64,000 nucleotides of DNA from Geobacteraceae bacterium (GTDB taxonomy: Bacteria; Desulfobacterota; Desulfuromonadia; Geobacterales; Geobacteraceae), in assembly GCA_024281055.1 (NCBI GenBank), contig JAMXLF010000012.1, positions 1 to 64,000 on the forward strand. The letters run 5' to 3'. A program made the translations under genes and the position numbers. Positions 1 through 64,000 of the stretch are shown one piece after another. The notes beneath the pieces are model-generated. The model was not told where the DNA came from, did no database searches, and was given only the letters and a program-made list of their open reading frames with translations. Numbering within the stretch: the first letter of the stretch is position 1; every line of letters begins with the position of its first letter.

Positions 1-316
1 CCCCAAGATCGCTCGACTTTACCACGTAGCCGTCGGCAAGCCAGGCGGAGAAGTCGTCCTTGTAGCAGGAAAAGGCAGTGCAGAGGATGACCGGCATGTC
101 GTGCCGTTCCTTGACGATCTTCTGCAGGAGATCGAGACCGCTCTCGTTTTTCAGCTTGATGTCGAGGACCACCAGGTCGAACTCTTCCGCCTGGAGTTTT
201 TCCGCCGCCTCGCCGGCGGTGCCGGCGGTGACCACCTGGTACCCCTCGTCGGCCAGTTCATGCGCATAGAGGAGCCGGATACTGCTTTCGTCATCCACGA
301 CCAGTAACTTTGCCAT
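1..316 (-). CDS. Response regulator receiver protein, N-terminal part (cut by window edge)
   Basis: Reading the minus strand from the ATG at 316-314 gives a receiver domain beginning MAKLLVVDDESSIRLLYAHE. It has the acidic pair (VDDE), the phospho-acceptor Asp in LVVLDIKLK, a Thr in the ILCTAF strand and a Lys in YVVKSSD near the cut. The stop codon of the kinase on the same strand (319-317) abuts this ATG, and AAGGAGGA inside the kinase's last codons serves as ribosome binding site, so the two genes are surely co-transcribed and probably translationally coupled. About 105 residues are visible; whether an output domain follows beyond base 1 cannot be seen. By adjacency it is the cognate partner of the kinase at 317-1981. 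Confidence 0.88.
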   Translation of the reverse strand, partial: MAKLLVVDDESSIRLLYAHELADEGYQVVTAGTAGEAAEKLQAEEFDLVVLDIKLKNESGLDLLQKIVKERHDMPVILCTAFSCYKDDFSAWLADGYVVKSSDLG

Positions 317-1981
317 CTACTCGTCCTCCTTGTGTAACGGCAGTCTGATGGTATACGTCGTTCCTCCGGCGGAAGAGCTTTCCATGAGGAAAGGAATCCC
401 GTTCTTCTCGAGGATGGTCTTGCAGAGCGGCAGCCCCAGGCCGATGCCGAGATCCTGGGTGTCGGAAAAGGGGGTGGAGAGTGCTTCCAGTGCTTCGTGG
501 GACAGTGCGATACCGGTGTCGGTGATGCTGACGACCGCGGCGTCACCCTCCTGCCAGCTCCTTATCGTAACCTCGCCGCCGTCGGGCATGAACTCAGCGG
601 CGGTGTTCAGCACGGTTTTGACGCAATAGGCGATCTGTCGGTAATCGACATACACGGGCGGCAGCTCCGCCGCCAGCTGCAGACTGCCGGTGATGTTCTT
701 CTGTGCGAGCTTATCCCGGAGCTCCCGGTAGACGCCCGTCACCAGCTGGTTCACATCCCACCAGTCCCTGGTGGGGTAGAGGGAGTCGGAATAATTGAGC
801 ACATCCTCCAGGGCGCCCTCGAGCTGCTTCGCCTCCCGCACGATCGTCTCGAGGAGCCCCCGCTTGTCGTCGGTTGCCTCGACATTCTTCAGGAGCGACC
901 GGGCGAAACCGCCGATGATCATGAGCGGGTTCCTGATGGAATGGGCGATGCTCGAGGTGATCCGCCCCACGAGCGCCATCTTCTCCATCCTGACGATCAG
1001 CTCCTGTTGTTCCTTGAGCTTTTCATTGGCGGCGGTCAGCTTGCCGATCTCCTCCTGGAGCCTCTCATAGAGCGAGGCCCGTTCCAGGGCGAAAGCGACG
1101 GGAAAGGCAAAAGTCTCCAGGGACTGCAGATCCTGGGGAGTTATCCGCTTATGGGTGATGCAGTTGTCCGCGATGAGCACGCCGATCCGGCGGTTGCGGG
1201 AGATAAGCGGCATGACGAGAAAGGAGTCGACCCCGAGCGCCCTTGCCAGCTGGGGGTCTACGTCGGGGTTGTGAAAGGCGTCATCGACGAGTATCGGCTT
1301 TCTCTCCCGCAGTGCCCGGTTGAGAATGTGCTTCTGGTCACGCAGCGGCACGGAGATCTGCTGGAGGATGTCGTGGAACTTCACCTTTTCCGAGGAGAGC
1401 TTGGTCTTCTGGAAGTTCCGCGCCATCTCCCGAAGGGTAGGGTCGTGCTGGCCGATCTCCTGCCAGATCTGCCAAGCCTCCTCGTAATTGCGGGGCCCCA
1501 CGCCCAGGTACCCCTTGAGGTACTGCCGCTCCTTGTCGGTCATGAGGAGAAAGGCGCGGTTCATGCCGAAACCCTTGCCGGCGGTGATGGCGGTCATCGC
1601 CACCGACAGGACCTCGTCGAGATCGAGGGAGGTCTGCAGCACGAGGCTCAATTCGTGGAGAAACTTTATTTCCCGGGTCTTGCTGGTAAGAAACGAAGCC
1701 ATGGCCTGTACCTGCAACTTCTGTGCATGGTACTCGGTCATGACGAGCGGCAGGATACCGGCCAGGGGGAACCCCTCTTCCCCGGCCTTCTCAAGGTCCG
1801 CCGCAAAACGGGGGCAGTCGAGGCACTTCTCCACCACCCTGCGCCGGCGCAGCGTGTAGAGCTCCTCCTCCCCCTCGGCGATATAGGGACACTCCTCCGG
1901 TGCTATTTCTTCCTTGGTCCAGCAGCACTCCCAGCTCAAGCAAGCCCCCCCCGTCCAGCCCCCTCCAGCCTCAATCGGCAC
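317..1981 (-). CDS. GAF-domain sensor histidine kinase with N-terminal Cys cluster
   Basis: A soluble-looking kinase of up to 554 residues. Residues 14-57 hold a CW/Cys-rich segment (ECCW, ECPY, EKCLDC) of the kind seen at the N-terminus of many Geobacter signalling proteins, a possible metal or Fe-S site (inference). A GAF domain follows at about 115-310, a coiled coil at about 315-335, and the H-box SIAHSIRNPL puts the phospho-accepting His at about 347. The ATPase domain (about 440-550) has TDTGIA and DLGIGLGLP glycine motifs but a weak N-box (VLNTAAEF). The ATG at 1981 has no Shine-Dalgarno and lies only about 8 bases after the predicted transcription start, so an internal start such as the TTG at 1939 is possible. 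It forms an operon with the receiver gene downstream. Confidence 0.88.
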   Translation of the reverse strand: MPIEAGGGWTGGACLSWECCWTKEEIAPEECPYIAEGEEELYTLRRRRVVEKCLDCPRFAADLEKAGEEGFPLAGILPLVMTEYHAQKLQVQAMASFLTSKTREIKFLHELSLVLQTSLDLDEVLSVAMTAITAGKGFGMNRAFLLMTDKERQYLKGYLGVGPRNYEEAWQIWQEIGQHDPTLREMARNFQKTKLSSEKVKFHDILQQISVPLRDQKHILNRALRERKPILVDDAFHNPDVDPQLARALGVDSFLVMPLISRNRRIGVLIADNCITHKRITPQDLQSLETFAFPVAFALERASLYERLQEEIGKLTAANEKLKEQQELIVRMEKMALVGRITSSIAHSIRNPLMIIGGFARSLLKNVEATDDKRGLLETIVREAKQLEGALEDVLNYSDSLYPTRDWWDVNQLVTGVYRELRDKLAQKNITGSLQLAAELPPVYVDYRQIAYCVKTVLNTAAEFMPDGGEVTIRSWQEGDAAVVSITDTGIALSHEALEALSTPFSDTQDLGIGLGLPLCKTILEKNGIPFLMESSSAGGTTYTIRLPLHKEDE

Positions 1982-1995
1982 GGAGCAACGCCCAA

Positions 1996-2023
1996 ATTAT
2001 ACCAGCCTGCGGCGCTTTTTCAA
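1996..2023 (-). promoter_or_regulatory. Sigma-70-type promoter for the minus-strand kinase/regulator operon
   Basis: On the minus strand TTGAAA (2023-2018) is followed 16 bases later by TATAAT (2001-1996), preceded by TGG to give an extended -10. It reads toward the kinase at 1981. Sequence match only. Confidence 0.5.
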
Positions 2024-2137
2024 GGCAAATCAGGCAAATCCATGGATTGCGCCCAAGAAGAACCCGACAGCCGCCAACGCAAGGACGCCGATGCTTCAGC
2101 ACCCCCTCAATGCAATCCGATTATATTTATTAACTTA

Positions 2138-2166
2138 TTAACATTTCGTTAATCTTCTGGTATACT
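2138..2166 (+). promoter_or_regulatory. Sigma-70-type promoter for the dCACHE kinase
   Basis: TTAACA (2138-2143), a 17-base spacer and TATACT (2161-2166), each one mismatch from consensus, in an AT-rich island within GC-rich DNA. It lies about 40 bases upstream of the ATG at 2206 and is divergent from the minus-strand promoter at 1996-2023. Confidence 0.55.
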
Positions 2167-2205
2167 TTTTTCTCCAATCCTGATTCCCCTGGGGTCCGAT
2201 GCGGC

Positions 2206-4887
2206 ATGAAGAGCCTCAGCCTGAAAACCAAGATGGCGCTGGCGGTTTCCCTGCTGTTCGTGCTGGTGATCGTTCTGCTGGCATGGGGCGCGCTCTCCTA
2301 CCAGGAACGGTCGCTGAAGAAGGCCATCTGTCGGCAGCAGTTCGCCCTGGTCTCTTCCCTGGCGAAAAACATCGACGACAAGCTGGGACTGGCCCAAACC
2401 GCACTGATCGCCGCAGGGCGCCAGATGCCTCCGGAAGCCCTTCGCGCTGCCGACCGGGCCCAGCGCTTCCTCGACGCCCGTGCCACCCTCCACTCGGTCT
2501 TCGACAACGGCCTGTTCCTCATATCCGGGGACGGGAAGCTGATCGCCGAAAGCCCCTTTCTTCCCGGCCGGCGGGGAAGGGACCTGTCGTCCCGGGAATT
2601 CTTCCGGCAGACCGTCACGACCGGCAAACCCTCCATTTCCAAACCCTACACCTCCTCCCACACCCCCGGTCACCCGGCCATCTTCATCTCCGCCCCCGTC
2701 GTCGACCGCCAGGGACGCCTCCTGGCAATCCTCGGCGGGAGTTTCGACCTCTTGGGGAGCAATTTCCTCGAAGACCTCTCCCGCACCCGGTACAGCGACG
2801 CCAGCTACTTCTACCTGACCGACCGTGACCGGACCATCATCGTCCATCCCGACCGGAACCGCATCCTCACCAAGGCTCTCCCGGCGGGGTTAAACCTCCT
2901 CTACGAGAAAGCCCTGACCGGCTTCGAAGGAAGCGGCGAGACCGTCACCTCAAAAGGGATACGGGTCATCTCCTCGGTCCAGCACCTGCGCACCACCGGC
3001 TGGATCCTGGCGGCCAACTACCCCACAACCGAAGCCTACGCCCCGCTCATTACGGCTCGACGCTATTTCCTCCTGGCAGCCCTCGGCATCACCATCGCCG
3101 TCCTGGCAATCACCTGGCTCCTGATGAAGCGGCTCACCGCACCGCTTGAGGCCTTCACCCGCCACGTGGAATCCCTGCCGGAAAACTTCGGCCGGCACCC
3201 CTTCCTGAACATCGAGTCCGGCGACGAGATCGGTGTCATGGCGCAGGCATTCAACCGGATGGTCACGACCCTGGAGACACAGCAGTCAGCCAATGAAGCG
3301 AGGCTCGGAGCTCTTCTGCGGCTGAACGAGATGAGCGCGTCGTCGCTCAAGGAAATCGCGGATTTCGCCCTCGAAGAAGCGGTTCGGCTGACCCGGAGCA
3401 CGATCGGCTATGTGGCATTCGTCAACGACGACGAGTCCCTCCTGACCATGTATTCCTGGTCCCGGGAGGCGATGCGGGAATGCGCCATCGCCGACAAGCC
3501 GCTGGAGTACCCGTTAGCCAGTACGGGGCTTTGGGGAGAAGCGGTGCGACAACGCAGACCGGTCATCACCAACGACTACGCCGCTCCCAGTCCGTATAAG
3601 AAAGGGTATCCCGAGGGGCACGTCAACGTGCGGCGCCATATGAACGTCCCGGTTTTCGACGGCGAACGGACCGTCATCATCGCCGGAGTCGGCAACAAGG
3701 ATGCAGCATACGACGAAACGGACGTCCATCAGTTGACACTCCTCATGCAGGGGATGTGGCGCCTCATCCAACGCAGGCGGATGGATGAGGCCCTGCGGGA
3801 GTCGGAGGAACAATACCGGCGGATCGTCGAGACCTCCCAGGAAGGGATCTGGGCCATCGATACCGAAGAACGAACGACGTACGTCAACCGGCGCATGGCG
3901 GACATCCTCGGCTATTCGGGCGAGGAAATGGTCGGCCGTCCCCTGCTCGATTTCGTCGATCACTCTTCCCGGACGGACATCCTTGACCATATAGAACGGC
4001 GCAAAGTGGGACGGCAGAGCCGGTACGAGGCCGTCATGCTTCACAGAGACGGCAGGAAAATCTGGGTGAGTATTGCCGGCGCCCCCATCATCGATCTGGA
4101 TGGTTTGTTCAACGGCTCCTTCGCCATGATCTCGGACATTACCGAACGCAAGGAAGCGGAAACCGAGATCGAACTCCTCAACACTGCTCTGGCGGCGCGG
4201 GCAGCCGAACTGGAGGTGGCCAACCGTGAACTGGAGGCGTTCAACTACACCGTATCCCATGACCTGCGCATCCCCCTGACCGGGCTCAACGGCTACTGCG
4301 AAATGCTCCTGGAACAGTCCGCCGGCCAGCTCGACTCCCGGTGTGCGGACTATGCCCGGGAGATCCATGAAGCGGCCCAGTACATGGACCAGCTCATCTC
4401 CACCCTCCTCGAGTTCTCCCGCCTGAGCCATTGCGAGCTGCACCGCGCTGAGGTGAACCTCTCCGCACTGGCCCGGACCGTGGCTGCGGAACTGCGAATG
4501 AACGACCTGGAGCGCCCGGCAACCTTCACCATTGCCGAAGGGGCGGTCGTGAACGGCGACGCGCAGTTGCTAAGGATCGTCATGGAGAACCTCCTCGGCA
4601 ACGCCTGGAAATATACCGGCAACGAGGAGGCGGCGCTCATCGAATTCGGCGCCGCGGAAACCGAGGACGGCAAGGCCTGGTTCGTGCGGGACAACGGACC
4701 CGGCTTCGACATGGCCGATGCCGACAGACTGTTCAAGCCATTCCAGCGACTCCCCGGCGCAACGGCAGCGTTCAGAGGGCACGGCATCGGCCTCGCCACG
4801 GTCCAGCGGATCGTCGAACGGCACGGCGGTCGGGTCTGGGCCGAAGGTGCGCCGGGCAAAGGAGCGACATTCTTTTTCACCCTCTGA
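2206..4887 (+). CDS. Membrane sensor histidine kinase, dCACHE-HAMP-GAF-PAS-HisKA-HATPase
   Basis: 893 residues. A first membrane helix at about 10-30, an extracytoplasmic double-CACHE-type sensor to about 280, and a second helix at about 287-310 (YFLLAALGITIAVLAITWLL). HAMP follows to about 358, a GAF domain at about 375-525 and a PAS domain at about 540-650. The transmitter starts with FNYTVSHDLRIPLTG, His 685, and has an intact ATPase domain (NLLGNAWKYT, DNGPGFD, GHGIGLA). Small organic ligands are the usual input for this CACHE class (family knowledge); the ligand here is unknown. The N-terminus closely resembles the partial gene at 62517, including the SLKTKMALA start. No receiver gene is adjacent. 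The ATG at 2206 is chosen because it begins this conserved N-terminus; its ribosome binding site (GGGG at 2191) is weak. Confidence 0.9.
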   Translation: MKSLSLKTKMALAVSLLFVLVIVLLAWGALSYQERSLKKAICRQQFALVSSLAKNIDDKLGLAQTALIAAGRQMPPEALRAADRAQRFLDARATLHSVFDNGLFLISGDGKLIAESPFLPGRRGRDLSSREFFRQTVTTGKPSISKPYTSSHTPGHPAIFISAPVVDRQGRLLAILGGSFDLLGSNFLEDLSRTRYSDASYFYLTDRDRTIIVHPDRNRILTKALPAGLNLLYEKALTGFEGSGETVTSKGIRVISSVQHLRTTGWILAANYPTTEAYAPLITARRYFLLAALGITIAVLAITWLLMKRLTAPLEAFTRHVESLPENFGRHPFLNIESGDEIGVMAQAFNRMVTTLETQQSANEARLGALLRLNEMSASSLKEIADFALEEAVRLTRSTIGYVAFVNDDESLLTMYSWSREAMRECAIADKPLEYPLASTGLWGEAVRQRRPVITNDYAAPSPYKKGYPEGHVNVRRHMNVPVFDGERTVIIAGVGNKDAAYDETDVHQLTLLMQGMWRLIQRRRMDEALRESEEQYRRIVETSQEGIWAIDTEERTTYVNRRMADILGYSGEEMVGRPLLDFVDHSSRTDILDHIERRKVGRQSRYEAVMLHRDGRKIWVSIAGAPIIDLDGLFNGSFAMISDITERKEAETEIELLNTALAARAAELEVANRELEAFNYTVSHDLRIPLTGLNGYCEMLLEQSAGQLDSRCADYAREIHEAAQYMDQLISTLLEFSRLSHCELHRAEVNLSALARTVAAELRMNDLERPATFTIAEGAVVNGDAQLLRIVMENLLGNAWKYTGNEEAALIEFGAAETEDGKAWFVRDNGPGFDMADADRLFKPFQRLPGATAAFRGHGIGLATVQRIVERHGGRVWAEGAPGKGATFFFTL

Positions 4888-4980
4888 CCGGGACGACACC
4901 CCTCCCACCAACAACCCTGCCTTTGCCGGCCATTCTGCTGCATCAACCCATCGTAGTGCGAATTATTCCAGTGCTGTTAC

Positions 4981-5014
4981 CCGCCTTGCAACCCGCCCTA
5001 TGCGTAGTAAAGTT
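4981..5014 (+). promoter_or_regulatory. Conserved 34-base upstream element, copy 1
   Basis: CCGCCTTGCAACCCGCC followed by GTAGTAAAGTT. The same arrangement (CTGCCTTGCAACCTGCC then ATAGTAAAGTT) lies at 7479-7512 ahead of the next kinase gene. Spacing between the two halves is the same in both, which suggests a shared promoter or operator rather than chance. It fits no standard sigma consensus well. Confidence 0.35.
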
Positions 5015-5048
5015 ACTTAGGAGCACGCTTTCTACTCGACATTTTTCA

Positions 5049-5137
5049 CCCCCACCCATCCCTCCCCCGCTGGACCCAAACGGCGGACCTAAAGGGGAGG
5101 ACAAAGAGTTCTCCCCCCGGAGGGGGGAGGAAGGAGG
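5049..5137. repeat. GC-rich palindromic intergenic repeat, family A, copy 1
   Basis: About 89 bases nearly identical to 30338-30428, with the shared core CGCTGGACCCAAACGGCGG and an inner hairpin CTCCCCCC-GGA-GGGGGGAG. It sits between the conserved element at 4981 and the kinase start at 5162, and its 3' end supplies AAGGAGG just before a GTG at 5138. Confidence 0.75.
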
Positions 5138-5161
5138 GTGGCTGTCGTAACGGAGAACCAA

Positions 5162-7375
5162 ATGCATCGGAAGGACGACAGGCCCACAAGACATCCAGCA
5201 AAAAAAGAGAGGGAGCTGCTGGCATGCGAGGCCCGCCTTCGCACCCTCATGGCGAAAAGCCCCTACGGCATGCTGGTCGCGGAACCCGACGGGATGATCA
5301 TCTTTGCCAATCCGGCAGCTGCGGCAATCTTCGGCTGTCACGAAACCGAACTCCCGGGCAGACGATTCGAACTTCCCGCCGCACCGGGGAAAACCTTCGA
5401 GACAACAATGGAGCGGCCCGATGGACAGACCATCATCGTCGAAACGTGGGACGAAGAGGCGCAATGGGACGGCGAAAAAGCCTGGGTCATCTGCCTCTCC
5501 GACATCACCGAGCGCAGACGCAACGAGCACGAGTTGCGCAAGCTCTGCCGGGCCGTCCAGGAAAGCCCGAGCATCGTCATGATTACCGATGCGAGCGGCA
5601 CCATCGAATTCGTCAACCCCAAGTTCACAAAGGTAACCGGCTATACCCTGGCCGAAGTGGCCGGCAGAAACCCACGGATTTTAAAGTCGGGGAAGGTGCC
5701 TCCGGAAGTGCACCGGGAGTTGTGGGAGACGATCCTCGTCGGCCGGGAATGGCGGGGAGAAATGATCAATCGGAAGAAGAACGGCGAGCTCTACTGGGAG
5801 TTCGCCGCCATCTCTTCGATCAAGGATGCGGACGGGAAGATCACCCATTTTATCGCGGTTACCGAGGACATCACCGAACGGAAACGGGCGGAAGAGGCGT
5901 TGCGTTTCAGCGAAGCACGGTATCGGGCCTTGTATCGTGACAACCCGACCATGATCGCGACCCTCGATGCCGATCTTACGATGCTCTCGGTCAATCCGTT
6001 CTGCGCGAGTCAGCTGGGCTACTCGATCGACGAGCTGGAAGGCCGGTCGGTGCTGAGCATTTTCCATGAGGATGACCGTCCTGCCGTAGCCCAACAGCTG
6101 GATAACTGTTTACAACACCCCCATCAGGTGCATCGCTGGCAGTTTCGCAAGATCCGCAAAGATGGGGAGCTGCTCTGGGTGGAGGAAATAGCGCAAGCGG
6201 TGTATGACCTGAACGGCATGCTCAACATCATGGTCGTTTGCCAGGATGTCACCGAGCGCAGGCGGGCCGAGGAGGCGCTGCGGGAGAATGAAGAGCGCTA
6301 TCGCCGTCTCTACAACGAAACCCCGGTCATGCTCCATTCCATCGACCAGGAAGGACGCCTGGTCAGCGTCAGCGATTACTGGCTCGAAACCCTCGAGTAC
6401 ACAAGAAGCGAGGTGCTCGGCCGGAAGACCACGGAATTCCTCACGGAGGCGTCCCGCCGCCTCGCCGAGGAGATCGTCCTGCCCGAGTTTTTCCGGACCG
6501 GCTCCTGTAAGGACGTGCCGTACCAGATCGTGAAGAAGAGCGGGGAGATCCTCGACATACTCCTGTCGGCCACTGCGGAACGGGACGGCGAGGGGAAGCT
6601 CGCCCGCTCGGTGGCCGTCATGGTCGATGTGACGGCACGGAAGCGGGCTGAGGAAGAGGTCGAGAAACTGAACACGGACCTGGCGGCACGGGCAGCCGAG
6701 CTGGAGAGCGCCAACCGGGAGCTGGAGACGTTCAGCTATTCGGCCTCCCACGACCTGCGCAAGCCCCTGACGGTCATCAACGGCTACTGCCAGATCATCC
6801 ATGAGCTGTGCGGCGCGAGCCTTGACGAACAGTGCCTCGGGTACCTCCAGGAGATCAACGACGCAACCCTGCGCATGAACGAGCTCATCGACGCCCTGCT
6901 CAGGTTTTCCGCTGTCACGCGCAGTGAATTGCACCGGGAAACCGTCGACCTCAGCAGCCTTGCGAAAACCGTGGCCGCGGAACTGGCGCTGACCGAACCC
7001 GGGCGCCGGGCCACGTTCCGGATCGCGGACGGCCTCACGGCCGACGGCGATACGCACCTGCTGCGGGTGGTGCTGGAAAACCTCGTCGGCAACGCCTGGA
7101 AATACACCGCCGTGCGGGAGGAGGCGGTGATCGAGTTCGGCGTGACCGACATCGACGGGAAACCCACCTGGTTCGTCCGGGACAACGGGACCGGCTTCGC
7201 CATGGTTGATGCGGAGAAACTCTTCCTCCCCTTCCAGCGACTGGCCGACGCCGACGAAGTCGGAGGGCACGGCATCGGCCTCGCCACTGTGCAGCGGATC
7301 GTCCAGCGCCATGGCGGTCGGGTCTGGGCCGAAGGGGAGCCGGGCAAGGGGGCGACCTTCTGGTTCACCCTCTGA
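5162..7375 (+). CDS. Cytoplasmic multi-PAS sensor histidine kinase (4 PAS)
   Basis: 737 residues, no membrane segment. Four PAS domains at about 20-130, 135-255, 258-380 and 383-500, each ending in a DIT/DVTxRK(R)xxEE linker. A helical linker leads to the transmitter: FSYSASHDLRKPLTV with His 530, then NLVGNAWKYT, DNGTGFA and GHGIGLA. Cysteines lie at H+13, H+20 and H+28 of the dimerisation helices. The ATG at 5162 is preferred (GGAG six bases upstream) over the in-frame GTG at 5138, which touches the repeat's AAGGAGG with no spacer. It closely resembles the next gene over the transmitter, so a tandem duplication is likely. Signal and partner are unknown; no receiver gene is adjacent. Confidence 0.9.
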   Translation: MHRKDDRPTRHPAKKERELLACEARLRTLMAKSPYGMLVAEPDGMIIFANPAAAAIFGCHETELPGRRFELPAAPGKTFETTMERPDGQTIIVETWDEEAQWDGEKAWVICLSDITERRRNEHELRKLCRAVQESPSIVMITDASGTIEFVNPKFTKVTGYTLAEVAGRNPRILKSGKVPPEVHRELWETILVGREWRGEMINRKKNGELYWEFAAISSIKDADGKITHFIAVTEDITERKRAEEALRFSEARYRALYRDNPTMIATLDADLTMLSVNPFCASQLGYSIDELEGRSVLSIFHEDDRPAVAQQLDNCLQHPHQVHRWQFRKIRKDGELLWVEEIAQAVYDLNGMLNIMVVCQDVTERRRAEEALRENEERYRRLYNETPVMLHSIDQEGRLVSVSDYWLETLEYTRSEVLGRKTTEFLTEASRRLAEEIVLPEFFRTGSCKDVPYQIVKKSGEILDILLSATAERDGEGKLARSVAVMVDVTARKRAEEEVEKLNTDLAARAAELESANRELETFSYSASHDLRKPLTVINGYCQIIHELCGASLDEQCLGYLQEINDATLRMNELIDALLRFSAVTRSELHRETVDLSSLAKTVAAELALTEPGRRATFRIADGLTADGDTHLLRVVLENLVGNAWKYTAVREEAVIEFGVTDIDGKPTWFVRDNGTGFAMVDAEKLFLPFQRLADADEVGGHGIGLATVQRIVQRHGGRVWAEGEPGKGATFWFTL

Positions 7376-7478
7376 CCGGAAACGCTCTGCGCCTCCAGGG
7401 CATTCGCCACCCTGTCCTTTCCCACCCACCATGCTCATCGCAACAGTGCCGTGAATTCCCGGGGTTTTCCGCGGTCTG

Positions 7479-7512
7479 CTGCCTTGCAACCTGCCGAAAA
7501 CATAGTAAAGTT
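7479..7512 (+). promoter_or_regulatory. Conserved 34-base upstream element, copy 2
   Basis: CTGCCTTGCAACCTGCC then ATAGTAAAGTT, matching the element at 4981-5014 in sequence and internal spacing. It lies 100 bases before the next kinase start. The gap is shorter than in copy 1 by roughly half the length of the repeat at 5049-5137. Confidence 0.35.
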
Positions 7513-7611
7513 GTAACTGCGCATGTCCGCCATCGGCCGTGCGGCGAGAAGAACGCCCCGGCAGTCATGTCAGCTGGTTCCCCCATGCACACTGCACGGA
7601 AGGAAGAACAG

Positions 7612-9561
7612 ATGCCCCGGACGAGTGGAGACACCACGACAGGTCGTACCCGGAAAAGGGAAACCGGGCACAGGCTCAGCGAACAGGAACCGCTGCGGGA
7701 GTCGGAGTTCTTCAAAGCTTTCCAGGCCGTGCCGGCGCTCCTTTCCATCAGCAGCCTGGCAGACGGAAGGTATATCGAGGTCAATGAGGCGCTCGAAAAG
7801 ACCCTCGGCTACCGCAGGGAGGAGGTCATCGGCCGCACCGCCGCCGAGACCGGCATCTGGGAAAACTCCGCTGAACGCGACCGGCTGGTCCGGCTGCTGA
7901 AGGAGGGCACAAGGGTCCGTGACGTGGAAGTCCGCCTGAGAAGCAGAACGGGAGAAATAATCATCGGTGCGCTGTCAGCGGAGATCATCAACGTCCGGGG
8001 AAAAGAGTGCGTCATCTCCCTCACGCGCGATGTTACCGCGGTCAAGCAGACAGAGGATGCACTGCGGGAGAGCGAAAAGCTTTTCCGGGCCACGTTCAAC
8101 CAGGCGGCGGTCGGCATTGCGCATACCGGCCTCAATGGCAAATGGCTGCGGGTCAACCAGAAGTTCTGCGACATCCTCGGCTACACGGAAGAAGAGCTGA
8201 TGGGGCTGGATATCGAAGCCATTACCCATCCCGACGATCTGGAAACAAGCGCCAGGCACCTCCAGCTCATGCTGGACGGAAAGATCGGGAATTATTCCCT
8301 GGAGAAACGCTATCTGCGCAAGGACGGCTCCCCCGTCTGGGTGAATATCACAGTGTCGATGGTAGACGATGCCGACGGCCGCCGCCTGTTTCACGTGGGG
8401 GTGGTGGAAGATATCACCGCCCGCAAGAAGATCGAGGCGGAACTGCGGGAAAGCGAACGGCGCTATCGCTCCCTGTTCGAAAACATGCTGGAGGGATTCG
8501 CCTACTGCAGGATGCTTTACGATGACCGGGGCCGGCCGGAAGATTTTATCTATCTCGATGTCAACAGAGCATTCATCCGGCTGACCGGCCTCGATACCGT
8601 CGTCGGCAGGAAAGCCACCGAGGCGATCCCGGGGATCAAAGAAGCACATCCGGAGTTGTTCGAGGTTTATGGCCGCGTCGCGCTGACCGGAATACCCGAG
8701 ACGTTCGAAATCGAATTCGAGCCCCTGGGCGTATGGTTTTTCGTCACCGTCTACAGCATGCAGAGGGAATACTTCGTGGCTGTGTTCGATAACGTCACCG
8801 AGCGCAAGCAGGCGGAGGAAAAGGTCGAAAAACTGAACACCGACCTGGCGGCGCGGGCCGTTCAACTGGAGAATGCCAACCGGGAACTGGAGGCGTTCAG
8901 CTACTCGGTCTCCCACGACCTGCGCAAGCCCCTGACGGTCATCAGCGGCTACTGCCAGGTCATCCAGGATTTGTGCGGAGACAAGATTGATACCGAGTGC
9001 CGGGACTACCTGCAGGAGGTCTGCGAGGCGACCGACCGCATGAACGAGCTCATCGACGCCCTGCTCAGGTTTTCCTGCGTCACCCGCAGTGAATTGCACC
9101 GGAAAACGGTCGATCTCAGCGGCATCGCCAATTCGGTGGCCGCGGAACTGGCGCTGGCCGAGCCCGGACGCCGGGTCGCATTCCGGATCGCCGGCGGGAT
9201 CACGGCCAATGGCGATGCGAAACTGCTGCGGGTGGTGCTGGGAAACCTCCTCGACAATGCCTGGAAATACACCGCCACGCGGGAGGAAGCAGTCATCGAG
9301 TTCGACGTGACCGACATCGACGGGAAACCCGCCTGGTTCGTCCGGGACAACGGGACCGGCTTCGCCATGGCCGATGCGGACAAGCTCTTCCTCCCCTTCC
9401 AGCGGCTTGCCGGCGCCGGCAAATTCAAGGGACACGGCATTGGCCTCGCCACCGTGCAGCGGATCATCCAGCGCCACGGCGGCCGGGTCTGGGCCGAGGG
9501 AGAACCGGGCAGAGGGGCGACCTTCTGGTTCACCCTGCCGGCAGAGAGACAAAAGGCATAA
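7612..9561 (+). CDS. Cytoplasmic multi-PAS sensor histidine kinase (3 PAS)
   Basis: 649 residues from the ATG at 7612, chosen because GGAAGGAAG lies five bases upstream; in-frame ATGs at 7567 and 7585 lack a site. PAS domains at about 30-150, 155-275 and 276-400; the second (RATFNQAAVGIAHT, THPDDLE) is closely related to the second PAS of the frameshifted kinase at 42432. The transmitter FSYSVSHDLRKPLTV puts His at 435, followed by NLLDNAWKYT, DNGTGFA and GHGIGLA. It carries the same Cys at H+13, H+20 and H+28 as the gene before it. No transmembrane helix and no neighbouring receiver. Confidence 0.9.
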   Translation: MPRTSGDTTTGRTRKRETGHRLSEQEPLRESEFFKAFQAVPALLSISSLADGRYIEVNEALEKTLGYRREEVIGRTAAETGIWENSAERDRLVRLLKEGTRVRDVEVRLRSRTGEIIIGALSAEIINVRGKECVISLTRDVTAVKQTEDALRESEKLFRATFNQAAVGIAHTGLNGKWLRVNQKFCDILGYTEEELMGLDIEAITHPDDLETSARHLQLMLDGKIGNYSLEKRYLRKDGSPVWVNITVSMVDDADGRRLFHVGVVEDITARKKIEAELRESERRYRSLFENMLEGFAYCRMLYDDRGRPEDFIYLDVNRAFIRLTGLDTVVGRKATEAIPGIKEAHPELFEVYGRVALTGIPETFEIEFEPLGVWFFVTVYSMQREYFVAVFDNVTERKQAEEKVEKLNTDLAARAVQLENANRELEAFSYSVSHDLRKPLTVISGYCQVIQDLCGDKIDTECRDYLQEVCEATDRMNELIDALLRFSCVTRSELHRKTVDLSGIANSVAAELALAEPGRRVAFRIAGGITANGDAKLLRVVLGNLLDNAWKYTATREEAVIEFDVTDIDGKPAWFVRDNGTGFAMADADKLFLPFQRLAGAGKFKGHGIGLATVQRIIQRHGGRVWAEGEPGRGATFWFTLPAERQKA

Positions 9562-9562
9562 T

Positions 9563-9670
9563 TCGACCTGATTCCTTCTCCCTGCGGGAGAAGGTGGCCG
9601 AAGGCCGGATGAGGGGGCAGCAGTTAGTATGAATCCGATCATTCCCCCCTCACCCTCTCCATCAGGAAGA
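9563..9670. repeat. GC-rich imperfect palindromic repeat, family C
   Basis: Begins just after the kinase stop. The arms are CTTCTCCCTGCGGGAGAAGG at one end and CCCTCTCCATCAGGAAGAGGG at the other, around GGCCGAAGGCC. It resembles the widely scattered intergenic element CTCTCCCT/AGGGAGAG; a shorter relative is at 48744-48762. The first hairpin could act as a terminator. Confidence 0.6.
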
Positions 9671-9810
9671 GGGAATAACTTGCGGCTGAGCGGAAAATGG
9701 TAGTAATCGGCTAATACGAGGTGGCAGAAACCCTCCGCTTCGGCGCCGATTGCGCTTCAGTGCGGGTTGTGGTAGGCTGTCGGAAAAAATTAACAAGGGG
9801 TAACGATCAT

Positions 9811-12800
9811 ATGAAAAAACCTGCGAAGCCGGCCGTTGCGAAGCGCGATGCTGAGGGAGCCCGGAAAGTCGCATCGAAGGAAGCGTCCACGCCGAAAAAG
9901 GTCGGCAAGGCGGCAGCCACGGCCCCTTCCGCGCCTGAAGCCCCCGAGAAACCCGGCAGAAAGAGTCCCAAGGCCCCTCTCTACATCGTCGGCATGGGAG
10001 GGTCCGCCGGCGCCCTGGAAGCCTTCGAGCAGTTCTTCAACACCATGCCCGCGGACTCGGGCCTCGCCTTCGTCCTCGTCCCCCACCTCGACCCGACCCA
10101 CAAGGGGATCATGCCCGAGCTCCTCCAGCGCGTCACCTCCATGAATGTCTACCAGGCCGAGGACGGAATGCGGGTCCAGGCGAACTCCGTCTACGTCATC
10201 CCCTCCAACAAGGACCTGTCCATAATCCACGGCACCCTCCAGCTCATGGAGCCGTCGGCCCCGCGGGGCCTCAGGCTCCCCATCGACTTCTTCTTCCGCC
10301 ACCTGGCCGAGGACCAGAAGGAGCGGGCCCTCTGCGTCATCCTCTCCGGCATGGGGACCGACGGCACCCTGGGGCTGAAAGCGATCAAGGAGCAGCTTGG
10401 CATGGCCCTGGTGCAGGACCCGGCCTCCGCCAAGTTCGACGGGATGCCGCGCAGCGCCATCGACACCGGCATGGTCGACTATGTGGCGCCGGCGGAGGAG
10501 CTCGCGGCGAAGCTCGTGGAGTTCGTGCACCACCCCGCCTTCGTCGAGGAGAAGGCCGCCACCGTCGAGGAGAAGAAGCTCACCGCGCTGCAGAAAATCT
10601 TCGTGCTGCTGCGCTCCCATACCGGCCACGACTTCTCCTTCTACAAGAAGAACACGGTGATCCGCCGGGTGGAGCGGCGCATGACCGTGCACCAGATCGG
10701 GGCCATCGACCACTACGTCCGCTACCTCCAGGAAAACCCCCAGGAGATCGATTTCCTCTTCAAGGAGCTTCTGATCGGGGTGACCAACTTCTTCCGCGAC
10801 GCGGACGCCTTCGGTGCCCTCGCCGAGAAGGGGCTGTCCAAGCTGATCGCAGGAAAGCAGAAGGGGAACTCCATGCGGGTCTGGGTTCCGGGGTGCTCCA
10901 CCGGCGAGGAGGCCTACTCCATGGCGATCGCCCTGGTGGAATACCTGGAGAAGGAGAAGCGGAACGGGGATTTCACCATCCAGATATTCGCCACCGACAT
11001 CGACAAGGATGCGATCGAAAAGGCGCGCCAGGGGTCGTATCCCGCGAACATCGCCGCGGACGTCTCCGAGGAGCGGCTCAAGCGCTTCTTCACCAAGGAC
11101 GATTCCTTCTTCCGGATCAGGAAGGAGATCCGGGAGATGGTGGTCTTCGCCCCCCACGACATCATCATCGACCCCCCCTTCACCAAGCTCGACATCCTCT
11201 GCTGCCGCAACCTCCTCATCTACTTCAACGCCGACCTGCAGAGAAAGCTCATCCCGCTCTTCCACTACGCCCTGAACCCCGGGGGTATCATGTTCCTCGG
11301 CTCCGCCGAGACCATCGGCACCTTCGGCGACCTCTTCCAGAGCCTCGACAGCAAATGGAAGATCTTTCTGCGCCGGGAGTCGGCCGCCACGCTGGCGGGG
11401 ATGATCGAGCTCCCCTCGTCGCTCCTCGCCCCCCCCGCCGAAAAGATAAAAGGAGGCAACAAGACGCGCAAGGGGGTGCAGGGTGCGATCCCGGAGACGG
11501 CGCAACGGATCATCATCGACAGCTTCACCCCCCCCTCGGTTCTGATCAACGGGAGCGGCGACATCTTCTACATCAGCGGCAGGACCGGCAAATTCCTGGA
11601 GCTCACCACCGGCAAGGCGGCCTTGAACGTCTTCGCCCTGGCCAAGCAGGGGCTCGGGATCGAGCTGGCAGGGGCCGTGCGCAAGGCCATCGCCACAGGG
11701 AAGGATGTGGTCCTGCGGGGGCTGCGGGTCAGGAGCAACGGCGGCTTTACGAACTGCGACATGACCGTGCGGCCGATCGACGAGCCCGACTACATGCGGG
11801 GGCTGCTCCTCGTTGTCTTCAGCGAATCGCGACCGGCCAGGACCCGGCGGGAGAAGGGGCACGCGGCGGGCACGGCGGCCGAAGAGCTGGAAAAGGAGAT
11901 CAAGTACCTGCGGGAGGCCCTGCAGACCACCAACGAGGAGATGGAGACTTCGCAGGAGGAGCTGAAGTCGTCCAACGAGGAGCTGCAGTCGACCAACGAG
12001 GAGCTCCAGTCCTCCAACGAAGAGCTGACCACCTCCAAGGAGGAGCTCCAGTCGCTGAACGAGGAGCTGATCACCGTCAACTCCGAGCTCCAGCAGAAGA
12101 TCGAGGAGCTGACCCTGACGAACAACGACATGCGCAACCTCCTGAACAGCACTGAGATCGCCACCATCTTCCTCGACAACAACATGAACGTCAAACGCTT
12201 CACCTCCCAGGCGACCCGGATCTTCAACCTGATCCAGAGCGACGTGGGACGGCCGCTCACCCACCTGGTCTCCAACTTGAGGTATGAGCGGCTGGAACGG
12301 GATGTGGCCGAGGTGCTGGAGACCCTCGTCTTCAAGGAGGTGCAGGTGAGGAGCAACGACGAGCGCTGGTACACCATGCGGATCATGCCGTACCGGACCG
12401 CGGAGAATGTCATCGACGGCGCTGTCCTCACCCTGATCGATGTCACCGAAATGAAGAGCCTGGAGGCGGAGTGCCGCCACTTCGCGGCCATCGTCGGCTC
12501 CTCCGGCGACGCCATCATCGGCAAGGCCCTGGACGGCACCATCACCAGCTGGAACAGGGGGGCCGAGAAACTCTACGGCTACAAGGCCGAGGAAGCGGTG
12601 GGCAAGCACGTCTCCCTGATCGTCCCGCCGGCACAGCGCAAGGAACTGGCGGGGATCATGGAGCGGTTGGCGCGGGGAGAAGAGATCGCGACGTACGACA
12701 CCGTGCGACAGAGGAAGGACGGCAGCCAGGTGCGGGTCTCCCTCACCGTCTCGCCGATCCGTAACGCCGACGGCCAGGTCACCGGCGCCTCGGCCATCGC

Positions 12801-12825
12801 CCGGGAGATCCGCGAACGGGACTGA
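9811..12825 (+). CDS. CheB-CheR fusion with PAS domains (methylesterase/methyltransferase sensor)
   Basis: 1004 residues from the ATG at 9811 (AAGGGG ten bases upstream; the frame stays open to 9721 but without a site). A Lys/Ala/Pro-rich start (1-55) precedes a CheB methylesterase domain (about 57-245) with Ser 65 in GGSAGAL, His in PHLDPTHK and Asp in GMGTDG. CheR follows at about 270-530, with the SAM-binding motif PGCSTGEEAYS and FATDIDKDAI. A PAS-like region comes next, then a long heptad coiled coil built of SNEELQS-type units at about 690-770, and two PAS domains to the end. The family is known as CheB/CheR-PAS fusions; methyl transfer to and from an MCP or another partner is presumed. 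No other chemotaxis gene is adjacent: the nearest cluster is 20 kb away. Confidence 0.9.
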   Translation: MKKPAKPAVAKRDAEGARKVASKEASTPKKVGKAAATAPSAPEAPEKPGRKSPKAPLYIVGMGGSAGALEAFEQFFNTMPADSGLAFVLVPHLDPTHKGIMPELLQRVTSMNVYQAEDGMRVQANSVYVIPSNKDLSIIHGTLQLMEPSAPRGLRLPIDFFFRHLAEDQKERALCVILSGMGTDGTLGLKAIKEQLGMALVQDPASAKFDGMPRSAIDTGMVDYVAPAEELAAKLVEFVHHPAFVEEKAATVEEKKLTALQKIFVLLRSHTGHDFSFYKKNTVIRRVERRMTVHQIGAIDHYVRYLQENPQEIDFLFKELLIGVTNFFRDADAFGALAEKGLSKLIAGKQKGNSMRVWVPGCSTGEEAYSMAIALVEYLEKEKRNGDFTIQIFATDIDKDAIEKARQGSYPANIAADVSEERLKRFFTKDDSFFRIRKEIREMVVFAPHDIIIDPPFTKLDILCCRNLLIYFNADLQRKLIPLFHYALNPGGIMFLGSAETIGTFGDLFQSLDSKWKIFLRRESAATLAGMIELPSSLLAPPAEKIKGGNKTRKGVQGAIPETAQRIIIDSFTPPSVLINGSGDIFYISGRTGKFLELTTGKAALNVFALAKQGLGIELAGAVRKAIATGKDVVLRGLRVRSNGGFTNCDMTVRPIDEPDYMRGLLLVVFSESRPARTRREKGHAAGTAAEELEKEIKYLREALQTTNEEMETSQEELKSSNEELQSTNEELQSSNEELTTSKEELQSLNEELITVNSELQQKIEELTLTNNDMRNLLNSTEIATIFLDNNMNVKRFTSQATRIFNLIQSDVGRPLTHLVSNLRYERLERDVAEVLETLVFKEVQVRSNDERWYTMRIMPYRTAENVIDGAVLTLIDVTEMKSLEAECRHFAAIVGSSGDAIIGKALDGTITSWNRGAEKLYGYKAEEAVGKHVSLIVPPAQRKELAGIMERLARGEEIATYDTVRQRKDGSQVRVSLTVSPIRNADGQVTGASAIAREIRERD

Positions 12826-12863
12826 TCCGCATTTGCAAACAAGATGACACTTATTTCCGGGCA

Positions 12864-12894
12864 GACCTCCGAGGTTTTCAAAACCTCGGAGGTC
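12864..12894. repeat. Perfect 15-base inverted repeat
   Basis: GACCTCCGAGGTTTT, one base, then its exact reverse complement. It lies between the CheB-CheR fusion stop (12825) and the start chosen for the next gene (12985). It could be a terminator-like hairpin or a protein-binding palindrome. Its presence argues against the in-frame ATG at 12844 being the true start. Confidence 0.6.
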
Positions 12895-12984
12895 TTCGGG
12901 AGTCGAAAGCAAACTGGAATAGAGGACCATTCAAAGGGCATCGGCCATTCAACGTGGAATCGGCCATCCAAAGAGGAAACGGCC

Positions 12985-14346
12985 ATGAGACGAAAGGGAA
13001 AAAACGACGCAGCCACCCGTGCCCTGCGGCGCAATGCCGAGAACAAGCTGGCAGAGGGAGGAGGCAGGGCATCCGGCGTGGAGGAACGGGACCCCCTCGC
13101 CCTGGTGCACGAGCTGGAGGTCCACCAGATCGAGCTGGAGATGCAGAACGAGGCGCTGCGTCGCGCCCAGTGGGAAGCGGACGGGTTGCGGCAGAAATAC
13201 CAGGACCTGTACGACTTCGCCCCGGTCGGCTACGTTACCATCGGCCCGGACGGGACAATCCGTGAGGCGAACGAGGCCGCGGCCTTCCGGCTCGGCATCG
13301 CGAGAAAGCGCCTTCGCAGCGCTCCCTTCGTATCGTTCCTGGACATATCGTCGGTCCCCGTATTCCGTGCCTTCATGCAACAGGCCCTTGCCACCGGCAC
13401 CAGGCAGAGTTGCGAGGTGGAGCTGCCCTGGGTAAACAAGGTGTGCCACCTCCTCATCGAGGGGATCGCCGTTCCGGCGCCGGAAGGAAAGACACTGGAG
13501 GTCCGGGCGGCCCTCATCGATGTCAGCGAGCGGCGGGAGATGGAGAAGCGGATCGGGTTCCTCAACGGCGAGCTGGAGCGGAAGGCTGAAGCGCTGGCAG
13601 CCGTCAACCGGGACCTGGAGGCATTCGGCTGGACGGTCACCAATGAGCTGAAGCGCCCCCTCACCTATATCCACTCCGCGATGGAGGTCCTCACGCAGGA
13701 CGCCGACCGGCTGAGCCACCAGCAGAGGGAAATGGCCGACATCATCCGCAGCTCCTGCGTGGATATGTCCAAAATGATCACGACTATCTTCAAGTTGTCG
13801 CGGTCTGCCTGGGGAGCGCTCCGCTGCACGGCGACCGACCTCTCCCGGCTGGCGCAGGACATCGCGGTGGACCTTCGCCTCACGGAACCGGCGCGCCGGG
13901 TCACCTTTGTCATCCCTTCGGGCCTGGTGGCCAACTGCAACCGCGAACTCACCAGGATCGTCCTGGAGAACCTGCTGGAAAACGCCTGGAAATACACCGC
14001 CCAGCGCGACGAAGCGCGGATCGAGTTCGGCAGCTTCGAGCAGGAAGCCGAAACGGTCTACTTCGTGCGGGACAACGGCATCGGGTTCGACGCGGAACAG
14101 GCGAAAGACATCTTCGCCCCCGGTTTCAACCTCGCGGCAACGAAGGAGCTGATGGGGAGCGGCATCGGACTCGCTACGGTCAAAACGGTCATTCAGCGCC
14201 ATGGCGGGCGGGTCTGGGCCGAGGGTGGCGAGGACAAGGGTGCGGCCATCTTTTTCACCTTCTCGAACGGCCACGGCGATGCCTCCGGAGCGGGAATGCC
14301 GGATCTGCCCGTGACCGGGAGCTTCGCAGCACCAGCGGGGGAGTGA
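12985..14346 (+). CDS. Degenerate histidine kinase (pseudokinase; catalytic His replaced by Asn)
   Basis: 453 residues from the ATG at 12985, chosen for AGAGGA seven bases upstream and because its N-terminus (basic start, then DPLALVHELEVHQIELEMQ) matches the paralogues at 14358 and 42200. PAS at about 70-185. Where the related kinases read YTVSHDLRKPL, this protein reads WTVTNELKRPL: codon 13642-13644 is AAT, so residue 220 is Asn and the phospho-acceptor is missing. The ATPase domain looks intact (NLLENAWKYT, DNGIGFD, GSGIGLA). It may bind ATP and heterodimerise with or regulate a neighbour, for example the hybrid kinase 11 bases downstream; that role is inference. It ends with a short non-conserved tail (about 436-453). 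Confidence 0.85.
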   Translation: MRRKGKNDAATRALRRNAENKLAEGGGRASGVEERDPLALVHELEVHQIELEMQNEALRRAQWEADGLRQKYQDLYDFAPVGYVTIGPDGTIREANEAAAFRLGIARKRLRSAPFVSFLDISSVPVFRAFMQQALATGTRQSCEVELPWVNKVCHLLIEGIAVPAPEGKTLEVRAALIDVSERREMEKRIGFLNGELERKAEALAAVNRDLEAFGWTVTNELKRPLTYIHSAMEVLTQDADRLSHQQREMADIIRSSCVDMSKMITTIFKLSRSAWGALRCTATDLSRLAQDIAVDLRLTEPARRVTFVIPSGLVANCNRELTRIVLENLLENAWKYTAQRDEARIEFGSFEQEAETVYFVRDNGIGFDAEQAKDIFAPGFNLAATKELMGSGIGLATVKTVIQRHGGRVWAEGGEDKGAAIFFTFSNGHGDASGAGMPDLPVTGSFAAPAGE

Positions 14347-14357
14347 GGGGAGCGGGC

Positions 14358-16088
14358 ATGAGCAAAAAAGGGGACAGTAACATCCCGGGCCGCACCCTGC
14401 GCCGCCGGGCCGAGGCGAAGCTCGCAACCGCAGAGAAGGACGTGGCCGGCGTGGAGGAACGCGATCCCCTTGCGCTCGTCCACGAACTGCGGGTCCACCA
14501 GGTCGAGCTGGAAATGCAGAACGAGGAATTGCAGCGGTCCCGGCAGGAGTCCGAAGAGCTGCGGGAGAAATACCAGGACCTGTATGATTTCGCCCCGCTC
14601 GGCTACGTCACCCTTGACGCCAACGGGGCGGTGCGGGAGGCGAACCTGGCCGCCGCCGCCCTCGTGGGGTGCGACCGGCACAGGCTCGTGGGCCGGCCCC
14701 TGTTCCTGTTCCTCGCGCCGCAGTCACGGAACGATTACGATGCCTTCCTCCGGCGCCTTCTCGCCGGGGCCGCCGGTGCGCGGTGCGAGGCGCGGCTCGG
14801 CGCCAACGCGACGCGGCAGGGGTGGCTTCTCCTCGACGGGGGGACATTCATCGGGAACGGAAAGACCGGGCCGGCCGCGCGAGCGGCGTTGATTGACATC
14901 TCCGAGCGAAAGCGCTTCGAGGATGATCTCTGCCAGGCCCGCAAGACAGCCGAGGAGGCCAGCCGGGCCAAGGGGCAGTTTCTGGCCAACATGAGCCACG
15001 AGCTCCGCACCCCGATGACCGGCGTCATCGGCATGCTGGACCTCGCCCTCGGCGAAGAGCTCACGCCCGTGCTCCGGAGCTACCTGGAGGTGGCGGACAG
15101 CTCGGCCAGGTCGCTGCTGAGACTCCTCAACGACATCCTCGACATGACGAAGATCGAGGCGGGAAAGCTTTCGCTGGAGGAAGAGCCGTTTGTGCTGCGT
15201 GAGTGCGTCGCCGGGGTGATCGATCTCCTCACGCCCGAGGCGCGGCGCAAGGGGCTCGATCTGACCTTCACCTTGGCGGACGGCCTGCCGGAAATCGCGG
15301 TCGGGGATCGGATGCGGTTGCAGCAGGTCCTCACGAACCTCGTGGGCAACGCCGTCAAGTTCACCGATCAGGGGTATGTGAAGACAGAAGTGACGGGAGG
15401 CGACCCCGATTCAACCGGCACGCGGAAGTTCACCTTCACCGTGACCGACACCGGCATCGGCATCCCCGCCGACAAGAAAGAGCTCATCTTCCAGATGTTC
15501 AGCCAGGCCGATATCTCCCACGCCCGCAGGTTCGGAGGCGCCGGCCTGGGGCTGGCCATCAGCCGGGAGCTCGCCATCCTGATGGGGGGGACCATTTCCT
15601 TCGCCAGCAAGGAGGGAGCCGGGAGCACCTTCACCTTCACGGTCCCCCTCGGGGAGACCCGCTCCGCGGCCGAGCCCGTCGAAACCCATCTCCCGGAGAC
15701 GGAGGAAAGCGACCCGCGGCTCCTCCTCGTGGAAGACGATCCGGTCACATTGCAGATCATCGATCTGATGCTCCGGCGGGCGAACTTCGACCTGGACATC
15801 GCCGTTAACGGCCGGCAGGGGATCGAGATGTGGGAGACGGGGAACTACGACCTCGTCCTCATGGACGTGCAGATGCCCGGCATGGACGGGTTCGAGGCGA
15901 CCCGCACCATCCGCGAGAAAGAACGGGCGCGCGGCGGCCACACCCCCATCGTCGCCATGACGGCCTTCGCCCTGAAGGAGGACGAGGACAAATGCCTCGC
16001 CGCGGGCATGGATGCCTACGTCCCGAAACCGATCGACTTCCGCAGATGCATCGACGTGATCCGGGACCTCATCAAACAGCCGGAGTAG
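14358..16088 (+). CDS. Hybrid histidine kinase, PAS-HisKA-HATPase-REC
   Basis: 576 residues from the ATG at 14358 (GGGGAG upstream), 11 bases after the pseudokinase stop, so very likely co-translated. The N-terminus (DPLALVHELRVHQVELEMQ, KYQDLYDFAPLGYVT) is shared with the genes at 12985 and 42200. PAS at about 65-185. The transmitter is of the SHELRTPM class, His 214, with NLVGNAVKFT, DTGIGIP and GAGLGLA. A C-terminal receiver (about 450-570) carries VEDD and Asp 503 in VLMDVQMPG, with Lys in PKPID. Both kinase and receiver look active, so internal phosphorelay is expected. The receiver is most similar to the stand-alone receiver at 27910. Confidence 0.9.
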   Translation: MSKKGDSNIPGRTLRRRAEAKLATAEKDVAGVEERDPLALVHELRVHQVELEMQNEELQRSRQESEELREKYQDLYDFAPLGYVTLDANGAVREANLAAAALVGCDRHRLVGRPLFLFLAPQSRNDYDAFLRRLLAGAAGARCEARLGANATRQGWLLLDGGTFIGNGKTGPAARAALIDISERKRFEDDLCQARKTAEEASRAKGQFLANMSHELRTPMTGVIGMLDLALGEELTPVLRSYLEVADSSARSLLRLLNDILDMTKIEAGKLSLEEEPFVLRECVAGVIDLLTPEARRKGLDLTFTLADGLPEIAVGDRMRLQQVLTNLVGNAVKFTDQGYVKTEVTGGDPDSTGTRKFTFTVTDTGIGIPADKKELIFQMFSQADISHARRFGGAGLGLAISRELAILMGGTISFASKEGAGSTFTFTVPLGETRSAAEPVETHLPETEESDPRLLLVEDDPVTLQIIDLMLRRANFDLDIAVNGRQGIEMWETGNYDLVLMDVQMPGMDGFEATRTIREKERARGGHTPIVAMTAFALKEDEDKCLAAGMDAYVPKPIDFRRCIDVIRDLIKQPE

Positions 16089-16276
16089 ACGCATCCACCT
16101 CCCCTCTCACTTGCCTGCCCGCCACCATTCACAATCCTGGACATCGTTGGAATTCAAGCACCCCCGTTTCAAAACCTCCCGATCTTTCTTGCCGGTTCCT
16201 TCCTCCATGACGTTACCGTCGGTTCCGCGTCTTGCATTTTTCTCCAGGAAAGCACACTTAAACATATTAACACTCG

Positions 16277-16299
16277 ATAATTAACTGGATGTTAATTAT
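16277..16299. promoter_or_regulatory. Inverted repeat, possible activator-binding site
   Basis: ATAATTAAC, five bases (TGGAT), GTTAATTAT: perfect 9-base arms about 240 bases upstream of the sigma-54-like promoter, a typical distance for an enhancer-binding protein. The role is inferred. Confidence 0.35.
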
Positions 16300-16538
16300 T
16301 AGCATTGTATCAACAAAAGAAAACTCTAACATAACCACCAACAACCCGCCCACAATACTAAGACAAATTTAATTTGAGTCGCGCTGGACTTTAATGAAAC
16401 TTGCGATAAGCTGTTGTTGCCATCCTGTAACTGCACTGATCATCAAAATCTACACAATTTATTCTACATTATTTTTTATTAATATATTCGCGCTATAAAA
16501 ACATGTTGTATCAAGGTCGAAGTATTTATTGATTCATG

Positions 16539-16554
16539 TGGCAGAGAGAATGCT
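16539..16554 (+). promoter_or_regulatory. Sigma-54-like (-24/-12) promoter
   Basis: TGGCAGAGAGAATGCT matches the TGGCAC-N5-TTGCT consensus at most positions and has the required GG-N10-GC spacing (GG 16540-16541, GC 16552-16553). The predicted start at about 16565 leaves a 60-base leader to the ATG at 16625. Confidence 0.42.
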
Positions 16555-16624
16555 CACCGCGATACAGGACCATTAAAACTAACCACAGCTCGCGTGCTGT
16601 ATCACAGTCAAAGGAGATGTATAT

Positions 16625-17287
16625 ATGTCCAGATTCACCGTTGCTTTGCTGCTGATCCTGTTTGCCGTCCCGGCATTCGCTATGGACAAACCACATACCG
16701 ACGAAGAAAAAACCCTCTATGCCGTCGGCGAGATCATCAACCTCCAGCTCTCCATGTTCAAGCTCACCCCCGGCGAGTTGGAAATCGTGAAACAGGGGCT
16801 TACGGACGCCGCTGCCGGTAAGGGACTGGTGGATATCGGCGCCTACCAGGAAAAGGTCCAGGAACTGGCCAAGGCCCGCCGCAAAGCACAAGCAGAAAAA
16901 CTGGCCGCGGCAAACAAGGATTTCCTCGAACAGGCCGCCAGGGAGAAGGGCGCGCTGAAGACGGAGAGCGGCCTGATCTACCAGTCGCTGGCTGAAGGGT
17001 CCGGCAGCACTCCCCGGCCGGGCGACACGATAAAGGCCAACTATCGCAGCACGTTCCCCGACGGCAAGGAATTCGACAGTTCCGCCAAACGGGGGAAACC
17101 GATGGAGGCAAAGGTCGACAGCCTCATCAAGTGCCTGGAAGAAGGGGTTCAGAAGATGAAGACCGGCGGCAGGGCCAGGTTGGTCTGCCCTCCCGATATC
17201 GCCTACGGGGACGTCGGCGCGGGGGATGTCGTCCCCCCGGGCGCCACGCTGGTTTTCGAGGTTGAGCTCGTCGAGGTCAGAAACTGA
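16625..17287 (+). CDS. Periplasmic FKBP-type peptidyl-prolyl cis-trans isomerase
   Basis: 220 residues with a Sec signal peptide (SRFTVALLLILFAVPAFA, cleavage after about residue 19). An N-terminal helical dimerisation region (about 25-115, charged coiled coil) is followed by an FKBP domain (about 120-220) with GDTIKANYRSTFPDG, EFDSS, LEEGVQKMKTGG and the closing PGATLVFEVELVEV. This is the Mip/FkpA layout: a periplasmic foldase. AAGGAG lies eight bases before the ATG. It is the first gene of a probable operon ending in the large multicopper oxidase, so it may help fold the secreted products of that operon (inference). Confidence 0.9.
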   Translation: MSRFTVALLLILFAVPAFAMDKPHTDEEKTLYAVGEIINLQLSMFKLTPGELEIVKQGLTDAAAGKGLVDIGAYQEKVQELAKARRKAQAEKLAAANKDFLEQAAREKGALKTESGLIYQSLAEGSGSTPRPGDTIKANYRSTFPDGKEFDSSAKRGKPMEAKVDSLIKCLEEGVQKMKTGGRARLVCPPDIAYGDVGAGDVVPPGATLVFEVELVEVRN

Positions 17288-17303
17288 CCCGGAGGTTTGG
17301 ACC

Positions 17304-17666
17304 ATGAAAACAATCGTTCTGTTGGGAATTATGGTGATGTCAACCGCGGCCTTTGCGGCCACGGACTGCCGGGTCGTGGAATTCCCGGATCATTACGAGG
17401 CGGTATGCACGGGAGAAGCGCAGCGGCCGCCCGCATCCATCTCTCCTGAATCCTCCCCATCCTCCGCACTGCTTGCTTCCTCCGGGATCCCGCAGGAAGC
17501 ATTGCAGGCGCAGCCGCAGGAACATCAGGAACAGACGTTCGATGCCCTGCTGGCGGCGCAGGAACAGGCGCAACAGGCGAATTCCGATGGAGATGTCCCG
17601 ATAGTGGTGAGCGACCTCGGCAGAAGACATGCGGAGGCGTGGCTCAAAACCCAGCCCCATCCGTGA
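17304..17666 (+). CDS. Small secreted protein of unknown function
   Basis: 120 residues from the ATG at 17304 (GGAGG eight bases upstream), 16 bases after the isomerase stop. A signal peptide of about 18 residues (MKTIVLLGIMVMSTAAFA) precedes a mature chain with two cysteines near its start (DCRVVEF, AVCTGE), which could form a disulfide. A Pro/Ser- and Gln-rich low-complexity middle and a charged end follow. No family recognised. Its position between the foldase and the oxidase suggests a periplasmic or extracellular accessory. Confidence 0.75.
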   Translation: MKTIVLLGIMVMSTAAFAATDCRVVEFPDHYEAVCTGEAQRPPASISPESSPSSALLASSGIPQEALQAQPQEHQEQTFDALLAAQEQAQQANSDGDVPIVVSDLGRRHAEAWLKTQPHP

Positions 17667-17813
17667 AACGCCTGCGAAACATATGATGGCGCACGAAACG
17701 AGAGACAACGGCGTCTCGCAATCAAAACAGAAAGGAGAGTGATGCGCGTGTCCGAATAACCCGGTTCCGGAGCTGAATGTAACCAACGAAAGGGAAATGA
17801 AAGGAAAGGAGAG

Positions 17814-18113
17814 ATGACAATGACCAGACGTAAGCCTTTGTTATTCGTGCTTTTCGTAATGGCAGCAGGCATCTTTCTGCAGGGCATCAGCGTAGCGCAC
17901 GCAGATACGGACACGAAGGGGGAACAACGGATGCATCCCCATGCAATCCGGGACCCCAGGGTCGATTCGAATCTGACTCCCGCACAACGGGCACGCCTGC
18001 AGAGAGACGCCTCAGTCAAGAGAAGACACGCCGTCAAGCAGCTTATCCATGACGTTGCCGAAGGGAAACAACCAGCAGCTTCCGATCACAGAGAACAGGG
18101 GGTTGCCAAATGA
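17814..18113 (+). CDS. Small secreted basic protein preceding the multicopper oxidase
   Basis: 99 residues. AAGGAGAG lies just before the ATG. A signal peptide (about 1-30, core LLFVLFVMAAGIFLQG, cleavage after AHA) precedes a short, charged chain with DPRVDSNLTPAQRARLQRD and many Arg/Lys/His. The stop overlaps the oxidase start by four bases (ATGA), so translation is coupled. No family recognised. It may be a chaperone-like or docking partner of the oxidase, or a transcriptionally coupled leader protein; this is inference from coupling only. Confidence 0.72.
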   Translation: MTMTRRKPLLFVLFVMAAGIFLQGISVAHADTDTKGEQRMHPHAIRDPRVDSNLTPAQRARLQRDASVKRRHAVKQLIHDVAEGKQPAASDHREQGVAK

Positions 18114-21100
18114 AAAAACGAGTCAGACAGTTGTGGAGGACATTGATCCCGGCCGTAACCATGGCGGCCCTCCCCATGGTCGCGTCCGCGGCTAACCCGC
18201 TCTATCCCGCGGGCATCGGCTTCAATGCGTCCGTCGACTACACGAAGCCCAACTTTGCCCAGAGCCCGAACATCAGGAAGTTCATCGACTCGCTCCCCGG
18301 CCTGGGGGCAGCCAACAAGAACAACCTCGGGCAATATATCCCGGTCGCGATTCCCGACACCACCACGTTCCCGGGAGCCGACTACTACGAGCTCGGCCTC
18401 AAGCAGTACACGCAGAAGATGAACACCGACCTCCCGGCCACAACGCTCAGGGGGTACTACCAGAAGAACACCACCGATCCGACGGTCCTGAACGTCAGCC
18501 AATACCTGGGACCGGCAGTCATCGCCCATCGCAACCGCCCGGTCCGCTTCAAGTGGCACAACGAGCTCGGCGTTGGCCTCGCGGGCAACCTTCCCCTGCC
18601 GGTTGACACCAACGTCATGGGAGCCGGCATGGGACCCGTTGCCGGCCAGAACTACACCCAGAACCGTGCCACCATCCACCTCCACGGCGGCCGCACCCCG
18701 TGGATCAGCGATGGTACGCCGCATCAATGGATCACCCCCGCCGGTGAGTCGAGCCCCTACCTGAAGGGGGCCAGCTTCCAGAACGTCCCCGACATGGTCA
18801 ACGGCTCGGTGGTGAACGGCGTGGCCGTCCCGTGCGCCGGCGGCACCACCTGCTTCACGCCGGCCCCGGGCGACGGGATCGGAACGGACTTCTACACGAA
18901 CGAGCAGAGCTCGCGTCTGCTCTTCTTCCACGACCACGCCTACGGCATCACCCGGCTGAACGTCTATGGCGGTGAGGCTGCACCCTACATCATCACCTCC
19001 CAGGCGGAGGAAGACCTCCTCACCGGGACGAACGTATCGGGCGCCAACCCGGCGGGCAAGCAGATCCTCCCCGACATGGGCGGCGTCTACCACTGGGGCG
19101 TCCCGCTGGTCATCCAGGACAAGTCCTTCGTGAACGATGTCACCACACCTCCGGGACCGGGCTTCCCGGCCGCGACCTCGGGGTATGTCCCCACATCGCC
19201 CACCCTGACCACCGACCCCCTCTGGGCGTTCTACGTGGTTCCGGCGGCAGCCGGCGGCAGTCTCTGGTTCCCCCACGAGTATATGCCGATCGAGAACATC
19301 TTCGACCCGACCGGGAACACCCCCAACGGCAGGTGGGACTATGCCCCGTTCATGAACCCGCCGATGGTCCCGACAAACCTCACCCTTCCCAGCCCGACCA
19401 TCATCCCGGAAGCCTTCCAGGACACCGCGGTGGTTAACGGCACCGCCTTCCCGTACGTCGAGCTGCCGCCGGACACCGTTCGCTTCCGGATCCTGAACGC
19501 CTGCAACGACCGCTCCCTCAACCTGCAGGTCTACAAGGCCGACCCGATGCGGATCAACGTCACCAACGGCGGGACCAACTACACGGCCCCTACCGTTACG
19601 ATCACCGGTAACGCCGGCACCTATACTTCGGCTACGGCCACGGTCTCTCCCGGCACCATCTCGTCGATCAACGGCGGAGGGTGTTCGCACTTCAGCCAGG
19701 CGCCCACCGTTACCCTCACGGGCGGCGGCGGCACCTGCGCAAACGTGTTTGCCACCATTCTCTCCAACTCGAGCGGCTTGCTTGAGTTCACGGCCCAGGG
19801 GTGCACCGGCTTCACCTCCGCCCCCATAGTCACCATTTCCGGCGGTGGCGGCGGCACCTGTACCTCGGCCCCCGTGGCAACGATCATCCCCAAAGGTGTC
19901 ATCACCGGCATTACCGTAACGGGTGCCCAGGGTTACCGCTCCGACCAGCCTGCCCCCACGGTCGCCATTTCCGACTCGACCGGCACGGGCGCGGCTGCCA
20001 CTGCCTTCGTGAACACTGAAGTGGCAATGGTTCCCGCGGCCCCGAACTCGAACTTCCCGACCTGGCCGTCGGACGGCCGCGATGGCGGCGTCCCCGACCC
20101 GACCACGGCGGCTCCGCCCTGGGTCCAGATCGGCAACGAGGCCGGCTTCTTGGCCCAGGCCGCCGTATGGCCGCAGCAACCGCTGGCTTACGAGCAAAGC
20201 CGTCAGAACATCCCGACCCTCGGCGTCACCTACCATACGCTCCTCCTGATGCCGGCGATGCGCGCCGACGTCATCCTCGATCTGCGCGGCTACAAGGATG
20301 GCGACACCCTCATCCTGTACAACGACGGCCCCGCCCCCATGCCGGGGTTCTGGCCGATCAACGACTACTACACCGACGACCCGGACAACACTGCCACCGG
20401 CGGCGCACCCACGACCCCGCCCGGTTTCGGTCCCAACATCCGTACTGTCATGCAGATCCGGATCAAGGGAACCAAGACGTCTAACTTCAACTTCGACCTG
20501 CCCTCGCTGCAGACCGCGCTGCCGCAGGCCTTCGCCGTCGAGCAGGACAAACCCCTCGTGCCGCAGATGGCATACAACGCCGCCTATCCCGGTTTTGCCA
20601 CCTTCGACACCTATGCCCAGAACTACTATGACACCCTGAACCTGACCGGCACGGCCCAGCCCATCAACAAGATCAAGGCCACTGCCCCGGGTGCCGGCTA
20701 CACCACGGCCCCGACGGTCAACATCGTCGGCGGCGGCGGCACGGGCGGCGCCACGGCCACGGCGGGCCTCAATCCCATGGGCGCCGTTACGCTCCTCACC
20801 TCCGGCGCCGGCTACACCACGACTCCCGCCGTCACGGTAGGCGCTCCGCTCGCCGGCGGCGTCCCGGCCACGGTCCTCGCGACAGTGACAGGCGGCGCGG
20901 TTACCGCCCTGACAGTCGATGAGCCGGGCTCCAACTACGACACCACAGCCACTGCCATCGCCCCGACCTGCACCATCGCAGCACCGCCCTGCACGATCAA
21001 CGGCACATCGTGCGTGCAGGCAACCTGCTCCATAATGGTGGCATCGGCCGGACTCGTAGGCTCCATCAACGTCACCACCCCCGGTTCCTACACCGGCCAG

Positions 21101-22969
21101 CCGTACGTCTACTTGACCGGCGGCGGCGGCACGGGCGCCACGGCAGCTGCCCTGCTGAACGGGGCCAAGGTGTTCACCGGCAAAAACCTGACCGAGGGCT
21201 CCGACCCCGACTTCGGCCGGATGGACGTGCGGCTCGGCTCCACCCCCAACCCGCTGACGCCGAGCGTCGGCAACGGCATGGTGGTCGGCGTAGCCCGCTA
21301 CATCGACCCGCCGACCGAGATGCTGAACGACGGCGAAGTCATCCTCTGGCGTATCACCCACCTGGGGGTCGACTCCCATGCCATGCACTTCCACCTCTTC
21401 GACCTGCAGGTCGTCAACCATGTCGACTACACCAACGTCGTCAAGCCCCCTTACGCTGACGAGATCGGCTGGCGGGAAACCATCAGGACCAACCCGATGG
21501 AAGACATCATCGTGGCGATCAAGCCGAGGGCGATGTCGCTTCCCTTCCCGATCCCCAGAAGCAACCGGCTTCTGGACGTGACGAACGCGGCGAACGTCAA
21601 CACAAACTTCCTCCCCATCGCGCCGCCTGCAGGCGTAGCGGCAGTCGCCCAGATCACCAACTCTCCGACCGACTTCGGTTGGGAATACGTCTGGCACTGT
21701 CACCTGCTGGGGCATGAAGAGAACGACATGATGCGGCCGATAGTCTTCCTTCCGGCCACCGCCCTGCCGCCGACGCCCGGTCTCGCAACTACCGGCCTGG
21801 TGGCGTCCGCCGGTCAGGTCGCCCTGACTTGGACAATGCCGGCCCCCACGGGCTTCACCAATATGCCGACCGGCTTCAACATCCAGCGCTGCACCGGCAC
21901 CACGTGCACGCCTGCGACCATCGCAACATTGAACAGCGGAGACGCGCTCACCTATACCGACACCACGGTCGCATCGGGCACGGCATACCGGTACGCGGTC
22001 CAGGCCTTCAACAACTTCGGCACCGCGACCTCGACCGCCAGAAACGTAACCGAGTCGACATTCACTGCCGTCACCGCCTCCATCACCTCGCCGGCAACCG
22101 GCACAATATTCGCTACTCCGGCGACCATCCCGTTGACGGCAACCGCCACCGGCGGGACCATCAGCAACGTGGCGTTCTACAACGGTGCCACCCTGCTCGG
22201 GACCGTCACCACGTCACCGTACACCTTCAACTGGACCGGCGTGGGTATAGGTACCTACACCGTAACCGCCAAGGCCACCAACAGCACGGGAGCGACGACT
22301 GTTTCCGCACCGATTACGGTGATTGTGCAAACTGCGACCACACCTCCGGCAACAGCGCCGACTATCGCCAGCCCGTCAGGCCCCGGGATCGCCACAACGA
22401 CCACCTTTAACGTCAACGCCATGGCCGGAGCCACTGGTTACGTGATCTGGCTCCAGAACAACACCACGAACACCGGTGGTCCCATCAGCTTTACGGCAGC
22501 TCAGGGTGGGACCTCATGTGCCGCAGGCACCGGCACATGTACGTTCACTCCGCCGGCAGGGTCTCTCGTCGCCGGCGACGGCTATGCATGGGCAGCTGCG
22601 GCAACGAATGCGGCAGGTCAGGGGCCATGGAGTACTCCGTTACTCTTCTCCATTCCCCTTCCGGCACCGACTATCGTTAGCCCCACCGGCCCCGGGATAG
22701 CCACCACTGCCACCTTTAACGTCAACGCCGTGCCAGGGGCCACTGGTTACGTGATCTGGCTCCAGAACAACACCACGAACACCGGTGGTCCCATCAGCTT
22801 CACGGCAGCTCAGGGTGGGACCTCATGTGCCGCAGGCACCGGAGTATGCACATTCACTCCGCCGGCAGGGTCTCTGGTTTCCACCGACAACTACGCGTGG
22901 GCTGCTGCCGCTGTAAATGCGGTAGGTCAGGGACCATGGAGCACGCCACTTCTCTTCGGTGCTCTGTAA
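18110..22969 (+). CDS. Very large secreted multicopper oxidase with repeat insertions, FN3 and Ig-like modules
   Basis: 1619 residues with a signal peptide (about 1-28, ending MVASAA). All four copper-binding segments are present: TIHLHGG (about 188), FFHDHAYG (about 271), HAMHFHLF (about 1090) and WHCHLLGHEENDMM (about 1193), so types 1, 2 and 3 copper sites are predicted. A Gly/Thr-rich beta-repeat block (about 482-633) interrupts the middle cupredoxin, and a second block of the same GYTTAPTV..GGGGTG type (about 857-1018) precedes the third. After the oxidase come an FN3-like domain (about 1224-1322), an Ig-like domain (about 1324-1410) and two near-identical 103-residue repeats. Related Geobacter and metal-oxidising proteins (OmpB-like) act at the cell surface on metals; the substrate here is not shown by sequence. 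Confidence 0.88.
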   Translation: MKKRVRQLWRTLIPAVTMAALPMVASAANPLYPAGIGFNASVDYTKPNFAQSPNIRKFIDSLPGLGAANKNNLGQYIPVAIPDTTTFPGADYYELGLKQYTQKMNTDLPATTLRGYYQKNTTDPTVLNVSQYLGPAVIAHRNRPVRFKWHNELGVGLAGNLPLPVDTNVMGAGMGPVAGQNYTQNRATIHLHGGRTPWISDGTPHQWITPAGESSPYLKGASFQNVPDMVNGSVVNGVAVPCAGGTTCFTPAPGDGIGTDFYTNEQSSRLLFFHDHAYGITRLNVYGGEAAPYIITSQAEEDLLTGTNVSGANPAGKQILPDMGGVYHWGVPLVIQDKSFVNDVTTPPGPGFPAATSGYVPTSPTLTTDPLWAFYVVPAAAGGSLWFPHEYMPIENIFDPTGNTPNGRWDYAPFMNPPMVPTNLTLPSPTIIPEAFQDTAVVNGTAFPYVELPPDTVRFRILNACNDRSLNLQVYKADPMRINVTNGGTNYTAPTVTITGNAGTYTSATATVSPGTISSINGGGCSHFSQAPTVTLTGGGGTCANVFATILSNSSGLLEFTAQGCTGFTSAPIVTISGGGGGTCTSAPVATIIPKGVITGITVTGAQGYRSDQPAPTVAISDSTGTGAAATAFVNTEVAMVPAAPNSNFPTWPSDGRDGGVPDPTTAAPPWVQIGNEAGFLAQAAVWPQQPLAYEQSRQNIPTLGVTYHTLLLMPAMRADVILDLRGYKDGDTLILYNDGPAPMPGFWPINDYYTDDPDNTATGGAPTTPPGFGPNIRTVMQIRIKGTKTSNFNFDLPSLQTALPQAFAVEQDKPLVPQMAYNAAYPGFATFDTYAQNYYDTLNLTGTAQPINKIKATAPGAGYTTAPTVNIVGGGGTGGATATAGLNPMGAVTLLTSGAGYTTTPAVTVGAPLAGGVPATVLATVTGGAVTALTVDEPGSNYDTTATAIAPTCTIAAPPCTINGTSCVQATCSIMVASAGLVGSINVTTPGSYTGQPYVYLTGGGGTGATAAALLNGAKVFTGKNLTEGSDPDFGRMDVRLGSTPNPLTPSVGNGMVVGVARYIDPPTEMLNDGEVILWRITHLGVDSHAMHFHLFDLQVVNHVDYTNVVKPPYADEIGWRETIRTNPMEDIIVAIKPRAMSLPFPIPRSNRLLDVTNAANVNTNFLPIAPPAGVAAVAQITNSPTDFGWEYVWHCHLLGHEENDMMRPIVFLPATALPPTPGLATTGLVASAGQVALTWTMPAPTGFTNMPTGFNIQRCTGTTCTPATIATLNSGDALTYTDTTVASGTAYRYAVQAFNNFGTATSTARNVTESTFTAVTASITSPATGTIFATPATIPLTATATGGTISNVAFYNGATLLGTVTTSPYTFNWTGVGIGTYTVTAKATNSTGATTVSAPITVIVQTATTPPATAPTIASPSGPGIATTTTFNVNAMAGATGYVIWLQNNTTNTGGPISFTAAQGGTSCAAGTGTCTFTPPAGSLVAGDGYAWAAAATNAAGQGPWSTPLLFSIPLPAPTIVSPTGPGIATTATFNVNAVPGATGYVIWLQNNTTNTGGPISFTAAQGGTSCAAGTGVCTFTPPAGSLVSTDNYAWAAAAVNAVGQGPWSTPLLFGAL
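22355..22969 (+). repeat. In-frame tandem duplication of about 309 bases at the oxidase C-terminus
   Basis: Two units starting near 22355 and 22664, identical over long stretches (for example the segment around GTGATCTGGCTCCAGAAC at 22442 and 22751, period 309 bases). Each encodes a 103-residue Ig/FN3-like module containing GYVIWLQNNTTNTGG. The near-identity at DNA level points to a recent duplication. Confidence 0.85.
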
Positions 22970-22983
22970 TTCCATGCTGAAAA

Positions 22984-23013
22984 GGGGGTGCAACAGTGAA
23001 ATGTTGCACCCCC
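22984..23013 (+). terminator. Strong hairpin after the multicopper oxidase
   Basis: GGGGGTGCAACA, loop GTGAAA, TGTTGCACCCCC: a perfect 12-base stem 14 bases after the stop codon. There is no T-run directly after it; the second hairpin follows at once. Confidence 0.65.
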
Positions 23014-23017
23014 CCCT

Positions 23018-23051
23018 CGGGATGCAGCATTCCGGGCTGCATCCCGATTTT
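23018..23051 (+). terminator. Second hairpin with T-rich tail
   Basis: CGGGATGCAGC, seven-base loop, GCTGCATCCCG, then ATTTTCA. With the hairpin at 22984 it isolates the oxidase operon from the kinase gene downstream. From here to 23283 no gene is evident. Confidence 0.6.
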
Positions 23052-23283
23052 CATGGAAACCCGTGATGATTCAGGCCGGAACCGTTCTTCATATCGCACC
23101 TCTCAGTTCTGTCCGATTGCTTCGTTAGCTGCGCATTCCATCGTCATTCCGAATCGATACCTCCAGATAAGTTGCCACATCCCCCCTGAGTTGTACAATT
23201 TAATGACATCCGCAACGCCGTTACGCTGCCCCCCACGCGAAGTGCACCCTCGGGAGGCTGTCGGCGACCACAAGGGAGAACCC

Positions 23284-24477
23284 ATGCCCGAACGCGGCAT
23301 CCCGCAGGGGAAAAGAAGAACGCGTGAGCAGGATGCAGGAATCCAGCGGCAGATAGCCTTCGCAACCGATCTCTTCTACGGCGACGCCAGAATGCGCACG
23401 CTCCTGGAGTCGCTCGCCGAAGGGATCGTCATCATCGACAGCTCCAGGACCATTCTGCTGGTCAATGCCGCCGCGGAGAATATGTTCGGCTACCGGAGGG
23501 AGGAGCTCATCGGCAAACCCCATGCCATTCTCATCCCCGAGCGCCTCCGCGAGATCCATGAAGAGGACCAGACACGGTACTTCGCCGAGCCGCGGATCAG
23601 GCCGATGGGGGCGCTTCTCGACCTCGTCGCTCGCCGCCGGGACGGGAGCGAGTTTCCGGTGGAAATCAGCCTGAGCTTCATCGAAAGCGAAAACGGGATC
23701 CTCGTGATGGCGCTGGTCAGCGACATCACGGTCCGCAAACGGGCGGAAGACGACCTGCTCGCGGCGAATACCGAGCTTCAGCGCTCCAACCGGGAACTTG
23801 AACTGTTCGCCTCCGTGACATCCCACGACCTCCAGGAACCGCTGCACACGATAACGAGCTACACCGAGCTCCTTGCCCACAAGTACCGGGAGAAGCTTGA
23901 TCAGCAGGCCGATGCGTACATGCACTACATCGTGGACGCCGCGACCCACATGCACCTGATGATCAACGACCTCCTCGCCTACGCGCGCATCGGCACGAGG
24001 GGGAAACCGTTCGAGCCCGTGGCGATGGACGCCGTTCTCGGCCTGGCGCTCAACAACCTCAGGAAATCCATCGAGGAGAGCGGCGCAACCGTCGAGCGCG
24101 GGGAGCTGCCGGAAGTGGATGGTGACGGCGTGCAGCTGACAGAACTCTGGCAGAACCTGATCGGGAATGCCGTCAAGTTCAGGAAAAAGGACATGCCGCT
24201 CCAGGTCCGTATTTCCGCGGAGCGCAGAGGGAGCGAGTGGGTCTTCGGCGTGCGCGACAATGGCATCGGCATCGAGCCCCGCTTTTTCGGTCGTATCTTC
24301 GAGGTCTTCCGCCAGCTTCACCCCCGCGAGGAGTATGCGGGGAGCGGCATGGGGCTCGCGATCTGCCGCAAGATCGTGGAGCGCCACGGCGGGCGCATCT
24401 GGGTAGAGTCGGCGTTCGGTGAGGGGACGTCATTCTTCTTCACGCTGCCGGTGAGAGGAATAGATCATGAAAGATGA
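23284..24477 (+). CDS. PAS sensor histidine kinase (phytochrome-like transmitter)
   Basis: 397 residues from the ATG at 23284 (AAGGGAGA upstream). The frame is open upstream to 22996, but that part reads through the terminator hairpins and is not protein-like. PAS at about 35-150. The transmitter FASVTSHDLQEPLHT has His 181, with NLIGNAVKFR, DNGIGIE and GSGMGLA. This is the cyanobacterial phytochrome (Cph1)-type transmitter class. The last 11 bases overlap the next gene, a single-domain receiver of the Rcp1 type, which is the expected partner of such kinases (family knowledge). Confidence 0.9.
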   Translation: MPERGIPQGKRRTREQDAGIQRQIAFATDLFYGDARMRTLLESLAEGIVIIDSSRTILLVNAAAENMFGYRREELIGKPHAILIPERLREIHEEDQTRYFAEPRIRPMGALLDLVARRRDGSEFPVEISLSFIESENGILVMALVSDITVRKRAEDDLLAANTELQRSNRELELFASVTSHDLQEPLHTITSYTELLAHKYREKLDQQADAYMHYIVDAATHMHLMINDLLAYARIGTRGKPFEPVAMDAVLGLALNNLRKSIEESGATVERGELPEVDGDGVQLTELWQNLIGNAVKFRKKDMPLQVRISAERRGSEWVFGVRDNGIGIEPRFFGRIFEVFRQLHPREEYAGSGMGLAICRKIVERHGGRIWVESAFGEGTSFFFTLPVRGIDHER

Positions 24478-24916
24478 GCGACAGAGGGATGGATTGGTCG
24501 ATATTCTGCTGGTCGAGGACAACCCGGCGGACGTGAACATGCTGCGGGAGAGCTTCCGGGAGAGCAAGATCGGGAACGAGCTCCACGTGGTGAACGACGG
24601 AGAGAGGGCGCTCGATTTTCTTCACCAGCGGGGAGCGTTCACCACGGCGCCACGGCCGGACCTGGTCCTGCTCGACATCGGCCTGCCAAAAATGAGCGGG
24701 CTCGACGTCCTGGCGGAGATCAAGGCCGATCCCGATCTGAGGCGCATCCCGGTCATCATCCTCACCACGTCGGAATCGGAAGAAGACGTCTTCAAAAGCT
24801 ACGACCTGCACGCCAACAGCTTCATTACGAAACCGGTCCACCTGACCCAGCTCTTCGAGCTGTTGAAGACCATCGAGGATTTCTGGTTCGGCATCGTGAA
24901 ATTGCCTTCGAGGTAA
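24467..24916 (+). CDS. Single-domain response regulator, Rcp1-like
   Basis: 149 residues, receiver only. It begins VDILLVEDNPADVNMLRESF, has Asp 70 in LVLLDIGLPKMSG, Thr in ILTTSE and Lys in ITKPVHL. The insertion between strands (HQRGAFTTAPRPD) is typical of the Rcp1 family that takes phosphate from phytochrome-like kinases. It overlaps the kinase gene by 11 bases and ends seven bases before the next gene, so all three are one transcript. Confidence 0.9.
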   Translation: MKDERQRDGLVDILLVEDNPADVNMLRESFRESKIGNELHVVNDGERALDFLHQRGAFTTAPRPDLVLLDIGLPKMSGLDVLAEIKADPDLRRIPVIILTTSESEEDVFKSYDLHANSFITKPVHLTQLFELLKTIEDFWFGIVKLPSR

Positions 24917-25360
24917 CCAAGATATGCACAACGCGAAACTCGACATCCTGCTGTTCGAGGACGACCTTGCGGAAGCGGACCTGATCAGGGAGATGCTCGC
25001 GGAAGCCAGAGGGAACGAATTCTCCGTGGAACACGTCCGGTACCTGGCAGACGGACTCGCCCTGCTCAAGAACCGGAGCTTCGATTGCATCCTGGTCGAT
25101 CTCGGCCTCCCCGACAGCCAGGGGCTGGAGACGGCGCTGGCGGTGCGCGGCCAGGCAAAACTGACGCCGATCGGCATCGTGACCATCCTCGATGATGAAG
25201 AACTGGCGCTCAAGGCGCTGCAGATGGACATCCAGGACTACCTGGTCAAAGGCGAGATAACCGGCACCCTGCTGGTACGCTCGATACGGTATGCCATCCA
25301 GAGAAAACGCATCGCCGAGGAATTGCGGGTGAGCGAGGAGCGCTTTCGCGCCTTGGTGAC
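24910..25360 (+). repeat. Long DNA duplication shared with 28356-28806
   Basis: From the ribosome binding region (GAGGTAAC) through the receiver domain and the start of the PAS domain, the genes at 24924 and 28370 agree at nearly every base over about 440 bases, far more than the rest of the two genes, which end in different kinase types. The gene at 45751 has a more diverged version. Confidence 0.8.
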
Positions 25361-26417
25361 GGCCAGCTCAGAGGTGCTATACCGGATGAGCCCGGACTGG
25401 AGCGAGATGCGCCAGCTCTTCAGCAAACAATTCCTGGCCGGCACGGAAGGCCCGAGCAGGACCTGGCGCCAGAAATACATCCATCCGGACGACCAGCCGC
25501 ACGTGAATGCAGCCATCCAGGAAGCCATCCGCACCAAGAGCATGTTCGAACTGGAACACCGGGTCCGGCTGGCCGACGGCAGTTTGGGATGGACATACTC
25601 GCGTGCGGTTCCGCTGACGGATGACCATGGCGAGATCGTCGAATGGTTCGGAGCCGCCAGCAACATCACCGACCGCAAGCGGGCGGAGGAGAAGATCGAG
25701 CGGCTGCACACCGACCTGGCAGTGCGGGCCGCCGAGCTGGAGGATGCCAATTGGGAGTTGGAGGCGTTCAACCACACTGTCGCCCACGACCTGCGCCAAC
25801 CGCTGAATATCGTCAACAGTTTCTGCCAGGTAATCAAGGAGCTGTGTAGCGATAAACTCGACACGCAGTGTGCGGGATATCTCCGGGAGGCCTACGAGGG
25901 GACCCTGCGCATGAACCGGCTCATCGACACCCTGCTCAAATTTTCCCAGATGGCCCACATCGAACTGCGCCGGAAAACCATGGACCTGTCCAGAATGGCA
26001 CGGGAGGCGGCTGAAGAGCTGAGGTCGGCCGATCCCAAGCGCCGAGCGACCTTCCGCATCGCCGACGGGGTAACGGTCGACGGGGACCCGGCCCTTTTGC
26101 GGGTGGTCATGGACAACCTCCTCGGCAACGCCTGGAAGTACACCGCCGGGGGTGAAGAGGCGGTCATCGAGTTCGGCGTTGCGGAGGTCGAGGGAACGCC
26201 CGCCTTTTTCGTCAGCGACAACGGACCCGGTTTCGACATGGCGGACGCGGAGAAGCTCTTCATGCCCTTCCAGCGTCTCCCAGGCGCCGAGGATTTCGGG
26301 GGCCACGGCATCGGTCTCGCCACCGTGGAGCGGATCATCCGCCGCCACGGCGGCAGGATCTGGGCCGAGGGAGAACCGGGCAAGGGGGCGACATTTTATT
26401 TTACGCTGCACTCATAA
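24924..26417 (+). CDS. Receiver-PAS-histidine kinase
   Basis: 497 residues. An N-terminal receiver (1-120) with FEDD, Asp 59 in ILVDLGLPDSQG and a C-terminal YLVKGE Lys; a PAS domain (about 130-255, VTASSEVLYRMSPDW); then the transmitter FNHTVAHDLRQPLNI with His 288 and Cys at H+13, H+20 and H+28. The ATPase domain is intact (NLLGNAWKYT, DNGPGFD, GHGIGLA). A receiver at the N-terminus means this kinase is itself switched by phosphorylation from an upstream kinase, possibly the one at 23284 (inference from the operon). Its first 430 bases are almost identical to those of the gene at 28370. Confidence 0.9.
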   Translation: MHNAKLDILLFEDDLAEADLIREMLAEARGNEFSVEHVRYLADGLALLKNRSFDCILVDLGLPDSQGLETALAVRGQAKLTPIGIVTILDDEELALKALQMDIQDYLVKGEITGTLLVRSIRYAIQRKRIAEELRVSEERFRALVTASSEVLYRMSPDWSEMRQLFSKQFLAGTEGPSRTWRQKYIHPDDQPHVNAAIQEAIRTKSMFELEHRVRLADGSLGWTYSRAVPLTDDHGEIVEWFGAASNITDRKRAEEKIERLHTDLAVRAAELEDANWELEAFNHTVAHDLRQPLNIVNSFCQVIKELCSDKLDTQCAGYLREAYEGTLRMNRLIDTLLKFSQMAHIELRRKTMDLSRMAREAAEELRSADPKRRATFRIADGVTVDGDPALLRVVMDNLLGNAWKYTAGGEEAVIEFGVAEVEGTPAFFVSDNGPGFDMADAEKLFMPFQRLPGAEDFGGHGIGLATVERIIRRHGGRIWAEGEPGKGATFYFTLHS

Positions 26418-26462
26418 GGGCCGGAATCATCAAACAGCTCGGCACAATGACGCGGGGGTTGA

Positions 26463-27878
26463 ATGACGTATAGACTGAACAAATCGGATCGTATCAGCAT
26501 CGGGCGGATCGTGGCCATTTATGCCATCTTCAGCTGTCTCTGGATTTATCTTTCGGACCGCGTCCTGGGCCTGCTCGTGCGGGATGCGGCAACGATAACC
26601 CGCCTTTCCGTCGTCAAAGGCTTTGCATTCGTCGTCATCACGACCTATCTTCTCGACAGGCTCATGATCAGGCATATCCGGACCATCAGGGAAGCGGACG
26701 ACCGGATCCGGGAGCTCAACAAGGCCCTGGAGGGCCGGAATGCGGAGCTCGACGCAGAGAGGGCGCACTGGCGGGCGGCCATAGAGGGGATTGCCGATGA
26801 GGTGTGGATCAGCAATGCACAGGGGAGGATGAGTCTCGTGAATCTTCCCTCCGTAACCAGGATGGGGTTGGAGGAGTTCAAGGATAAGAGCGTTGATGAG
26901 ATCCTGGAGACGGTAGAGATCCTGAATCCGGACGGGAACCCGCGTCCGCCGGGCGATGCGCCACTGCTCAAGTCGCTGCGTGGCGAGGTCGTCCGCGGGG
27001 AAGAAATCATGCGCCATCGCGAGACGGGAAACGAGCGGTACCGCCAGTTCAGCTCCGCGCCCATACGCGATACCGCCGGCACGATATCGGGCGCGGTGGC
27101 GATCGTACGAGACATCACCGACCACAAGCTGGCGGAGGAAGCGCTCCGCCAGGCAAAAGAAGCGGCTGAGGCTGCCAGCCTGGCCAAGAGCCAGTTCCTC
27201 GCCAACATGAGCCACGAGCTGCGCACCCCAATGGCCGGCGTTCTCGGCATGCTCGAAATAGCCCTCGGCGGCCCCCTTGAAGCGGAGCAGCGGGAATTCA
27301 TTCAGACAGCTCTTCATTCGGGCCGTTCCCTCGCCAGGATTCTGAACGACATCCTCACCATGACCAGTATCGAGGCGGGAATGCTCTCGATAGAGGAAAA
27401 ACGGTTTTCACCGCGCGAATGCGTGGCCGGCGTTGTGGACATCTTCGTTGCCGAGGCGCGGCGCAAGGGACTCGACCTCGCTCTTTCGGTTGCGCAGGAC
27501 GTGCCGGACACCCTGGTCGGAGACCAGTTGCAACTCAGGCAGGTCCTGACGAATCTTGTGGGTAACGCCGTCAAATTTACCGAGCGGGGGAAGGTGGAGC
27601 TCACGGTAGTGGCATCGCGCGCCGTCCCCTCCGGGCCCCGGGATGTCACCTTCACTGTCACGGACACAGGCATCGGCATCCCCGACGACAAGAAGCCCCT
27701 GATCTTTCGTCCCTTCAGCCAGGTGGACGCCTCCCACACCCGCAGGTACGGCGGCACCGGGCTCGGCCTGGTGATCAGCAAGGGGATCGTGGAGCGGATG
27801 GGAGGAACGATCACCTTCGAGTGCGAGGAGGACGCAGGGTGCAGTTTCACGGTTACCGTGTCGTTCGGGATTGAATGA
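26463..27878 (+). CDS. Membrane-anchored PAS histidine kinase
   Basis: 471 residues. Two membrane helices at about 14-39 (IVAIYAIFSCLWIYL) and 46-68 (VVKGFAFVVITTYLLDRL) with almost no extracytoplasmic loop, so sensing is likely intramembrane or by the PAS domain (about 95-225). Transmitter NMSHELRTPMAGVLG, His 251, with NLVGNAVKFT, DTGIGIP and GTGLGLV. Closest relative in the window is the hybrid kinase at 14358; here the receiver is the separate gene 31 bases downstream, so fission or fusion separates the two. The ribosome binding site is poor (GGGGG at about 26454). Confidence 0.88.
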   Translation: MTYRLNKSDRISIGRIVAIYAIFSCLWIYLSDRVLGLLVRDAATITRLSVVKGFAFVVITTYLLDRLMIRHIRTIREADDRIRELNKALEGRNAELDAERAHWRAAIEGIADEVWISNAQGRMSLVNLPSVTRMGLEEFKDKSVDEILETVEILNPDGNPRPPGDAPLLKSLRGEVVRGEEIMRHRETGNERYRQFSSAPIRDTAGTISGAVAIVRDITDHKLAEEALRQAKEAAEAASLAKSQFLANMSHELRTPMAGVLGMLEIALGGPLEAEQREFIQTALHSGRSLARILNDILTMTSIEAGMLSIEEKRFSPRECVAGVVDIFVAEARRKGLDLALSVAQDVPDTLVGDQLQLRQVLTNLVGNAVKFTERGKVELTVVASRAVPSGPRDVTFTVTDTGIGIPDDKKPLIFRPFSQVDASHTRRYGGTGLGLVISKGIVERMGGTITFECEEDAGCSFTVTVSFGIE

Positions 27879-27909
27879 ACTAACATACCAGCAGGAGGGA
27901 AATCAAATA

Positions 27910-28305
27910 ATGCGGATACTTGTCGTTGACGACGACCCAATAATGAGGCAGGTCACTACCCTGATGCTCCAGCGGGCCGGCTTCGAGATCGAAGTTGCCA
28001 AGGACGGCGTGGCGGGGGTGGATATGTGGGAAAAGGGTGATTATGACCTCATCCTGATGGATGTGCAGATGCCGCGCGTGAACGGATTCGAGGCGACATC
28101 CGCCATCAGGGAAAAGGAGCGGGTGCGGGGCGGACACGTACCCATTGTCGGCATTACGGCGTTTGTCCTTGCCAAGGATGAAGAGAAATGCCTCGCCGCA
28201 GGGATGGATGCCTACATCCCGAAACCGGTCGATTTCAAGAAATGCATTGAGATGATCCATGCCATCATCGGGCAGCGAGACCCCGTAAAATACGGTGATT
28301 CGTAA
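27910..28305 (+). CDS. Single-domain response regulator
   Basis: 131 residues from the ATG at 27910 (AGGAGG eleven bases upstream; an in-frame ATG at 27871 lies inside the kinase gene). Receiver with VDDD, Asp 51 in ILMDVQMPR, Thr in GITAFV and Lys in PKPVDF. It is very like the receiver fused to the kinase at 14358, including MDAY(V/I)PKP, so it is the expected phospho-acceptor of the membrane kinase directly upstream. No output domain; it would act by protein interaction or phosphorelay. Confidence 0.9.
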   Translation: MRILVVDDDPIMRQVTTLMLQRAGFEIEVAKDGVAGVDMWEKGDYDLILMDVQMPRVNGFEATSAIREKERVRGGHVPIVGITAFVLAKDEEKCLAAGMDAYIPKPVDFKKCIEMIHAIIGQRDPVKYGDS

Positions 28306-28369
28306 CAGAGAAGGTGTCCGCATTTGTTAAGCACGCACCGATTTATCCATAATCCCCGAGGTAACAGAT

Positions 28370-30298
28370 ATGCACGACGCGAAACTCGACATCCTGCTGT
28401 TCGAGGACGACCTTGCGGAAGCGAACCTGATCAGGGAGATGCTCGCGGAAGCCAGAGGGCACGAATTCTCCGTGGAGCACGTCCGGTACCTGGCGGACGG
28501 ACTCGCCCTGCTCAAGAACCGGAGCTTCGATTGCATCCTGGTCGATCTCGGGCTTCCGGACAGCCAGGGGCTGGAGACGGCACTGGCGGTGCGCGGTCAG
28601 GCAAAACTGACGCCGATCGGCATCGTGACCATCCTCGATGATGAAGAACTGGCGCTCAAGGCGCTGCAGATGGACATCCAGGACTACCTGATCAAAGGCG
28701 AGATAACCGGCGCCCTGCTGGTACGCTCGATCCGGTATGCCATCCAGCGAAAGCGCATTGCTGAGCAGTTGCGGGTGACCGAGCAGCACTTCCGCGCCTT
28801 GGTGACAGCCAGTTCAGAGGTGCTGTATCGGATGAGTCCGGACTGGCGCGTGATGCATCAGCTCTACAGCCAGAAATTCCTGGCCAGCACGGAAACACCA
28901 AGCAGTACCTGGCTGCAGAAATACATTCACCCGGACGACCAGCAGCACGTGATGGCAGCCATCCAGGAAGCCATCCGGACCAAGGGCATTTTCGAGCTGG
29001 AACACCGGGTCCGGCGCGCCGACGGCACCCTGGGCTGGACATACTCGCGCGCGGTACCGATAATGGATGACGATGGCGAGATCGTTGAATGGTTCGGGGC
29101 TGCCAGCGACATCACCGAACGCAAGCAGGCGGAGGAGGCGGTCATTAAATCGGAACGGAAATTCTCGAAGATTTTTCATGCCGCTCCTTCGCTGATCGGC
29201 ATATCCACCCTGCAAGAGGGGCGATTCATCGATGTCAACGAGACAGCGCTGGAAACCCTGGGGTACAGGCGGGAGGAGATCATCGGCAGGACGGCTTACG
29301 AGCTTGGTCTCTGGGGAGACGAAGCCGACCGGGCCGGGCTGGTTCAAGCGCTGGAAGAACGGGGGTCGGTCCGAAACTTCGAGATGAGATTCAGGGGGAA
29401 GACCGGAGAGACCTTCTTCGGCCTCTTCTCCGGGGAACTGATCGATATAAGCGGTGAGCGGTACCTGCTCAGCATGGTAAGGGACATCACCGATCGAAAG
29501 CAGGCAGAGGAGGCGCTGCACAGGGCACACGATGAGCTTGAACGCCAGGTGGAAGAGAGAACCGCCTCGCTGACCCTCGCCAATCAGCAGCTGCAGCGGG
29601 AGATCGACGAGCGGGAACGAGCCGAAGAGGAGTTTCACAAACAACAGACAAGAGTCCATGCGTTGTCCAGCAAGCTGTCGATAGCCGAAGAACGGGAACG
29701 GGCGCGCATAGCGGGGGAATTGCACGATCAGGTGGGGCAGCGGCTCCTCCTTGCCAAGATGAAGCTCGACGCGCTGGTATCCTCGGGTGTGCTGAACGGC
29801 GATGCCGATGAGATCAACAGCCTGATCGACCAATCCATCCAGGATATCAGGTCGTTGACGTTCCAGCTGCGCCCCCCGGTCCTCGCCACGGCCGGACTGG
29901 AAGCCGCGTTGCGGTGGCTGGGCGAGGATTTCCGCGCGAATTTCGGCCTCCAGGTCGACCTCGTCGCCGACGAGGAGCCGAAGCCGCTCGCGTTCGAAAT
30001 CAGCTCCCTCCTGTTTCAGGCGGTTCGCGAGCTTCTCCTGAACGTGGCAAAGCACTCCGGGCAGAGCAGGGCGAACGTCTCCCTCAGGCGCGAACCCGGC
30101 ACCATCGCCATCACCGTCGAAGACGAGGGCATTGGCTTCGACGTCACGGAGATGCGCACGAGGTTTGCCAGGACCGGCGGCTTTGGCCTCTTCAACGTGG
30201 AGCAGCGGATAGAATTCCTGGACGGAAAATTTATCCTGGAATCGGAGCCGGGGAAAGGTACCCGCGTCACCATCATGGTCCCCGTGGAGCAGTCCTGA
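28370..30298 (+). CDS. Receiver-PAS-PAS histidine kinase of the NarX/HisKA_3 type
   Basis: 642 residues. Receiver (1-120, Asp 59), PAS (about 130-255), PAS (about 258-380), a charged coiled coil (about 385-435), then the HisKA_3 dimerisation motif ERARIAGELHDQVGQRL with His 452. The ATPase domain is of the NarX type (ELLLNVAKHS, DEGIGFD, GGFGLFNVEQR). The receiver half is a recent copy of the one at 24924, while the transmitter is unrelated, so this is a domain-swapped mosaic. The NarL-type regulator about 150 bases downstream is the expected partner, since HisKA_3 kinases pair with NarL-family regulators. Confidence 0.9.
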   Translation: MHDAKLDILLFEDDLAEANLIREMLAEARGHEFSVEHVRYLADGLALLKNRSFDCILVDLGLPDSQGLETALAVRGQAKLTPIGIVTILDDEELALKALQMDIQDYLIKGEITGALLVRSIRYAIQRKRIAEQLRVTEQHFRALVTASSEVLYRMSPDWRVMHQLYSQKFLASTETPSSTWLQKYIHPDDQQHVMAAIQEAIRTKGIFELEHRVRRADGTLGWTYSRAVPIMDDDGEIVEWFGAASDITERKQAEEAVIKSERKFSKIFHAAPSLIGISTLQEGRFIDVNETALETLGYRREEIIGRTAYELGLWGDEADRAGLVQALEERGSVRNFEMRFRGKTGETFFGLFSGELIDISGERYLLSMVRDITDRKQAEEALHRAHDELERQVEERTASLTLANQQLQREIDERERAEEEFHKQQTRVHALSSKLSIAEERERARIAGELHDQVGQRLLLAKMKLDALVSSGVLNGDADEINSLIDQSIQDIRSLTFQLRPPVLATAGLEAALRWLGEDFRANFGLQVDLVADEEPKPLAFEISSLLFQAVRELLLNVAKHSGQSRANVSLRREPGTIAITVEDEGIGFDVTEMRTRFARTGGFGLFNVEQRIEFLDGKFILESEPGKGTRVTIMVPVEQS

Positions 30299-30337
30299 TA
30301 CGGAGGAGTTGCGATGACGACTCGGCATACTTTTATG

Positions 30338-30428
30338 CCCCCACCCCCCCCTCCCCCGCTGGACCCAAACGGCGGGCCTAAAGGAGAGGGCAAAGAGTTC
30401 TCCCCCCGGAGGGGGGAGGAAGGAGGGG
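30338..30428. repeat. GC-rich palindromic intergenic repeat, family A, copy 2
   Basis: Nearly identical to 5049-5137, including CGCTGGACCCAAACGGCGG. It lies between the kinase stop at 30298 and the regulator start at 30449. The frame is open through it from an ATG at 30314, but the translation there is a Pro/Gly/Arg-rich run created by the repeat. Confidence 0.75.
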
Positions 30429-30448
30429 GGGTAACTGTGGAGATGCTG

Positions 30449-31096
30449 ATGAGCCTCAAAATCCTGATTGTCGACGACCATCGAATCTTTCGTGAAGGCT
30501 TGCGCGCCCTGCTGGAAAAGGAGCCGGACCTGGAGGTCGTCGCCGAAGCGGGCGACGGCGCCGGGGCACTGCAAAAGGCCCAGGAATCCCGGCCGGACGT
30601 GGTGGTCATGGATATCGCCATGCCCGGCATGAACGGCATCGAGGCCACCCGGCGCATAGTCGACGAGATGGAGGACATCCGCGTTCTCGCCCTCTCCATG
30701 GAGTCCGACCGGCGGTTCGTGGTGGAAGTGCTCAAGGCGGGTGCCACCGGCTATCTTCTGAAGGACACCGCCTTCGCCGAACTGGTAACGGCCATTCACA
30801 CCGTTGCCGCCGGTGAGCCATACCTTCCCCCGAGGATCACCCATATGCTACTCCGGGAGTTCATGCAGCGCATTCCCGACACGGAGGGTGCGGCCTACGA
30901 AAGGCTGACCGCGCGGGAGAGAGAGATCCTCCAGCTCATCGCCGAAGGGAGGAACACGAAGGAGATCGCCTTTGCCATGAAGATCAGCCAGAAAACGGTG
31001 GAAAACCAGCGGCACACCATCATGAAGAAACTCGATCTGTACAGCATCGCCGAACTGACCAAGTTCGCAGTCCGGGAAGGTCTGTCTTCTCTTTAG
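30449..31096 (+). CDS. NarL/FixJ-type response regulator
   Basis: 215 residues from the ATG at 30449, where the paralogue at 31386 also begins (MSLKILIVDDH); upstream codons come from the intergenic repeat. Receiver at 1-120 with VDDH, Asp 55 in VVMDIAMPGMNG, and KDTAFAE. The LuxR-type helix-turn-helix at about 150-210 contains LTAREREILQLIAEG and KISQKTVENQRH. It should be phosphorylated by the HisKA_3 kinase upstream and bind DNA; targets are unknown. Confidence 0.9.
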   Translation: MSLKILIVDDHRIFREGLRALLEKEPDLEVVAEAGDGAGALQKAQESRPDVVVMDIAMPGMNGIEATRRIVDEMEDIRVLALSMESDRRFVVEVLKAGATGYLLKDTAFAELVTAIHTVAAGEPYLPPRITHMLLREFMQRIPDTEGAAYERLTAREREILQLIAEGRNTKEIAFAMKISQKTVENQRHTIMKKLDLYSIAELTKFAVREGLSSL

Positions 31097-31385
31097 CGAC
31101 CGTACTCCCGCACCCGAAGTGCTCCAGTCGCACCGTTCACCATTTCCTGAAATCATGGGAATTCCAGCCCCCTCGCTCTCTGCTTCCCTGTTCTTTAGTC
31201 CTTCGCGGGAAAACGCGCATCTTCGTTGCCAATTCACCCATTTATTTTCGGGAACCAGATGATTCATAATCGTAACTAAATGGTAAATGGCTCTGCGGGA
31301 TTACCCGGCAACGACTCATTTTGCGTTATTTGTTGTTTGTCATGTAGTGTCGCCATCTTGGTGAAGCCACTTATGCGAGGACGGT

Positions 31386-32036
31386 TTGAGTCTGAAAATC
31401 CTGATTGTCGATGACCATAGAATCTTTCGTGAAGGTTTGTGCGCATTGCTGGCAAATGAGCCGGACATGGAGGTCGTTGCCGAAGCAGACGACGGCAAAG
31501 CGGTCCTGCTAAAGGCGCGGGAATGCCAGCCGGACGTGGTGGTGATGGACATCACCATGCCCGGCATGAACGGGATAGAGGCGACGCGGCTCGTTACCCA
31601 GGCACTGGAGGGAGTGCGTGTCCTGGCCTTGTCGATGCACTCCGACCGGCGCTTTGTCGTGGAAGTGCTCAAGGCGGGCGCCATCGGCTATCTGACAAAG
31701 GACACCGCCTTTGCCGAACTGGCGACGGCCATTCGTGCCGTTGCCGCCAACGAACCGTACCTCCCAGCCCGGATTGCCCATATGCTGCTCAGGGACTACC
31801 TGCAGCGCATCCCCGAGACAGAGGCGTCGTCCTACGAAACACTGACCATCAGGGAGAGAGATATTCTCCAGCTTATCGCCGACGGCAGGAATGTGAAGGA
31901 GATCGCCTTTGCCCTGAAAGTGAGTCCGAAAACGGTGGAAAACCAGCGCCACACCGTCATGAAGAAGCTCGATCTGTACAGCATCGCCGAGCTTACCAAG
32001 TTCGCGATCCGCGAGGGGTTGACCTCCCTTGGTTAA
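31386..32036 (+). CDS. NarL/FixJ-type response regulator, paralogue
   Basis: 216 residues starting at TTG 31386, chosen because GAGGA lies four bases upstream and the start matches its paralogue. Receiver with VDDH, Asp 55 in VVMDITMPGMNG; LuxR-type HTH with LTIRERDILQLIADG and KVSPKTVENQRH. It is highly similar along its whole length to the regulator at 30449 and is separated from it by 289 bases in which I see no gene. It may share the same kinase or have drifted to another; its own promoter must lie in that gap. Confidence 0.88.
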   Translation: MSLKILIVDDHRIFREGLCALLANEPDMEVVAEADDGKAVLLKARECQPDVVVMDITMPGMNGIEATRLVTQALEGVRVLALSMHSDRRFVVEVLKAGAIGYLTKDTAFAELATAIRAVAANEPYLPARIAHMLLRDYLQRIPETEASSYETLTIRERDILQLIADGRNVKEIAFALKVSPKTVENQRHTVMKKLDLYSIAELTKFAIREGLTSLG

Positions 32037-32392
32037 GCATGCCAGCCATTTAACCTTCCTTTCCTTGCCACACGTTGCCATTCCCCCGGGCAGCATCATA
32101 ACGCTGAATATCTACGGGAGATTGCGCACTGCGATTTCTGAAATTCCCATATACTCCCCGGCTTCATTCCTTTCATAATGCTCATTGATCAGTTAATGAA
32201 AACAGGATGTCCCTACGGTGATGCGGATACACCGATGAAACCGTTCACCGGAAGGGAAGCGTGCCGGGCGGCATATGAGTGCTCGTCGAGCCCGCATCCC
32301 GGCCGGTGCTGCTGGAGAGGGTGCGGTCGATGCTCGACGGCCGGAAACGACGGCGGGACACGTCGTTTCTTGTCACATTTCGGGAGTTCGGG
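32037..32392. other. Intergenic region with a possible receiver-gene remnant
   Basis: 356 bases without an intact gene. Near the 3' end, short pieces in different frames resemble the C-terminal end of a receiver domain (MKPFTGRE at about 32235, then LLERVRSMLDGR at about 32306), as if a regulator gene had decayed before the hemerythrin. Weak evidence; nothing else recognised. Confidence 0.25.
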
Positions 32393-32809
32393 ATGAAAAT
32401 TGCATGGGGAGAGTATCTTTCCGTCGGGGTGGCGGAGATCGATAATCAGCACAAGGCCCTTTTCGAGAAGTTCAATGCGTTCCTGACGTCATGCGAGAAC
32501 GGGAACAGTGCCGATGAAGTGCGACGGCTGTTCTGGTTCCTGGGCGCGTATGTGGCGACCCACTTCTCCGACGAAGAGCGACTGATGCAAAGGCTCGGCT
32601 TTCCGGAATTGCAAAGGCATCGGGAGGCGCATCAGGACTTTGCCCGGAAGGTAACCACCCTCAAGGAACGTCTTGCAGCCGAGGGCCCGACCCAGGACCT
32701 GATTTCCGCCGCATTCCTCACCATAAACGGCTGGCTGATCGAGCATATCTCCAGGATGGACCGGGCCGTCGGGCGGTTTGCGCTGGAGAAAAATGTCTCG
32801 GCGGCTTAA
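32393..32809 (+). CDS. Bacteriohemerythrin
   Basis: 138 residues from the ATG at 32393 (CGGGAG six bases upstream; the frame is open to 32279 but those residues are outside the fold). All di-iron ligands are visible: His in IDNQHKALFE, His and Glu in THFSDEERLM, two His in HREAHQDF, and His and Asp in IEHISRMD. Single-domain hemerythrins bind O2 reversibly and are common in Geobacter. It ends eight bases before cheW, so it probably belongs to the chemosensory operon and could deliver or sense oxygen for it (inference). Confidence 0.92.
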   Translation: MKIAWGEYLSVGVAEIDNQHKALFEKFNAFLTSCENGNSADEVRRLFWFLGAYVATHFSDEERLMQRLGFPELQRHREAHQDFARKVTTLKERLAAEGPTQDLISAAFLTINGWLIEHISRMDRAVGRFALEKNVSAA

Positions 32810-32817
32810 GGGGACAT

Positions 32818-33318
32818 ATGCCCGGTTCACACAATGACAGCGAGCCTCCCATGGCTGCCCTTGATCGACTGGTAGTCTTTTCGCTGGATGAGTGCCGCTA
32901 CGCGCTCCCCCTTCCCGTCGTGGAAAGGGCGGTTCGGATGGTCGAGATCACTCCCCTGCCCAAAGCGCCGGGAATAGTCCTGGGGGTCATCAACCTGGCC
33001 GGGCGGGTCGTGCCGGTCCTGAACATCCGCCGGCGCTTCCATCTCCGCGAGCGGGAGCCCGGGGTGTGCGACCAGCTCCTCATTGCCCGCACACCGGCAC
33101 GGACCGTCGCCCTCGCCGTCGACGCGGTGGAGGGCGTTGTGCACTACTCCGCCGACGAGGTGATTGCCCCGCCGGCCATCGTTCCCGGCCTGGAATACCT
33201 GGCCGGCGTGATAAAACTCGACGACGGGATGCTGTTCATCCACGACCTGGACCTGTTTCTCTCCCTCGAAGAAGAGCAGGCCCTGGCCCGTGCCATCGAA
33301 GCCGATCGAGCTCGATGA
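32818..33318 (+). CDS. cheW: CheW coupling protein (WspB-like position)
   Basis: 166 residues of CheW fold: FSLDECRYALPLPVVERAV, GVINLAGRVVPVLNI and IHDLDLFLSLEEE. It links the methyl-accepting protein to the CheA kinase. The first gene of the che cluster proper; its stop overlaps the cheR start (ATGA). Start at the ATG 32818, although a second ATG at 32851 is possible. Confidence 0.9.
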   Translation: MPGSHNDSEPPMAALDRLVVFSLDECRYALPLPVVERAVRMVEITPLPKAPGIVLGVINLAGRVVPVLNIRRRFHLREREPGVCDQLLIARTPARTVALAVDAVEGVVHYSADEVIAPPAIVPGLEYLAGVIKLDDGMLFIHDLDLFLSLEEEQALARAIEADRAR

Positions 33319-34847
33319 CTCGCCCGTTCAGTGACCAGCAGCTGTCGCGCCTCAGCGAGTTCGTGACGGCCCGGTTCGGGCTGCACTTTCCGCCCAAACG
33401 CTGGCGGGACCTCGCCCCGAAAATCGCGGCGGCTGCCGATCAGCTCGGTTACGAAGCTCCCGGCCCCTTTGTCGACTGGCTCCTCTCGGCACCGTTGACC
33501 AGGAGCCAGCTCGATACTCTTGCCGGCTGCCTGACGATCGGCGAAACCTATTTCTTCCGCGAGCCGAAGAGTTTCGATGCCCTCGAATCCCACGTCCTCC
33601 CGGAGCTGATCCAGGCCCGGCGCGGGAAGGAACAGCGGCTGAGGATCTGGAGCGCGGGGTGTTCGACCGGCGAAGAGGCGTATTCCATCGCCATCCTGCT
33701 CCGGAAAATGATCCCCGATCAGCCGGCGTGGAACGTCACCATCCTTGCCACCGACCTCAACGCCTCGTCACTGCAGAAGGCGGCCCTCGGCGTTTACGGC
33801 GACTGGTCGTTCCGGGGCACGCCCCGATGGGTAAAGGAATGGCACCTTACCCGGACGGCAGACGGGCGCTTCGAGGTAGCTGCCGCGGTCAGGAAGATGG
33901 TGACGTTCAGCCAGCTCAACCTGATGCAGGACGCCTTCCCGTCGCTGGCCACCAATACCAACGCGATGGATATCATATTCTGTCGCAACGTGCTGATGTA
34001 TTTCGCGACAGAGGGGATGGCGAAGGTTATCGAGCAGTTTCACCATGCCCTCCTGCCCGGGGGATGGCTGATTGTCAGCCCCTGCGAGACCTCACCCGCT
34101 CTGTTTCGCCGCTTCGAACCCGTGAGTTTCCAGGGGGCGACCCTGTACCGCAAGGACGGAAGCGGAAAGCGGGCGGAACCCGCTCCCGCTTTTTCGACCG
34201 TGGCCGCTCCGCCGGCACCGATGCCTCCGCACCTGCCCGGTCAGGGGACGCTTGTGCCCCCAGTCGGCACCCCGGCCGTGCGGCCTCCCTCCCCGCCGGA
34301 AAGCGTCCCGCGGGTAACGGAGCAGCCGGATGCGCCCCTCGACGATGCGCTGGCGCTCTTCCGGAAGGGGCTCTATGCCGATGCGGCAGCGCTTCTCTCC
34401 GAACTTGCGCTGCAGGGGGCACGGAAACACGGGTCGGACGTCTACCGGAATGCGGTTACCCTGCTGGTGCGGAGCTACGCCAATCAGGGGGAATTTGCCA
34501 AGGCCCTGGAGTGGGCCGACAAGGCGATCGCGACGAACAAGCTCGATCCGGAGTTGCGCTATCTGCAGGCGGTCATCCTCCAGGAACAGGGGGCGGCAGA
34601 GGCGGCGGCTGCCGCGCTGAAGAAGACGCTCTACCTCGACCAGCACTTTGTCCTTGCCCACTTCGCCCTGGCGAATCTCACGCTGCAGCAGGGGAAAGCG
34701 AAGGACGCGGCCAGGCACCTGGAGAATGCCGCGGCGCTGCTGCGCGAGTGCGGGGACGACGATCTGTTGCCCGGCTCGGAAGGGCTGAGCGCCCGGCGTC
34801 TCGGCGAGATCGTCGCGGCGACCATGGCGGGCCTCGCCGGTCGGTGA
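33315..34847 (+). CDS. cheR: CheR methyltransferase with C-terminal TPR region (WspC-like)
   Basis: 510 residues from the ATG at 33315, overlapping the cheW stop. The CheR N-domain and SAM domain occupy about 1-275: ETYFFREPKSFDALE, the SAM motif SAGCSTGEEAYSIAI, ATDLNASSL and IIFCRNVLMYF. A Pro-rich linker (about 285-340) leads to TPR-like helices (about 345-500: ALFRKGLYADAAALLSELAL, AKALEWADKAI). CheR with a TPR tail and no pentapeptide tether is the WspC architecture. It methylates the MCP at 35480. Co-translated with both CheW genes. Confidence 0.9.
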   Translation: MTRPFSDQQLSRLSEFVTARFGLHFPPKRWRDLAPKIAAAADQLGYEAPGPFVDWLLSAPLTRSQLDTLAGCLTIGETYFFREPKSFDALESHVLPELIQARRGKEQRLRIWSAGCSTGEEAYSIAILLRKMIPDQPAWNVTILATDLNASSLQKAALGVYGDWSFRGTPRWVKEWHLTRTADGRFEVAAAVRKMVTFSQLNLMQDAFPSLATNTNAMDIIFCRNVLMYFATEGMAKVIEQFHHALLPGGWLIVSPCETSPALFRRFEPVSFQGATLYRKDGSGKRAEPAPAFSTVAAPPAPMPPHLPGQGTLVPPVGTPAVRPPSPPESVPRVTEQPDAPLDDALALFRKGLYADAAALLSELALQGARKHGSDVYRNAVTLLVRSYANQGEFAKALEWADKAIATNKLDPELRYLQAVILQEQGAAEAAAAALKKTLYLDQHFVLAHFALANLTLQQGKAKDAARHLENAAALLRECGDDDLLPGSEGLSARRLGEIVAATMAGLAGR

Positions 34848-34872
34848 GTGACGGCACAGAAGGGAGTGTTCC

Positions 34873-35442
34873 ATGGCGAAAAAAGTGAAGAACGTGACGC
34901 CGCCTGCCGGCCGCAAGTCGCCCTGCCGCGAGGAGAAACAGATCCTCAGGGCAAGGGCACAGGCGCTGGCCCGGGCACCTCTGCCCGAAGCTGAGGGGGA
35001 AAGCCTGGAGGTGCTCGAATTCCTTCTGGCCTACGAACGCTACGGCATCGAGATGACCTGGATCCGGGAAACCCTGCCGCTGAAGGAGCTCACCCCGGTG
35101 CCCTGCACCCCGCCGTTTGTCCTGGGGCTCATCAACGTACGGGGCCAGATCGTGTCGGTCATGGACATCAAGCGGTTCTTCGACCTGCCGGAGAAGGGGT
35201 TGACCGACCTGAACAAGGTGATCATCCTGCAGGACGGGGGGATGGTGTTCGGAGTCCTTGCCGATGCCGTCTGCGGGGTCCGGACGATCCCTCGGGCGGA
35301 GCTGCACCCCTCCCTCCCCACGCTCACGGGAATACGGGAAGAGTATCTCAAGGGGGTGACCGGGGAGCGGATGGTGGTGCTGGACGGCAGGAAGCTCCTC
35401 AGCGACCGGAGAATTGTCGTCCACGAAGAGACGGGTGATTGA
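34873..35442 (+). CDS. cheW: Second CheW coupling protein (WspD-like position)
   Basis: 189 residues. A basic N-terminal extension (1-45) precedes a CheW domain: [39 protein letters not shown] and [14 protein letters not shown]. Two CheW proteins flanking CheR is the Wsp gene arrangement (wspB-C-D). It starts 25 bases after cheR and ends 37 bases before the MCP. Confidence 0.9.
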
Positions 35443-35479
35443 CCGGGGTGCATCGCATCATACCAAAGGAGGATTATTC

Positions 35480-37231
35480 ATGCAGTGGTTTCTGAATCTC
35501 TCGACACGGGCAAAAATAGTTTTCGGCTTCGGGGTCATGTTCCTCCTGCTCGCCATCATCACCATAACCGCCCTTGTGGACGTCTGGACGACCAAGAATT
35601 CCTTCCGGGATGTGGTCGACCATAGCTTTCGGCAAGTTTTCGACCTCACGGCCACACGATCCAACGTGAACCGGACGCGGGCCGAGATGCTGGAAATGAT
35701 AGCAACGCAGGACCGGGCCAAGCAGCAGGCCCTGGAGCAGGATATCAAGGAGTTGTCCGAGGAGGACGACAAGAATCTCAAGGAGCTCAATCAACTTTAC
35801 AAGAGCGATCACAAGAACCTGACTAAGCTTGACGAGTTGAATACCACTCTTGACGCATACCGCAAGACCCGGGGAGAGCAGATTGAGCTGATCCGCGCAG
35901 GCAAGGTCGACGAGGCACGTCGGCTCGGCGTCGGCATCCAGGACGAGCGCTACAACAAGATCCGGAACACCTCCCTGGAACTCGGACAGGCGGAGATGGA
36001 GCATGCGCAGCAGCAGGTTATCCAGGCGGAACAGAAGGCCGGCTCCGTCATGGTCATCTTCCTGATCATCGGCACCGGGGCACTCATCTTCAGCGTCGTT
36101 GTGAGCGGCGCCATGACCAAGGGGATCGCCACCCCGCTTACGGAGCTCACGGGTGTGGCAGAACGGGTAGCGGTGGGCGAACTGGATTTGAGCCTGCCGC
36201 CGACCAACCGGATAGACGAGGTGGGAATCCTCTCGCAGGCATTTCGCCGCCTGGTGGCAAATGTCAACGATATGGCGAGCATGACAAAACAGATAGCCGC
36301 CGGGGATCTCACCGTCAAGGTGACGGCCCAGTCGGAGAAGGATGTCATGGGGAACGCGCTGGCGGCCATGGTGGATAACCTTCGCAGTCAGACCCTTGCC
36401 ATCCACGAGGGGGTGAACGTCCTCGCGGCTTCGTCCGGCGAGATTCTCTCGTTCACGACCCAGATCGCCTCCAGCGCGGCGGAAACCGCCTCGGCGGTCA
36501 ACGAGACGACCGTCACCGTCGAAGAGGTCAAGCAGACTACTCAGCTCGCCGCGGTGAAGGCCCGCGAGGTTTCCGACAACGCGCAGAAGTCGCTGCAGGT
36601 TTCCCAGCACGGGCGAAAAGCGGTGGGAGACGCGGTGCAGGGGATGAACCGCATCAGGGAGCAGATGGAGACCATCGCCGAGAGCATCATGAGCCTTTCC
36701 GACCAGAGCCAGGCCATCGGCGAGATCATCGCCACGGTCAACGACCTTGCCGAGCAGTCGAACCTCCTCGCCGTCAATGCGGCCATCGAGGCGGCCAAGG
36801 CGGGGGAACACGGCAAGGGCTTCGCCGTGGTGGCCCAGGAGGTAAAGAGTCTCGCCGAGCAGTCGAAACAGGCAACCGCCCAGGTCCGGACGATCCTGAA
36901 CGATATCCAGAAGGCGACCAACGCCGCGGTGATGGCAACGGAACAGGGGAGCAAGGCGGTGGAGGCCGGGGAGAAGCAGTCGGGCGAGGCGGGGGAGTCG
37001 ATCCGGCTCATGGCGGACAGCGTCGTCGAGTCCGCCAACGCGTCGACCCAGATTGCGGCCTCGAGCCAGCAGCAGATGGTCGGCATGGACCAGGTATCCC
37101 TTGCCATGGAGAACATCAAGGAGGCGAGCAACCTGAGCGTCACCAGCACGCAACAGGCTGAACAGTCGGCGCAGAACCTCCATGAGCTCGGCCAGACCCT
37201 GAAGAGGCTGGTGGCGCAGTTCAAATTGTAG
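35480..37231 (+). CDS. Methyl-accepting chemotaxis protein with 4HB sensor (WspA-like position)
   Basis: 583 residues from the ATG at 35480 (AAAGGAGG upstream). Membrane helices at about 12-32 ([17 protein letters not shown]) and 190-212 ([19 protein letters not shown]) enclose a four-helix-bundle type periplasmic sensor rich in Lys/Glu/Gln. One HAMP follows at about 213-265 and a second HAMP-like unit at about 270-310. The signalling hairpin tip is at about 430-465 ([20 protein letters not shown]). No C-terminal pentapeptide tether is seen, as in WspA. The stop codon lies inside a palindromic repeat. Confidence 0.92.
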
Positions 37232-37310
37232 GGGCGGCCCTGCGTGACCGCCCTGACAGGGCAATCCCGTTAACGCCCTGACAGGGCAACCACACGGGGT
37301 TGCCCCTACA
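37227..37310. repeat. Palindromic repeat, family D, overlapping the MCP stop codon
   Basis: 84 bases bounded by TGTAGGGGC and its reverse complement GCCCCTACA, with CGCCCTGACAGGGCAA present twice inside. It covers the MCP stop codon (37229-37231) and ends 11 bases before cheA, leaving AGGAA as the cheA ribosome binding site. A relative is at 43985-44036. Confidence 0.75.
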
Positions 37311-37320
37311 AGGAACCCCC

Positions 37321-39576
37321 ATGGACAACGATTTTCACCAACGGCTCCTGGCAACGTTCAGGGTTGAGGCAAAGGAACATCTCACCGCCCTGTCCACCGC
37401 CCTGATCGAGCTGGAAAACACCCCCGGGGCAAAGCATGACGAGCTGTTCGAGCTGATCTTCCGGGAGGCGCACAGCCTGAAGGGAGCGGCCCGGGCCGTC
37501 AACATGACCGGCATCGAATCGCTCAGCCATGCGCTGGAGGGGGTCTTCGCCGCATGCCGTCTTCAGGCCGGTGTCCCGGCGCCTGCGGTGTTCGATCTTC
37601 TCCACCGGGCGATCGACGAGATCGATACACAGCTCCTGACCATGGAGCCGGGCGACAAGAGCGCCAAGCTCCGGACAAAAGAGCTTGTCGCAAGCCTGAA
37701 TGAGGCCGTGGAAAGCGCTCCGGCATCCGGTGCGCCCCCGGTTCCTCCCGTTCCGGAGCATGGGGAAAGCCCGGCCCTCGAAAAATTCGCCGGGTCCGGC
37801 ACCGTGAGAATTCCCACGGCCAGGCTCGACTCCCTCCTTCACCAGGGGCAGGAGATGCTCACTGCGAAACTTGCTCTCCTCCAGCGTGCCGCAGAGCTGG
37901 GGGCGATCGGAACGGCCCTGGCCTCGTGGGAGAACGAGTGGAAGAAGGTGCGGCCGGCGGTGCGCCGGCTGCGCAAGGTGCAGCAGGCGCCGGGGGCGGC
38001 GTTCACCGACGCGGACGCTGCCCAGTTGGGAAAGCTCCTCACGTTCTCCGACTGGGGCCATGCTGCCGTCAAAGACCTTGAGTACCGGGTGCACGCACTG
38101 GCAAAGGCCCTTGCCCACGACCGGTATTCCCTCGACGGCATGGTGGACACTCTCCTGGATGACGTAAAAGAGGTGCTGATGCTCCCCTGCGCGACCGTGC
38201 TGGAGGTCCTGCCGAAGATGGTTCGCGAGCTGGCGCGCGACCGCGGCAAGGAGGCGCAGCTGGTGATCGCCGGGGAGTCCGTCGAAATCGACAAACGGAT
38301 CCTGGAGGAGATGAAGGACCCGCTTATCCACCTGGTCCGCAACTGTGTCGATCACGGCATCGAACGGCCCGTCGAGCGGCAGCGGCTGAACAAGCCGGAG
38401 CGGGGCACGGTTTCCGTCGCGGTTTCGCTCCGGGATGCGAATCGGGTCGAGATCCTCGTGGCCGACGACGGAGCGGGAATTGACACGGTCCGCGTGGCGC
38501 AAACTGTTGCCCGGCAGGGGATGATCGCGCCGGACGAGGCAGGGCGGCTTGACAGGGAACGGCTCCTGGACCTCGTCTTCGCCTCGGGGGTGTCCACCGC
38601 TCCCCTGATCACCGATATTTCGGGACGCGGGATCGGCCTGGCCATCGTCAGGGAAAAGGTGGAACGGCTCGGCGGCACCGTTACGGTCACGACCGAACCC
38701 GAGCGCGGGACAGCCTTCAGGATGCTGCTCCCGTTGACCCTTTCCACCTACCGCGGCATGCTGGTCGAGGTAAGGGGGCAGACGTTCATCATCCCGACTG
38801 CGAGCGTGGAACGGGTGGCGAGGGTCCCCCGTGCCGGGATACGGACCGTCGAGAACCGGGAAACCGTCGAGGCGGACGGCATGCCCCTCTCCTTCGTCTG
38901 GCTCGCGGACGTTTTGCAGCTTTCCCGGAGGGAGAAGGGGGGGGACGATGCCGGCACGATACCGCTGTTCGTGATCGGCAGTGGGGTGAGCCGGATCGCC
39001 TTCGGCGTTGACGCCATCCTCGCCGAACAGGAAATCCTGGTAAAGGGCCTCGGACCGCAGCTTTCCCGGGTGCGCAACGTCGCCGGCGCGACCGTGCTCG
39101 GCAACGGGCGCGTGGCGACCATCCTCCATCCGGGCGATCTGGTGAAATCGGCGGTCAGGGGAGCCGGCGTGCCATCCGGCGTACCGCATCCGGAGGAACA
39201 TGAGGACATACCCCGCAAAACGGTGCTGATCGTCGAGGATTCCGTCACATCCCGGACGCTTTTGAAAAATATCCTGGAAACGGCCGGCTATCGGACCAGT
39301 ACGGCCATGGACGGTGTCGACGCGCTGACCCGGCTCAGGACGGAGCAGATCGACCTCGTGGTGTCGGACGTGGATATGCCGCGCATGAACGGTTTCGAGC
39401 TGACCGCACGAATCCGTGGCTCCCGGGAGTTTGCCGGTCTGCCGCTGGTGCTGGTAACCTCCCTCGATTCCCGGGAGGACCGGGAGCGGGGCGTCGAGGT
39501 GGGGGCAAACGCTTACATCGTGAAGAGCAGCTTCGACCAGAGCAACCTGCTGGACGTGCTGAAGAGGCTCATTTAG
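37321..39576 (+). CDS. cheA: CheA histidine kinase fused to a receiver (WspE-like)
   Basis: 751 residues from the ATG at 37321. An Hpt domain (1-125) with His 51 in REAHSLKGAAR; a linker; P3 dimerisation (about 245-310); an ATPase domain (about 310-470) with HLVRNCVDHGIE, ADDGAGID and GRGIGLA; a CheW-like P5 (about 475-610); and a C-terminal receiver (about 635-750) with VEDS, Asp 683 in LVVSDVDMPRMNG and IVKSSFDQ. CheA fused to its receiver is the WspE form: phosphate passes from His 51 to the kinase's own receiver or to an outside one. There is only one Hpt domain. It directly abuts cheB. Confidence 0.92.
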   Translation: MDNDFHQRLLATFRVEAKEHLTALSTALIELENTPGAKHDELFELIFREAHSLKGAARAVNMTGIESLSHALEGVFAACRLQAGVPAPAVFDLLHRAIDEIDTQLLTMEPGDKSAKLRTKELVASLNEAVESAPASGAPPVPPVPEHGESPALEKFAGSGTVRIPTARLDSLLHQGQEMLTAKLALLQRAAELGAIGTALASWENEWKKVRPAVRRLRKVQQAPGAAFTDADAAQLGKLLTFSDWGHAAVKDLEYRVHALAKALAHDRYSLDGMVDTLLDDVKEVLMLPCATVLEVLPKMVRELARDRGKEAQLVIAGESVEIDKRILEEMKDPLIHLVRNCVDHGIERPVERQRLNKPERGTVSVAVSLRDANRVEILVADDGAGIDTVRVAQTVARQGMIAPDEAGRLDRERLLDLVFASGVSTAPLITDISGRGIGLAIVREKVERLGGTVTVTTEPERGTAFRMLLPLTLSTYRGMLVEVRGQTFIIPTASVERVARVPRAGIRTVENRETVEADGMPLSFVWLADVLQLSRREKGGDDAGTIPLFVIGSGVSRIAFGVDAILAEQEILVKGLGPQLSRVRNVAGATVLGNGRVATILHPGDLVKSAVRGAGVPSGVPHPEEHEDIPRKTVLIVEDSVTSRTLLKNILETAGYRTSTAMDGVDALTRLRTEQIDLVVSDVDMPRMNGFELTARIRGSREFAGLPLVLVTSLDSREDRERGVEVGANAYIVKSSFDQSNLLDVLKRLI

Positions 39577-40641
39577 ATGATAAAGGTGCTGATAGTTGAT
39601 GATTCGGCCAGCATGCGGCTCTTCCTGGAGCGGGTGTTGAGCGCCGATCCCGACATCAGGGTGGTGGGGACGGCACAAAGCGGGGAAGAGGCCCTTGCCG
39701 CGGTGGCGCGCCTTAAACCCGACGTCGTCACCATGGACGTGTACATGCCCCAGATGAGCGGCCTGGAGGCAACCCGCCGGATCATGGAAACTCATCCCAC
39801 GCCGATCATCATCCTGAGCGGCAACCTGGACCGGGACGAGATCATGACCTCCTTCCGCGCCATGGAGGCTGGCGCCCTGGCCGCCCTGGCAAAACCGCGG
39901 GGCGTCGGTCATCCCGATCATGAACGGGAGGTCGGCATCCTGGTCCAGAAGGTAAAACTGATGGCGGAAGTGAAGGTGGTGAGGAGGTGGTCCCGCCAGA
40001 CAAAGGGAGCTGGCTCTGCGAGGCTCCCGGCCGTCGGCGCGAGAGCGACGGAGCTGCGGGTGGTTGCCATCGGTGCCTCGACCGGCGGCCCCGTCGTGAT
40101 CCAGTCCATCCTGGGGAAACTGGGGCGCACCTTCCCTCTCCCGATCCTGGTCGTGCAGCACATCGCGCAGGGATTCATCCAGGGATTCGTCGACTGGCTC
40201 GCCTTTTCGACCGGAATGCCGGTACATCTGGCCGTCCAGGGCGAAACGATCCTTCCCGGCCACGCCTACGTTGCTCCGGATGGTTGCCATATGATGGTGG
40301 AGGCCGGTGGCAGGGTACTGCTGGGCGGCGGGCCCCCCGACAACGGTCTGCGCCCCTCGGTTACGTCCCTGTTCCGGTCCGTTGCCGATATCTACGGAAA
40401 AGCGGCCATCGGTGTACTGCTCACCGGCATGGGGAGGGACGGGGTCGATGAGCTGCGGCTGTTGCAGGAAAAAGGCGCGGTCACCATCGTGCAGGATAAG
40501 GCCAGTTGTGTCGTGTACGGCATGCCCGGAGAAGCGGCCCGGATCGGAGCGGCGACCTATGAGCTCCCTCCGGAGAAAATCGCCGCCCTGCTGGAACGCC
40601 TGGCGAAAAATCCCGCATCGGCGATGACCGGGAACCTCTGA
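39577..40641 (+). CDS. cheB: CheB methylesterase (WspF-like)
   Basis: 354 residues; the ATG follows the cheA stop with no gap. Receiver (1-120) with VDDS and Asp 54 in VVTMDVYMPQMSG; linker; esterase domain (about 160-345) with Ser 168 in GASTGG, His in VQHIAQGF and Asp in TGMGRDGVDEL. It removes methyl groups from the MCP and gives adaptation feedback; loss of WspF activates Wsp signalling in Pseudomonas (family knowledge). The next gene starts seven bases on. Confidence 0.93.
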   Translation: MIKVLIVDDSASMRLFLERVLSADPDIRVVGTAQSGEEALAAVARLKPDVVTMDVYMPQMSGLEATRRIMETHPTPIIILSGNLDRDEIMTSFRAMEAGALAALAKPRGVGHPDHEREVGILVQKVKLMAEVKVVRRWSRQTKGAGSARLPAVGARATELRVVAIGASTGGPVVIQSILGKLGRTFPLPILVVQHIAQGFIQGFVDWLAFSTGMPVHLAVQGETILPGHAYVAPDGCHMMVEAGGRVLLGGGPPDNGLRPSVTSLFRSVADIYGKAAIGVLLTGMGRDGVDELRLLQEKGAVTIVQDKASCVVYGMPGEAARIGAATYELPPEKIAALLERLAKNPASAMTGNL

Positions 40642-40647
40642 GGGCCG

Positions 40648-42003
40648 ATGAGGAAAAAAAGCTGTTATGGCGGGAGAATCATAGAGCGTATGAAGAGTGA
40701 AAGAATGGACCAGCAAATCCTGATCATCGAAGATAGCCCCACCCAGGCCGCGCAGTTGCGCCATATCCTGGAAATCCACCACTACCGGGTCTCGGCCGTC
40801 TCCAGCGGCTGGGAAGCGCTGGCCGCCCTGGCCCCGCACAGGCCCAGGCCCGCACTCATAATCAGCGATGTCATCATGCCGGAGATGGACGGCTACGAGC
40901 TCTGCCGCAGGATCAAGGCCGACGACCGCCACCGGGACATCCCCGTCGTACTGCTGACGTCCCTCTCGGATCCCCGGGATGTGATTCGCGGGCTGGAATG
41001 CGGCGCCGACAGCTTCATCACCAAACCCTACAGCGAAGAACATCTCATCTCCCAGATCGAACGCCTGGTGGCGGGCCGGTTCGTGACGGAAACGGCGGAG
41101 CCGGGGGAAGGGCTGGCCGTTCATTTCGGCGCGGAGGACTATGTCATTACCGCCGACCGGCGGCAGATACTCAATCTTCTCCTCTCCACGTACGAAACGG
41201 CCATTCAGCAGAACCGCGATCTACGGGCGGCCAGGGATGAAGTGTGCGGGCTTAACGAGCAGCTGGAAGCTGCCAACTGTGAGATGGAAGCTGCCAACCA
41301 GGATCTGAAAACTGCCAACCGTGAGCTGGAAACCGCCAACCAGGATCTGGAGGCCTTCAGTTACACCGTATCCCACGACCTTCGTTCGCCCCTCACCGGG
41401 ATCGATGGCTTCTGCCAGCTTCTGCTCGACGACTCCTGCACATTGTCCGCCGAAAAGACCCGGGAGTTCATCGGGCATATCCAGAGTGCGGCCGACCGGA
41501 TGGGGCAGCTTATCACGACCATCCTCGATTTCTCCAAGCTTACCCGCAAACGGCTAGAGCGGGAAACCGTCGACCTCGGCAAGCTGGCCCTGAGCATCGC
41601 CATGGAGCTTCGGTCACGGGAGCCTCAGCGCACGGTGACGTTCAGGATTTCCGAGGGCGGGGTGGTAACCGGAGATGCGCAACTTCTGCTGGTGGTGCTC
41701 GACAACCTGATCGGCAACGCCTGGAAATACAGCGGCAAACGCACCGATGCGGTGATCGAGTTCGGCTCGCTGAAAAAGGAAGGCGAAACGGTCTATTTTG
41801 TGCGGGATAACGGTGCCGGCTTTGACATGACATACGCGGGCAAGCTGTTCACGGCTTTCGAGCGGCTGCACGACAGCGAGGAGTTCGAAGGAATAGGTAT
41901 CGGACTGGCCACGGCAAAGCGCATCATCCAGCGCCATGGTGGAGAAATCTGGGCTGAGGGTGAAGAGGGGAAAGGGGCGACCTTTTACTTCACCCTGGGA
42001 TAG
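40648..42003 (+). CDS. Receiver-histidine kinase closing the Wsp-like cluster
   Basis: Up to 451 residues. Receiver (about 20-140) with IEDS, Asp 74 in LIISDVIMPEMDG and ITKPYSEEH; a linker with four heptad units of the LEAANxx type (206-233); then FSYTVSHDLRSPLTG, His 243, with NLIGNAWKYS, DNGAGFD and GIGIGLA. It takes the place that the diguanylate cyclase WspR holds in Pseudomonas, so the CheA-receiver may phosphorylate this receiver and thereby switch a second kinase. The ATG at 40648 has GAGGG only three bases upstream; ATGs at 40690 or 40705, just before the receiver, are alternatives. It is close in design to the gene at 54402. Confidence 0.88.
   Translation: MRKKSCYGGRIIERMKSERMDQQILIIEDSPTQAAQLRHILEIHHYRVSAVSSGWEALAALAPHRPRPALIISDVIMPEMDGYELCRRIKADDRHRDIPVVLLTSLSDPRDVIRGLECGADSFITKPYSEEHLISQIERLVAGRFVTETAEPGEGLAVHFGAEDYVITADRRQILNLLLSTYETAIQQNRDLRAARDEVCGLNEQLEAANCEMEAANQDLKTANRELETANQDLEAFSYTVSHDLRSPLTGIDGFCQLLLDDSCTLSAEKTREFIGHIQSAADRMGQLITTILDFSKLTRKRLERETVDLGKLALSIAMELRSREPQRTVTFRISEGGVVTGDAQLLLVVLDNLIGNAWKYSGKRTDAVIEFGSLKKEGETVYFVRDNGAGFDMTYAGKLFTAFERLHDSEEFEGIGIGLATAKRIIQRHGGEIWAEGEEGKGATFYFTLG
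41263..41346 (+). repeat. 21-base tandem repeat coding coiled-coil heptads
   Basis: Four 21-base units (starting 41263, 41284, 41305, 41326) of the form CTGGAAGCTGCCAAC plus six bases, in a 42-base higher-order pattern. Each unit adds exactly one heptad to the helix between receiver and transmitter, keeping helix phase. Confidence 0.85.
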
Positions 42004-42199
42004 CCATTAACCCGGCGTTTTAAACTCCCCCATCCTCGCAGCCACGTCTTCACTCTCCCATTACTCCCCGCCTTTTGCCCATCCAGCCCACAATCGGACG
42101 ACCGGTCGCTTGCAATAGCGTGATTACGTGATAAGAATTTGTCGAGGCAGTTGGTCCGGGATAGTTACGCATCCAGATTACCTTAATACGAGAAGCCCC

Positions 42200-43925
42200 A
42201 TGGAAGGGAAGAGGGATAAAAAAGGAAGCCCGTTACGCCAGCGCGCCGAGCTGAAGTGGGCCGCCCTGAAGAAAGGCAGGCCCGCCGTATCCGGCGCAGA
42301 CCATATCGCCGTCGTCCACGAGCTCCAGGTCCACCAGATCGAGCTGGAGATGCAGAACGAGGAGCTGCGTCGCGCCCAGCAGGAAGCCGAGGAACTGCGG
42401 GATAAGTACCAGGACCTGTACGACTTCGCCGGTGGGCTACGTCACCCTCGACGCCAACGGGACGGTCCGGGAGGCGAATCTGGCCGCCACCGCCCTCTTG
42501 GGCTGCGAGCGGCACCGTTTTATAGGACAGACCCTGTCCATGTTCATCGCACCGGTGTCGCAGGGAGAGTATGACTCCTTCCTCCGCCGCCTCCTTGCCG
42601 GGGAATCCGGAGTGCGGTTCGACGCGCGACTCGGTGCCAACACGAAACGGCAGGGTTGGGTTCTCCTCGATGGGGGAGCATTCGTCGGCGGGAAGGCGCG
42701 CCAGCCCGGGCGCCTGACGATAACGGACATCACCGAGCGGAAGATAGCGGAAGAGATGCGCGTGCAGGTGGAAGAGGCGTTGCGGGAGAGCGAAGAGCGT
42801 TTCCGCGCCACTTTCGACCAGGCGGCAGTCGGCATCGGCCATGTGGCCCCGGACGGCAGCTGGCTGCTGGTTAACCGGAAGTACTGCGATATCGTCGGCT
42901 ACCCGGAAGCGGAGATCAGGAAACTTAGCTTCAAGGAGATCACCCATCCCGACGACCGGGAAACCAGCATGGAGCATTTTCGGCTCATGATGGAGGGGAA
43001 GCTCGGGAGCTATTCCCTGGAAAAGCGCTATATCCGCAAGGACGGCTCCATCGTCTGGGTAACTCTCACGGCCTCTATGGTTACCGATACCGCCGGCAAG
43101 CCGAAATTCGTCGTAGGGATCATAGAGGACATCACCTCCCGCAAACGGGCGGAGGAAGAAATCGAGCGGCTCAACACCGACCTGGCGGCGCGGGCCACCG
43201 AGCTGGAGACTGCCAACCATGAGCTGGAGGCGTTTAACTACACGGTCGCCCACGATTTGCGCAAGCCGCTTACGGTTATCAACAGCTACTGCCAGGTAAT
43301 CAAGGAACTGTGCGGCGATAAACTCGACGAAAAATGCCTGGACTACCTCCGGGAGGGCTACGAGGGGACCCTGCGCATGAACGCTCTCATCGACGCCCTG
43401 CTCAACTTCTCCCGTCTCACCCATATAGAGCCGCGCCGGGAAGCGGTCGACCTCAGTACCATGGTGCAAGAGGTGGCTTCCGAGCTGAAACTGGCCGAGC
43501 CGTCCCGCCGGGCCACGTTCCGGATCGCCGAGGGGGTAACGGTTGAGGGTGACGCGAAACTGCTGCGGGTAGCCCTGGACAACCTCCTCGGCAACGCCTG
43601 GAAGTACACCGGCGCGCGAGAAGAAGCAGTCATCGAGTTCGGCGTGGCAGACATCGACGACAAGCCGGCCTGTTTCGTCCGGGACAACGGACAGGGCTTC
43701 GCCATGGCCGACGCGGAGAAGCTCTTCATTCCCTTCCGGCGCCTCCCCGGCGCCGATGAATTCAAGGGGTTCGGCATCGGCCTCGCCACGGTGGAGCGGA
43801 TCATCCGTCGCCATGGCGGCCGTGTCTGGGCCGAGAGTGCGCCGGGCAAAGGCGCGACGTTCTGGTTCACTCTCCCCCCCGCAAACCAGCCCGTCCGTTA
43901 TTTTGAAGAAACGCCCCTCCGTTGA
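42200..43925 (+). pseudogene. PAS-PAS histidine kinase interrupted by a 2-base frameshift
   Basis: The N-terminal part (from the ATG at 42200: basic start, VVHELQVHQIELEMQNEEL, KYQDLYDFA) runs out of frame at about 42430. The rest continues in another frame from VGYVTLDANG to 43925. Paralogues at 12985 and 14358 read DFAPVGYVT and DFAPLGYVT there; restoring two Cs (GCC-CCG-GTG-GGC-TAC) rebuilds the same sequence exactly. The remainder is intact: PAS, a second PAS (RATFDQAAVGIGH), FNYTVAHDLRKPLTV with Cys at H+13/20/28, NLLGNAWKYT, DNGQGFA and GFGIGLA. It is either a recent inactivating deletion in a C-run or a sequencing error; otherwise the gene would make a 570-residue kinase. Confidence 0.8.
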
Positions 43926-43984
43926 ATCCTCTTCATTCATCGATGAAATTATCGAGCCGGTGACTAAACATTCAAACCCTGATG

Positions 43985-44036
43985 TAGGGGCGCTGCTTGC
44001 CGCGCCCCGATTGGGCGGAGCAAGCGCCGCCCCTAC
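43985..44036. repeat. Palindromic repeat, family D, second copy
   Basis: GTAGGGGCG at one end and CGCCCCTAC at the other, with inner arms GCGCTGCTTGCC/GGAGCAAGCGCC; related to the element at 37227-37310. It lies between the convergent frameshifted kinase and the porin gene and may form a bidirectional hairpin. Confidence 0.65.
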
Positions 44037-44143
44037 CGTTCATTTGTTCAGCCACCGAAGCTATAACGCACACCTTACCCTTAGCGCCCCACGAACAGAT
44101 ACATATCGACAGGTGTCTGTCCCCGTATTCGTGCTCGCACACT

Positions 44144-45463
44144 TCAAAACATCCAGGTAATTTCAGCGCCGATGACATCTGCACTGTTCTCATACGAGCC
44201 TGAAAGTCCTCCACGGAACTGGTTTTCTCCCGTAACGGTTTTCCTTATCTCCGGATTCTTGACGAATAGATGCGCATATCCGGCGTCGACGGAAATTTTA
44301 TCGCTGATCTTATACCCGACCCCGGCGGCAAGCCAGATGCGGTCATTGTCGGGAACGCGCGGCGTGAGAAGAGCCGCGTCCGACACAGGACTCTCATCGT
44401 AAGCCGCCCCGGCGCGGAAAGCCCACGCCCCCGGCATATAGACTGCTCCAATCGAATAGCGGAAGGTATCTTTCCAGTGGAGTGTTGTGACCGCATCGCT
44501 CTCGGCGGGGTTGTCGAACCTGATGCGGAGTTCGTCGACGGTACTCCAGTTTGTCCAGGTGATGTCGGCCATTACCGCCAGTTCCTTCGAAAAGTTATGC
44601 CAGATACTGACTGACAGACTATCCGGCAGGGTCACATCCGTCTTTACTCCGGTGTCGACGAACCGTCCGGTCGGGTTGGGTGAAGGGACTCCGGAAAAAT
44701 GAGCGTCGCCTGTCAACGTGTGAGCGATGCGGGAGCGATAGGCAATGCCCGCCCGGGTATCACCGCTGAATTCGTATAATGCTCCCAGGTTGAACCCCCA
44801 GGACCAACTATCTGCCTTGAACGTGACAAAACCGTCATTTCTCTGTGGTGCCACGCCGGCGACACCCAACGCGGCGAAGATCAGGCCGAAGTCGATGGCA
44901 TTGCTCAACTCCGCATTGAGGTACTGGGCGTTGATTCCCGCCCCAAGGCTAAGCTTGTCCGTGACGCGGTATGCAAGGGACGGGTTGATGTTGAGACTGA
45001 AAAGGTCGGACTTGACGGCGTGGTACCTGCCTACCCAGGTAGAATCATACGTCGTGCTCAAGCCGAAGGGAGAGAAGATTCCTACGCCGGCACTGAGGCG
45101 GTCATTGAACCGATGGCTGTAATAGATGTTCCCGATCACTATCGTATTGCCGGCATCGCCTCCGTCGCCGCCGCTCAACGGCTGGCCGGTGAGGTGAATG
45201 GAGCCTTTGTTGCTGAACTTGGCCGAGGGAAAGAGCAAATACATCCCGGCAACTGCCTGGGACCTTGAAAGACGGGTGAGCCCGGCCGGATTGAAAAAGA
45301 TCGTTGTGGCGTCCTCCGCAGCCGCGGCTCCCCCGGCAAACGCCGTACCAAGTCCTTTGGCGCTTTGCTCCATAATGGCGAGTCCGGCACAGGCAGCATA
45401 ACTGCTGTAAAACAGCACGGCACAAGCTGCGTAGACACTGCAGGCGAATGACATCTTGTTCAT
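44144..45463 (-). CDS. FadL/TodX-family outer-membrane transport protein
   Basis: 439 residues with a signal peptide (about 1-26, ending YAACA). The mature N-terminus shows the family signature (GLAIMEQSAKGLGTAFAGGA, EDATTIFFNPAGLTRL) and alternating beta-strand pattern to a terminal aromatic (ITWMF), as in outer-membrane barrels. FadL proteins carry long-chain fatty acids or other hydrophobic compounds across the outer membrane; the substrate is not evident. It stands alone on the minus strand between kinase genes. GAGG lies just upstream of the ATG. Confidence 0.88.
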   Translation of the reverse strand: MNKMSFACSVYAACAVLFYSSYAACAGLAIMEQSAKGLGTAFAGGAAAAEDATTIFFNPAGLTRLSRSQAVAGMYLLFPSAKFSNKGSIHLTGQPLSGGDGGDAGNTIVIGNIYYSHRFNDRLSAGVGIFSPFGLSTTYDSTWVGRYHAVKSDLFSLNINPSLAYRVTDKLSLGAGINAQYLNAELSNAIDFGLIFAALGVAGVAPQRNDGFVTFKADSWSWGFNLGALYEFSGDTRAGIAYRSRIAHTLTGDAHFSGVPSPNPTGRFVDTGVKTDVTLPDSLSVSIWHNFSKELAVMADITWTNWSTVDELRIRFDNPAESDAVTTLHWKDTFRYSIGAVYMPGAWAFRAGAAYDESPVSDAALLTPRVPDNDRIWLAAGVGYKISDKISVDAGYAHLFVKNPEIRKTVTGENQFRGGLSGSYENSADVIGAEITWMF

Positions 45464-45501
45464 GAAGACACCTCACACAGAATCGGCAGCCTTACACTCT
45501 G

Positions 45502-45510
45502 ATTATAGCA
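45502..45510 (-). promoter_or_regulatory. Extended -10 promoter for the FadL-family gene
   Basis: On the minus strand TGCTATAAT, a perfect extended -10, about 40 bases from the ATG at 45463. There is no good -35. The rest of 45511-45750 holds nothing I recognise apart from the upstream region of the next gene. Confidence 0.45.
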
Positions 45511-45750
45511 CTTTGTTCATCCCCTGCTTTTTCCCATCCCCGCATAAACTCCCCCCACTCCAACAAGCCGACCTACTGTCCGTGATGCCGCCATGCTTAC
45601 AGCATGGCCACTGATTGTGCCGCGTCGTCGGGTCGCATTCCGGATCGTCGACGGCATGACAGGCGAATAACGCGCCCGTCCACTTGAATGGCCTCTGCGA
45701 GCTGGTAAAATTAAACGAAATTATTCTGCATCGTAACACTCGGTGAGGAC

Positions 45751-48675
45751 ATGGAAAAGGCGCGAATTGAAATCCTGCTGATCGAGGATGATCTTGCGGA
45801 AGCGGACCTGATCAGGGAGATGCTCGCGGAATCCCGGACGCATGCGTTCTCCGTGGAGCACGTCCAGTACCTGGCCGACGGAATCGCCCTGCTCAAAGAC
45901 CGGACCTTCGATTGCGTCCTGGTCGATCTCGGCCTCCCCGACAGTCAGGGGCTGGAGACGGCGCTGACTGTGCGCGATCAGGCGAAACTGACTCCCGTTG
46001 CCATCATTACCATGCTCGACGATGAAGAACTGGCGCTCAAGGCGCTGCAGATGGACATCCAGGACTACCTGATCAAAGGGGACATCGCCGGCACCCTGCT
46101 GGTGCGGTCGATCCGGTATGCCATCCAGCGAAAGCGCGTCGCCTTGGCGTTGCAGGAGAGCGAGCAGCGCTTTACCTCCTTCATGCGCAACCTCCCCGCC
46201 GCCGCCTGGATGAAGGATATGCAGGGGCGGTACGTGTACGCCAACACAGAAACGGAACGGATTTTCTCCACACCTCTGGCAGCGCTTCTGGGTAAGACCG
46301 ACAGAGACCTCTTTCCGCCGGAGACCGCCCGGCAGTTTGGCGAAAACGATTGCCGGGTGTTGTCCGAGGGGACGACGCTGCAGACGACCGAAGTCCTGCG
46401 CCAGCCTGACGGCATCGAGCATTATTCCATCGTCAACAAGTTCCCTGTCCTGGGCTCCGGCGGTCAGGCGGCATACGTTGCCGGCGTGGCCTTCGATATA
46501 ACCGATCGCGTGCGGGCGGAAGAGGCGCTGCGGGAATCGGAGGAAAAGTTCTCCAGGTTCTTCGACACCGCACCCGTGGGGATAACCATCAGCACCCTGG
46601 CCGATGGCAGGTTCGTCGAGATCAATAAAGAGGGGGAACGGCTCAGCGGTTTCCGGCGCGATGAAGTCATCGGCCGCAGCGCCATGGAATTCTATATCTG
46701 GAAAGACCCCGCCGAGCGGGCCCGGATGATCGAGGATGTCTTGAAAGAAGGCGCGGTGCACGACCGGGAGATGACGTTTCGCACCAAGGAAGGCAATGTT
46801 CTGCATGGATTGTTCTCGGCCGTCGTCATCGACATCGGCGAAAAGAAGCATCTCCTCAGCATCGTGAGCGACATCACCGAACGGAAGAGGATAGAAGCCG
46901 AGCTTGAGCATTTCGCCTCATTTCCTCGCCTCAACCCGATCCCGATCATGGAGTTGGACTCCGACGGCAAAGTAATTTTCTGCAACAGGGCGGCTGAAAA
47001 CATCTTCGGGAAGACCTGTTTTGACAGCAGCAACCCCTTAATTCCCAAGGACCTGCCGGACATGCTCCATGATCTGCGCCAGAATAAGCCCCGCCAGTTC
47101 ACCCGGACGGTTGAAATGGACGGCCGGTTTTTCGATGAACTGGTCCACCTGGTGCCTGAGTTCGATGTGGTGCGCATCTATGCGATAGACGTTACCGAAC
47201 GCAGGCGTCTGGAGGAAGAGCGGGGCCGTCTGGCAGCCATCGTTGAGAGTTCGGATGACGCCATAATCGCCAAGACGCTGGACGGCATCATCGTCGACTG
47301 GAACACGGGAGCGGAGAAGCTTTACGGCTATACGGCCTCTGAAATCAAAGGCCGGCATATTTCCGCACTGGTCCCGGCCGACCTTGTTGACGAGGTGACG
47401 CAGTTCCTCGAAGAGATCGGCCGTGGGAAAACCGTAAAACACATCGAAACCATACGCGTGACAAAGGACGGCAGACTAATCCCTGTCTTGCTGACCGTTT
47501 CTCCGATCAAGGATGCGTCCGGCAGAATCATCGGGGCATCCACGATTACCTATGACATAACCGACCGCAAACAGGCGGAGAAGGCACTCAAGGAGAGCGA
47601 GATGCGCTTCCGTGCCCTCGTGACGGCGAGTTCAGAGGCAATATATCGGATGAGCCCGGACTGGAGCGAGATGCGTCAGCTCTTCAGCAAGGAATTCCTG
47701 ACCAGCACGGAAGGCTCGAGCAGAACCTGGCTTGAGAAATACATCCACCCGGACGATCAGCCCCACGTGAACGCAGCCATCCAGGAAGCCATCCGCACCA
47801 AGAGCATTTTCGAGCTGGAACATCGGGTTCAGAAAGCAGACGGCAGCCTGGGATGGACGTTCTCACGTGCGGTTCCGCTGATGGATGCCAACGGTGAGAT
47901 CGTTGAATGGTTCGGAGCTGCCAGCGATATCACCGAGCGCAAGCGGGCCGATGAGGAGATCGAGCGGCTGAATACCGACCTGACGGCACGGGCTGTCGAA
48001 CTGGAGGAAGTCAATCGCGAGCTGGAGGCGTTCAACTACACGGTTGCCCACGACCTGCGGAAACCTCTGACCACCACCAACGGCTACTGCCAGGCCATCA
48101 GGGAGCTGTGCGGCGACAAGCTCGACGCGCAGTGCGCGGGGTATCTCAGGGAGGCCTACGAAGGCACCCTGCGCATGAACCGGCTCATCGAGGCCCTGCT
48201 CAATTTTTCCCGGGTGACCCGCATCGAACTGCGCCGGGAAACGGTCGACCTCTCCAGGATGGCGCGGGAGGTGGCTGATGAGTTGAGGGCGGCCGACCCC
48301 GGGCGCCGGGTCACGTTCCGGATTGTCGACGGGATAGCGGTGGACGGTGACGCGAATCTGTTGCGGGTGGCCCTGGACAACCTCCTCGGCAACGCCTGGA
48401 AGTACACCGGCGCGCACGAGGAGGCAATCATCGAGTTCGGCACGGCGGAGGTCGACGGCCGGCCCGCCTGTTTTGTCCGGGACAACGGACCCGGCTTCGA
48501 CATGGCCGACGCGGAGAAGCTCTTTCTCCCCTTCCAGCGCCTCCCCAGCGCCGAGGAATTCAAGGGCTTCGGTATCGGCCTAGCCACGGTGGAGCGGATC
48601 GTCCGGCGCCACGGCGGCAGGATCTGGGCCGAGGGTGAGCCGGGCAAGGGAGCGACCTTCTGGTTCAGCCTGTAG
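45751..48675 (+). CDS. Receiver-PAS(5)-histidine kinase
   Basis: 974 residues, the largest kinase in the window. Receiver (1-120) with IEDD and Asp 59 in VLVDLGLPDSQG; five PAS domains at about 130-255, 256-380, 380-490, 491-615 and 616-735; then FNYTVAHDLRKPLTT with His 767 and Cys at H+13/20/28; ATPase motifs NLLGNAWKYT, DNGPGFD and GFGIGLA. The receiver and the last PAS (VTASSEAIYRMSPDW) are close relatives of those in the genes at 24924 and 28370, as if four PAS domains had been inserted between them. GAGGA lies upstream of the ATG. It needs an upstream kinase for its receiver; none is adjacent. Confidence 0.9.
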   Translation: MEKARIEILLIEDDLAEADLIREMLAESRTHAFSVEHVQYLADGIALLKDRTFDCVLVDLGLPDSQGLETALTVRDQAKLTPVAIITMLDDEELALKALQMDIQDYLIKGDIAGTLLVRSIRYAIQRKRVALALQESEQRFTSFMRNLPAAAWMKDMQGRYVYANTETERIFSTPLAALLGKTDRDLFPPETARQFGENDCRVLSEGTTLQTTEVLRQPDGIEHYSIVNKFPVLGSGGQAAYVAGVAFDITDRVRAEEALRESEEKFSRFFDTAPVGITISTLADGRFVEINKEGERLSGFRRDEVIGRSAMEFYIWKDPAERARMIEDVLKEGAVHDREMTFRTKEGNVLHGLFSAVVIDIGEKKHLLSIVSDITERKRIEAELEHFASFPRLNPIPIMELDSDGKVIFCNRAAENIFGKTCFDSSNPLIPKDLPDMLHDLRQNKPRQFTRTVEMDGRFFDELVHLVPEFDVVRIYAIDVTERRRLEEERGRLAAIVESSDDAIIAKTLDGIIVDWNTGAEKLYGYTASEIKGRHISALVPADLVDEVTQFLEEIGRGKTVKHIETIRVTKDGRLIPVLLTVSPIKDASGRIIGASTITYDITDRKQAEKALKESEMRFRALVTASSEAIYRMSPDWSEMRQLFSKEFLTSTEGSSRTWLEKYIHPDDQPHVNAAIQEAIRTKSIFELEHRVQKADGSLGWTFSRAVPLMDANGEIVEWFGAASDITERKRADEEIERLNTDLTARAVELEEVNRELEAFNYTVAHDLRKPLTTTNGYCQAIRELCGDKLDAQCAGYLREAYEGTLRMNRLIEALLNFSRVTRIELRRETVDLSRMAREVADELRAADPGRRVTFRIVDGIAVDGDANLLRVALDNLLGNAWKYTGAHEEAIIEFGTAEVDGRPACFVRDNGPGFDMADAEKLFLPFQRLPSAEEFKGFGIGLATVERIVRRHGGRIWAEGEPGKGATFWFSL

Positions 48676-48743
48676 TCACATTGAAATCCCATGACGCAGT
48701 GATATAAAGAGTGAGGACCCCCACAGGTCCCTCTCACCCTTAC

Positions 48744-48762
48744 CCTCTCCCTCAGGGAGAGG
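48744..48762. repeat. Short palindrome, family C relative or terminator
   Basis: CCTCTCCCT, one base, AGGGAGAGG, followed by AAATAG. It lies in the 185-base gap after the kinase at 45751. Confidence 0.5.
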
Positions 48763-48860
48763 AAATAGTTTGGGTTCGGTAGACTTCCGGAAATGCCATC
48801 GAGGTGATCCGGAATCTTCACGAACAGCAGGGCCAGCCGGTCCCATAGGAGAGATGACCC

Positions 48861-49955
48861 ATGAAAATCCTGATAGCCGAAGATGATCCCGGTTTTCGCC
48901 ATCTCCTGGAAGAGACGCTGACGAGATGGGGCTACGAGGTGATCGCCGCCCGCGACGGCAGCGAGGCCTGGCAGGCGCTGCGGGCTGACGATCCCCCGCG
49001 GCTCGCCATCCTCGACTGGCTGATGCCGGAAATGGACGGTGTGGAGCTATGCCGGAGGGTCAGGAAAGAACTGCCCGAACCCTACACCTACCTCATTCTC
49101 CTCACGTCACAGCAGAAGAACGAAGACCTCGTCACCGGCATGGAAGCGGGGGCGGACGACTACATCACCAAGCCACTCAAGGCCAACGAGCTACGGGTCC
49201 GCCTCAACGCCGGAAGGCGCATCGTCGAGCTGCATCACGCGCTTGCCGCCCACGCCTCGGACCTGGAAGCCGCCAACCGGGACCTAGAGGCGTTCAGCTA
49301 CGCCATCGCCCATGACCTGCTCAAGTCGTTATTATCCATCGGCGAGTACGCCAAATCGATCCAGGATATGTACTGCAGCAAGCAGGACGAACAGTGCCGG
49401 TCCTACACCCGTCGGATATACGAGAAAACCAGGCACCTTGGACAGCTGATCGGCATTATGCACGATTTCTTCAGACCGGCGAGAATCGAGCTCCATCGGA
49501 AAACAGTCGAACTGAGCGCCCTGGCCGGAAAAACGGCAGAGAGACTCCGGGGGACGGCCCCCGAACGCCGGGTCACCTTCCGGATCGTCGGAGGGATCAC
49601 GGCCACCGGAGACGCAGAGATGCTGAAGACGGTCCTGGACAACCTCTTCGGCAATGCCTGGAAACATACCGCCACTCGCGAGGAAGCGGTCATCGAATTC
49701 GGGGCGACCGAGGCCGAAGGGAAACGGGTCTTTTTCGTGCGCGACAACGGTACGGGCTTCGATATGGCCCATGCGGACAAGCTGTTTGCACCGTTCCAGC
49801 AATTACCCGGCAGTGGGGAATCCGCGGGACTCGGTATCGGCCTCGCCACGGTGGAGCGGATTATCCGTCGGCACGACGGCCGTGTCTGGGCCGAGAGTGC
49901 GCCGGGCAAAGGCGCCACATTTTATTTCACGCTGGGCGGCGCATTGACCGCCTGA
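48861..49955 (+). CDS. Receiver-histidine kinase with altered H-box
   Basis: 364 residues. Receiver (1-120) with AEDD and Asp 52 in LAILDWLMPEMDG, ITKPLKANE; a short coiled coil; then FSYAIAHDLLKSLLS with His 151. The histidine is present, but the usual LRxPL after it is LLKSLL, so the conserved Pro is missing. Cys residues at H+21 and H+28. The ATPase domain has NLFGNAWKHT, DNGTGFD and GLGIGLA. AGGAGAG precedes the ATG. The receiver is very like that of the REC-GGDEF protein at 51398, so both may answer to the same kinase; the DisA_N-like gene lies between them. Confidence 0.88.
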   Translation: MKILIAEDDPGFRHLLEETLTRWGYEVIAARDGSEAWQALRADDPPRLAILDWLMPEMDGVELCRRVRKELPEPYTYLILLTSQQKNEDLVTGMEAGADDYITKPLKANELRVRLNAGRRIVELHHALAAHASDLEAANRDLEAFSYAIAHDLLKSLLSIGEYAKSIQDMYCSKQDEQCRSYTRRIYEKTRHLGQLIGIMHDFFRPARIELHRKTVELSALAGKTAERLRGTAPERRVTFRIVGGITATGDAEMLKTVLDNLFGNAWKHTATREEAVIEFGATEAEGKRVFFVRDNGTGFDMAHADKLFAPFQQLPGSGESAGLGIGLATVERIIRRHDGRVWAESAPGKGATFYFTLGGALTA

Positions 49956-50001
49956 CGTATTCATTGCATCGCCGAAGGCCATTTCTCCGGGAGACACCAC
50001 A

Positions 50002-51282
50002 ATGCCCGAGCGGGTTTCCGATGCGATCGGCACCATCATTGAGGCCTTTTTCGGCGGGGCAACCTTTACTCTCGCCCGCGGTGCCGCGACGGCCGGCGCG
50101 GCAGAAGACGGGGACAGCATCCTGATCAGGGAAATCGCCGCGGAACCGGAACCCTACCATTTCGTCCTCCAGAGAAGCGGCCTGCCGTTCGCGGAGACTG
50201 AGAAAACGATCGCCACCGAGGTGGCGGACGCCTTCGGCATATTTTTCACGAGCGAAAAACAAAGGGGCGACATCGTGTACTTCCGCACCGCCCTTCTCTC
50301 TTCCCTCATGGATGTCGCCCTCTACCGCCATCTGCGGTTCGACCGGCACCGGGCCTTCTGGTCGATCCAGAAGCTGCTGCAGATCCTGAAGGGCCTGTCA
50401 TACCAGAGGTACGAGGGCACCCCCGCCACGAGCGGGTTCATCGTCTACCGCACGCAGCTGGAGAAATTCCGCATGGCGTGCAGCATGTCGGACTGCCTCA
50501 GGTACGATTTCGACCCCCGCATCGGCGTCTCGCCCCGTTTCTTCAGGAACCCGCTGACGTACCGGCTGGTGAACGGCCTGGGTACGTTCTACGCCTGCAA
50601 CATCAACCTGCAGGCCACCGGCATGGTGAAGTTCATGAACTACGGGACCAGGGACGCCGTTGACCGGCTCAGCCACCGCGACACCCTCTCCCTGCTCAAG
50701 AGAGCCGGAGAAGGGGCCTTTGCCGCGGGTATCAGCCACGCATCCGAACTGGAGGTCATGACCTGCCCGGACACGATCTTCGTGTGGCGAAAGGGTGTCT
50801 GGAGCCTGTTCGATCCCGATGTGTACCGGAGCTTCCTGGCCGGGCACCTGGAAGCACGGGAGACGGAGGCGTTGATTACCACCGTCTACTCCCTGTCGAA
50901 GCTCCGGCTCGGCACGATCATCCTCGTATCGGGCGAGAAAGTACTCGCGGGCGACCTGAAAAAAGGGGCGGTGGGCGGCAAGGACCTCCTCAGTCAGCTG
51001 ATCGTCAGTTTTCACCGGGGAAAGACGCTTTCCGACCTGAAACATTCGGGAGAGCTGATCAGTCTCCTCTCCTCCGACGGGCTGACGCTGTTCAACAGGG
51101 AGGGAAGGCTGGTTGACGCGGGGATCATCATCAATACCTGCACCACACCCGGTCTGGTGACGGGGGGCGGGCGGACAACGGCGGCAACCGCTGCATCGAT
51201 GTCCGGCAAGGTGATAAAGGTCTCGGAAGACGGCCCCATCGAGCTGTACGAACGGGGAAAGTGCGTGTACCGGTTTGGGTGA
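50002..51282 (+). CDS. DisA_N/DAC-like protein, probably non-catalytic
   Basis: 426 residues, no signal peptide or membrane helix; GGGAG lies upstream of the ATG. The N-terminal 260 residues match nothing I recognise. The C-terminal part (about 280-425) follows the order of a diadenylate cyclase (DisA_N) domain: a leading helix, a strand LGTIILVSGEKVL, LLSQLIVSF, LTLFNREGRLVDAGIIINTC, GGRTTAATAAS and KVIKVSEDGPIEL. The catalytic DGA and RHR motifs of true cyclases read DAG and GRTTAA here, so it more likely binds a ligand or nucleotide than makes c-di-AMP. DAC-like sensor domains are known from comparative genomics. Assignment is by eye; an unrelated fold is possible. Confidence 0.5.
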   Translation: MPERVSDAIGTIIEAFFGGATFTLARGAATAGAAEDGDSILIREIAAEPEPYHFVLQRSGLPFAETEKTIATEVADAFGIFFTSEKQRGDIVYFRTALLSSLMDVALYRHLRFDRHRAFWSIQKLLQILKGLSYQRYEGTPATSGFIVYRTQLEKFRMACSMSDCLRYDFDPRIGVSPRFFRNPLTYRLVNGLGTFYACNINLQATGMVKFMNYGTRDAVDRLSHRDTLSLLKRAGEGAFAAGISHASELEVMTCPDTIFVWRKGVWSLFDPDVYRSFLAGHLEARETEALITTVYSLSKLRLGTIILVSGEKVLAGDLKKGAVGGKDLLSQLIVSFHRGKTLSDLKHSGELISLLSSDGLTLFNREGRLVDAGIIINTCTTPGLVTGGGRTTAATAASMSGKVIKVSEDGPIELYERGKCVYRFG

Positions 51283-51294
51283 TACTTCTCATCG

Positions 51295-51359
51295 ACCACC
51301 CCCCGCCCCCCGGAGGGGGAGATTGCTCCCCTCCTATTTTAGGAGGGGCTGGGGGTGGT
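51295..51359. repeat. GC-rich palindromic element with inner hairpin
   Basis: Outer arms ACCACCCCC and GGGGGTGGT (perfect, 9 bases) enclose a second stem CCCCTCCTA-TTT-TAGGAGGGG. It lies between the DisA_N-like gene and the GGDEF gene and may attenuate read-through. Related in style to family A. Confidence 0.65.
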
Positions 51360-51397
51360 AAGGGGTGTGACGCCATCGAAATGAACGAGGTGAAACC

Positions 51398-52321
51398 ATG
51401 AAGATACTGATAGCGGAAGACGAGCCGAGCTTTCGTCGTCTCCTCGAAGAAAAACTGGTCATGTGGGGATACGACGTCATCGCTGCCGAAAACGGCGAGG
51501 CCGCCCTGCAGATTCTGCAATCGGAGGACCCGCCGCGCCTCGCCCTCCTCGACTGGATGATGCCGGGGCTGGACGGGATCGAGGTCTGCCGCAGAGTTCG
51601 GGAAGCGGCGCGGGAACCCTATACCTACATCCTGCTCCTCACCTCCCAGCAGCGGGACGAAGACCTCGTGACCGGCATGGAGGCCGGCGCGGATGATTAC
51701 ATCACCAAGCCGTTCAAGCACAACGAGCTGCGGCTGCGGCTACGCGCCGGACGGCGCATCATCGAGCTGCAGAGCGAGCTGATGGCGGCCCGTGACACGT
51801 TTCGGGTCAAGGCCTCCCACGACTCCCTCACCGGCCTGTTGAACCACGAGGAGATCCTGCGCGTCCTCGGACAGGAGCTGGCCAGGGCCGGGCGGGAAGA
51901 GGAGTGCGTCAGCGTCATCATGGCCGACATCGACTTCTTCAAGAAGATCAACGACACTTACGGCCATCTGGCAGGGGACGAGGTGCTCCGTCTGACCGCA
52001 GGCAGGATGCATTTCCTGATGCGCTCCTACGATTACATCGGGCGCTATGGTGGCGAAGAGTTCCTGATCGTCCTCCCCGAGTGCTGCGGAGAATGTGCCG
52101 CCTCTTTCGCCGAGAGGCTCCGGCTCAACATAGAGAGCAACAGCCTCGATACCCCGGAGGGGGTGATCCCGGTCACCGTCAGTCTCGGGGTAGCGAGTTG
52201 CAAAGAGCGAGAGCTCGATGCCACTTCCCTCGTCAAGGTCGCGGACGGGGCCCTCTACCGGGCCAAGGAGCGCGGCCGCAACCGCGTGGAAGTCGCCTCC
52301 GGCGGAGAAATCACGACATAA
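51398..52321 (+). CDS. Receiver-GGDEF diguanylate cyclase
   Basis: 307 residues. Receiver (1-120) with AEDE, Asp 52 in LALLDWMMPGLDG and ITKPFKHNE; GGDEF domain (about 140-300) with active-site GGEEF and an inhibitory site RSYD exactly five residues before it, so product inhibition is expected. It makes c-di-GMP from GTP on phosphorylation, the same architecture as PleD-/WspR-type enzymes. It could be the missing output of the Wsp-like cluster 10 kb upstream, though its receiver most resembles that of the kinase at 48861 (inference). Confidence 0.92.
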   Translation: MKILIAEDEPSFRRLLEEKLVMWGYDVIAAENGEAALQILQSEDPPRLALLDWMMPGLDGIEVCRRVREAAREPYTYILLLTSQQRDEDLVTGMEAGADDYITKPFKHNELRLRLRAGRRIIELQSELMAARDTFRVKASHDSLTGLLNHEEILRVLGQELARAGREEECVSVIMADIDFFKKINDTYGHLAGDEVLRLTAGRMHFLMRSYDYIGRYGGEEFLIVLPECCGECAASFAERLRLNIESNSLDTPEGVIPVTVSLGVASCKERELDATSLVKVADGALYRAKERGRNRVEVASGGEITT

Positions 52322-52467
52322 CGAGATTTTGCCGGCGACCGTAACGCCCGCCGCCGTTCGAATCAACCTTTCCGGTTAACCTGTTTGTTCCGGATTAAAT
52401 AGACCAACGTCCAATTGCAACCCCACGACCGGAGTGATAGAAGTGAGGTCGGGAGAAAAAAAACGCC

Positions 52468-54237
52468 ATGGAGAATCCCATCGACGCAACAACCGCCGCG
52501 ACCCTCCTCTATGTGGAAGACGATCCGGCCACGCGGAAGATGGTCACCCTCATGCTCCGCCGGAAATTCCCCCAGGTCTCTCTGCTGCTGGCGGAGAACG
52601 GCCAGATGGGGCTCCAGCTCTTTACCGCCCACAAGCCCGACATCGTCATGACCGACGTCCGGATGCCGGTCATGGACGGCATCCGGATGGCCCGGGAAAT
52701 CAAGGCGCTCGACCGGCGCACCCGCGTCATCATCCTCACGGCAGCCAGCGACACGGCCCTGCTCCTGGACGCCATCGATATCGGCATCCACCACTACGTG
52801 CTGAAGCCGGTCAAAATGGACAAGCTCGAGGCCGCCATCAACCACTGCCTCAGCGGCGTGCGCCTGGAGCAGCAGGTGCGGCAGCAGGACGAGTACATCC
52901 GGCAGATGGCCTATTTCGACTCCCTGACCGGGCTCCCCAACCGGCAGCTGTTCGACGAGTTCCTTCACCTGGCGCTCGCCCAGGCCCACCGCCACAACCA
53001 CGACCGCCTCCTGGCGGTGCTCTTCCTCGACCTCGACCGGTTCAAGGTGATCAACGACACCCTCGGCCATGCTGTCGGCGACCAGCTCCTCACGGCGGTA
53101 GCCCGCCGGCTGAAGGAGTGCTGCCGGCGCGACCGGGACACGGTCGCCCGCCGGGGGGGTGACGAGTTCATGATTCTCCTCCCCGATCTCGACTCCCCCC
53201 AGGAAGCGGCCAGAGTGGGACAAAAGATCATCGATTCCTTCGCGTCCCCCTTCGTGCTCCCCGAGCATGAGCTGTTCATCAGCACCTGCATCGGCATCAG
53301 CATTTTCCCGGACGATGGCACCGAGGGGGAAACCCTGGTCAGGAATGCGGATATGGCCATGTACCGCGCCAAGGAGCACGGTCGCAGCCGCTACCACTTC
53401 TACAACCCCTCCATGGACGTCCAGGCCGCCCGGCGTTTGGCCCTGGAAACCAGCCTGCGCAAGGCCCTGGAGCGTCAGGAATTCTTCCTCCAGTATCAAC
53501 CCAAGGTGAATGTCAAGACCGGGCAGATCGTCAGTTTCGAGGCCCTGGTGCGCTGGCAGCACCCGGAGCTCGGGCTGGTCCCGCCGAAACAGTTCATCCC
53601 CCTTGCGGAGGAGACCGGCCTCATCGTCCCGCTTGGTGAATGGGTGCTGCGCACCGCCTGCGCCCAGAACCGGACCTGGCAGGATGCCAACCTTCCCCCC
53701 CTGCGCGTGGCGGTCAACTTTTCGCCGCGCCAGTTCCAGATGCTGCGCCTGGCGGAGATGGTGGAGCGGGTCCTCGCCGAGACCCGCCTCGACCCGTGCT
53801 GGCTCGAGCTGGAGGTAACGGAAGGGATCATGCTCCATAACATCGACAACGCCATCACCACCCTGCACCGACTGAGCGAACTGGGCATTCACCTCGCCAT
53901 CGACGATTTCGGCACCGGCTATTCATCCCTCTCCTACATCAAGAAGCTCCCCATCAACACCCTCAAGATCGACCAGTCCTTCGTGAGCGACATCACCGTG
54001 AACCCTGACGATGCAGCCATCGCCACCGCAGTGATCACCATGGCGCAGAGCCTCCGGCTGAACGTCATCGCCGAAGGGGTCGAAGCCGAAGAGCAGGCGC
54101 GGCTTCTCGACGCGCTCCAGTGCCCCGAAATGCAGGGATTTTTCTTCAGCAAACCCCTTTCCGCCGAAGAATTCCCCCTGATCCTGGGCAAGCCGCACTG
54201 GCGGAGCACACTCCCGCCGGGCGTCACGAAGCAGTGA
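52468..54237 (+). CDS. Receiver-GGDEF-EAL c-di-GMP enzyme, both domains apparently intact
   Basis: 589 residues. Receiver (about 12-130) with VEDD and Asp 63 in IVMTDVRMPVMDG; GGDEF domain (about 150-315) with RRGGDEF near 230 and an RDRD inhibitory site; EAL domain (about 330-575) with FEALVRW, VNFSPRQF, LELEVTE, IDDFGTGYSSL, LKIDQSF and GFFFSKPL. All key catalytic residues for both synthesis and hydrolysis appear present. Phosphorylation of the receiver would set the balance. It is the intact paralogue of the gene at 55877. Confidence 0.92.
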   Translation: MENPIDATTAATLLYVEDDPATRKMVTLMLRRKFPQVSLLLAENGQMGLQLFTAHKPDIVMTDVRMPVMDGIRMAREIKALDRRTRVIILTAASDTALLLDAIDIGIHHYVLKPVKMDKLEAAINHCLSGVRLEQQVRQQDEYIRQMAYFDSLTGLPNRQLFDEFLHLALAQAHRHNHDRLLAVLFLDLDRFKVINDTLGHAVGDQLLTAVARRLKECCRRDRDTVARRGGDEFMILLPDLDSPQEAARVGQKIIDSFASPFVLPEHELFISTCIGISIFPDDGTEGETLVRNADMAMYRAKEHGRSRYHFYNPSMDVQAARRLALETSLRKALERQEFFLQYQPKVNVKTGQIVSFEALVRWQHPELGLVPPKQFIPLAEETGLIVPLGEWVLRTACAQNRTWQDANLPPLRVAVNFSPRQFQMLRLAEMVERVLAETRLDPCWLELEVTEGIMLHNIDNAITTLHRLSELGIHLAIDDFGTGYSSLSYIKKLPINTLKIDQSFVSDITVNPDDAAIATAVITMAQSLRLNVIAEGVEAEEQARLLDALQCPEMQGFFFSKPLSAEEFPLILGKPHWRSTLPPGVTKQ

Positions 54238-54401
54238 CCCTCCTCGGGCCTGTTTGCGGCCCATTCGGTAAATTCCCGGAAGCCCTTGTCGGTTGTCGAA
54301 AATCTTGACATTGTTCACCGGATTTGCTCTCATAAACAACATTCCTGAATCACACAACCACTGAAAACATCTGGATAACGTTTAACCGAACAGGACATTC
54401 C

Positions 54402-55661
54402 ATGGCAGGCGTGCAGGAAGAGATCGCGCCTCAGGGCGAAAGAATTCTCATCGTCGAAGACAGTCCCACCCAGGCCGCATACCTCTGCTCCATCCTGGAA
54501 AGACAGGGCTACCGGCTGACGGTCGTGGGTAATGGCCGTGAGGCGCTGGCCGCCCTGGATGGGGAAATGCCGGATCTCATCATCAGCGACGTCATCATGC
54601 CGGTGATGGACGGCTACGAGCTGTGCAGCAGGATAAAGGCCGACCCGGGCCGCCGGGAGATTCCCGTCATCCTCCTCACCTCCCTCGCCGAGCCGCAGGA
54701 CGTCATCAGGGGGCTCGAATGCGGAGCCGACAACTTCATCACCAAGCCCTACACCGAGGAGCATCTCCTCTCCCGCATCGAACAGATGCAGCTCGATCCC
54801 GACCGGACGGAGAGCGGCCAGACGCACCCGGGCCTGGAGATCCTTTTTGCAGGAAAGAAATTTGCCATAACCGCCGGCCGCCGGCAGATCCTCAATCTCC
54901 TCCTCTCCACCTACGAAGCGGCAATCCAGAAAAACCAGGAGCTGAGAAGGGCGCAGGACGAGTTGAACGAGCTCAACGCCCGGCTGGCGGCGACGAACCA
55001 GGAGCTGGAGGCCTTCAGCTACACGGTCTCCCACGATCTTCGCGCCCCGCTTACCGGCATAACCGGCTACAGCGAGGTATTGCTGGCGCTGGGCGCAGAA
55101 AAGCTCGACGAACAATCTACGAATTACGTCCGGCACATTTTCAGGGCAGCCCAGCGCATGGACCACCTCATCAATACCCTCCTCGAATTCTCCCGCCTGA
55201 CGCGCACCGAGCCGAACCGCGAAGAGGTCGACCTCAGCCGGCTGGCGCAAAAGATAGCCGTAGAGCTCAAGTTGAATGAGCCCGGCCGCCGGGTGCAGTT
55301 CGTCGTCGCCGGCGGAATCACGGCCAACGGTGACGCACGGCTCCTCCGGGTTATCATGGAGAACCTCCTCGGCAATGCCTGGAAGTATACCGGTAAACGG
55401 GAAGAGGCGCGGATCGAGTTCGGAGCGACTGAATCCGGGGGCACCCCGGTCTTTTTCGTCCGCGACAACGGGGCGGGCTTTGACAGGGCCGGCGCGGACA
55501 GGCTTTTCACCCCGTTCCAGCGGCTCCACGACAGTGAAGAGTTCGAAGGCCACGGCATCGGCCTCGCCACGGTGCAGCGGATCATCCAGCGCCACGGCGG
55601 CCGGGTGTGGGCCGAAGGTGAACCGGACCGGGGAGCGACCTTCTATTTCACCCTTTCATGA
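54402..55661 (+). CDS. Receiver-histidine kinase
   Basis: 419 residues. Receiver (about 12-130) with VEDS, Asp 63 in LIISDVIMPVMDG and ITKPYTEEH; helical linker; FSYTVSHDLRAPLTG with His 211; NLLGNAWKYT, DNGAGFD and GHGIGLA. Same design and high similarity to the kinase at the end of the che cluster (40648), but with only one heptad unit in the linker and without the Cys residues in the dimerisation helices. It lies between the two GGDEF-EAL genes, so it may control or be controlled by them; both carry receivers. Confidence 0.9.
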   Translation: MAGVQEEIAPQGERILIVEDSPTQAAYLCSILERQGYRLTVVGNGREALAALDGEMPDLIISDVIMPVMDGYELCSRIKADPGRREIPVILLTSLAEPQDVIRGLECGADNFITKPYTEEHLLSRIEQMQLDPDRTESGQTHPGLEILFAGKKFAITAGRRQILNLLLSTYEAAIQKNQELRRAQDELNELNARLAATNQELEAFSYTVSHDLRAPLTGITGYSEVLLALGAEKLDEQSTNYVRHIFRAAQRMDHLINTLLEFSRLTRTEPNREEVDLSRLAQKIAVELKLNEPGRRVQFVVAGGITANGDARLLRVIMENLLGNAWKYTGKREEARIEFGATESGGTPVFFVRDNGAGFDRAGADRLFTPFQRLHDSEEFEGHGIGLATVQRIIQRHGGRVWAEGEPDRGATFYFTLS

Positions 55662-55876
55662 CCGCAGAGCAGGCAGTATTCCTTTCCCGCGACCTCGCCT
55701 CTTTCAGGTATCACTCCATAACCTCCCTTGAAATAAGCGGTTTCACGAAGGTATTCACCCTTCTGTTTCTTTCAATTCTCCCTCTCGATTGAATCCTTTC
55801 CGTAATGAAGTAAACTTATTAAACCGGCTTGTACGGCGAACTAATTTATCGACGTTCAGCGCACACGAGGTCACGC

Positions 55877-57970
55877 ATGGATAGTGCCGCCGGCACCGCC
55901 GCCGGACCGATCATCCTCTACGCCGAAGACGATGAGGCCACCAGGCGCGTGGTGACCCTGATGATCGGCAAAAGATTCCCCGAGGCGACCCTGATCCTCG
56001 CGCAGAACGGCCAGGAAGGCCTGGAGCTGTTCAAGGTCCACCGTCCCGAGATCGTACTGACCGACATCCGCATGCCGGTCATGGACGGCATCCAGATGGC
56101 CAGACACATCAAGGCCCTCAACCGGCACGCCCGCGTCATCGTCCTCACGGCAACGAGCGACACCGGCTCCATCCTCGATGCCATCGACATCGGCATCGAC
56201 CATTACGTGCTGAAGCCGATCAACAAGGGGAAGCTGATGACGGCGATCGAGCACTGCATCGCCGGCGTCGGTCAGGAGCGGCAGCTCCGGGCGCAGGAGC
56301 GCTTCATCCGCAAGCTCTCCCGCGCCGTCGAGCAGAGCCCGGTCGCCATCATGATCACCGACCCCGTGGGGACGATCGACTACATCAATCCCGCCTTCTC
56401 CCAGCTGACGGGATACAGCCGCGAGGACATGGCGGGACAGAGCGCCGCAATCCTGAAATCGGGCGAAACACCCGCCGAGGAGTACCGGCGGCTCTGGGAG
56501 ACCATCAGGGCGGGGGGGGAGTGGCGGGGCGAGCTCCACAACCGGAAAAAGAGCAGCGAGCTCTACTGGGCCTCCGCGGCAATCTCTCCGATCACCGACG
56601 GAGAAGGGCGGATCACCCATTTCCTCAGCTTCCAGGAGGACATCAGTGAACGGAAACTGGCGGCGGAAACCATCCGGCAGATGGCCTACTATGATTCCCT
56701 GACCGGCCTGCCAAACCGCCAGCTATTCAGCGAGCTCCTCCACCGGGCGCTGGCCCAGGCCCGCCGCGACCACCGGCCGCTCGCCATTCTCTTCCTCGAC
56801 CTCGACCGCTTCAAGACCATCAACGACACCCTCGGTCACGCCGTCGGCGACCAGCTCCTGCAGGCGGCGGCAAAGCGGCTGCGGGAGTGCTGCCGGCGCG
56901 AAGGGGACACGGTGGCCCGGCGGGGTGGCGACGAGTTCATCATCCTGCTCCCCGCCCTCGACGAGGTCCAGGAAGCGGTCAGGGTGGCCCAGAAGATCAT
57001 CGATGCCTTCGCCCGGGGGTTCACCCTCCCCAAGCACCGGCTGTCCGCCACCACCTGCGTCGGCATCAGCATTTTTCCCTTCGATGGCAACGATGCGGAT
57101 ACCCTCGTCAGGAAGGCCGACATGGCCATGTACCGGGCCAAGGAAGAGGGCCGCAACCGCTACCACCTCTACACCGCCGCCATGGATGCCCAGGCCGTGG
57201 AGCGCTTCACGCTGGAGAACGGCCTGCGCCAGGCGCTGGAGCGAAACGAGTTCTTCCTCCACTACCAGCCCAAGATGAGCATCAAAACGGGACGCATCGT
57301 CTCCGTGGAGGCCCTGGCGCGCTGGCGCCACCCGGAGTACGGCATCGTCCCTCCGACCCAGTTCATCCCCCTCGCCGAGGAGACCGGGCTGATCGTTCCC
57401 CTGGGCGAATGGGTGCTGCGCCATGCCTGCGCCCAGAACAAGGCCTGGCAGGAGGCGGGCTACCCCCCGATGCGCATCGCCGTCAACTTTTCGCCCCGCC
57501 AGTTCCTGCAGCTCAACCTGGCGGAGATGGTGGAAAAGGTCCTGCACGAAACGGGGCTCGCCCCCAACTGGCTGGAGCTGGACGTGACGGAAAACCTCCT
57601 GCTCCACAACGAGGAGCACACCATCGCCACGCTCCAGCGGCTCTCCGCGCTGGGGGTCCACATTTCCATCGACATCTTCGGCCCCGGTCCGTCAATATTC
57701 GACTCAATCCGGAAGTTTCCCGTGGACACGCTCAAGATCGACCGCTCGTACGTGAGCGCCATCGACTCCAACCGCAACGAGGCGGCACTCGCCACGGCGG
57801 TCATCGACATGGCCAAGGCCCTGGAGCTGAACGTGGTGGCGCAGGGGGTCGAGACGGAGGAGCAGCTGAAGCTCCTCGAATCCATCAACTGCCCGGAAGG
57901 GCAGGGCTACTTCTTCAGCCGGCCGCTCCCCCCGGAAGAGCTCACCCGCCTCCTGGACAGCCTCGCGTAG
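55877..57970 (+). CDS. Receiver-PAS-GGDEF-EAL protein with a degenerate EAL domain
   Basis: 697 residues from the ATG at 55877, which matches the start of the paralogue at 52468; the frame is open to TTG 55829. Receiver (about 12-130, Asp 63 in IVLTDIRMPVMDG), PAS (about 140-260), GGDEF (about 270-435) with RRGGDEF, Asp 352, and an REGD inhibitory site, then EAL (about 450-695) with VEALARW. The DDFGTGYSSL loop of active enzymes reads DIFGPGPSIF here (599-608), so the second Asp and the loop that supports metal binding are lost. Predicted: a working cyclase with a non-catalytic, perhaps c-di-GMP-sensing, EAL. It converges on prpD with five bases between stop codons. Confidence 0.9.
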   Translation: MDSAAGTAAGPIILYAEDDEATRRVVTLMIGKRFPEATLILAQNGQEGLELFKVHRPEIVLTDIRMPVMDGIQMARHIKALNRHARVIVLTATSDTGSILDAIDIGIDHYVLKPINKGKLMTAIEHCIAGVGQERQLRAQERFIRKLSRAVEQSPVAIMITDPVGTIDYINPAFSQLTGYSREDMAGQSAAILKSGETPAEEYRRLWETIRAGGEWRGELHNRKKSSELYWASAAISPITDGEGRITHFLSFQEDISERKLAAETIRQMAYYDSLTGLPNRQLFSELLHRALAQARRDHRPLAILFLDLDRFKTINDTLGHAVGDQLLQAAAKRLRECCRREGDTVARRGGDEFIILLPALDEVQEAVRVAQKIIDAFARGFTLPKHRLSATTCVGISIFPFDGNDADTLVRKADMAMYRAKEEGRNRYHLYTAAMDAQAVERFTLENGLRQALERNEFFLHYQPKMSIKTGRIVSVEALARWRHPEYGIVPPTQFIPLAEETGLIVPLGEWVLRHACAQNKAWQEAGYPPMRIAVNFSPRQFLQLNLAEMVEKVLHETGLAPNWLELDVTENLLLHNEEHTIATLQRLSALGVHISIDIFGPGPSIFDSIRKFPVDTLKIDRSYVSAIDSNRNEAALATAVIDMAKALELNVVAQGVETEEQLKLLESINCPEGQGYFFSRPLPPEELTRLLDSLA

Positions 57971-57975
57971 CTCCC

Positions 57976-59421
57976 TCAAACCACCAGCAGCTCCATGAAC
58001 TCGTCGACCGGCACGGACTCCAGCCGCTGCCGGTCGAGGCAGAGCGCCAGGACCTCCTCCACCCGCCGCGCAGTGAGGCAGCTGGCGAGGTTTTCCCGGC
58101 ACTTGGCCACGAGGAGCGGGATCCCCTCCTCCCGCCGCCGACGGTGGCCGAGGGGATACTCCACCTCCACCCGTTCCGTCGCGCTCCCGTCCGCGAAGAA
58201 GACCTGCACCGCATTGGCAATGGAACGCTTCTCCGGGTCGAGATAGTCCCGCGAGTAGCACGGCTCCTCCACCACCTCCATCTTCTCCCGGAGCCGGTCG
58301 ATGCGCGGGTCGGCCGCCACGGCGTCCCCGTAGTGGTCGGCGTTCAGCTCGCCGAAGATGAGTCCGATCGCCGTCATGTACTGGAGGCAATGGTCCCGGT
58401 CGGCCGGGTTGTAAAGGGGACCGGTCTTGCTGATGATGCGCACCGCCGATTCCTGGGTGGTGATGACCACCCGGCTGATCCGGTCGAGACGCTCCCGCAC
58501 CTGGCCGTGGAGCCGGAACGCGCACTCCACCGCGGTCTGGGCGTGAAACTCGGCGGGAAAGGCGACCTTGAACAGGACGTTCTCCATCACGTAGGAGCCG
58601 TAGGGGCGCTGGAAACGGAACCGCTCCCCGCGGAACGTGGCGTCGTAGAACCCCCACTGCTTTGCCGTGAGGGCGGAGGGATATCCCGGCTCCCCGGCCA
58701 TGGCCAGGAGAGCCAGCCGCACCCCGCGGCTGGTGGCATCGCCGGCGGCCCACGACTTGCGGCTCCCGGTGTTCGGGGCATGGCGGTAGGTGCGCAGGCT
58801 CTGGCCGTCCACCCATACGTGCGAGATGGCGGTGACGACCTCCTCCCTGCCGCCGCCGAGGAGCGCCGTCGCCACCGCCGCGGTGGCGAGCTTCACGAGG
58901 ACCACGTGGTCGAGCCCCACCCGGTTGAAGGCGTTCTCCAGGGCCATCACCCCCTGGATCTCGTGGGCCTTCACCATGGCGGTCAGGACGTCGCCCATGG
59001 TGAGGGAGGCCTTCCCGGCCGCCGTATTGCGCCTGCTCACGTAGTCGGCCACCGCGAGTATCCCCCCCAGGTTGTCGGAGGGATGCCCCCACTCGGCAGC
59101 GAGCCAGGTGTCGTTGAAATCGAGCCAGCGGATGAGGGTGCCGATGTCGAATGCCCCTTTGACCGGGTCGAGCTCGAAACGGGTGCCGGGGACCCGCACC
59201 GCGTCCGGGACGATAGTCCCGGGTACGACGGGCCCGAGGAGCTTCGCGCACTCCGGGTAGCGCAGCGCCAGGAGCGCGCAGCCGAGGGCGTCCATGAGGC
59301 TGTAGCGGGCGGTGTCGTATGCCGCGTCGCTGGCGATTTGATAGCCGAGCACATAGTCGGCGATGTCCCGCATCTCCCGGTCAAACTCGGGGCGGATGTT
59401 CAGGTCGGCCTGGGTGGACAT
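57976..59421 (-). CDS. prpD: 2-methylcitrate dehydratase (MmgE/PrpD family)
   Basis: 481 residues from the ATG at 59421 (AAGGAGGA upstream; an in-frame ATG at 59463 adds residues outside the family). It begins [20 protein letters not shown] and shows PrpD features along its length ([55 protein letters not shown]). It dehydrates 2-methylcitrate to 2-methylaconitate in the cytosol, the step between PrpC and PrpB. Third gene of the operon; 213 bases separate it from prpC and hold a palindromic repeat. Confidence 0.92.
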
Positions 59422-59483
59422 GGGTCCTCCTTCGTCGGAAAAATTCGAAGCACCAAATTCCAAATCTCAACTCCCGATACTCT

Positions 59484-59588
59484 CCCTCCCCCTTGATGGG
59501 GGAGGGTCGGGGTGGGGGTGGAAAAGAGGCGAAAATTCAGCATTGCCAGTTCACCCTCCCCCTCGCCCCCTCCCATCAAGGGAGGGGG
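59484..59588. repeat. Large GC-rich inverted repeat between prpC and prpD, family B
   Basis: CCCTCCCCC-TTGAT-GGGGGAGGG at 59484-59506 and CCCCCTCCC-ATCAA-GGGAGGGGG at 59566-59588; the whole element is also an inverted repeat of itself. It may act as an mRNA stability or attenuation structure within the operon. Confidence 0.7.
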
Positions 59589-59634
59589 AACTTTTTCTCA
59601 AGAGACTCCGAGTCTGGATTTTGTGAGTGGTGAT

Positions 59635-60756
59635 TTACCGCTCCCCGACCGGCACGTATTTCCGCGGCGCCGGGCCGGTGTAGACGGCGACCGGCCGGAA
59701 GATGCGGTTGGCGGCGCGCTGCTCGATGATGTGCGCCGACCAGCCGGCGATCCGGGCAAAGACGAAGACCGGCGTGAACATGGCGGTCGGGATGCCGCAG
59801 AGATGGTAGGCCGAGGCACTGTAGAAGTCGAGGTTGGGGTAGAGCCCCTTCTCTCGGCGGATCACCTCCTCGATCCGCTCCGAGACCCGGTAGAGGGTGA
59901 GATCGCCCGCCGCCTCGGCGAGTCGGCGCGACCACCCCTGGATGATGGGGGAGCGCGGGTCGGGGACGGTCTTGTAGACCCGGTGGCCGAACCCCATGAT
60001 CTTCTCCTTCCGGGCCAGCATCCCCCGGATCCCCTCCTCCGCCTCATCGGGGGAGGCGAAGCGGCCGATGAGCTTCATCGCCTCCTCGTTGGCACCACCG
60101 TGCAGCGGCCCGCGCAGGGTGCCGATGGCGGAGGTGACCGCCGCGTAGAAGTCGGAGAGGGTGGAGGCGGTGACCCGCGCGGAGAAGGTGGAGGCGTTGA
60201 ACTCGTGCTCGGCATAGAGGATGAGGGAGACATCCACCGCCCGCCGCGTGAGCTCTTCGGGAGCCGAGCCGTGGAGGAGGCGGAGGAAGTGGCCGGCCTG
60301 GCTCTCGTCGTCCGTCTCCGTCACGATGCGCCGGCCGGCAGCATGGAAATGGTGCCAGTAAAGGAGCATGCCGGGAAAGGCAGCGAGAAGCCGGTCCGCC
60401 ACCTGGTTCGCCCCGTGCTCCGCCATTTCCGGCTCCAGGGCTCCCAGGGCCGAACAGCCGGTGCGGAGCACGTCCATGGGATGGGCCTTCGCCGGCAGCT
60501 GCTCCAGCACCGTCTTCAACCCGTCGGGCAGGCCCCGGAGCGCGGCGAGCCGCTTGCGGTAACGGGCCAGCTCGCTCGCATCAGGGAGCGTGCCGTGGAT
60601 CAGGAGATACGCCACTTCCTCGAAGGTGGCCTGCTCCGCCAGCTCGCCGATGGCGTAGCCGCGGTAGGTGAGTCCGAGATTCTCCTTCCCCACCGTGCTG
60701 ATCGCCGTCTCGCCGGCGACGATCCCTTCCAGACCGGGACTGTAGGATGCGTTCAT
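59635..60756 (-). CDS. prpC: 2-methylcitrate synthase (citrate synthase family)
   Basis: 373 residues, the length of 2-methylcitrate synthases. It opens SPGLEGIVAGETAISTVG and has the family catalytic signatures GPLHGGANEEAM (His) and GFGHRVYKTVPDPRS (His), with LYAEHEFNASTF and IIEQRAANRIFRP. It condenses propionyl-CoA with oxaloacetate. A plain type-II-like citrate synthase is the alternative, but the position between prpB and prpD makes the methylcitrate role much more likely. Confidence 0.92.
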   Translation of the reverse strand: MNASYSPGLEGIVAGETAISTVGKENLGLTYRGYAIGELAEQATFEEVAYLLIHGTLPDASELARYRKRLAALRGLPDGLKTVLEQLPAKAHPMDVLRTGCSALGALEPEMAEHGANQVADRLLAAFPGMLLYWHHFHAAGRRIVTETDDESQAGHFLRLLHGSAPEELTRRAVDVSLILYAEHEFNASTFSARVTASTLSDFYAAVTSAIGTLRGPLHGGANEEAMKLIGRFASPDEAEEGIRGMLARKEKIMGFGHRVYKTVPDPRSPIIQGWSRRLAEAAGDLTLYRVSERIEEVIRREKGLYPNLDFYSASAYHLCGIPTAMFTPVFVFARIAGWSAHIIEQRAANRIFRPVAVYTGPAPRKYVPVGER

Positions 60757-60782
60757 GGTTGTTCCTCCTTTTCGTCAGAGCC

Positions 60783-60868
60783 GATTCGCCCCCTCCCTGG
60801 CCCTCCCCCGCTGGGGGAGGGAACTATCTCCTCCCCCCAGCGGGGGGAGGTTGGGAGGGGGGCGGATC
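60783..60868. repeat. GC-rich palindromic repeat overlapping the prpB 3' end, family B
   Basis: Two hairpins, CCCTCCCCC-GCT-GGGGGAGGG (60801-60821) and CCTCCCCCC-AGC-GGGGGGAGG (60830-60850), within outer arms CCCCCTCCC/GGGAGGGGG. The minus-strand prpB frame runs into it, so the last 14 or so residues of the protein ([14 protein letters not shown]) are repeat-encoded. Confidence 0.7.
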
Positions 60869-61753
60869 TGTCTTTTCACTCCCGAACAGCTCGTCCAGCT
60901 TCCGCTCAAAGGCATGGTAGCCGAGGATGTCGTAGAGCTCGGCACGGGTCTGCATCTGTTCCACGACCCCGGCCTGCGTTCCCTCCTCCCGGATCGCCCG
61001 GTAGACCCGTTGCGCCGCGGCGGCCATGGCCCGGAAAGCGGAGAGGGGGTAGAGGACGAGGCTCACTCCCGCCTCACCCAGCTCCTCACGGGTAAAGAGG
61101 GGGGTGACCCCGAATTCGGTCATATTGGCGAGGACCGGGATACCGACCGTCCCGGCGAAACGCCGGTAGGCGGCAAGCTCGGTCAGCGCCTCGGGAAAAA
61201 GCATGTCGGCCCCCGCCTCCCGGTAGCGGCAGGCCCTCTCCACGGCAGCATCGAGCCCCTCGACCGCAACGGCATCGGTACGGGCCATGATGACGAACGC
61301 CGGATCGGTCCGGGCGTCCACCGCCACCTTGATCCGGTCCACCATCTCGGCGGTCGGGACCAGCGCCTTCCCCGGCCGGTGGCCGCACCGCTTGGCCGCC
61401 ACCTGGTCCTCGATATGCACCCCGGCGGCACCGGCCCTGATCATCTCCCGCACCGTCCGGGCGATCATGAAGGCGTGCCCCCAGCCGGTATCGACGTCGA
61501 CCAGAAGCGGCAACCGGCTGGCGCCGGTGATACGCCGGACTTCCTCCACGACATCCGTGAGGGTGGTCATCCCCAGGTCGGGGAGGCCGAAAGAGGCGTT
61601 GGCGACACCGGCCCCCGAGAGGTAGAGAGCGCGGAACCCGGCCCGTTCCGCCAGCATCGCCGCGTAGGCGTTGATCGTCCCCACCACCTGGAGTGGTCGT
61701 TCCTCACCGAGGGCCGCCCGCAGCCTGCCACCCGGTGTAATCTTGCCTTCCAT
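60824..61753 (-). CDS. prpB: 2-methylisocitrate lyase
   Basis: 309 residues. Isocitrate lyase/PEP mutase superfamily: [19 protein letters not shown], the metal-site DVDTGWG, and the catalytic loop KRCGHRPGK. It splits 2-methylisocitrate into pyruvate and succinate. First gene of prpBCD, reading from the promoter at 61833-61862, with AAGGAGG upstream of the ATG. The Pro-rich C-terminal tail is encoded by an intergenic repeat and is absent from the fold of the family. Confidence 0.93.
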
Positions 61754-61804
61754 CGCCCCCTCCTTTCACACCGTCATGATCGGAATGTATGTCACAACAC
61801 ACGG

Positions 61805-61832
61805 ACAACTGTCTGCAGTCTATATCAGTTGT
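61805..61832. promoter_or_regulatory. Inverted repeat, candidate prp operator
   Basis: ACAACTG, 14 bases, CAGTTGT. It lies immediately downstream of the predicted -10 of the prp promoter (61833-61838), covering the expected transcription start, a typical repressor position. No prp regulator gene is in the window. Confidence 0.4.
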
Positions 61833-61862
61833 ACTATAGCGTATACATATGTCCAGTGCCAA
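61833..61862 (-). promoter_or_regulatory. Sigma-70-type promoter for prpBCD
   Basis: On the minus strand TTGGCA (61862-61857), 18 bases, TATAGT (61838-61833), each one mismatch from consensus, about 80 bases upstream of the prpB ATG. The stretch 61863-62044 holds nothing further that I recognise. Confidence 0.5.
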
Positions 61863-62044
61863 CGGACGACCCGAGGGAAATGTCCGGCCGGTACGGTTTT
61901 TCGGGAATTGAATGTGTTATGAGGAAAGACCGACGGAAGTTGACGGTTTGCTGAACGAGGGAGAGGGGAAATTCTACAACCACCGCGCGCGGCAGTTCAC
62001 GAGGCACGACGGTGACAGGACCGGCGGAAAAGGATACCGAACCG

Positions 62045-62068
62045 AAAAGGAGGGTTACCCCTCCTTTT
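62045..62068 (-). terminator. Rho-independent terminator containing the tatA stop codon
   Basis: AAAAGGAGGG-TTAC-CCCTCCTTTT: perfect 10-base stem, T-run on either strand, so it could work in both directions. The tatA stop codon (62055-62057) is in the loop. Confidence 0.7.
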
Positions 62069-62246
62069 TCGTGTCATTCTCCTGTTTCGGCTTGATCTCG
62101 ATTTCGTCCTTCCCTTCCGATGCCTTTTTGAAGTTCCTGATGCTCTTGCCGAGAGCCCCGCCGATCTCGGGGAGTCTCCCTGCGCCGAACACCACGAGGA
62201 CGATGACTAAGATGACGATCAATTCTGGCATGCCGAATCCGAACAT
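62055..62246 (-). CDS. tatA: Sec-independent translocase protein TatA
   Basis: 63 residues. One N-terminal membrane helix (about 6-22: [17 protein letters not shown]), the [17 protein letters not shown] hinge and amphipathic helix, and a charged tail ([16 protein letters not shown]), all standard for TatA. It forms the pore for folded twin-arginine substrates. GGGAGG is upstream of the ATG. It stands alone; no tatB or tatC is in the window. Confidence 0.95.
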
Positions 62247-62282
62247 GTACCCTCCCGATTTTGGTATGGCGGAGATTGCATT

Positions 62283-62311
62283 AGTATCGCATTATGAACG
62301 GCAAAAATCAA
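62283..62311 (-). promoter_or_regulatory. Possible promoter for tatA
   Basis: On the minus strand TTGATT (62311-62306), 17 bases, GATACT (62288-62283), about 37 bases before the tatA ATG. Moderate matches to sigma-70 consensus. Confidence 0.35.
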
Positions 62312-62516
62312 GGGTGACGAACACGCCCGGTTCCCCCGGCTGCTCCGGAAACGTCACCTCGCCCTTTCCAGGATTTTTTGTTGTTGCGCCGATGTTTCAC
62401 TAATGACAAGATTCGGTTTTTGTGTTAAAAAATAATTATAGGAATATAATTATAATGGAAAAATATCATTATCATTAAATTTAGTACCTTCAACCATCCC
62501 TTTTCGAGGATCTATT

Positions 62517-64000
62517 TTGCTGAATGTCAGCCTCAAAACAAAGATGGCGCTGGCTGGGGCCGTCCTGTTCATAGTATTTTCAGCCGCCATAGCCTATTTC
62601 TCCATATCCTACTTCGAGAATAAATTCAAGCAGTCCCTTGCCAACCAGCAGTATGCCCTGGCGTGCGCCATCGCCGATAACATCGATGACAAACTCATCA
62701 TGCTGCGGAATGCACTGGTTGCGGCAAGCCAGCAGCTTCCCTCCGGCATCATCACCGACACGGACAAGGCCCAACGGTTTCTCGACGAACGGGTCACCCT
62801 CCACTCTCTCTTTGACACCACCATCTTCCTCGTGCACACGGACGGGACCATCATAGCGGAAAGCCCCGTCCTGCCGGAACGGCGCGCATTCGACCTCTCC
62901 CATCGGGAATACTTTCAGAAGACCGTCGCCACCGGCAAACCGGTGATTTCTTCACCCTACATCTCCAGCCTCCCCGACCATCGTCCCGTGGTCATGCTCA
63001 CGGCGCCGGTCTTCGACGGCAGGGGCAAGCTTATCTGCATTCTCTGCGGCGGCATGAGGCTGCTGGGGAACAACCTGCTGGGCGATGTGGCCAGTATGAA
63101 GATCGGCACCACCGGCTACGCCTACCTCGCCGCTACCGACCGGACCATGATCGTTCACCCGGACAAAACCCGGATTATGAAAATTGCGGCGGCTCCGGGT
63201 GAGAACAAGATGTTCGACCGGGCTATAGCGGGGTTTGACGGGAGCGGGGTAACCGTCAATTCCCGGGGTGTGCCGCTGCTCTCCTCCTTCAGACACCTCA
63301 GCGCCACCAACTGGATCCTGGCGCTGAATTTCCCTACCAGTGAAGCCTACGCCCCCATGTACAAGACCAGGCAATACCTGCTCGGAGGCATTGCGGCCGG
63401 AACCCTCGCCATGCTGGTCATCGCCTGGCTGGTCATGAAACGGCTTACCGCGCCGCTCGCGGCCGTCACTCGCCAAGTGGAGACCATGGAGGGGCTGAAT
63501 CGCCTGGATTACCGTTCTCTCGACGAGATCGGCACCCTGGTCGCGGCCTTTAACCGTATGGTCACGGCGCAGGAAAGACAGCAGGAAGCCTTGCGGGAAT
63601 CCCATGCTCTCCTGCAGAATACCTTCGCCAGCCTCAACGAGGCGGTCTTCATCGTCGAGACCGGCACCCGCAAGATCCTCGATTACAACGACGCCGTCAA
63701 GGACATGTTCGGCTATGCGCGGGGAGAACTGATCGGCACCAACACCTCCTGTCTCCATATCGATGAAGAGATGTCCCGCCGGTTCGGCGACGCCATGCTG
63801 AAGGCCTACGAGGACCACGGCTTTTTCGAGACGACCTACCGGATGAAGCGTCGAAACGGGGCGGTTTTCGACTCGGAGCATTTCGTCACCCCCATCTACG
63901 ACGACAATAACCGCATCACCAGCCATGTCTGCGTCGTGCGCGACATTTCCGAACGCATGCGGGCGGAAGAAAGACTGCGGGAAAGCGAAGAGGAATTCCG
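62517..64000 (+). CDS. dCACHE-HAMP-PAS sensor protein, probable histidine kinase (cut by window edge)
   Basis: Open frame from TTG 62517 to the window end (about 494 residues). TTG is chosen because GAGGA lies six bases upstream and the next residues (LNVSLKTKMALA) match the start of the kinase at 2206. Membrane helix at about 10-30, double-CACHE sensor to about 280 (conserved with 2206: ERVTLHSLFDTT, YFQKTVATGKPVIS), second helix at about 285-310, HAMP to about 360, then PAS (about 365-480) ending DISERMRAEERLRESEEEF. The paralogue has a GAF domain after HAMP; this one goes straight to PAS. AT-rich DNA with TATAAT twice (62445-62456) lies upstream. The transmitter is presumed beyond the edge. 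Confidence 0.85.
   Translation, partial: MLNVSLKTKMALAGAVLFIVFSAAIAYFSISYFENKFKQSLANQQYALACAIADNIDDKLIMLRNALVAASQQLPSGIITDTDKAQRFLDERVTLHSLFDTTIFLVHTDGTIIAESPVLPERRAFDLSHREYFQKTVATGKPVISSPYISSLPDHRPVVMLTAPVFDGRGKLICILCGGMRLLGNNLLGDVASMKIGTTGYAYLAATDRTMIVHPDKTRIMKIAAAPGENKMFDRAIAGFDGSGVTVNSRGVPLLSSFRHLSATNWILALNFPTSEAYAPMYKTRQYLLGGIAAGTLAMLVIAWLVMKRLTAPLAAVTRQVETMEGLNRLDYRSLDEIGTLVAAFNRMVTAQERQQEALRESHALLQNTFASLNEAVFIVETGTRKILDYNDAVKDMFGYARGELIGTNTSCLHIDEEMSRRFGDAMLKAYEDHGFFETTYRMKRRNGAVFDSEHFVTPIYDDNNRITSHVCVVRDISERMRAEERLRESEEEF

Follow-up and report, generated by a model that had tools for sequence, protein, structure and literature searches.

The gene at 12985–14346 of the window, as we call the whole 64,000-nucleotide stretch of DNA that was analysed (coordinates refer to the + strand unless marked otherwise), encodes a 453-residue protein that keeps a histidine kinase fold and a maintained reading frame and has lost catalytic residues, and thus belongs to the histidine pseudokinases. 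Our preferred reading, to which we assign a probability of roughly one half, is that it is a maintained pseudo-histidine kinase that regulates signalling proteins encoded nearby without catalysis, whichever of them is its partner. It has Asn at the phospho-accepting position and has lost both the F-box Phe and the ATP-lid Arg. The histidine pseudokinases studied so far are, to our knowledge, few.

The open reading frame, Pfam searches and alignments of the kinase core delineate a coil, a PAS domain, a degenerate DHp (HisKA) domain and a CA (HATPase) domain. The N-terminal coil (residues 37–77, 13093–13215; HELEVHQIELEMQNE) corresponds to a helix over the same residues in the structural model, and it recurs in the protein encoded from 14358 and in genes located behind CheB-CheR-PAS genes. 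It is followed by the PAS domain (residues 80–185, 13222–13539; Pfam PAS_4, 40.1 bits), while the CA domain, in which the residues of the N, G1 and G2 boxes have been preserved, occupies 13837–14268. Besides PAS_4 and HATPase_c, Pfam recognises a HisKA domain with a weak score of 31.9 bits; the four further kinases of the window that were scanned scored between 42.8 and 78 bits. The frame opens upstream, at ATG 12844; the start at ATG 12985 is supported because the best full-length relatives align from residues 6–10 of that reading. An AlphaFold2 model computed from 21 sequences (the alignment was made without L034, which has a stop codon in the stretch, L039 and L044) had a mean pLDDT of 82.1 and a pTM of 0.49, and predicts an unbroken helix 181–238 running through residue 220 and a preserved CA fold, with the lid block 381–390 at a pLDDT of about 60. 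Among the fold matches listed, most were histidine kinases and phytochromes, and the best solved structure matched by sequence was 8f71 (73 bits).

A preliminary description, made from the letters of the DNA, had reported Asn at residue 220 (codon AAT, 13642–13644) followed by ELK, and the H-box indeed reads TVTNELKRPL. N220, G380 and N382 align with His248, Phe403 and Arg405 of CpxA (MAFFT) and with His260, Phe428 and Arg430 of HK853 (HMMER, chain 6azr_A; residue numbers of HK853 were obtained by counting along the alignment from His260). The protein therefore has neither the phospho-accepting His nor the F-box Phe and lid Arg of an active HisKA kinase: at codons 380–382 (14122–14130), where alignments and a scan in shifted frame locate the change, PGFNL stands for PFQRL, so that the Phe found in 70/70 close relatives is replaced by G380 and the Arg found in 68/70 by N382. 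The lid Arg has a role in contacting the gamma-phosphate; no publication on its mutagenesis stood out in our literature search. In CpxA, according to PMC3904827, the F-box Phe403 together with Leu419 stabilises the DHp–CA interface in active and inactive conformations alike, and Arg251, whose position is taken by Lys223 in the pseudokinase, contacts the gamma-phosphate.

The nucleotide-binding residues have fared differently. The consensus is matched in the N, G1 and G2 boxes by N329, N333, K336, D363, G365, G367, G391, G393 and G395, and the CA-domain residues that contact the ATP phosphates in CpxA (N360, R363, Y364, T417, L419, G420 and L421; PMC3904827) correspond, in order, to N333, K336, Y337, S392, I394, G395 and L396, which are the same or similar; judged by these residues, the ATP pocket appears intact. 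The earlier view that the ATPase domain had been kept thus holds for the N-, G1- and G2-box residues and fails for the F-box Phe and the lid Arg. These two losses, which it missed, strengthen its proposal of a dead kinase, and on the residues present we consider the protein very probably devoid of catalytic activity. We rejected the idea that every deviating column is a sign of death: D221E, D319N and R401T do not signal inactivity, because active CpxA has the same residues.

The extent to which the substitution is unusual was assessed by running a kinase-core profile against all open frames of at least 150 residues in the window and in the fetched loci. This yielded 225 distinct core rows; 208 of them extended from the H-box into the C-terminal part, and the other 17 were dropped for coverage. 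The phospho site is His in 205 of them, Asn in the 12985–14346 gene, Phe in one (L049) and Lys in one (L151). Within the closest subfamily, defined by a BLAST score of at least 130 bits to the kinase core and comprising 70 rows besides the query, both the His and the following Asp are present in 70/70; among the 66 columns with at least 85% conservation, the pseudokinase deviates at 15, the largest number in any of the 71 rows (median 3). The assertion that every paralogue has His is accordingly correct for 205 of the 207 other cores and does not extend to the genome as a whole, in which L151 (G000:C35:188500-200000, minus strand, 981–2888) carries Lys in the motif MSKELRTPL and represents a further pseudokinase candidate. 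The Phe-bearing core (L049, 1825–3879), from a Thiobacillus MAG, reads ISFDLRTPL. A third atypical kinase, at 48861–49952 of the window (L118), has a degenerate H-box, AHDLLKSLLS, in which the His is kept and the usual Arg and Pro are lost; it forms the longest end branch (1.16) in the 29-row tree described below.

The bases of codons 380–382 point to how the F-box was altered. Read in frame, they agree with the 70 relatives at a mean of 0.67 of 9 bases; shifted by two bases, the mean agreement rises to 4.89 of 7, with 7 of 7 for one relative and at least 6 for ten. In a scan of such shifted agreement over 217 positions and the first 30 relatives, the F-box site ranked highest (4.73), followed by two overlapping neighbours of the same site (4.0 and 3.73) and by the unrelated codon 223 (3.73), and from Leu383 onward the in-frame translation agrees with the family. 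The lesion hence resembles a pair of small indels, compensating each other over some nine bases, more than a run of substitutions. If this is right, the frame behind the F-box was preserved, which fits either selection for a full-length protein or one complex mutation. Elsewhere in the window, at 42128–43925, a coil-PAS kinase is apparently split by a frameshift near 42430, with its N-terminal part (42203–42430, 59% to the pseudokinase) in one frame and the remainder in another.

The nearest relative found, L002, comes from a genome of another genus (G010) and is 47% identical to the pseudokinase; the two are sisters (SH-aLRT 98) in a 29-row tree that stems from a short search and whose star is to be trusted less. 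Since the gene immediately before L002 encodes a CheB-CheR-PAS protein that shares 71% identity with the window's over 990 query residues, we take L002 as the positional orthologue. It keeps the His, the F-box Phe and the lid Arg, which indicates that the loss is specific to the lineage of the pseudokinase and that the substitution is not fixed in orthologues. The preliminary description had named His in orthologues from other strains as the observation that would count against it; such a His is present in this orthologue, which comes from another genus rather than another strain. No closer orthologue was found among 141 genomes of the order, among 395 genomes of the phylum (best 40%, with His in the H-box) or among the best 80 loci of a wider contig scan (best 41%, the records of very near genomes possibly being left out). 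The genus is represented by one genome, the window's own (G000), and the Asn-bearing dead state is so far known from that one genome.

A lesion shared by no close orthologue raises the possibility that the gene is simply decaying, the hybrid kinase at 14358 having taken over behind CheB-CheR-PAS and left a recently formed pseudogene of still intact appearance. We regard this as the best-placed of the alternatives, though an unlikely one. The gene is the most deviant of the 71 rows at conserved columns, its F-box change resembles paired indels, and, at columns conserved in ten outgroups, it carries 33 lineage-specific changes compared to 17 in its His-bearing sister, spread over all four domains (pseudokinase-only versus L002-only: coil 4/3, PAS 7/4, DHp 8/4, CA 14/6). 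This excess is mild, is largest in the catalytic domain and does not amount to a collapse; at the DHp and CA columns taken together (22 versus 10) it allows for some relaxed constraint. Free decay, however, is unlikely because the branch length is close to the sister's (0.59 versus 0.55, with a tree median of 0.44), the frame runs for 453 codons without a stop, and GC3, at 0.83–0.86 across the domains, resembles that of the four neighbouring genes (0.78–0.91; GC in the gap is 0.51). The compensated indels moreover preserve the G2 box, and the residues of the N, G1 and G2 boxes are kept. Given a dead enzyme, we judge it likely that the gene is maintained rather than decaying; that it is both dead and maintained, whatever its partner, has odds somewhat better than even.

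The kept N-, G1- and G2-box residues would also suit a GHKL protein that binds or hydrolyses ATP in some enzymatic role other than that of a kinase, which we nevertheless find very improbable, as the lid Arg and the F-box Phe are lost and Pfam returns a kinase layout only (PAS, HisKA and HATPase_c). That an ordinary active kinase has been altered by an error of sequencing or assembly, or by a mutation peculiar to the strain, is a slimmer prospect still: the genome is a draft of 103 contigs, the only one from its genus in the collection compared, the positional orthologue has His and paired indels could be read errors, but independent errors would be needed at codon 220 and at codons 380–382, the latter with exact frame compensation, and further unusual residues occur at other conserved columns. 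A single-base error cannot account for the state of the gene, because the F-box change is separate from codon 220, and with two distinct motifs changed we set error aside as the whole explanation. Least probable of all is that the pseudokinase is phosphorylated in trans or works as a phosphatase or a hub for phosphotransfer: although the model contains the DHp helices and Pro225 is conserved, there is no His to carry the phosphate, and Arg224, four residues past 220, stands where the HisKA phosphatase motif (E/D-x-x-T/N) needs Thr or Asn.

The pseudokinase gene is flanked by a CheB-CheR-PAS gene, whose partner position it occupies, and by a hybrid kinase gene that follows directly. The former, at 9811–12825, encodes a CheB-CheR-PAS-PAS fusion (Pfam CheB_methylest, CheR_N, CheR, PAS_10 and PAS_4) whose frame opens at GTG 9721 and whose likely start is ATG 9811; opposite to it runs an antisense open frame of 1046 codons (about 9790–12930, − strand), probably a consequence of high GC3. 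The 159-base gap between the fusion and the pseudokinase gene has a fold z of −4.39 as a whole and contains a perfect 15-bp palindrome (12864–12894, no strand assigned), a dispersed element with six genome sites at up to 3 mismatches and none for the reversed-pattern control. On the other side, the gap of 11 bases (14347–14357) to the next ATG, at 14358, is as first described, and so is the N-terminal design common to both kinases, the coil-PAS start being 69% identical over 74 residues. The downstream gene (14358–16088) encodes a hybrid histidine kinase made up of coil, PAS, HisKA, HATPase and receiver domains, with HELRTP, the F-box Phe and the receiver present and its motifs intact. The region from 3685 to 55661 is a dense sensor-kinase cluster, with 14 distinct core matches on the contig, one of which (64308) falls just past the window.

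The arrangement was then examined in 68 CheB-CheR-PAS loci: the window, seven found via the pseudokinase, and 60 for which the CheB-CheR protein was the sole criterion. The last group was drawn from the first 70 CheB-CheR matches, six of which were already in the set (the window, G010, G045, G013, G005:C71 and G063) and four of which were left out (G107:C14, G088:C17, G086:C17 and G116:C468). A coil-tagged gene occurs within 3.5 kb downstream of the CheB-CheR-PAS gene in 65 of the 68 loci, including 57 of the 60. Of these matches, 47 span the coil and the start of the PAS domain and 18 are limited to the coil; 56 start no more than 412 bases away. The loci devoid of a match are L224, L238 and L276, the last with only 166 bases downstream to look at. 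In the window, 280 bases separate the CheB-CheR frame from the start of the coil, a longer distance than in 50 of the 65 loci, and a hairpin lies in between; this counts against our preferred reading. When only the nearest downstream core on the same strand and within 4 kb is counted, a kinase follows in 45 of the 68 loci, with His in 44 and Asn in one, the pseudokinase; among the 60 loci chosen by CheB-CheR alone a kinase is found in 37, with His in 37/37. Five partners were scanned from the other 23 loci, and all five were PAS proteins with a sigma-54 activator domain.

Across the order, then, a CheB-CheR-PAS gene is followed by a gene with a common coil and an exchangeable output, namely several kinase types or sigma-54 activators (window, L128–L137, L050, L055 and L224–L283). 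The coil itself gave 43 matches in 22 genomes, and its being exclusive to CheB-CheR partners was rejected, as about 15 of the 43, by a hand count among the matches listed, have a CheB-CheR gene within 3.5 kb; no such gene was found in the examined stretch of five of the ten loci L128–L137, which had been fetched as pseudokinase homologues. A like three-gene set exists elsewhere, since in G045 a CheB-CheR-PAS gene is followed first by a hybrid kinase that shares about 60% identity with the 14358 protein, then by a His-bearing relative of the pseudokinase. No publication on CheB-CheR-PAS genes with coil-tagged partners stood out in a search with broad terms, which is weak evidence of absence.

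The preliminary description had considered the 14358 kinase as partner and missed the CheB-CheR-PAS connection. A heterodimer with the 14358 product, to which the pseudokinase is 34.5% identical over the aligned proteins, may be possible in view of the shared coil-PAS sequence; pairing through the DHp domains is disfavoured because the H-boxes are of different types (NELKRPL versus HELRTPM). The CheB-CheR-PAS protein is an equally likely partner, considering how regularly a gene with the same coil follows such genes. If the protein is dead and maintained, it is reasonably likely that one of these two neighbours is the partner, while the odds of all three propositions holding together are a little short of even.

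As a maintained, non-catalytic regulator, the protein would not autophosphorylate, and with the F-box Phe gone its CA domain would be expected to dock poorly on the DHp helices. Serving as a sensor or scaffold, it might then bind through its coil-PAS module the CheB-CheR-PAS protein, the 14358 hybrid kinase or both, and conformational signals sensed by the PAS domain, possibly dependent on nucleotide, might be passed to these partners without phosphotransfer, as from DivL to CckA. A bolder and quite doubtful extension is that the CheB-CheR-PAS proteins of the order form a modular signalling platform that recruits its downstream partner through a shared coil tag (HELxVHQIELExQN) bearing exchangeable outputs (several kinase types and sigma-54 activators), and that in this lineage one tagged kinase, through loss of its His and a frame-compensated rewrite of the F-box and lid, became a phosphate-free switch that gates the tagged hybrid kinase in step with the CheB-CheR methylation state. 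Coil-tagged partners behind CheB-CheR-PAS genes throughout the order would make the role of CheB-CheR fusions testable. The His-bearing positional orthologue in a related genus, in turn, allows the states before and after the loss to be compared directly, and the altered F-box hints at a specific route along which a kinase can be deprived of phosphotransfer and yet retain its frame and ATP pocket.

The parent subfamily comprises PAS kinases with an FxYxVSHDLRxPL box and a bacteriophytochrome-like core (8f71), to which the 70 relatives belong; these differ from the pseudokinase in retaining the His, the Asp and the F-box Phe (70/70 each) and the lid Arg (68/70). Among systems that signal in spite of lost catalysis, ChrS of Corynebacterium glutamicum lost its activity by a frameshift and signals via a paralogous kinase, but this occurred in evolved laboratory strains and truncated the CA domain (PMC9491836), whereas the pseudokinase keeps its frame and CA fold; the interaction of truncated ChrS with HrrS was negative in a two-hybrid assay (PMC9491836). 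RocA of group A Streptococcus likewise acts via a live kinase, CovS, but spans the membrane and keeps its predicted His (H246, which is dispensable), and the RocA–CovS interaction was negative in a two-hybrid assay and positive by co-immunoprecipitation (PMC7028121). The two negative two-hybrid results weigh against our preferred reading. That reading has its precedent in DivL of Caulobacter, which combines a PAS input and a DHp-CA core with a replaced phospho-His and a link to the hybrid kinase CckA, has neither kinase nor phosphatase activity, and binds an ATP analogue weakly (PMC4211667); 4q20, which falls under this comparison, is among the solved structures matched by the pseudokinase sequence (38.7 bits). 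DivL differs in having several PAS domains and Tyr at the phospho site (Ala in one species), a replacement that runs through its homologues, and in the apparent retention of the H, N, G1, F and G2 boxes in other respects (PMC4211667). The pseudokinase therefore falls outside the DivL family as defined there by Tyr at the phospho site and otherwise intact boxes: it carries Asn, has lost the F-box Phe and the lid Arg, lies in a CheB-CheR-PAS neighbourhood and is known from one genome.
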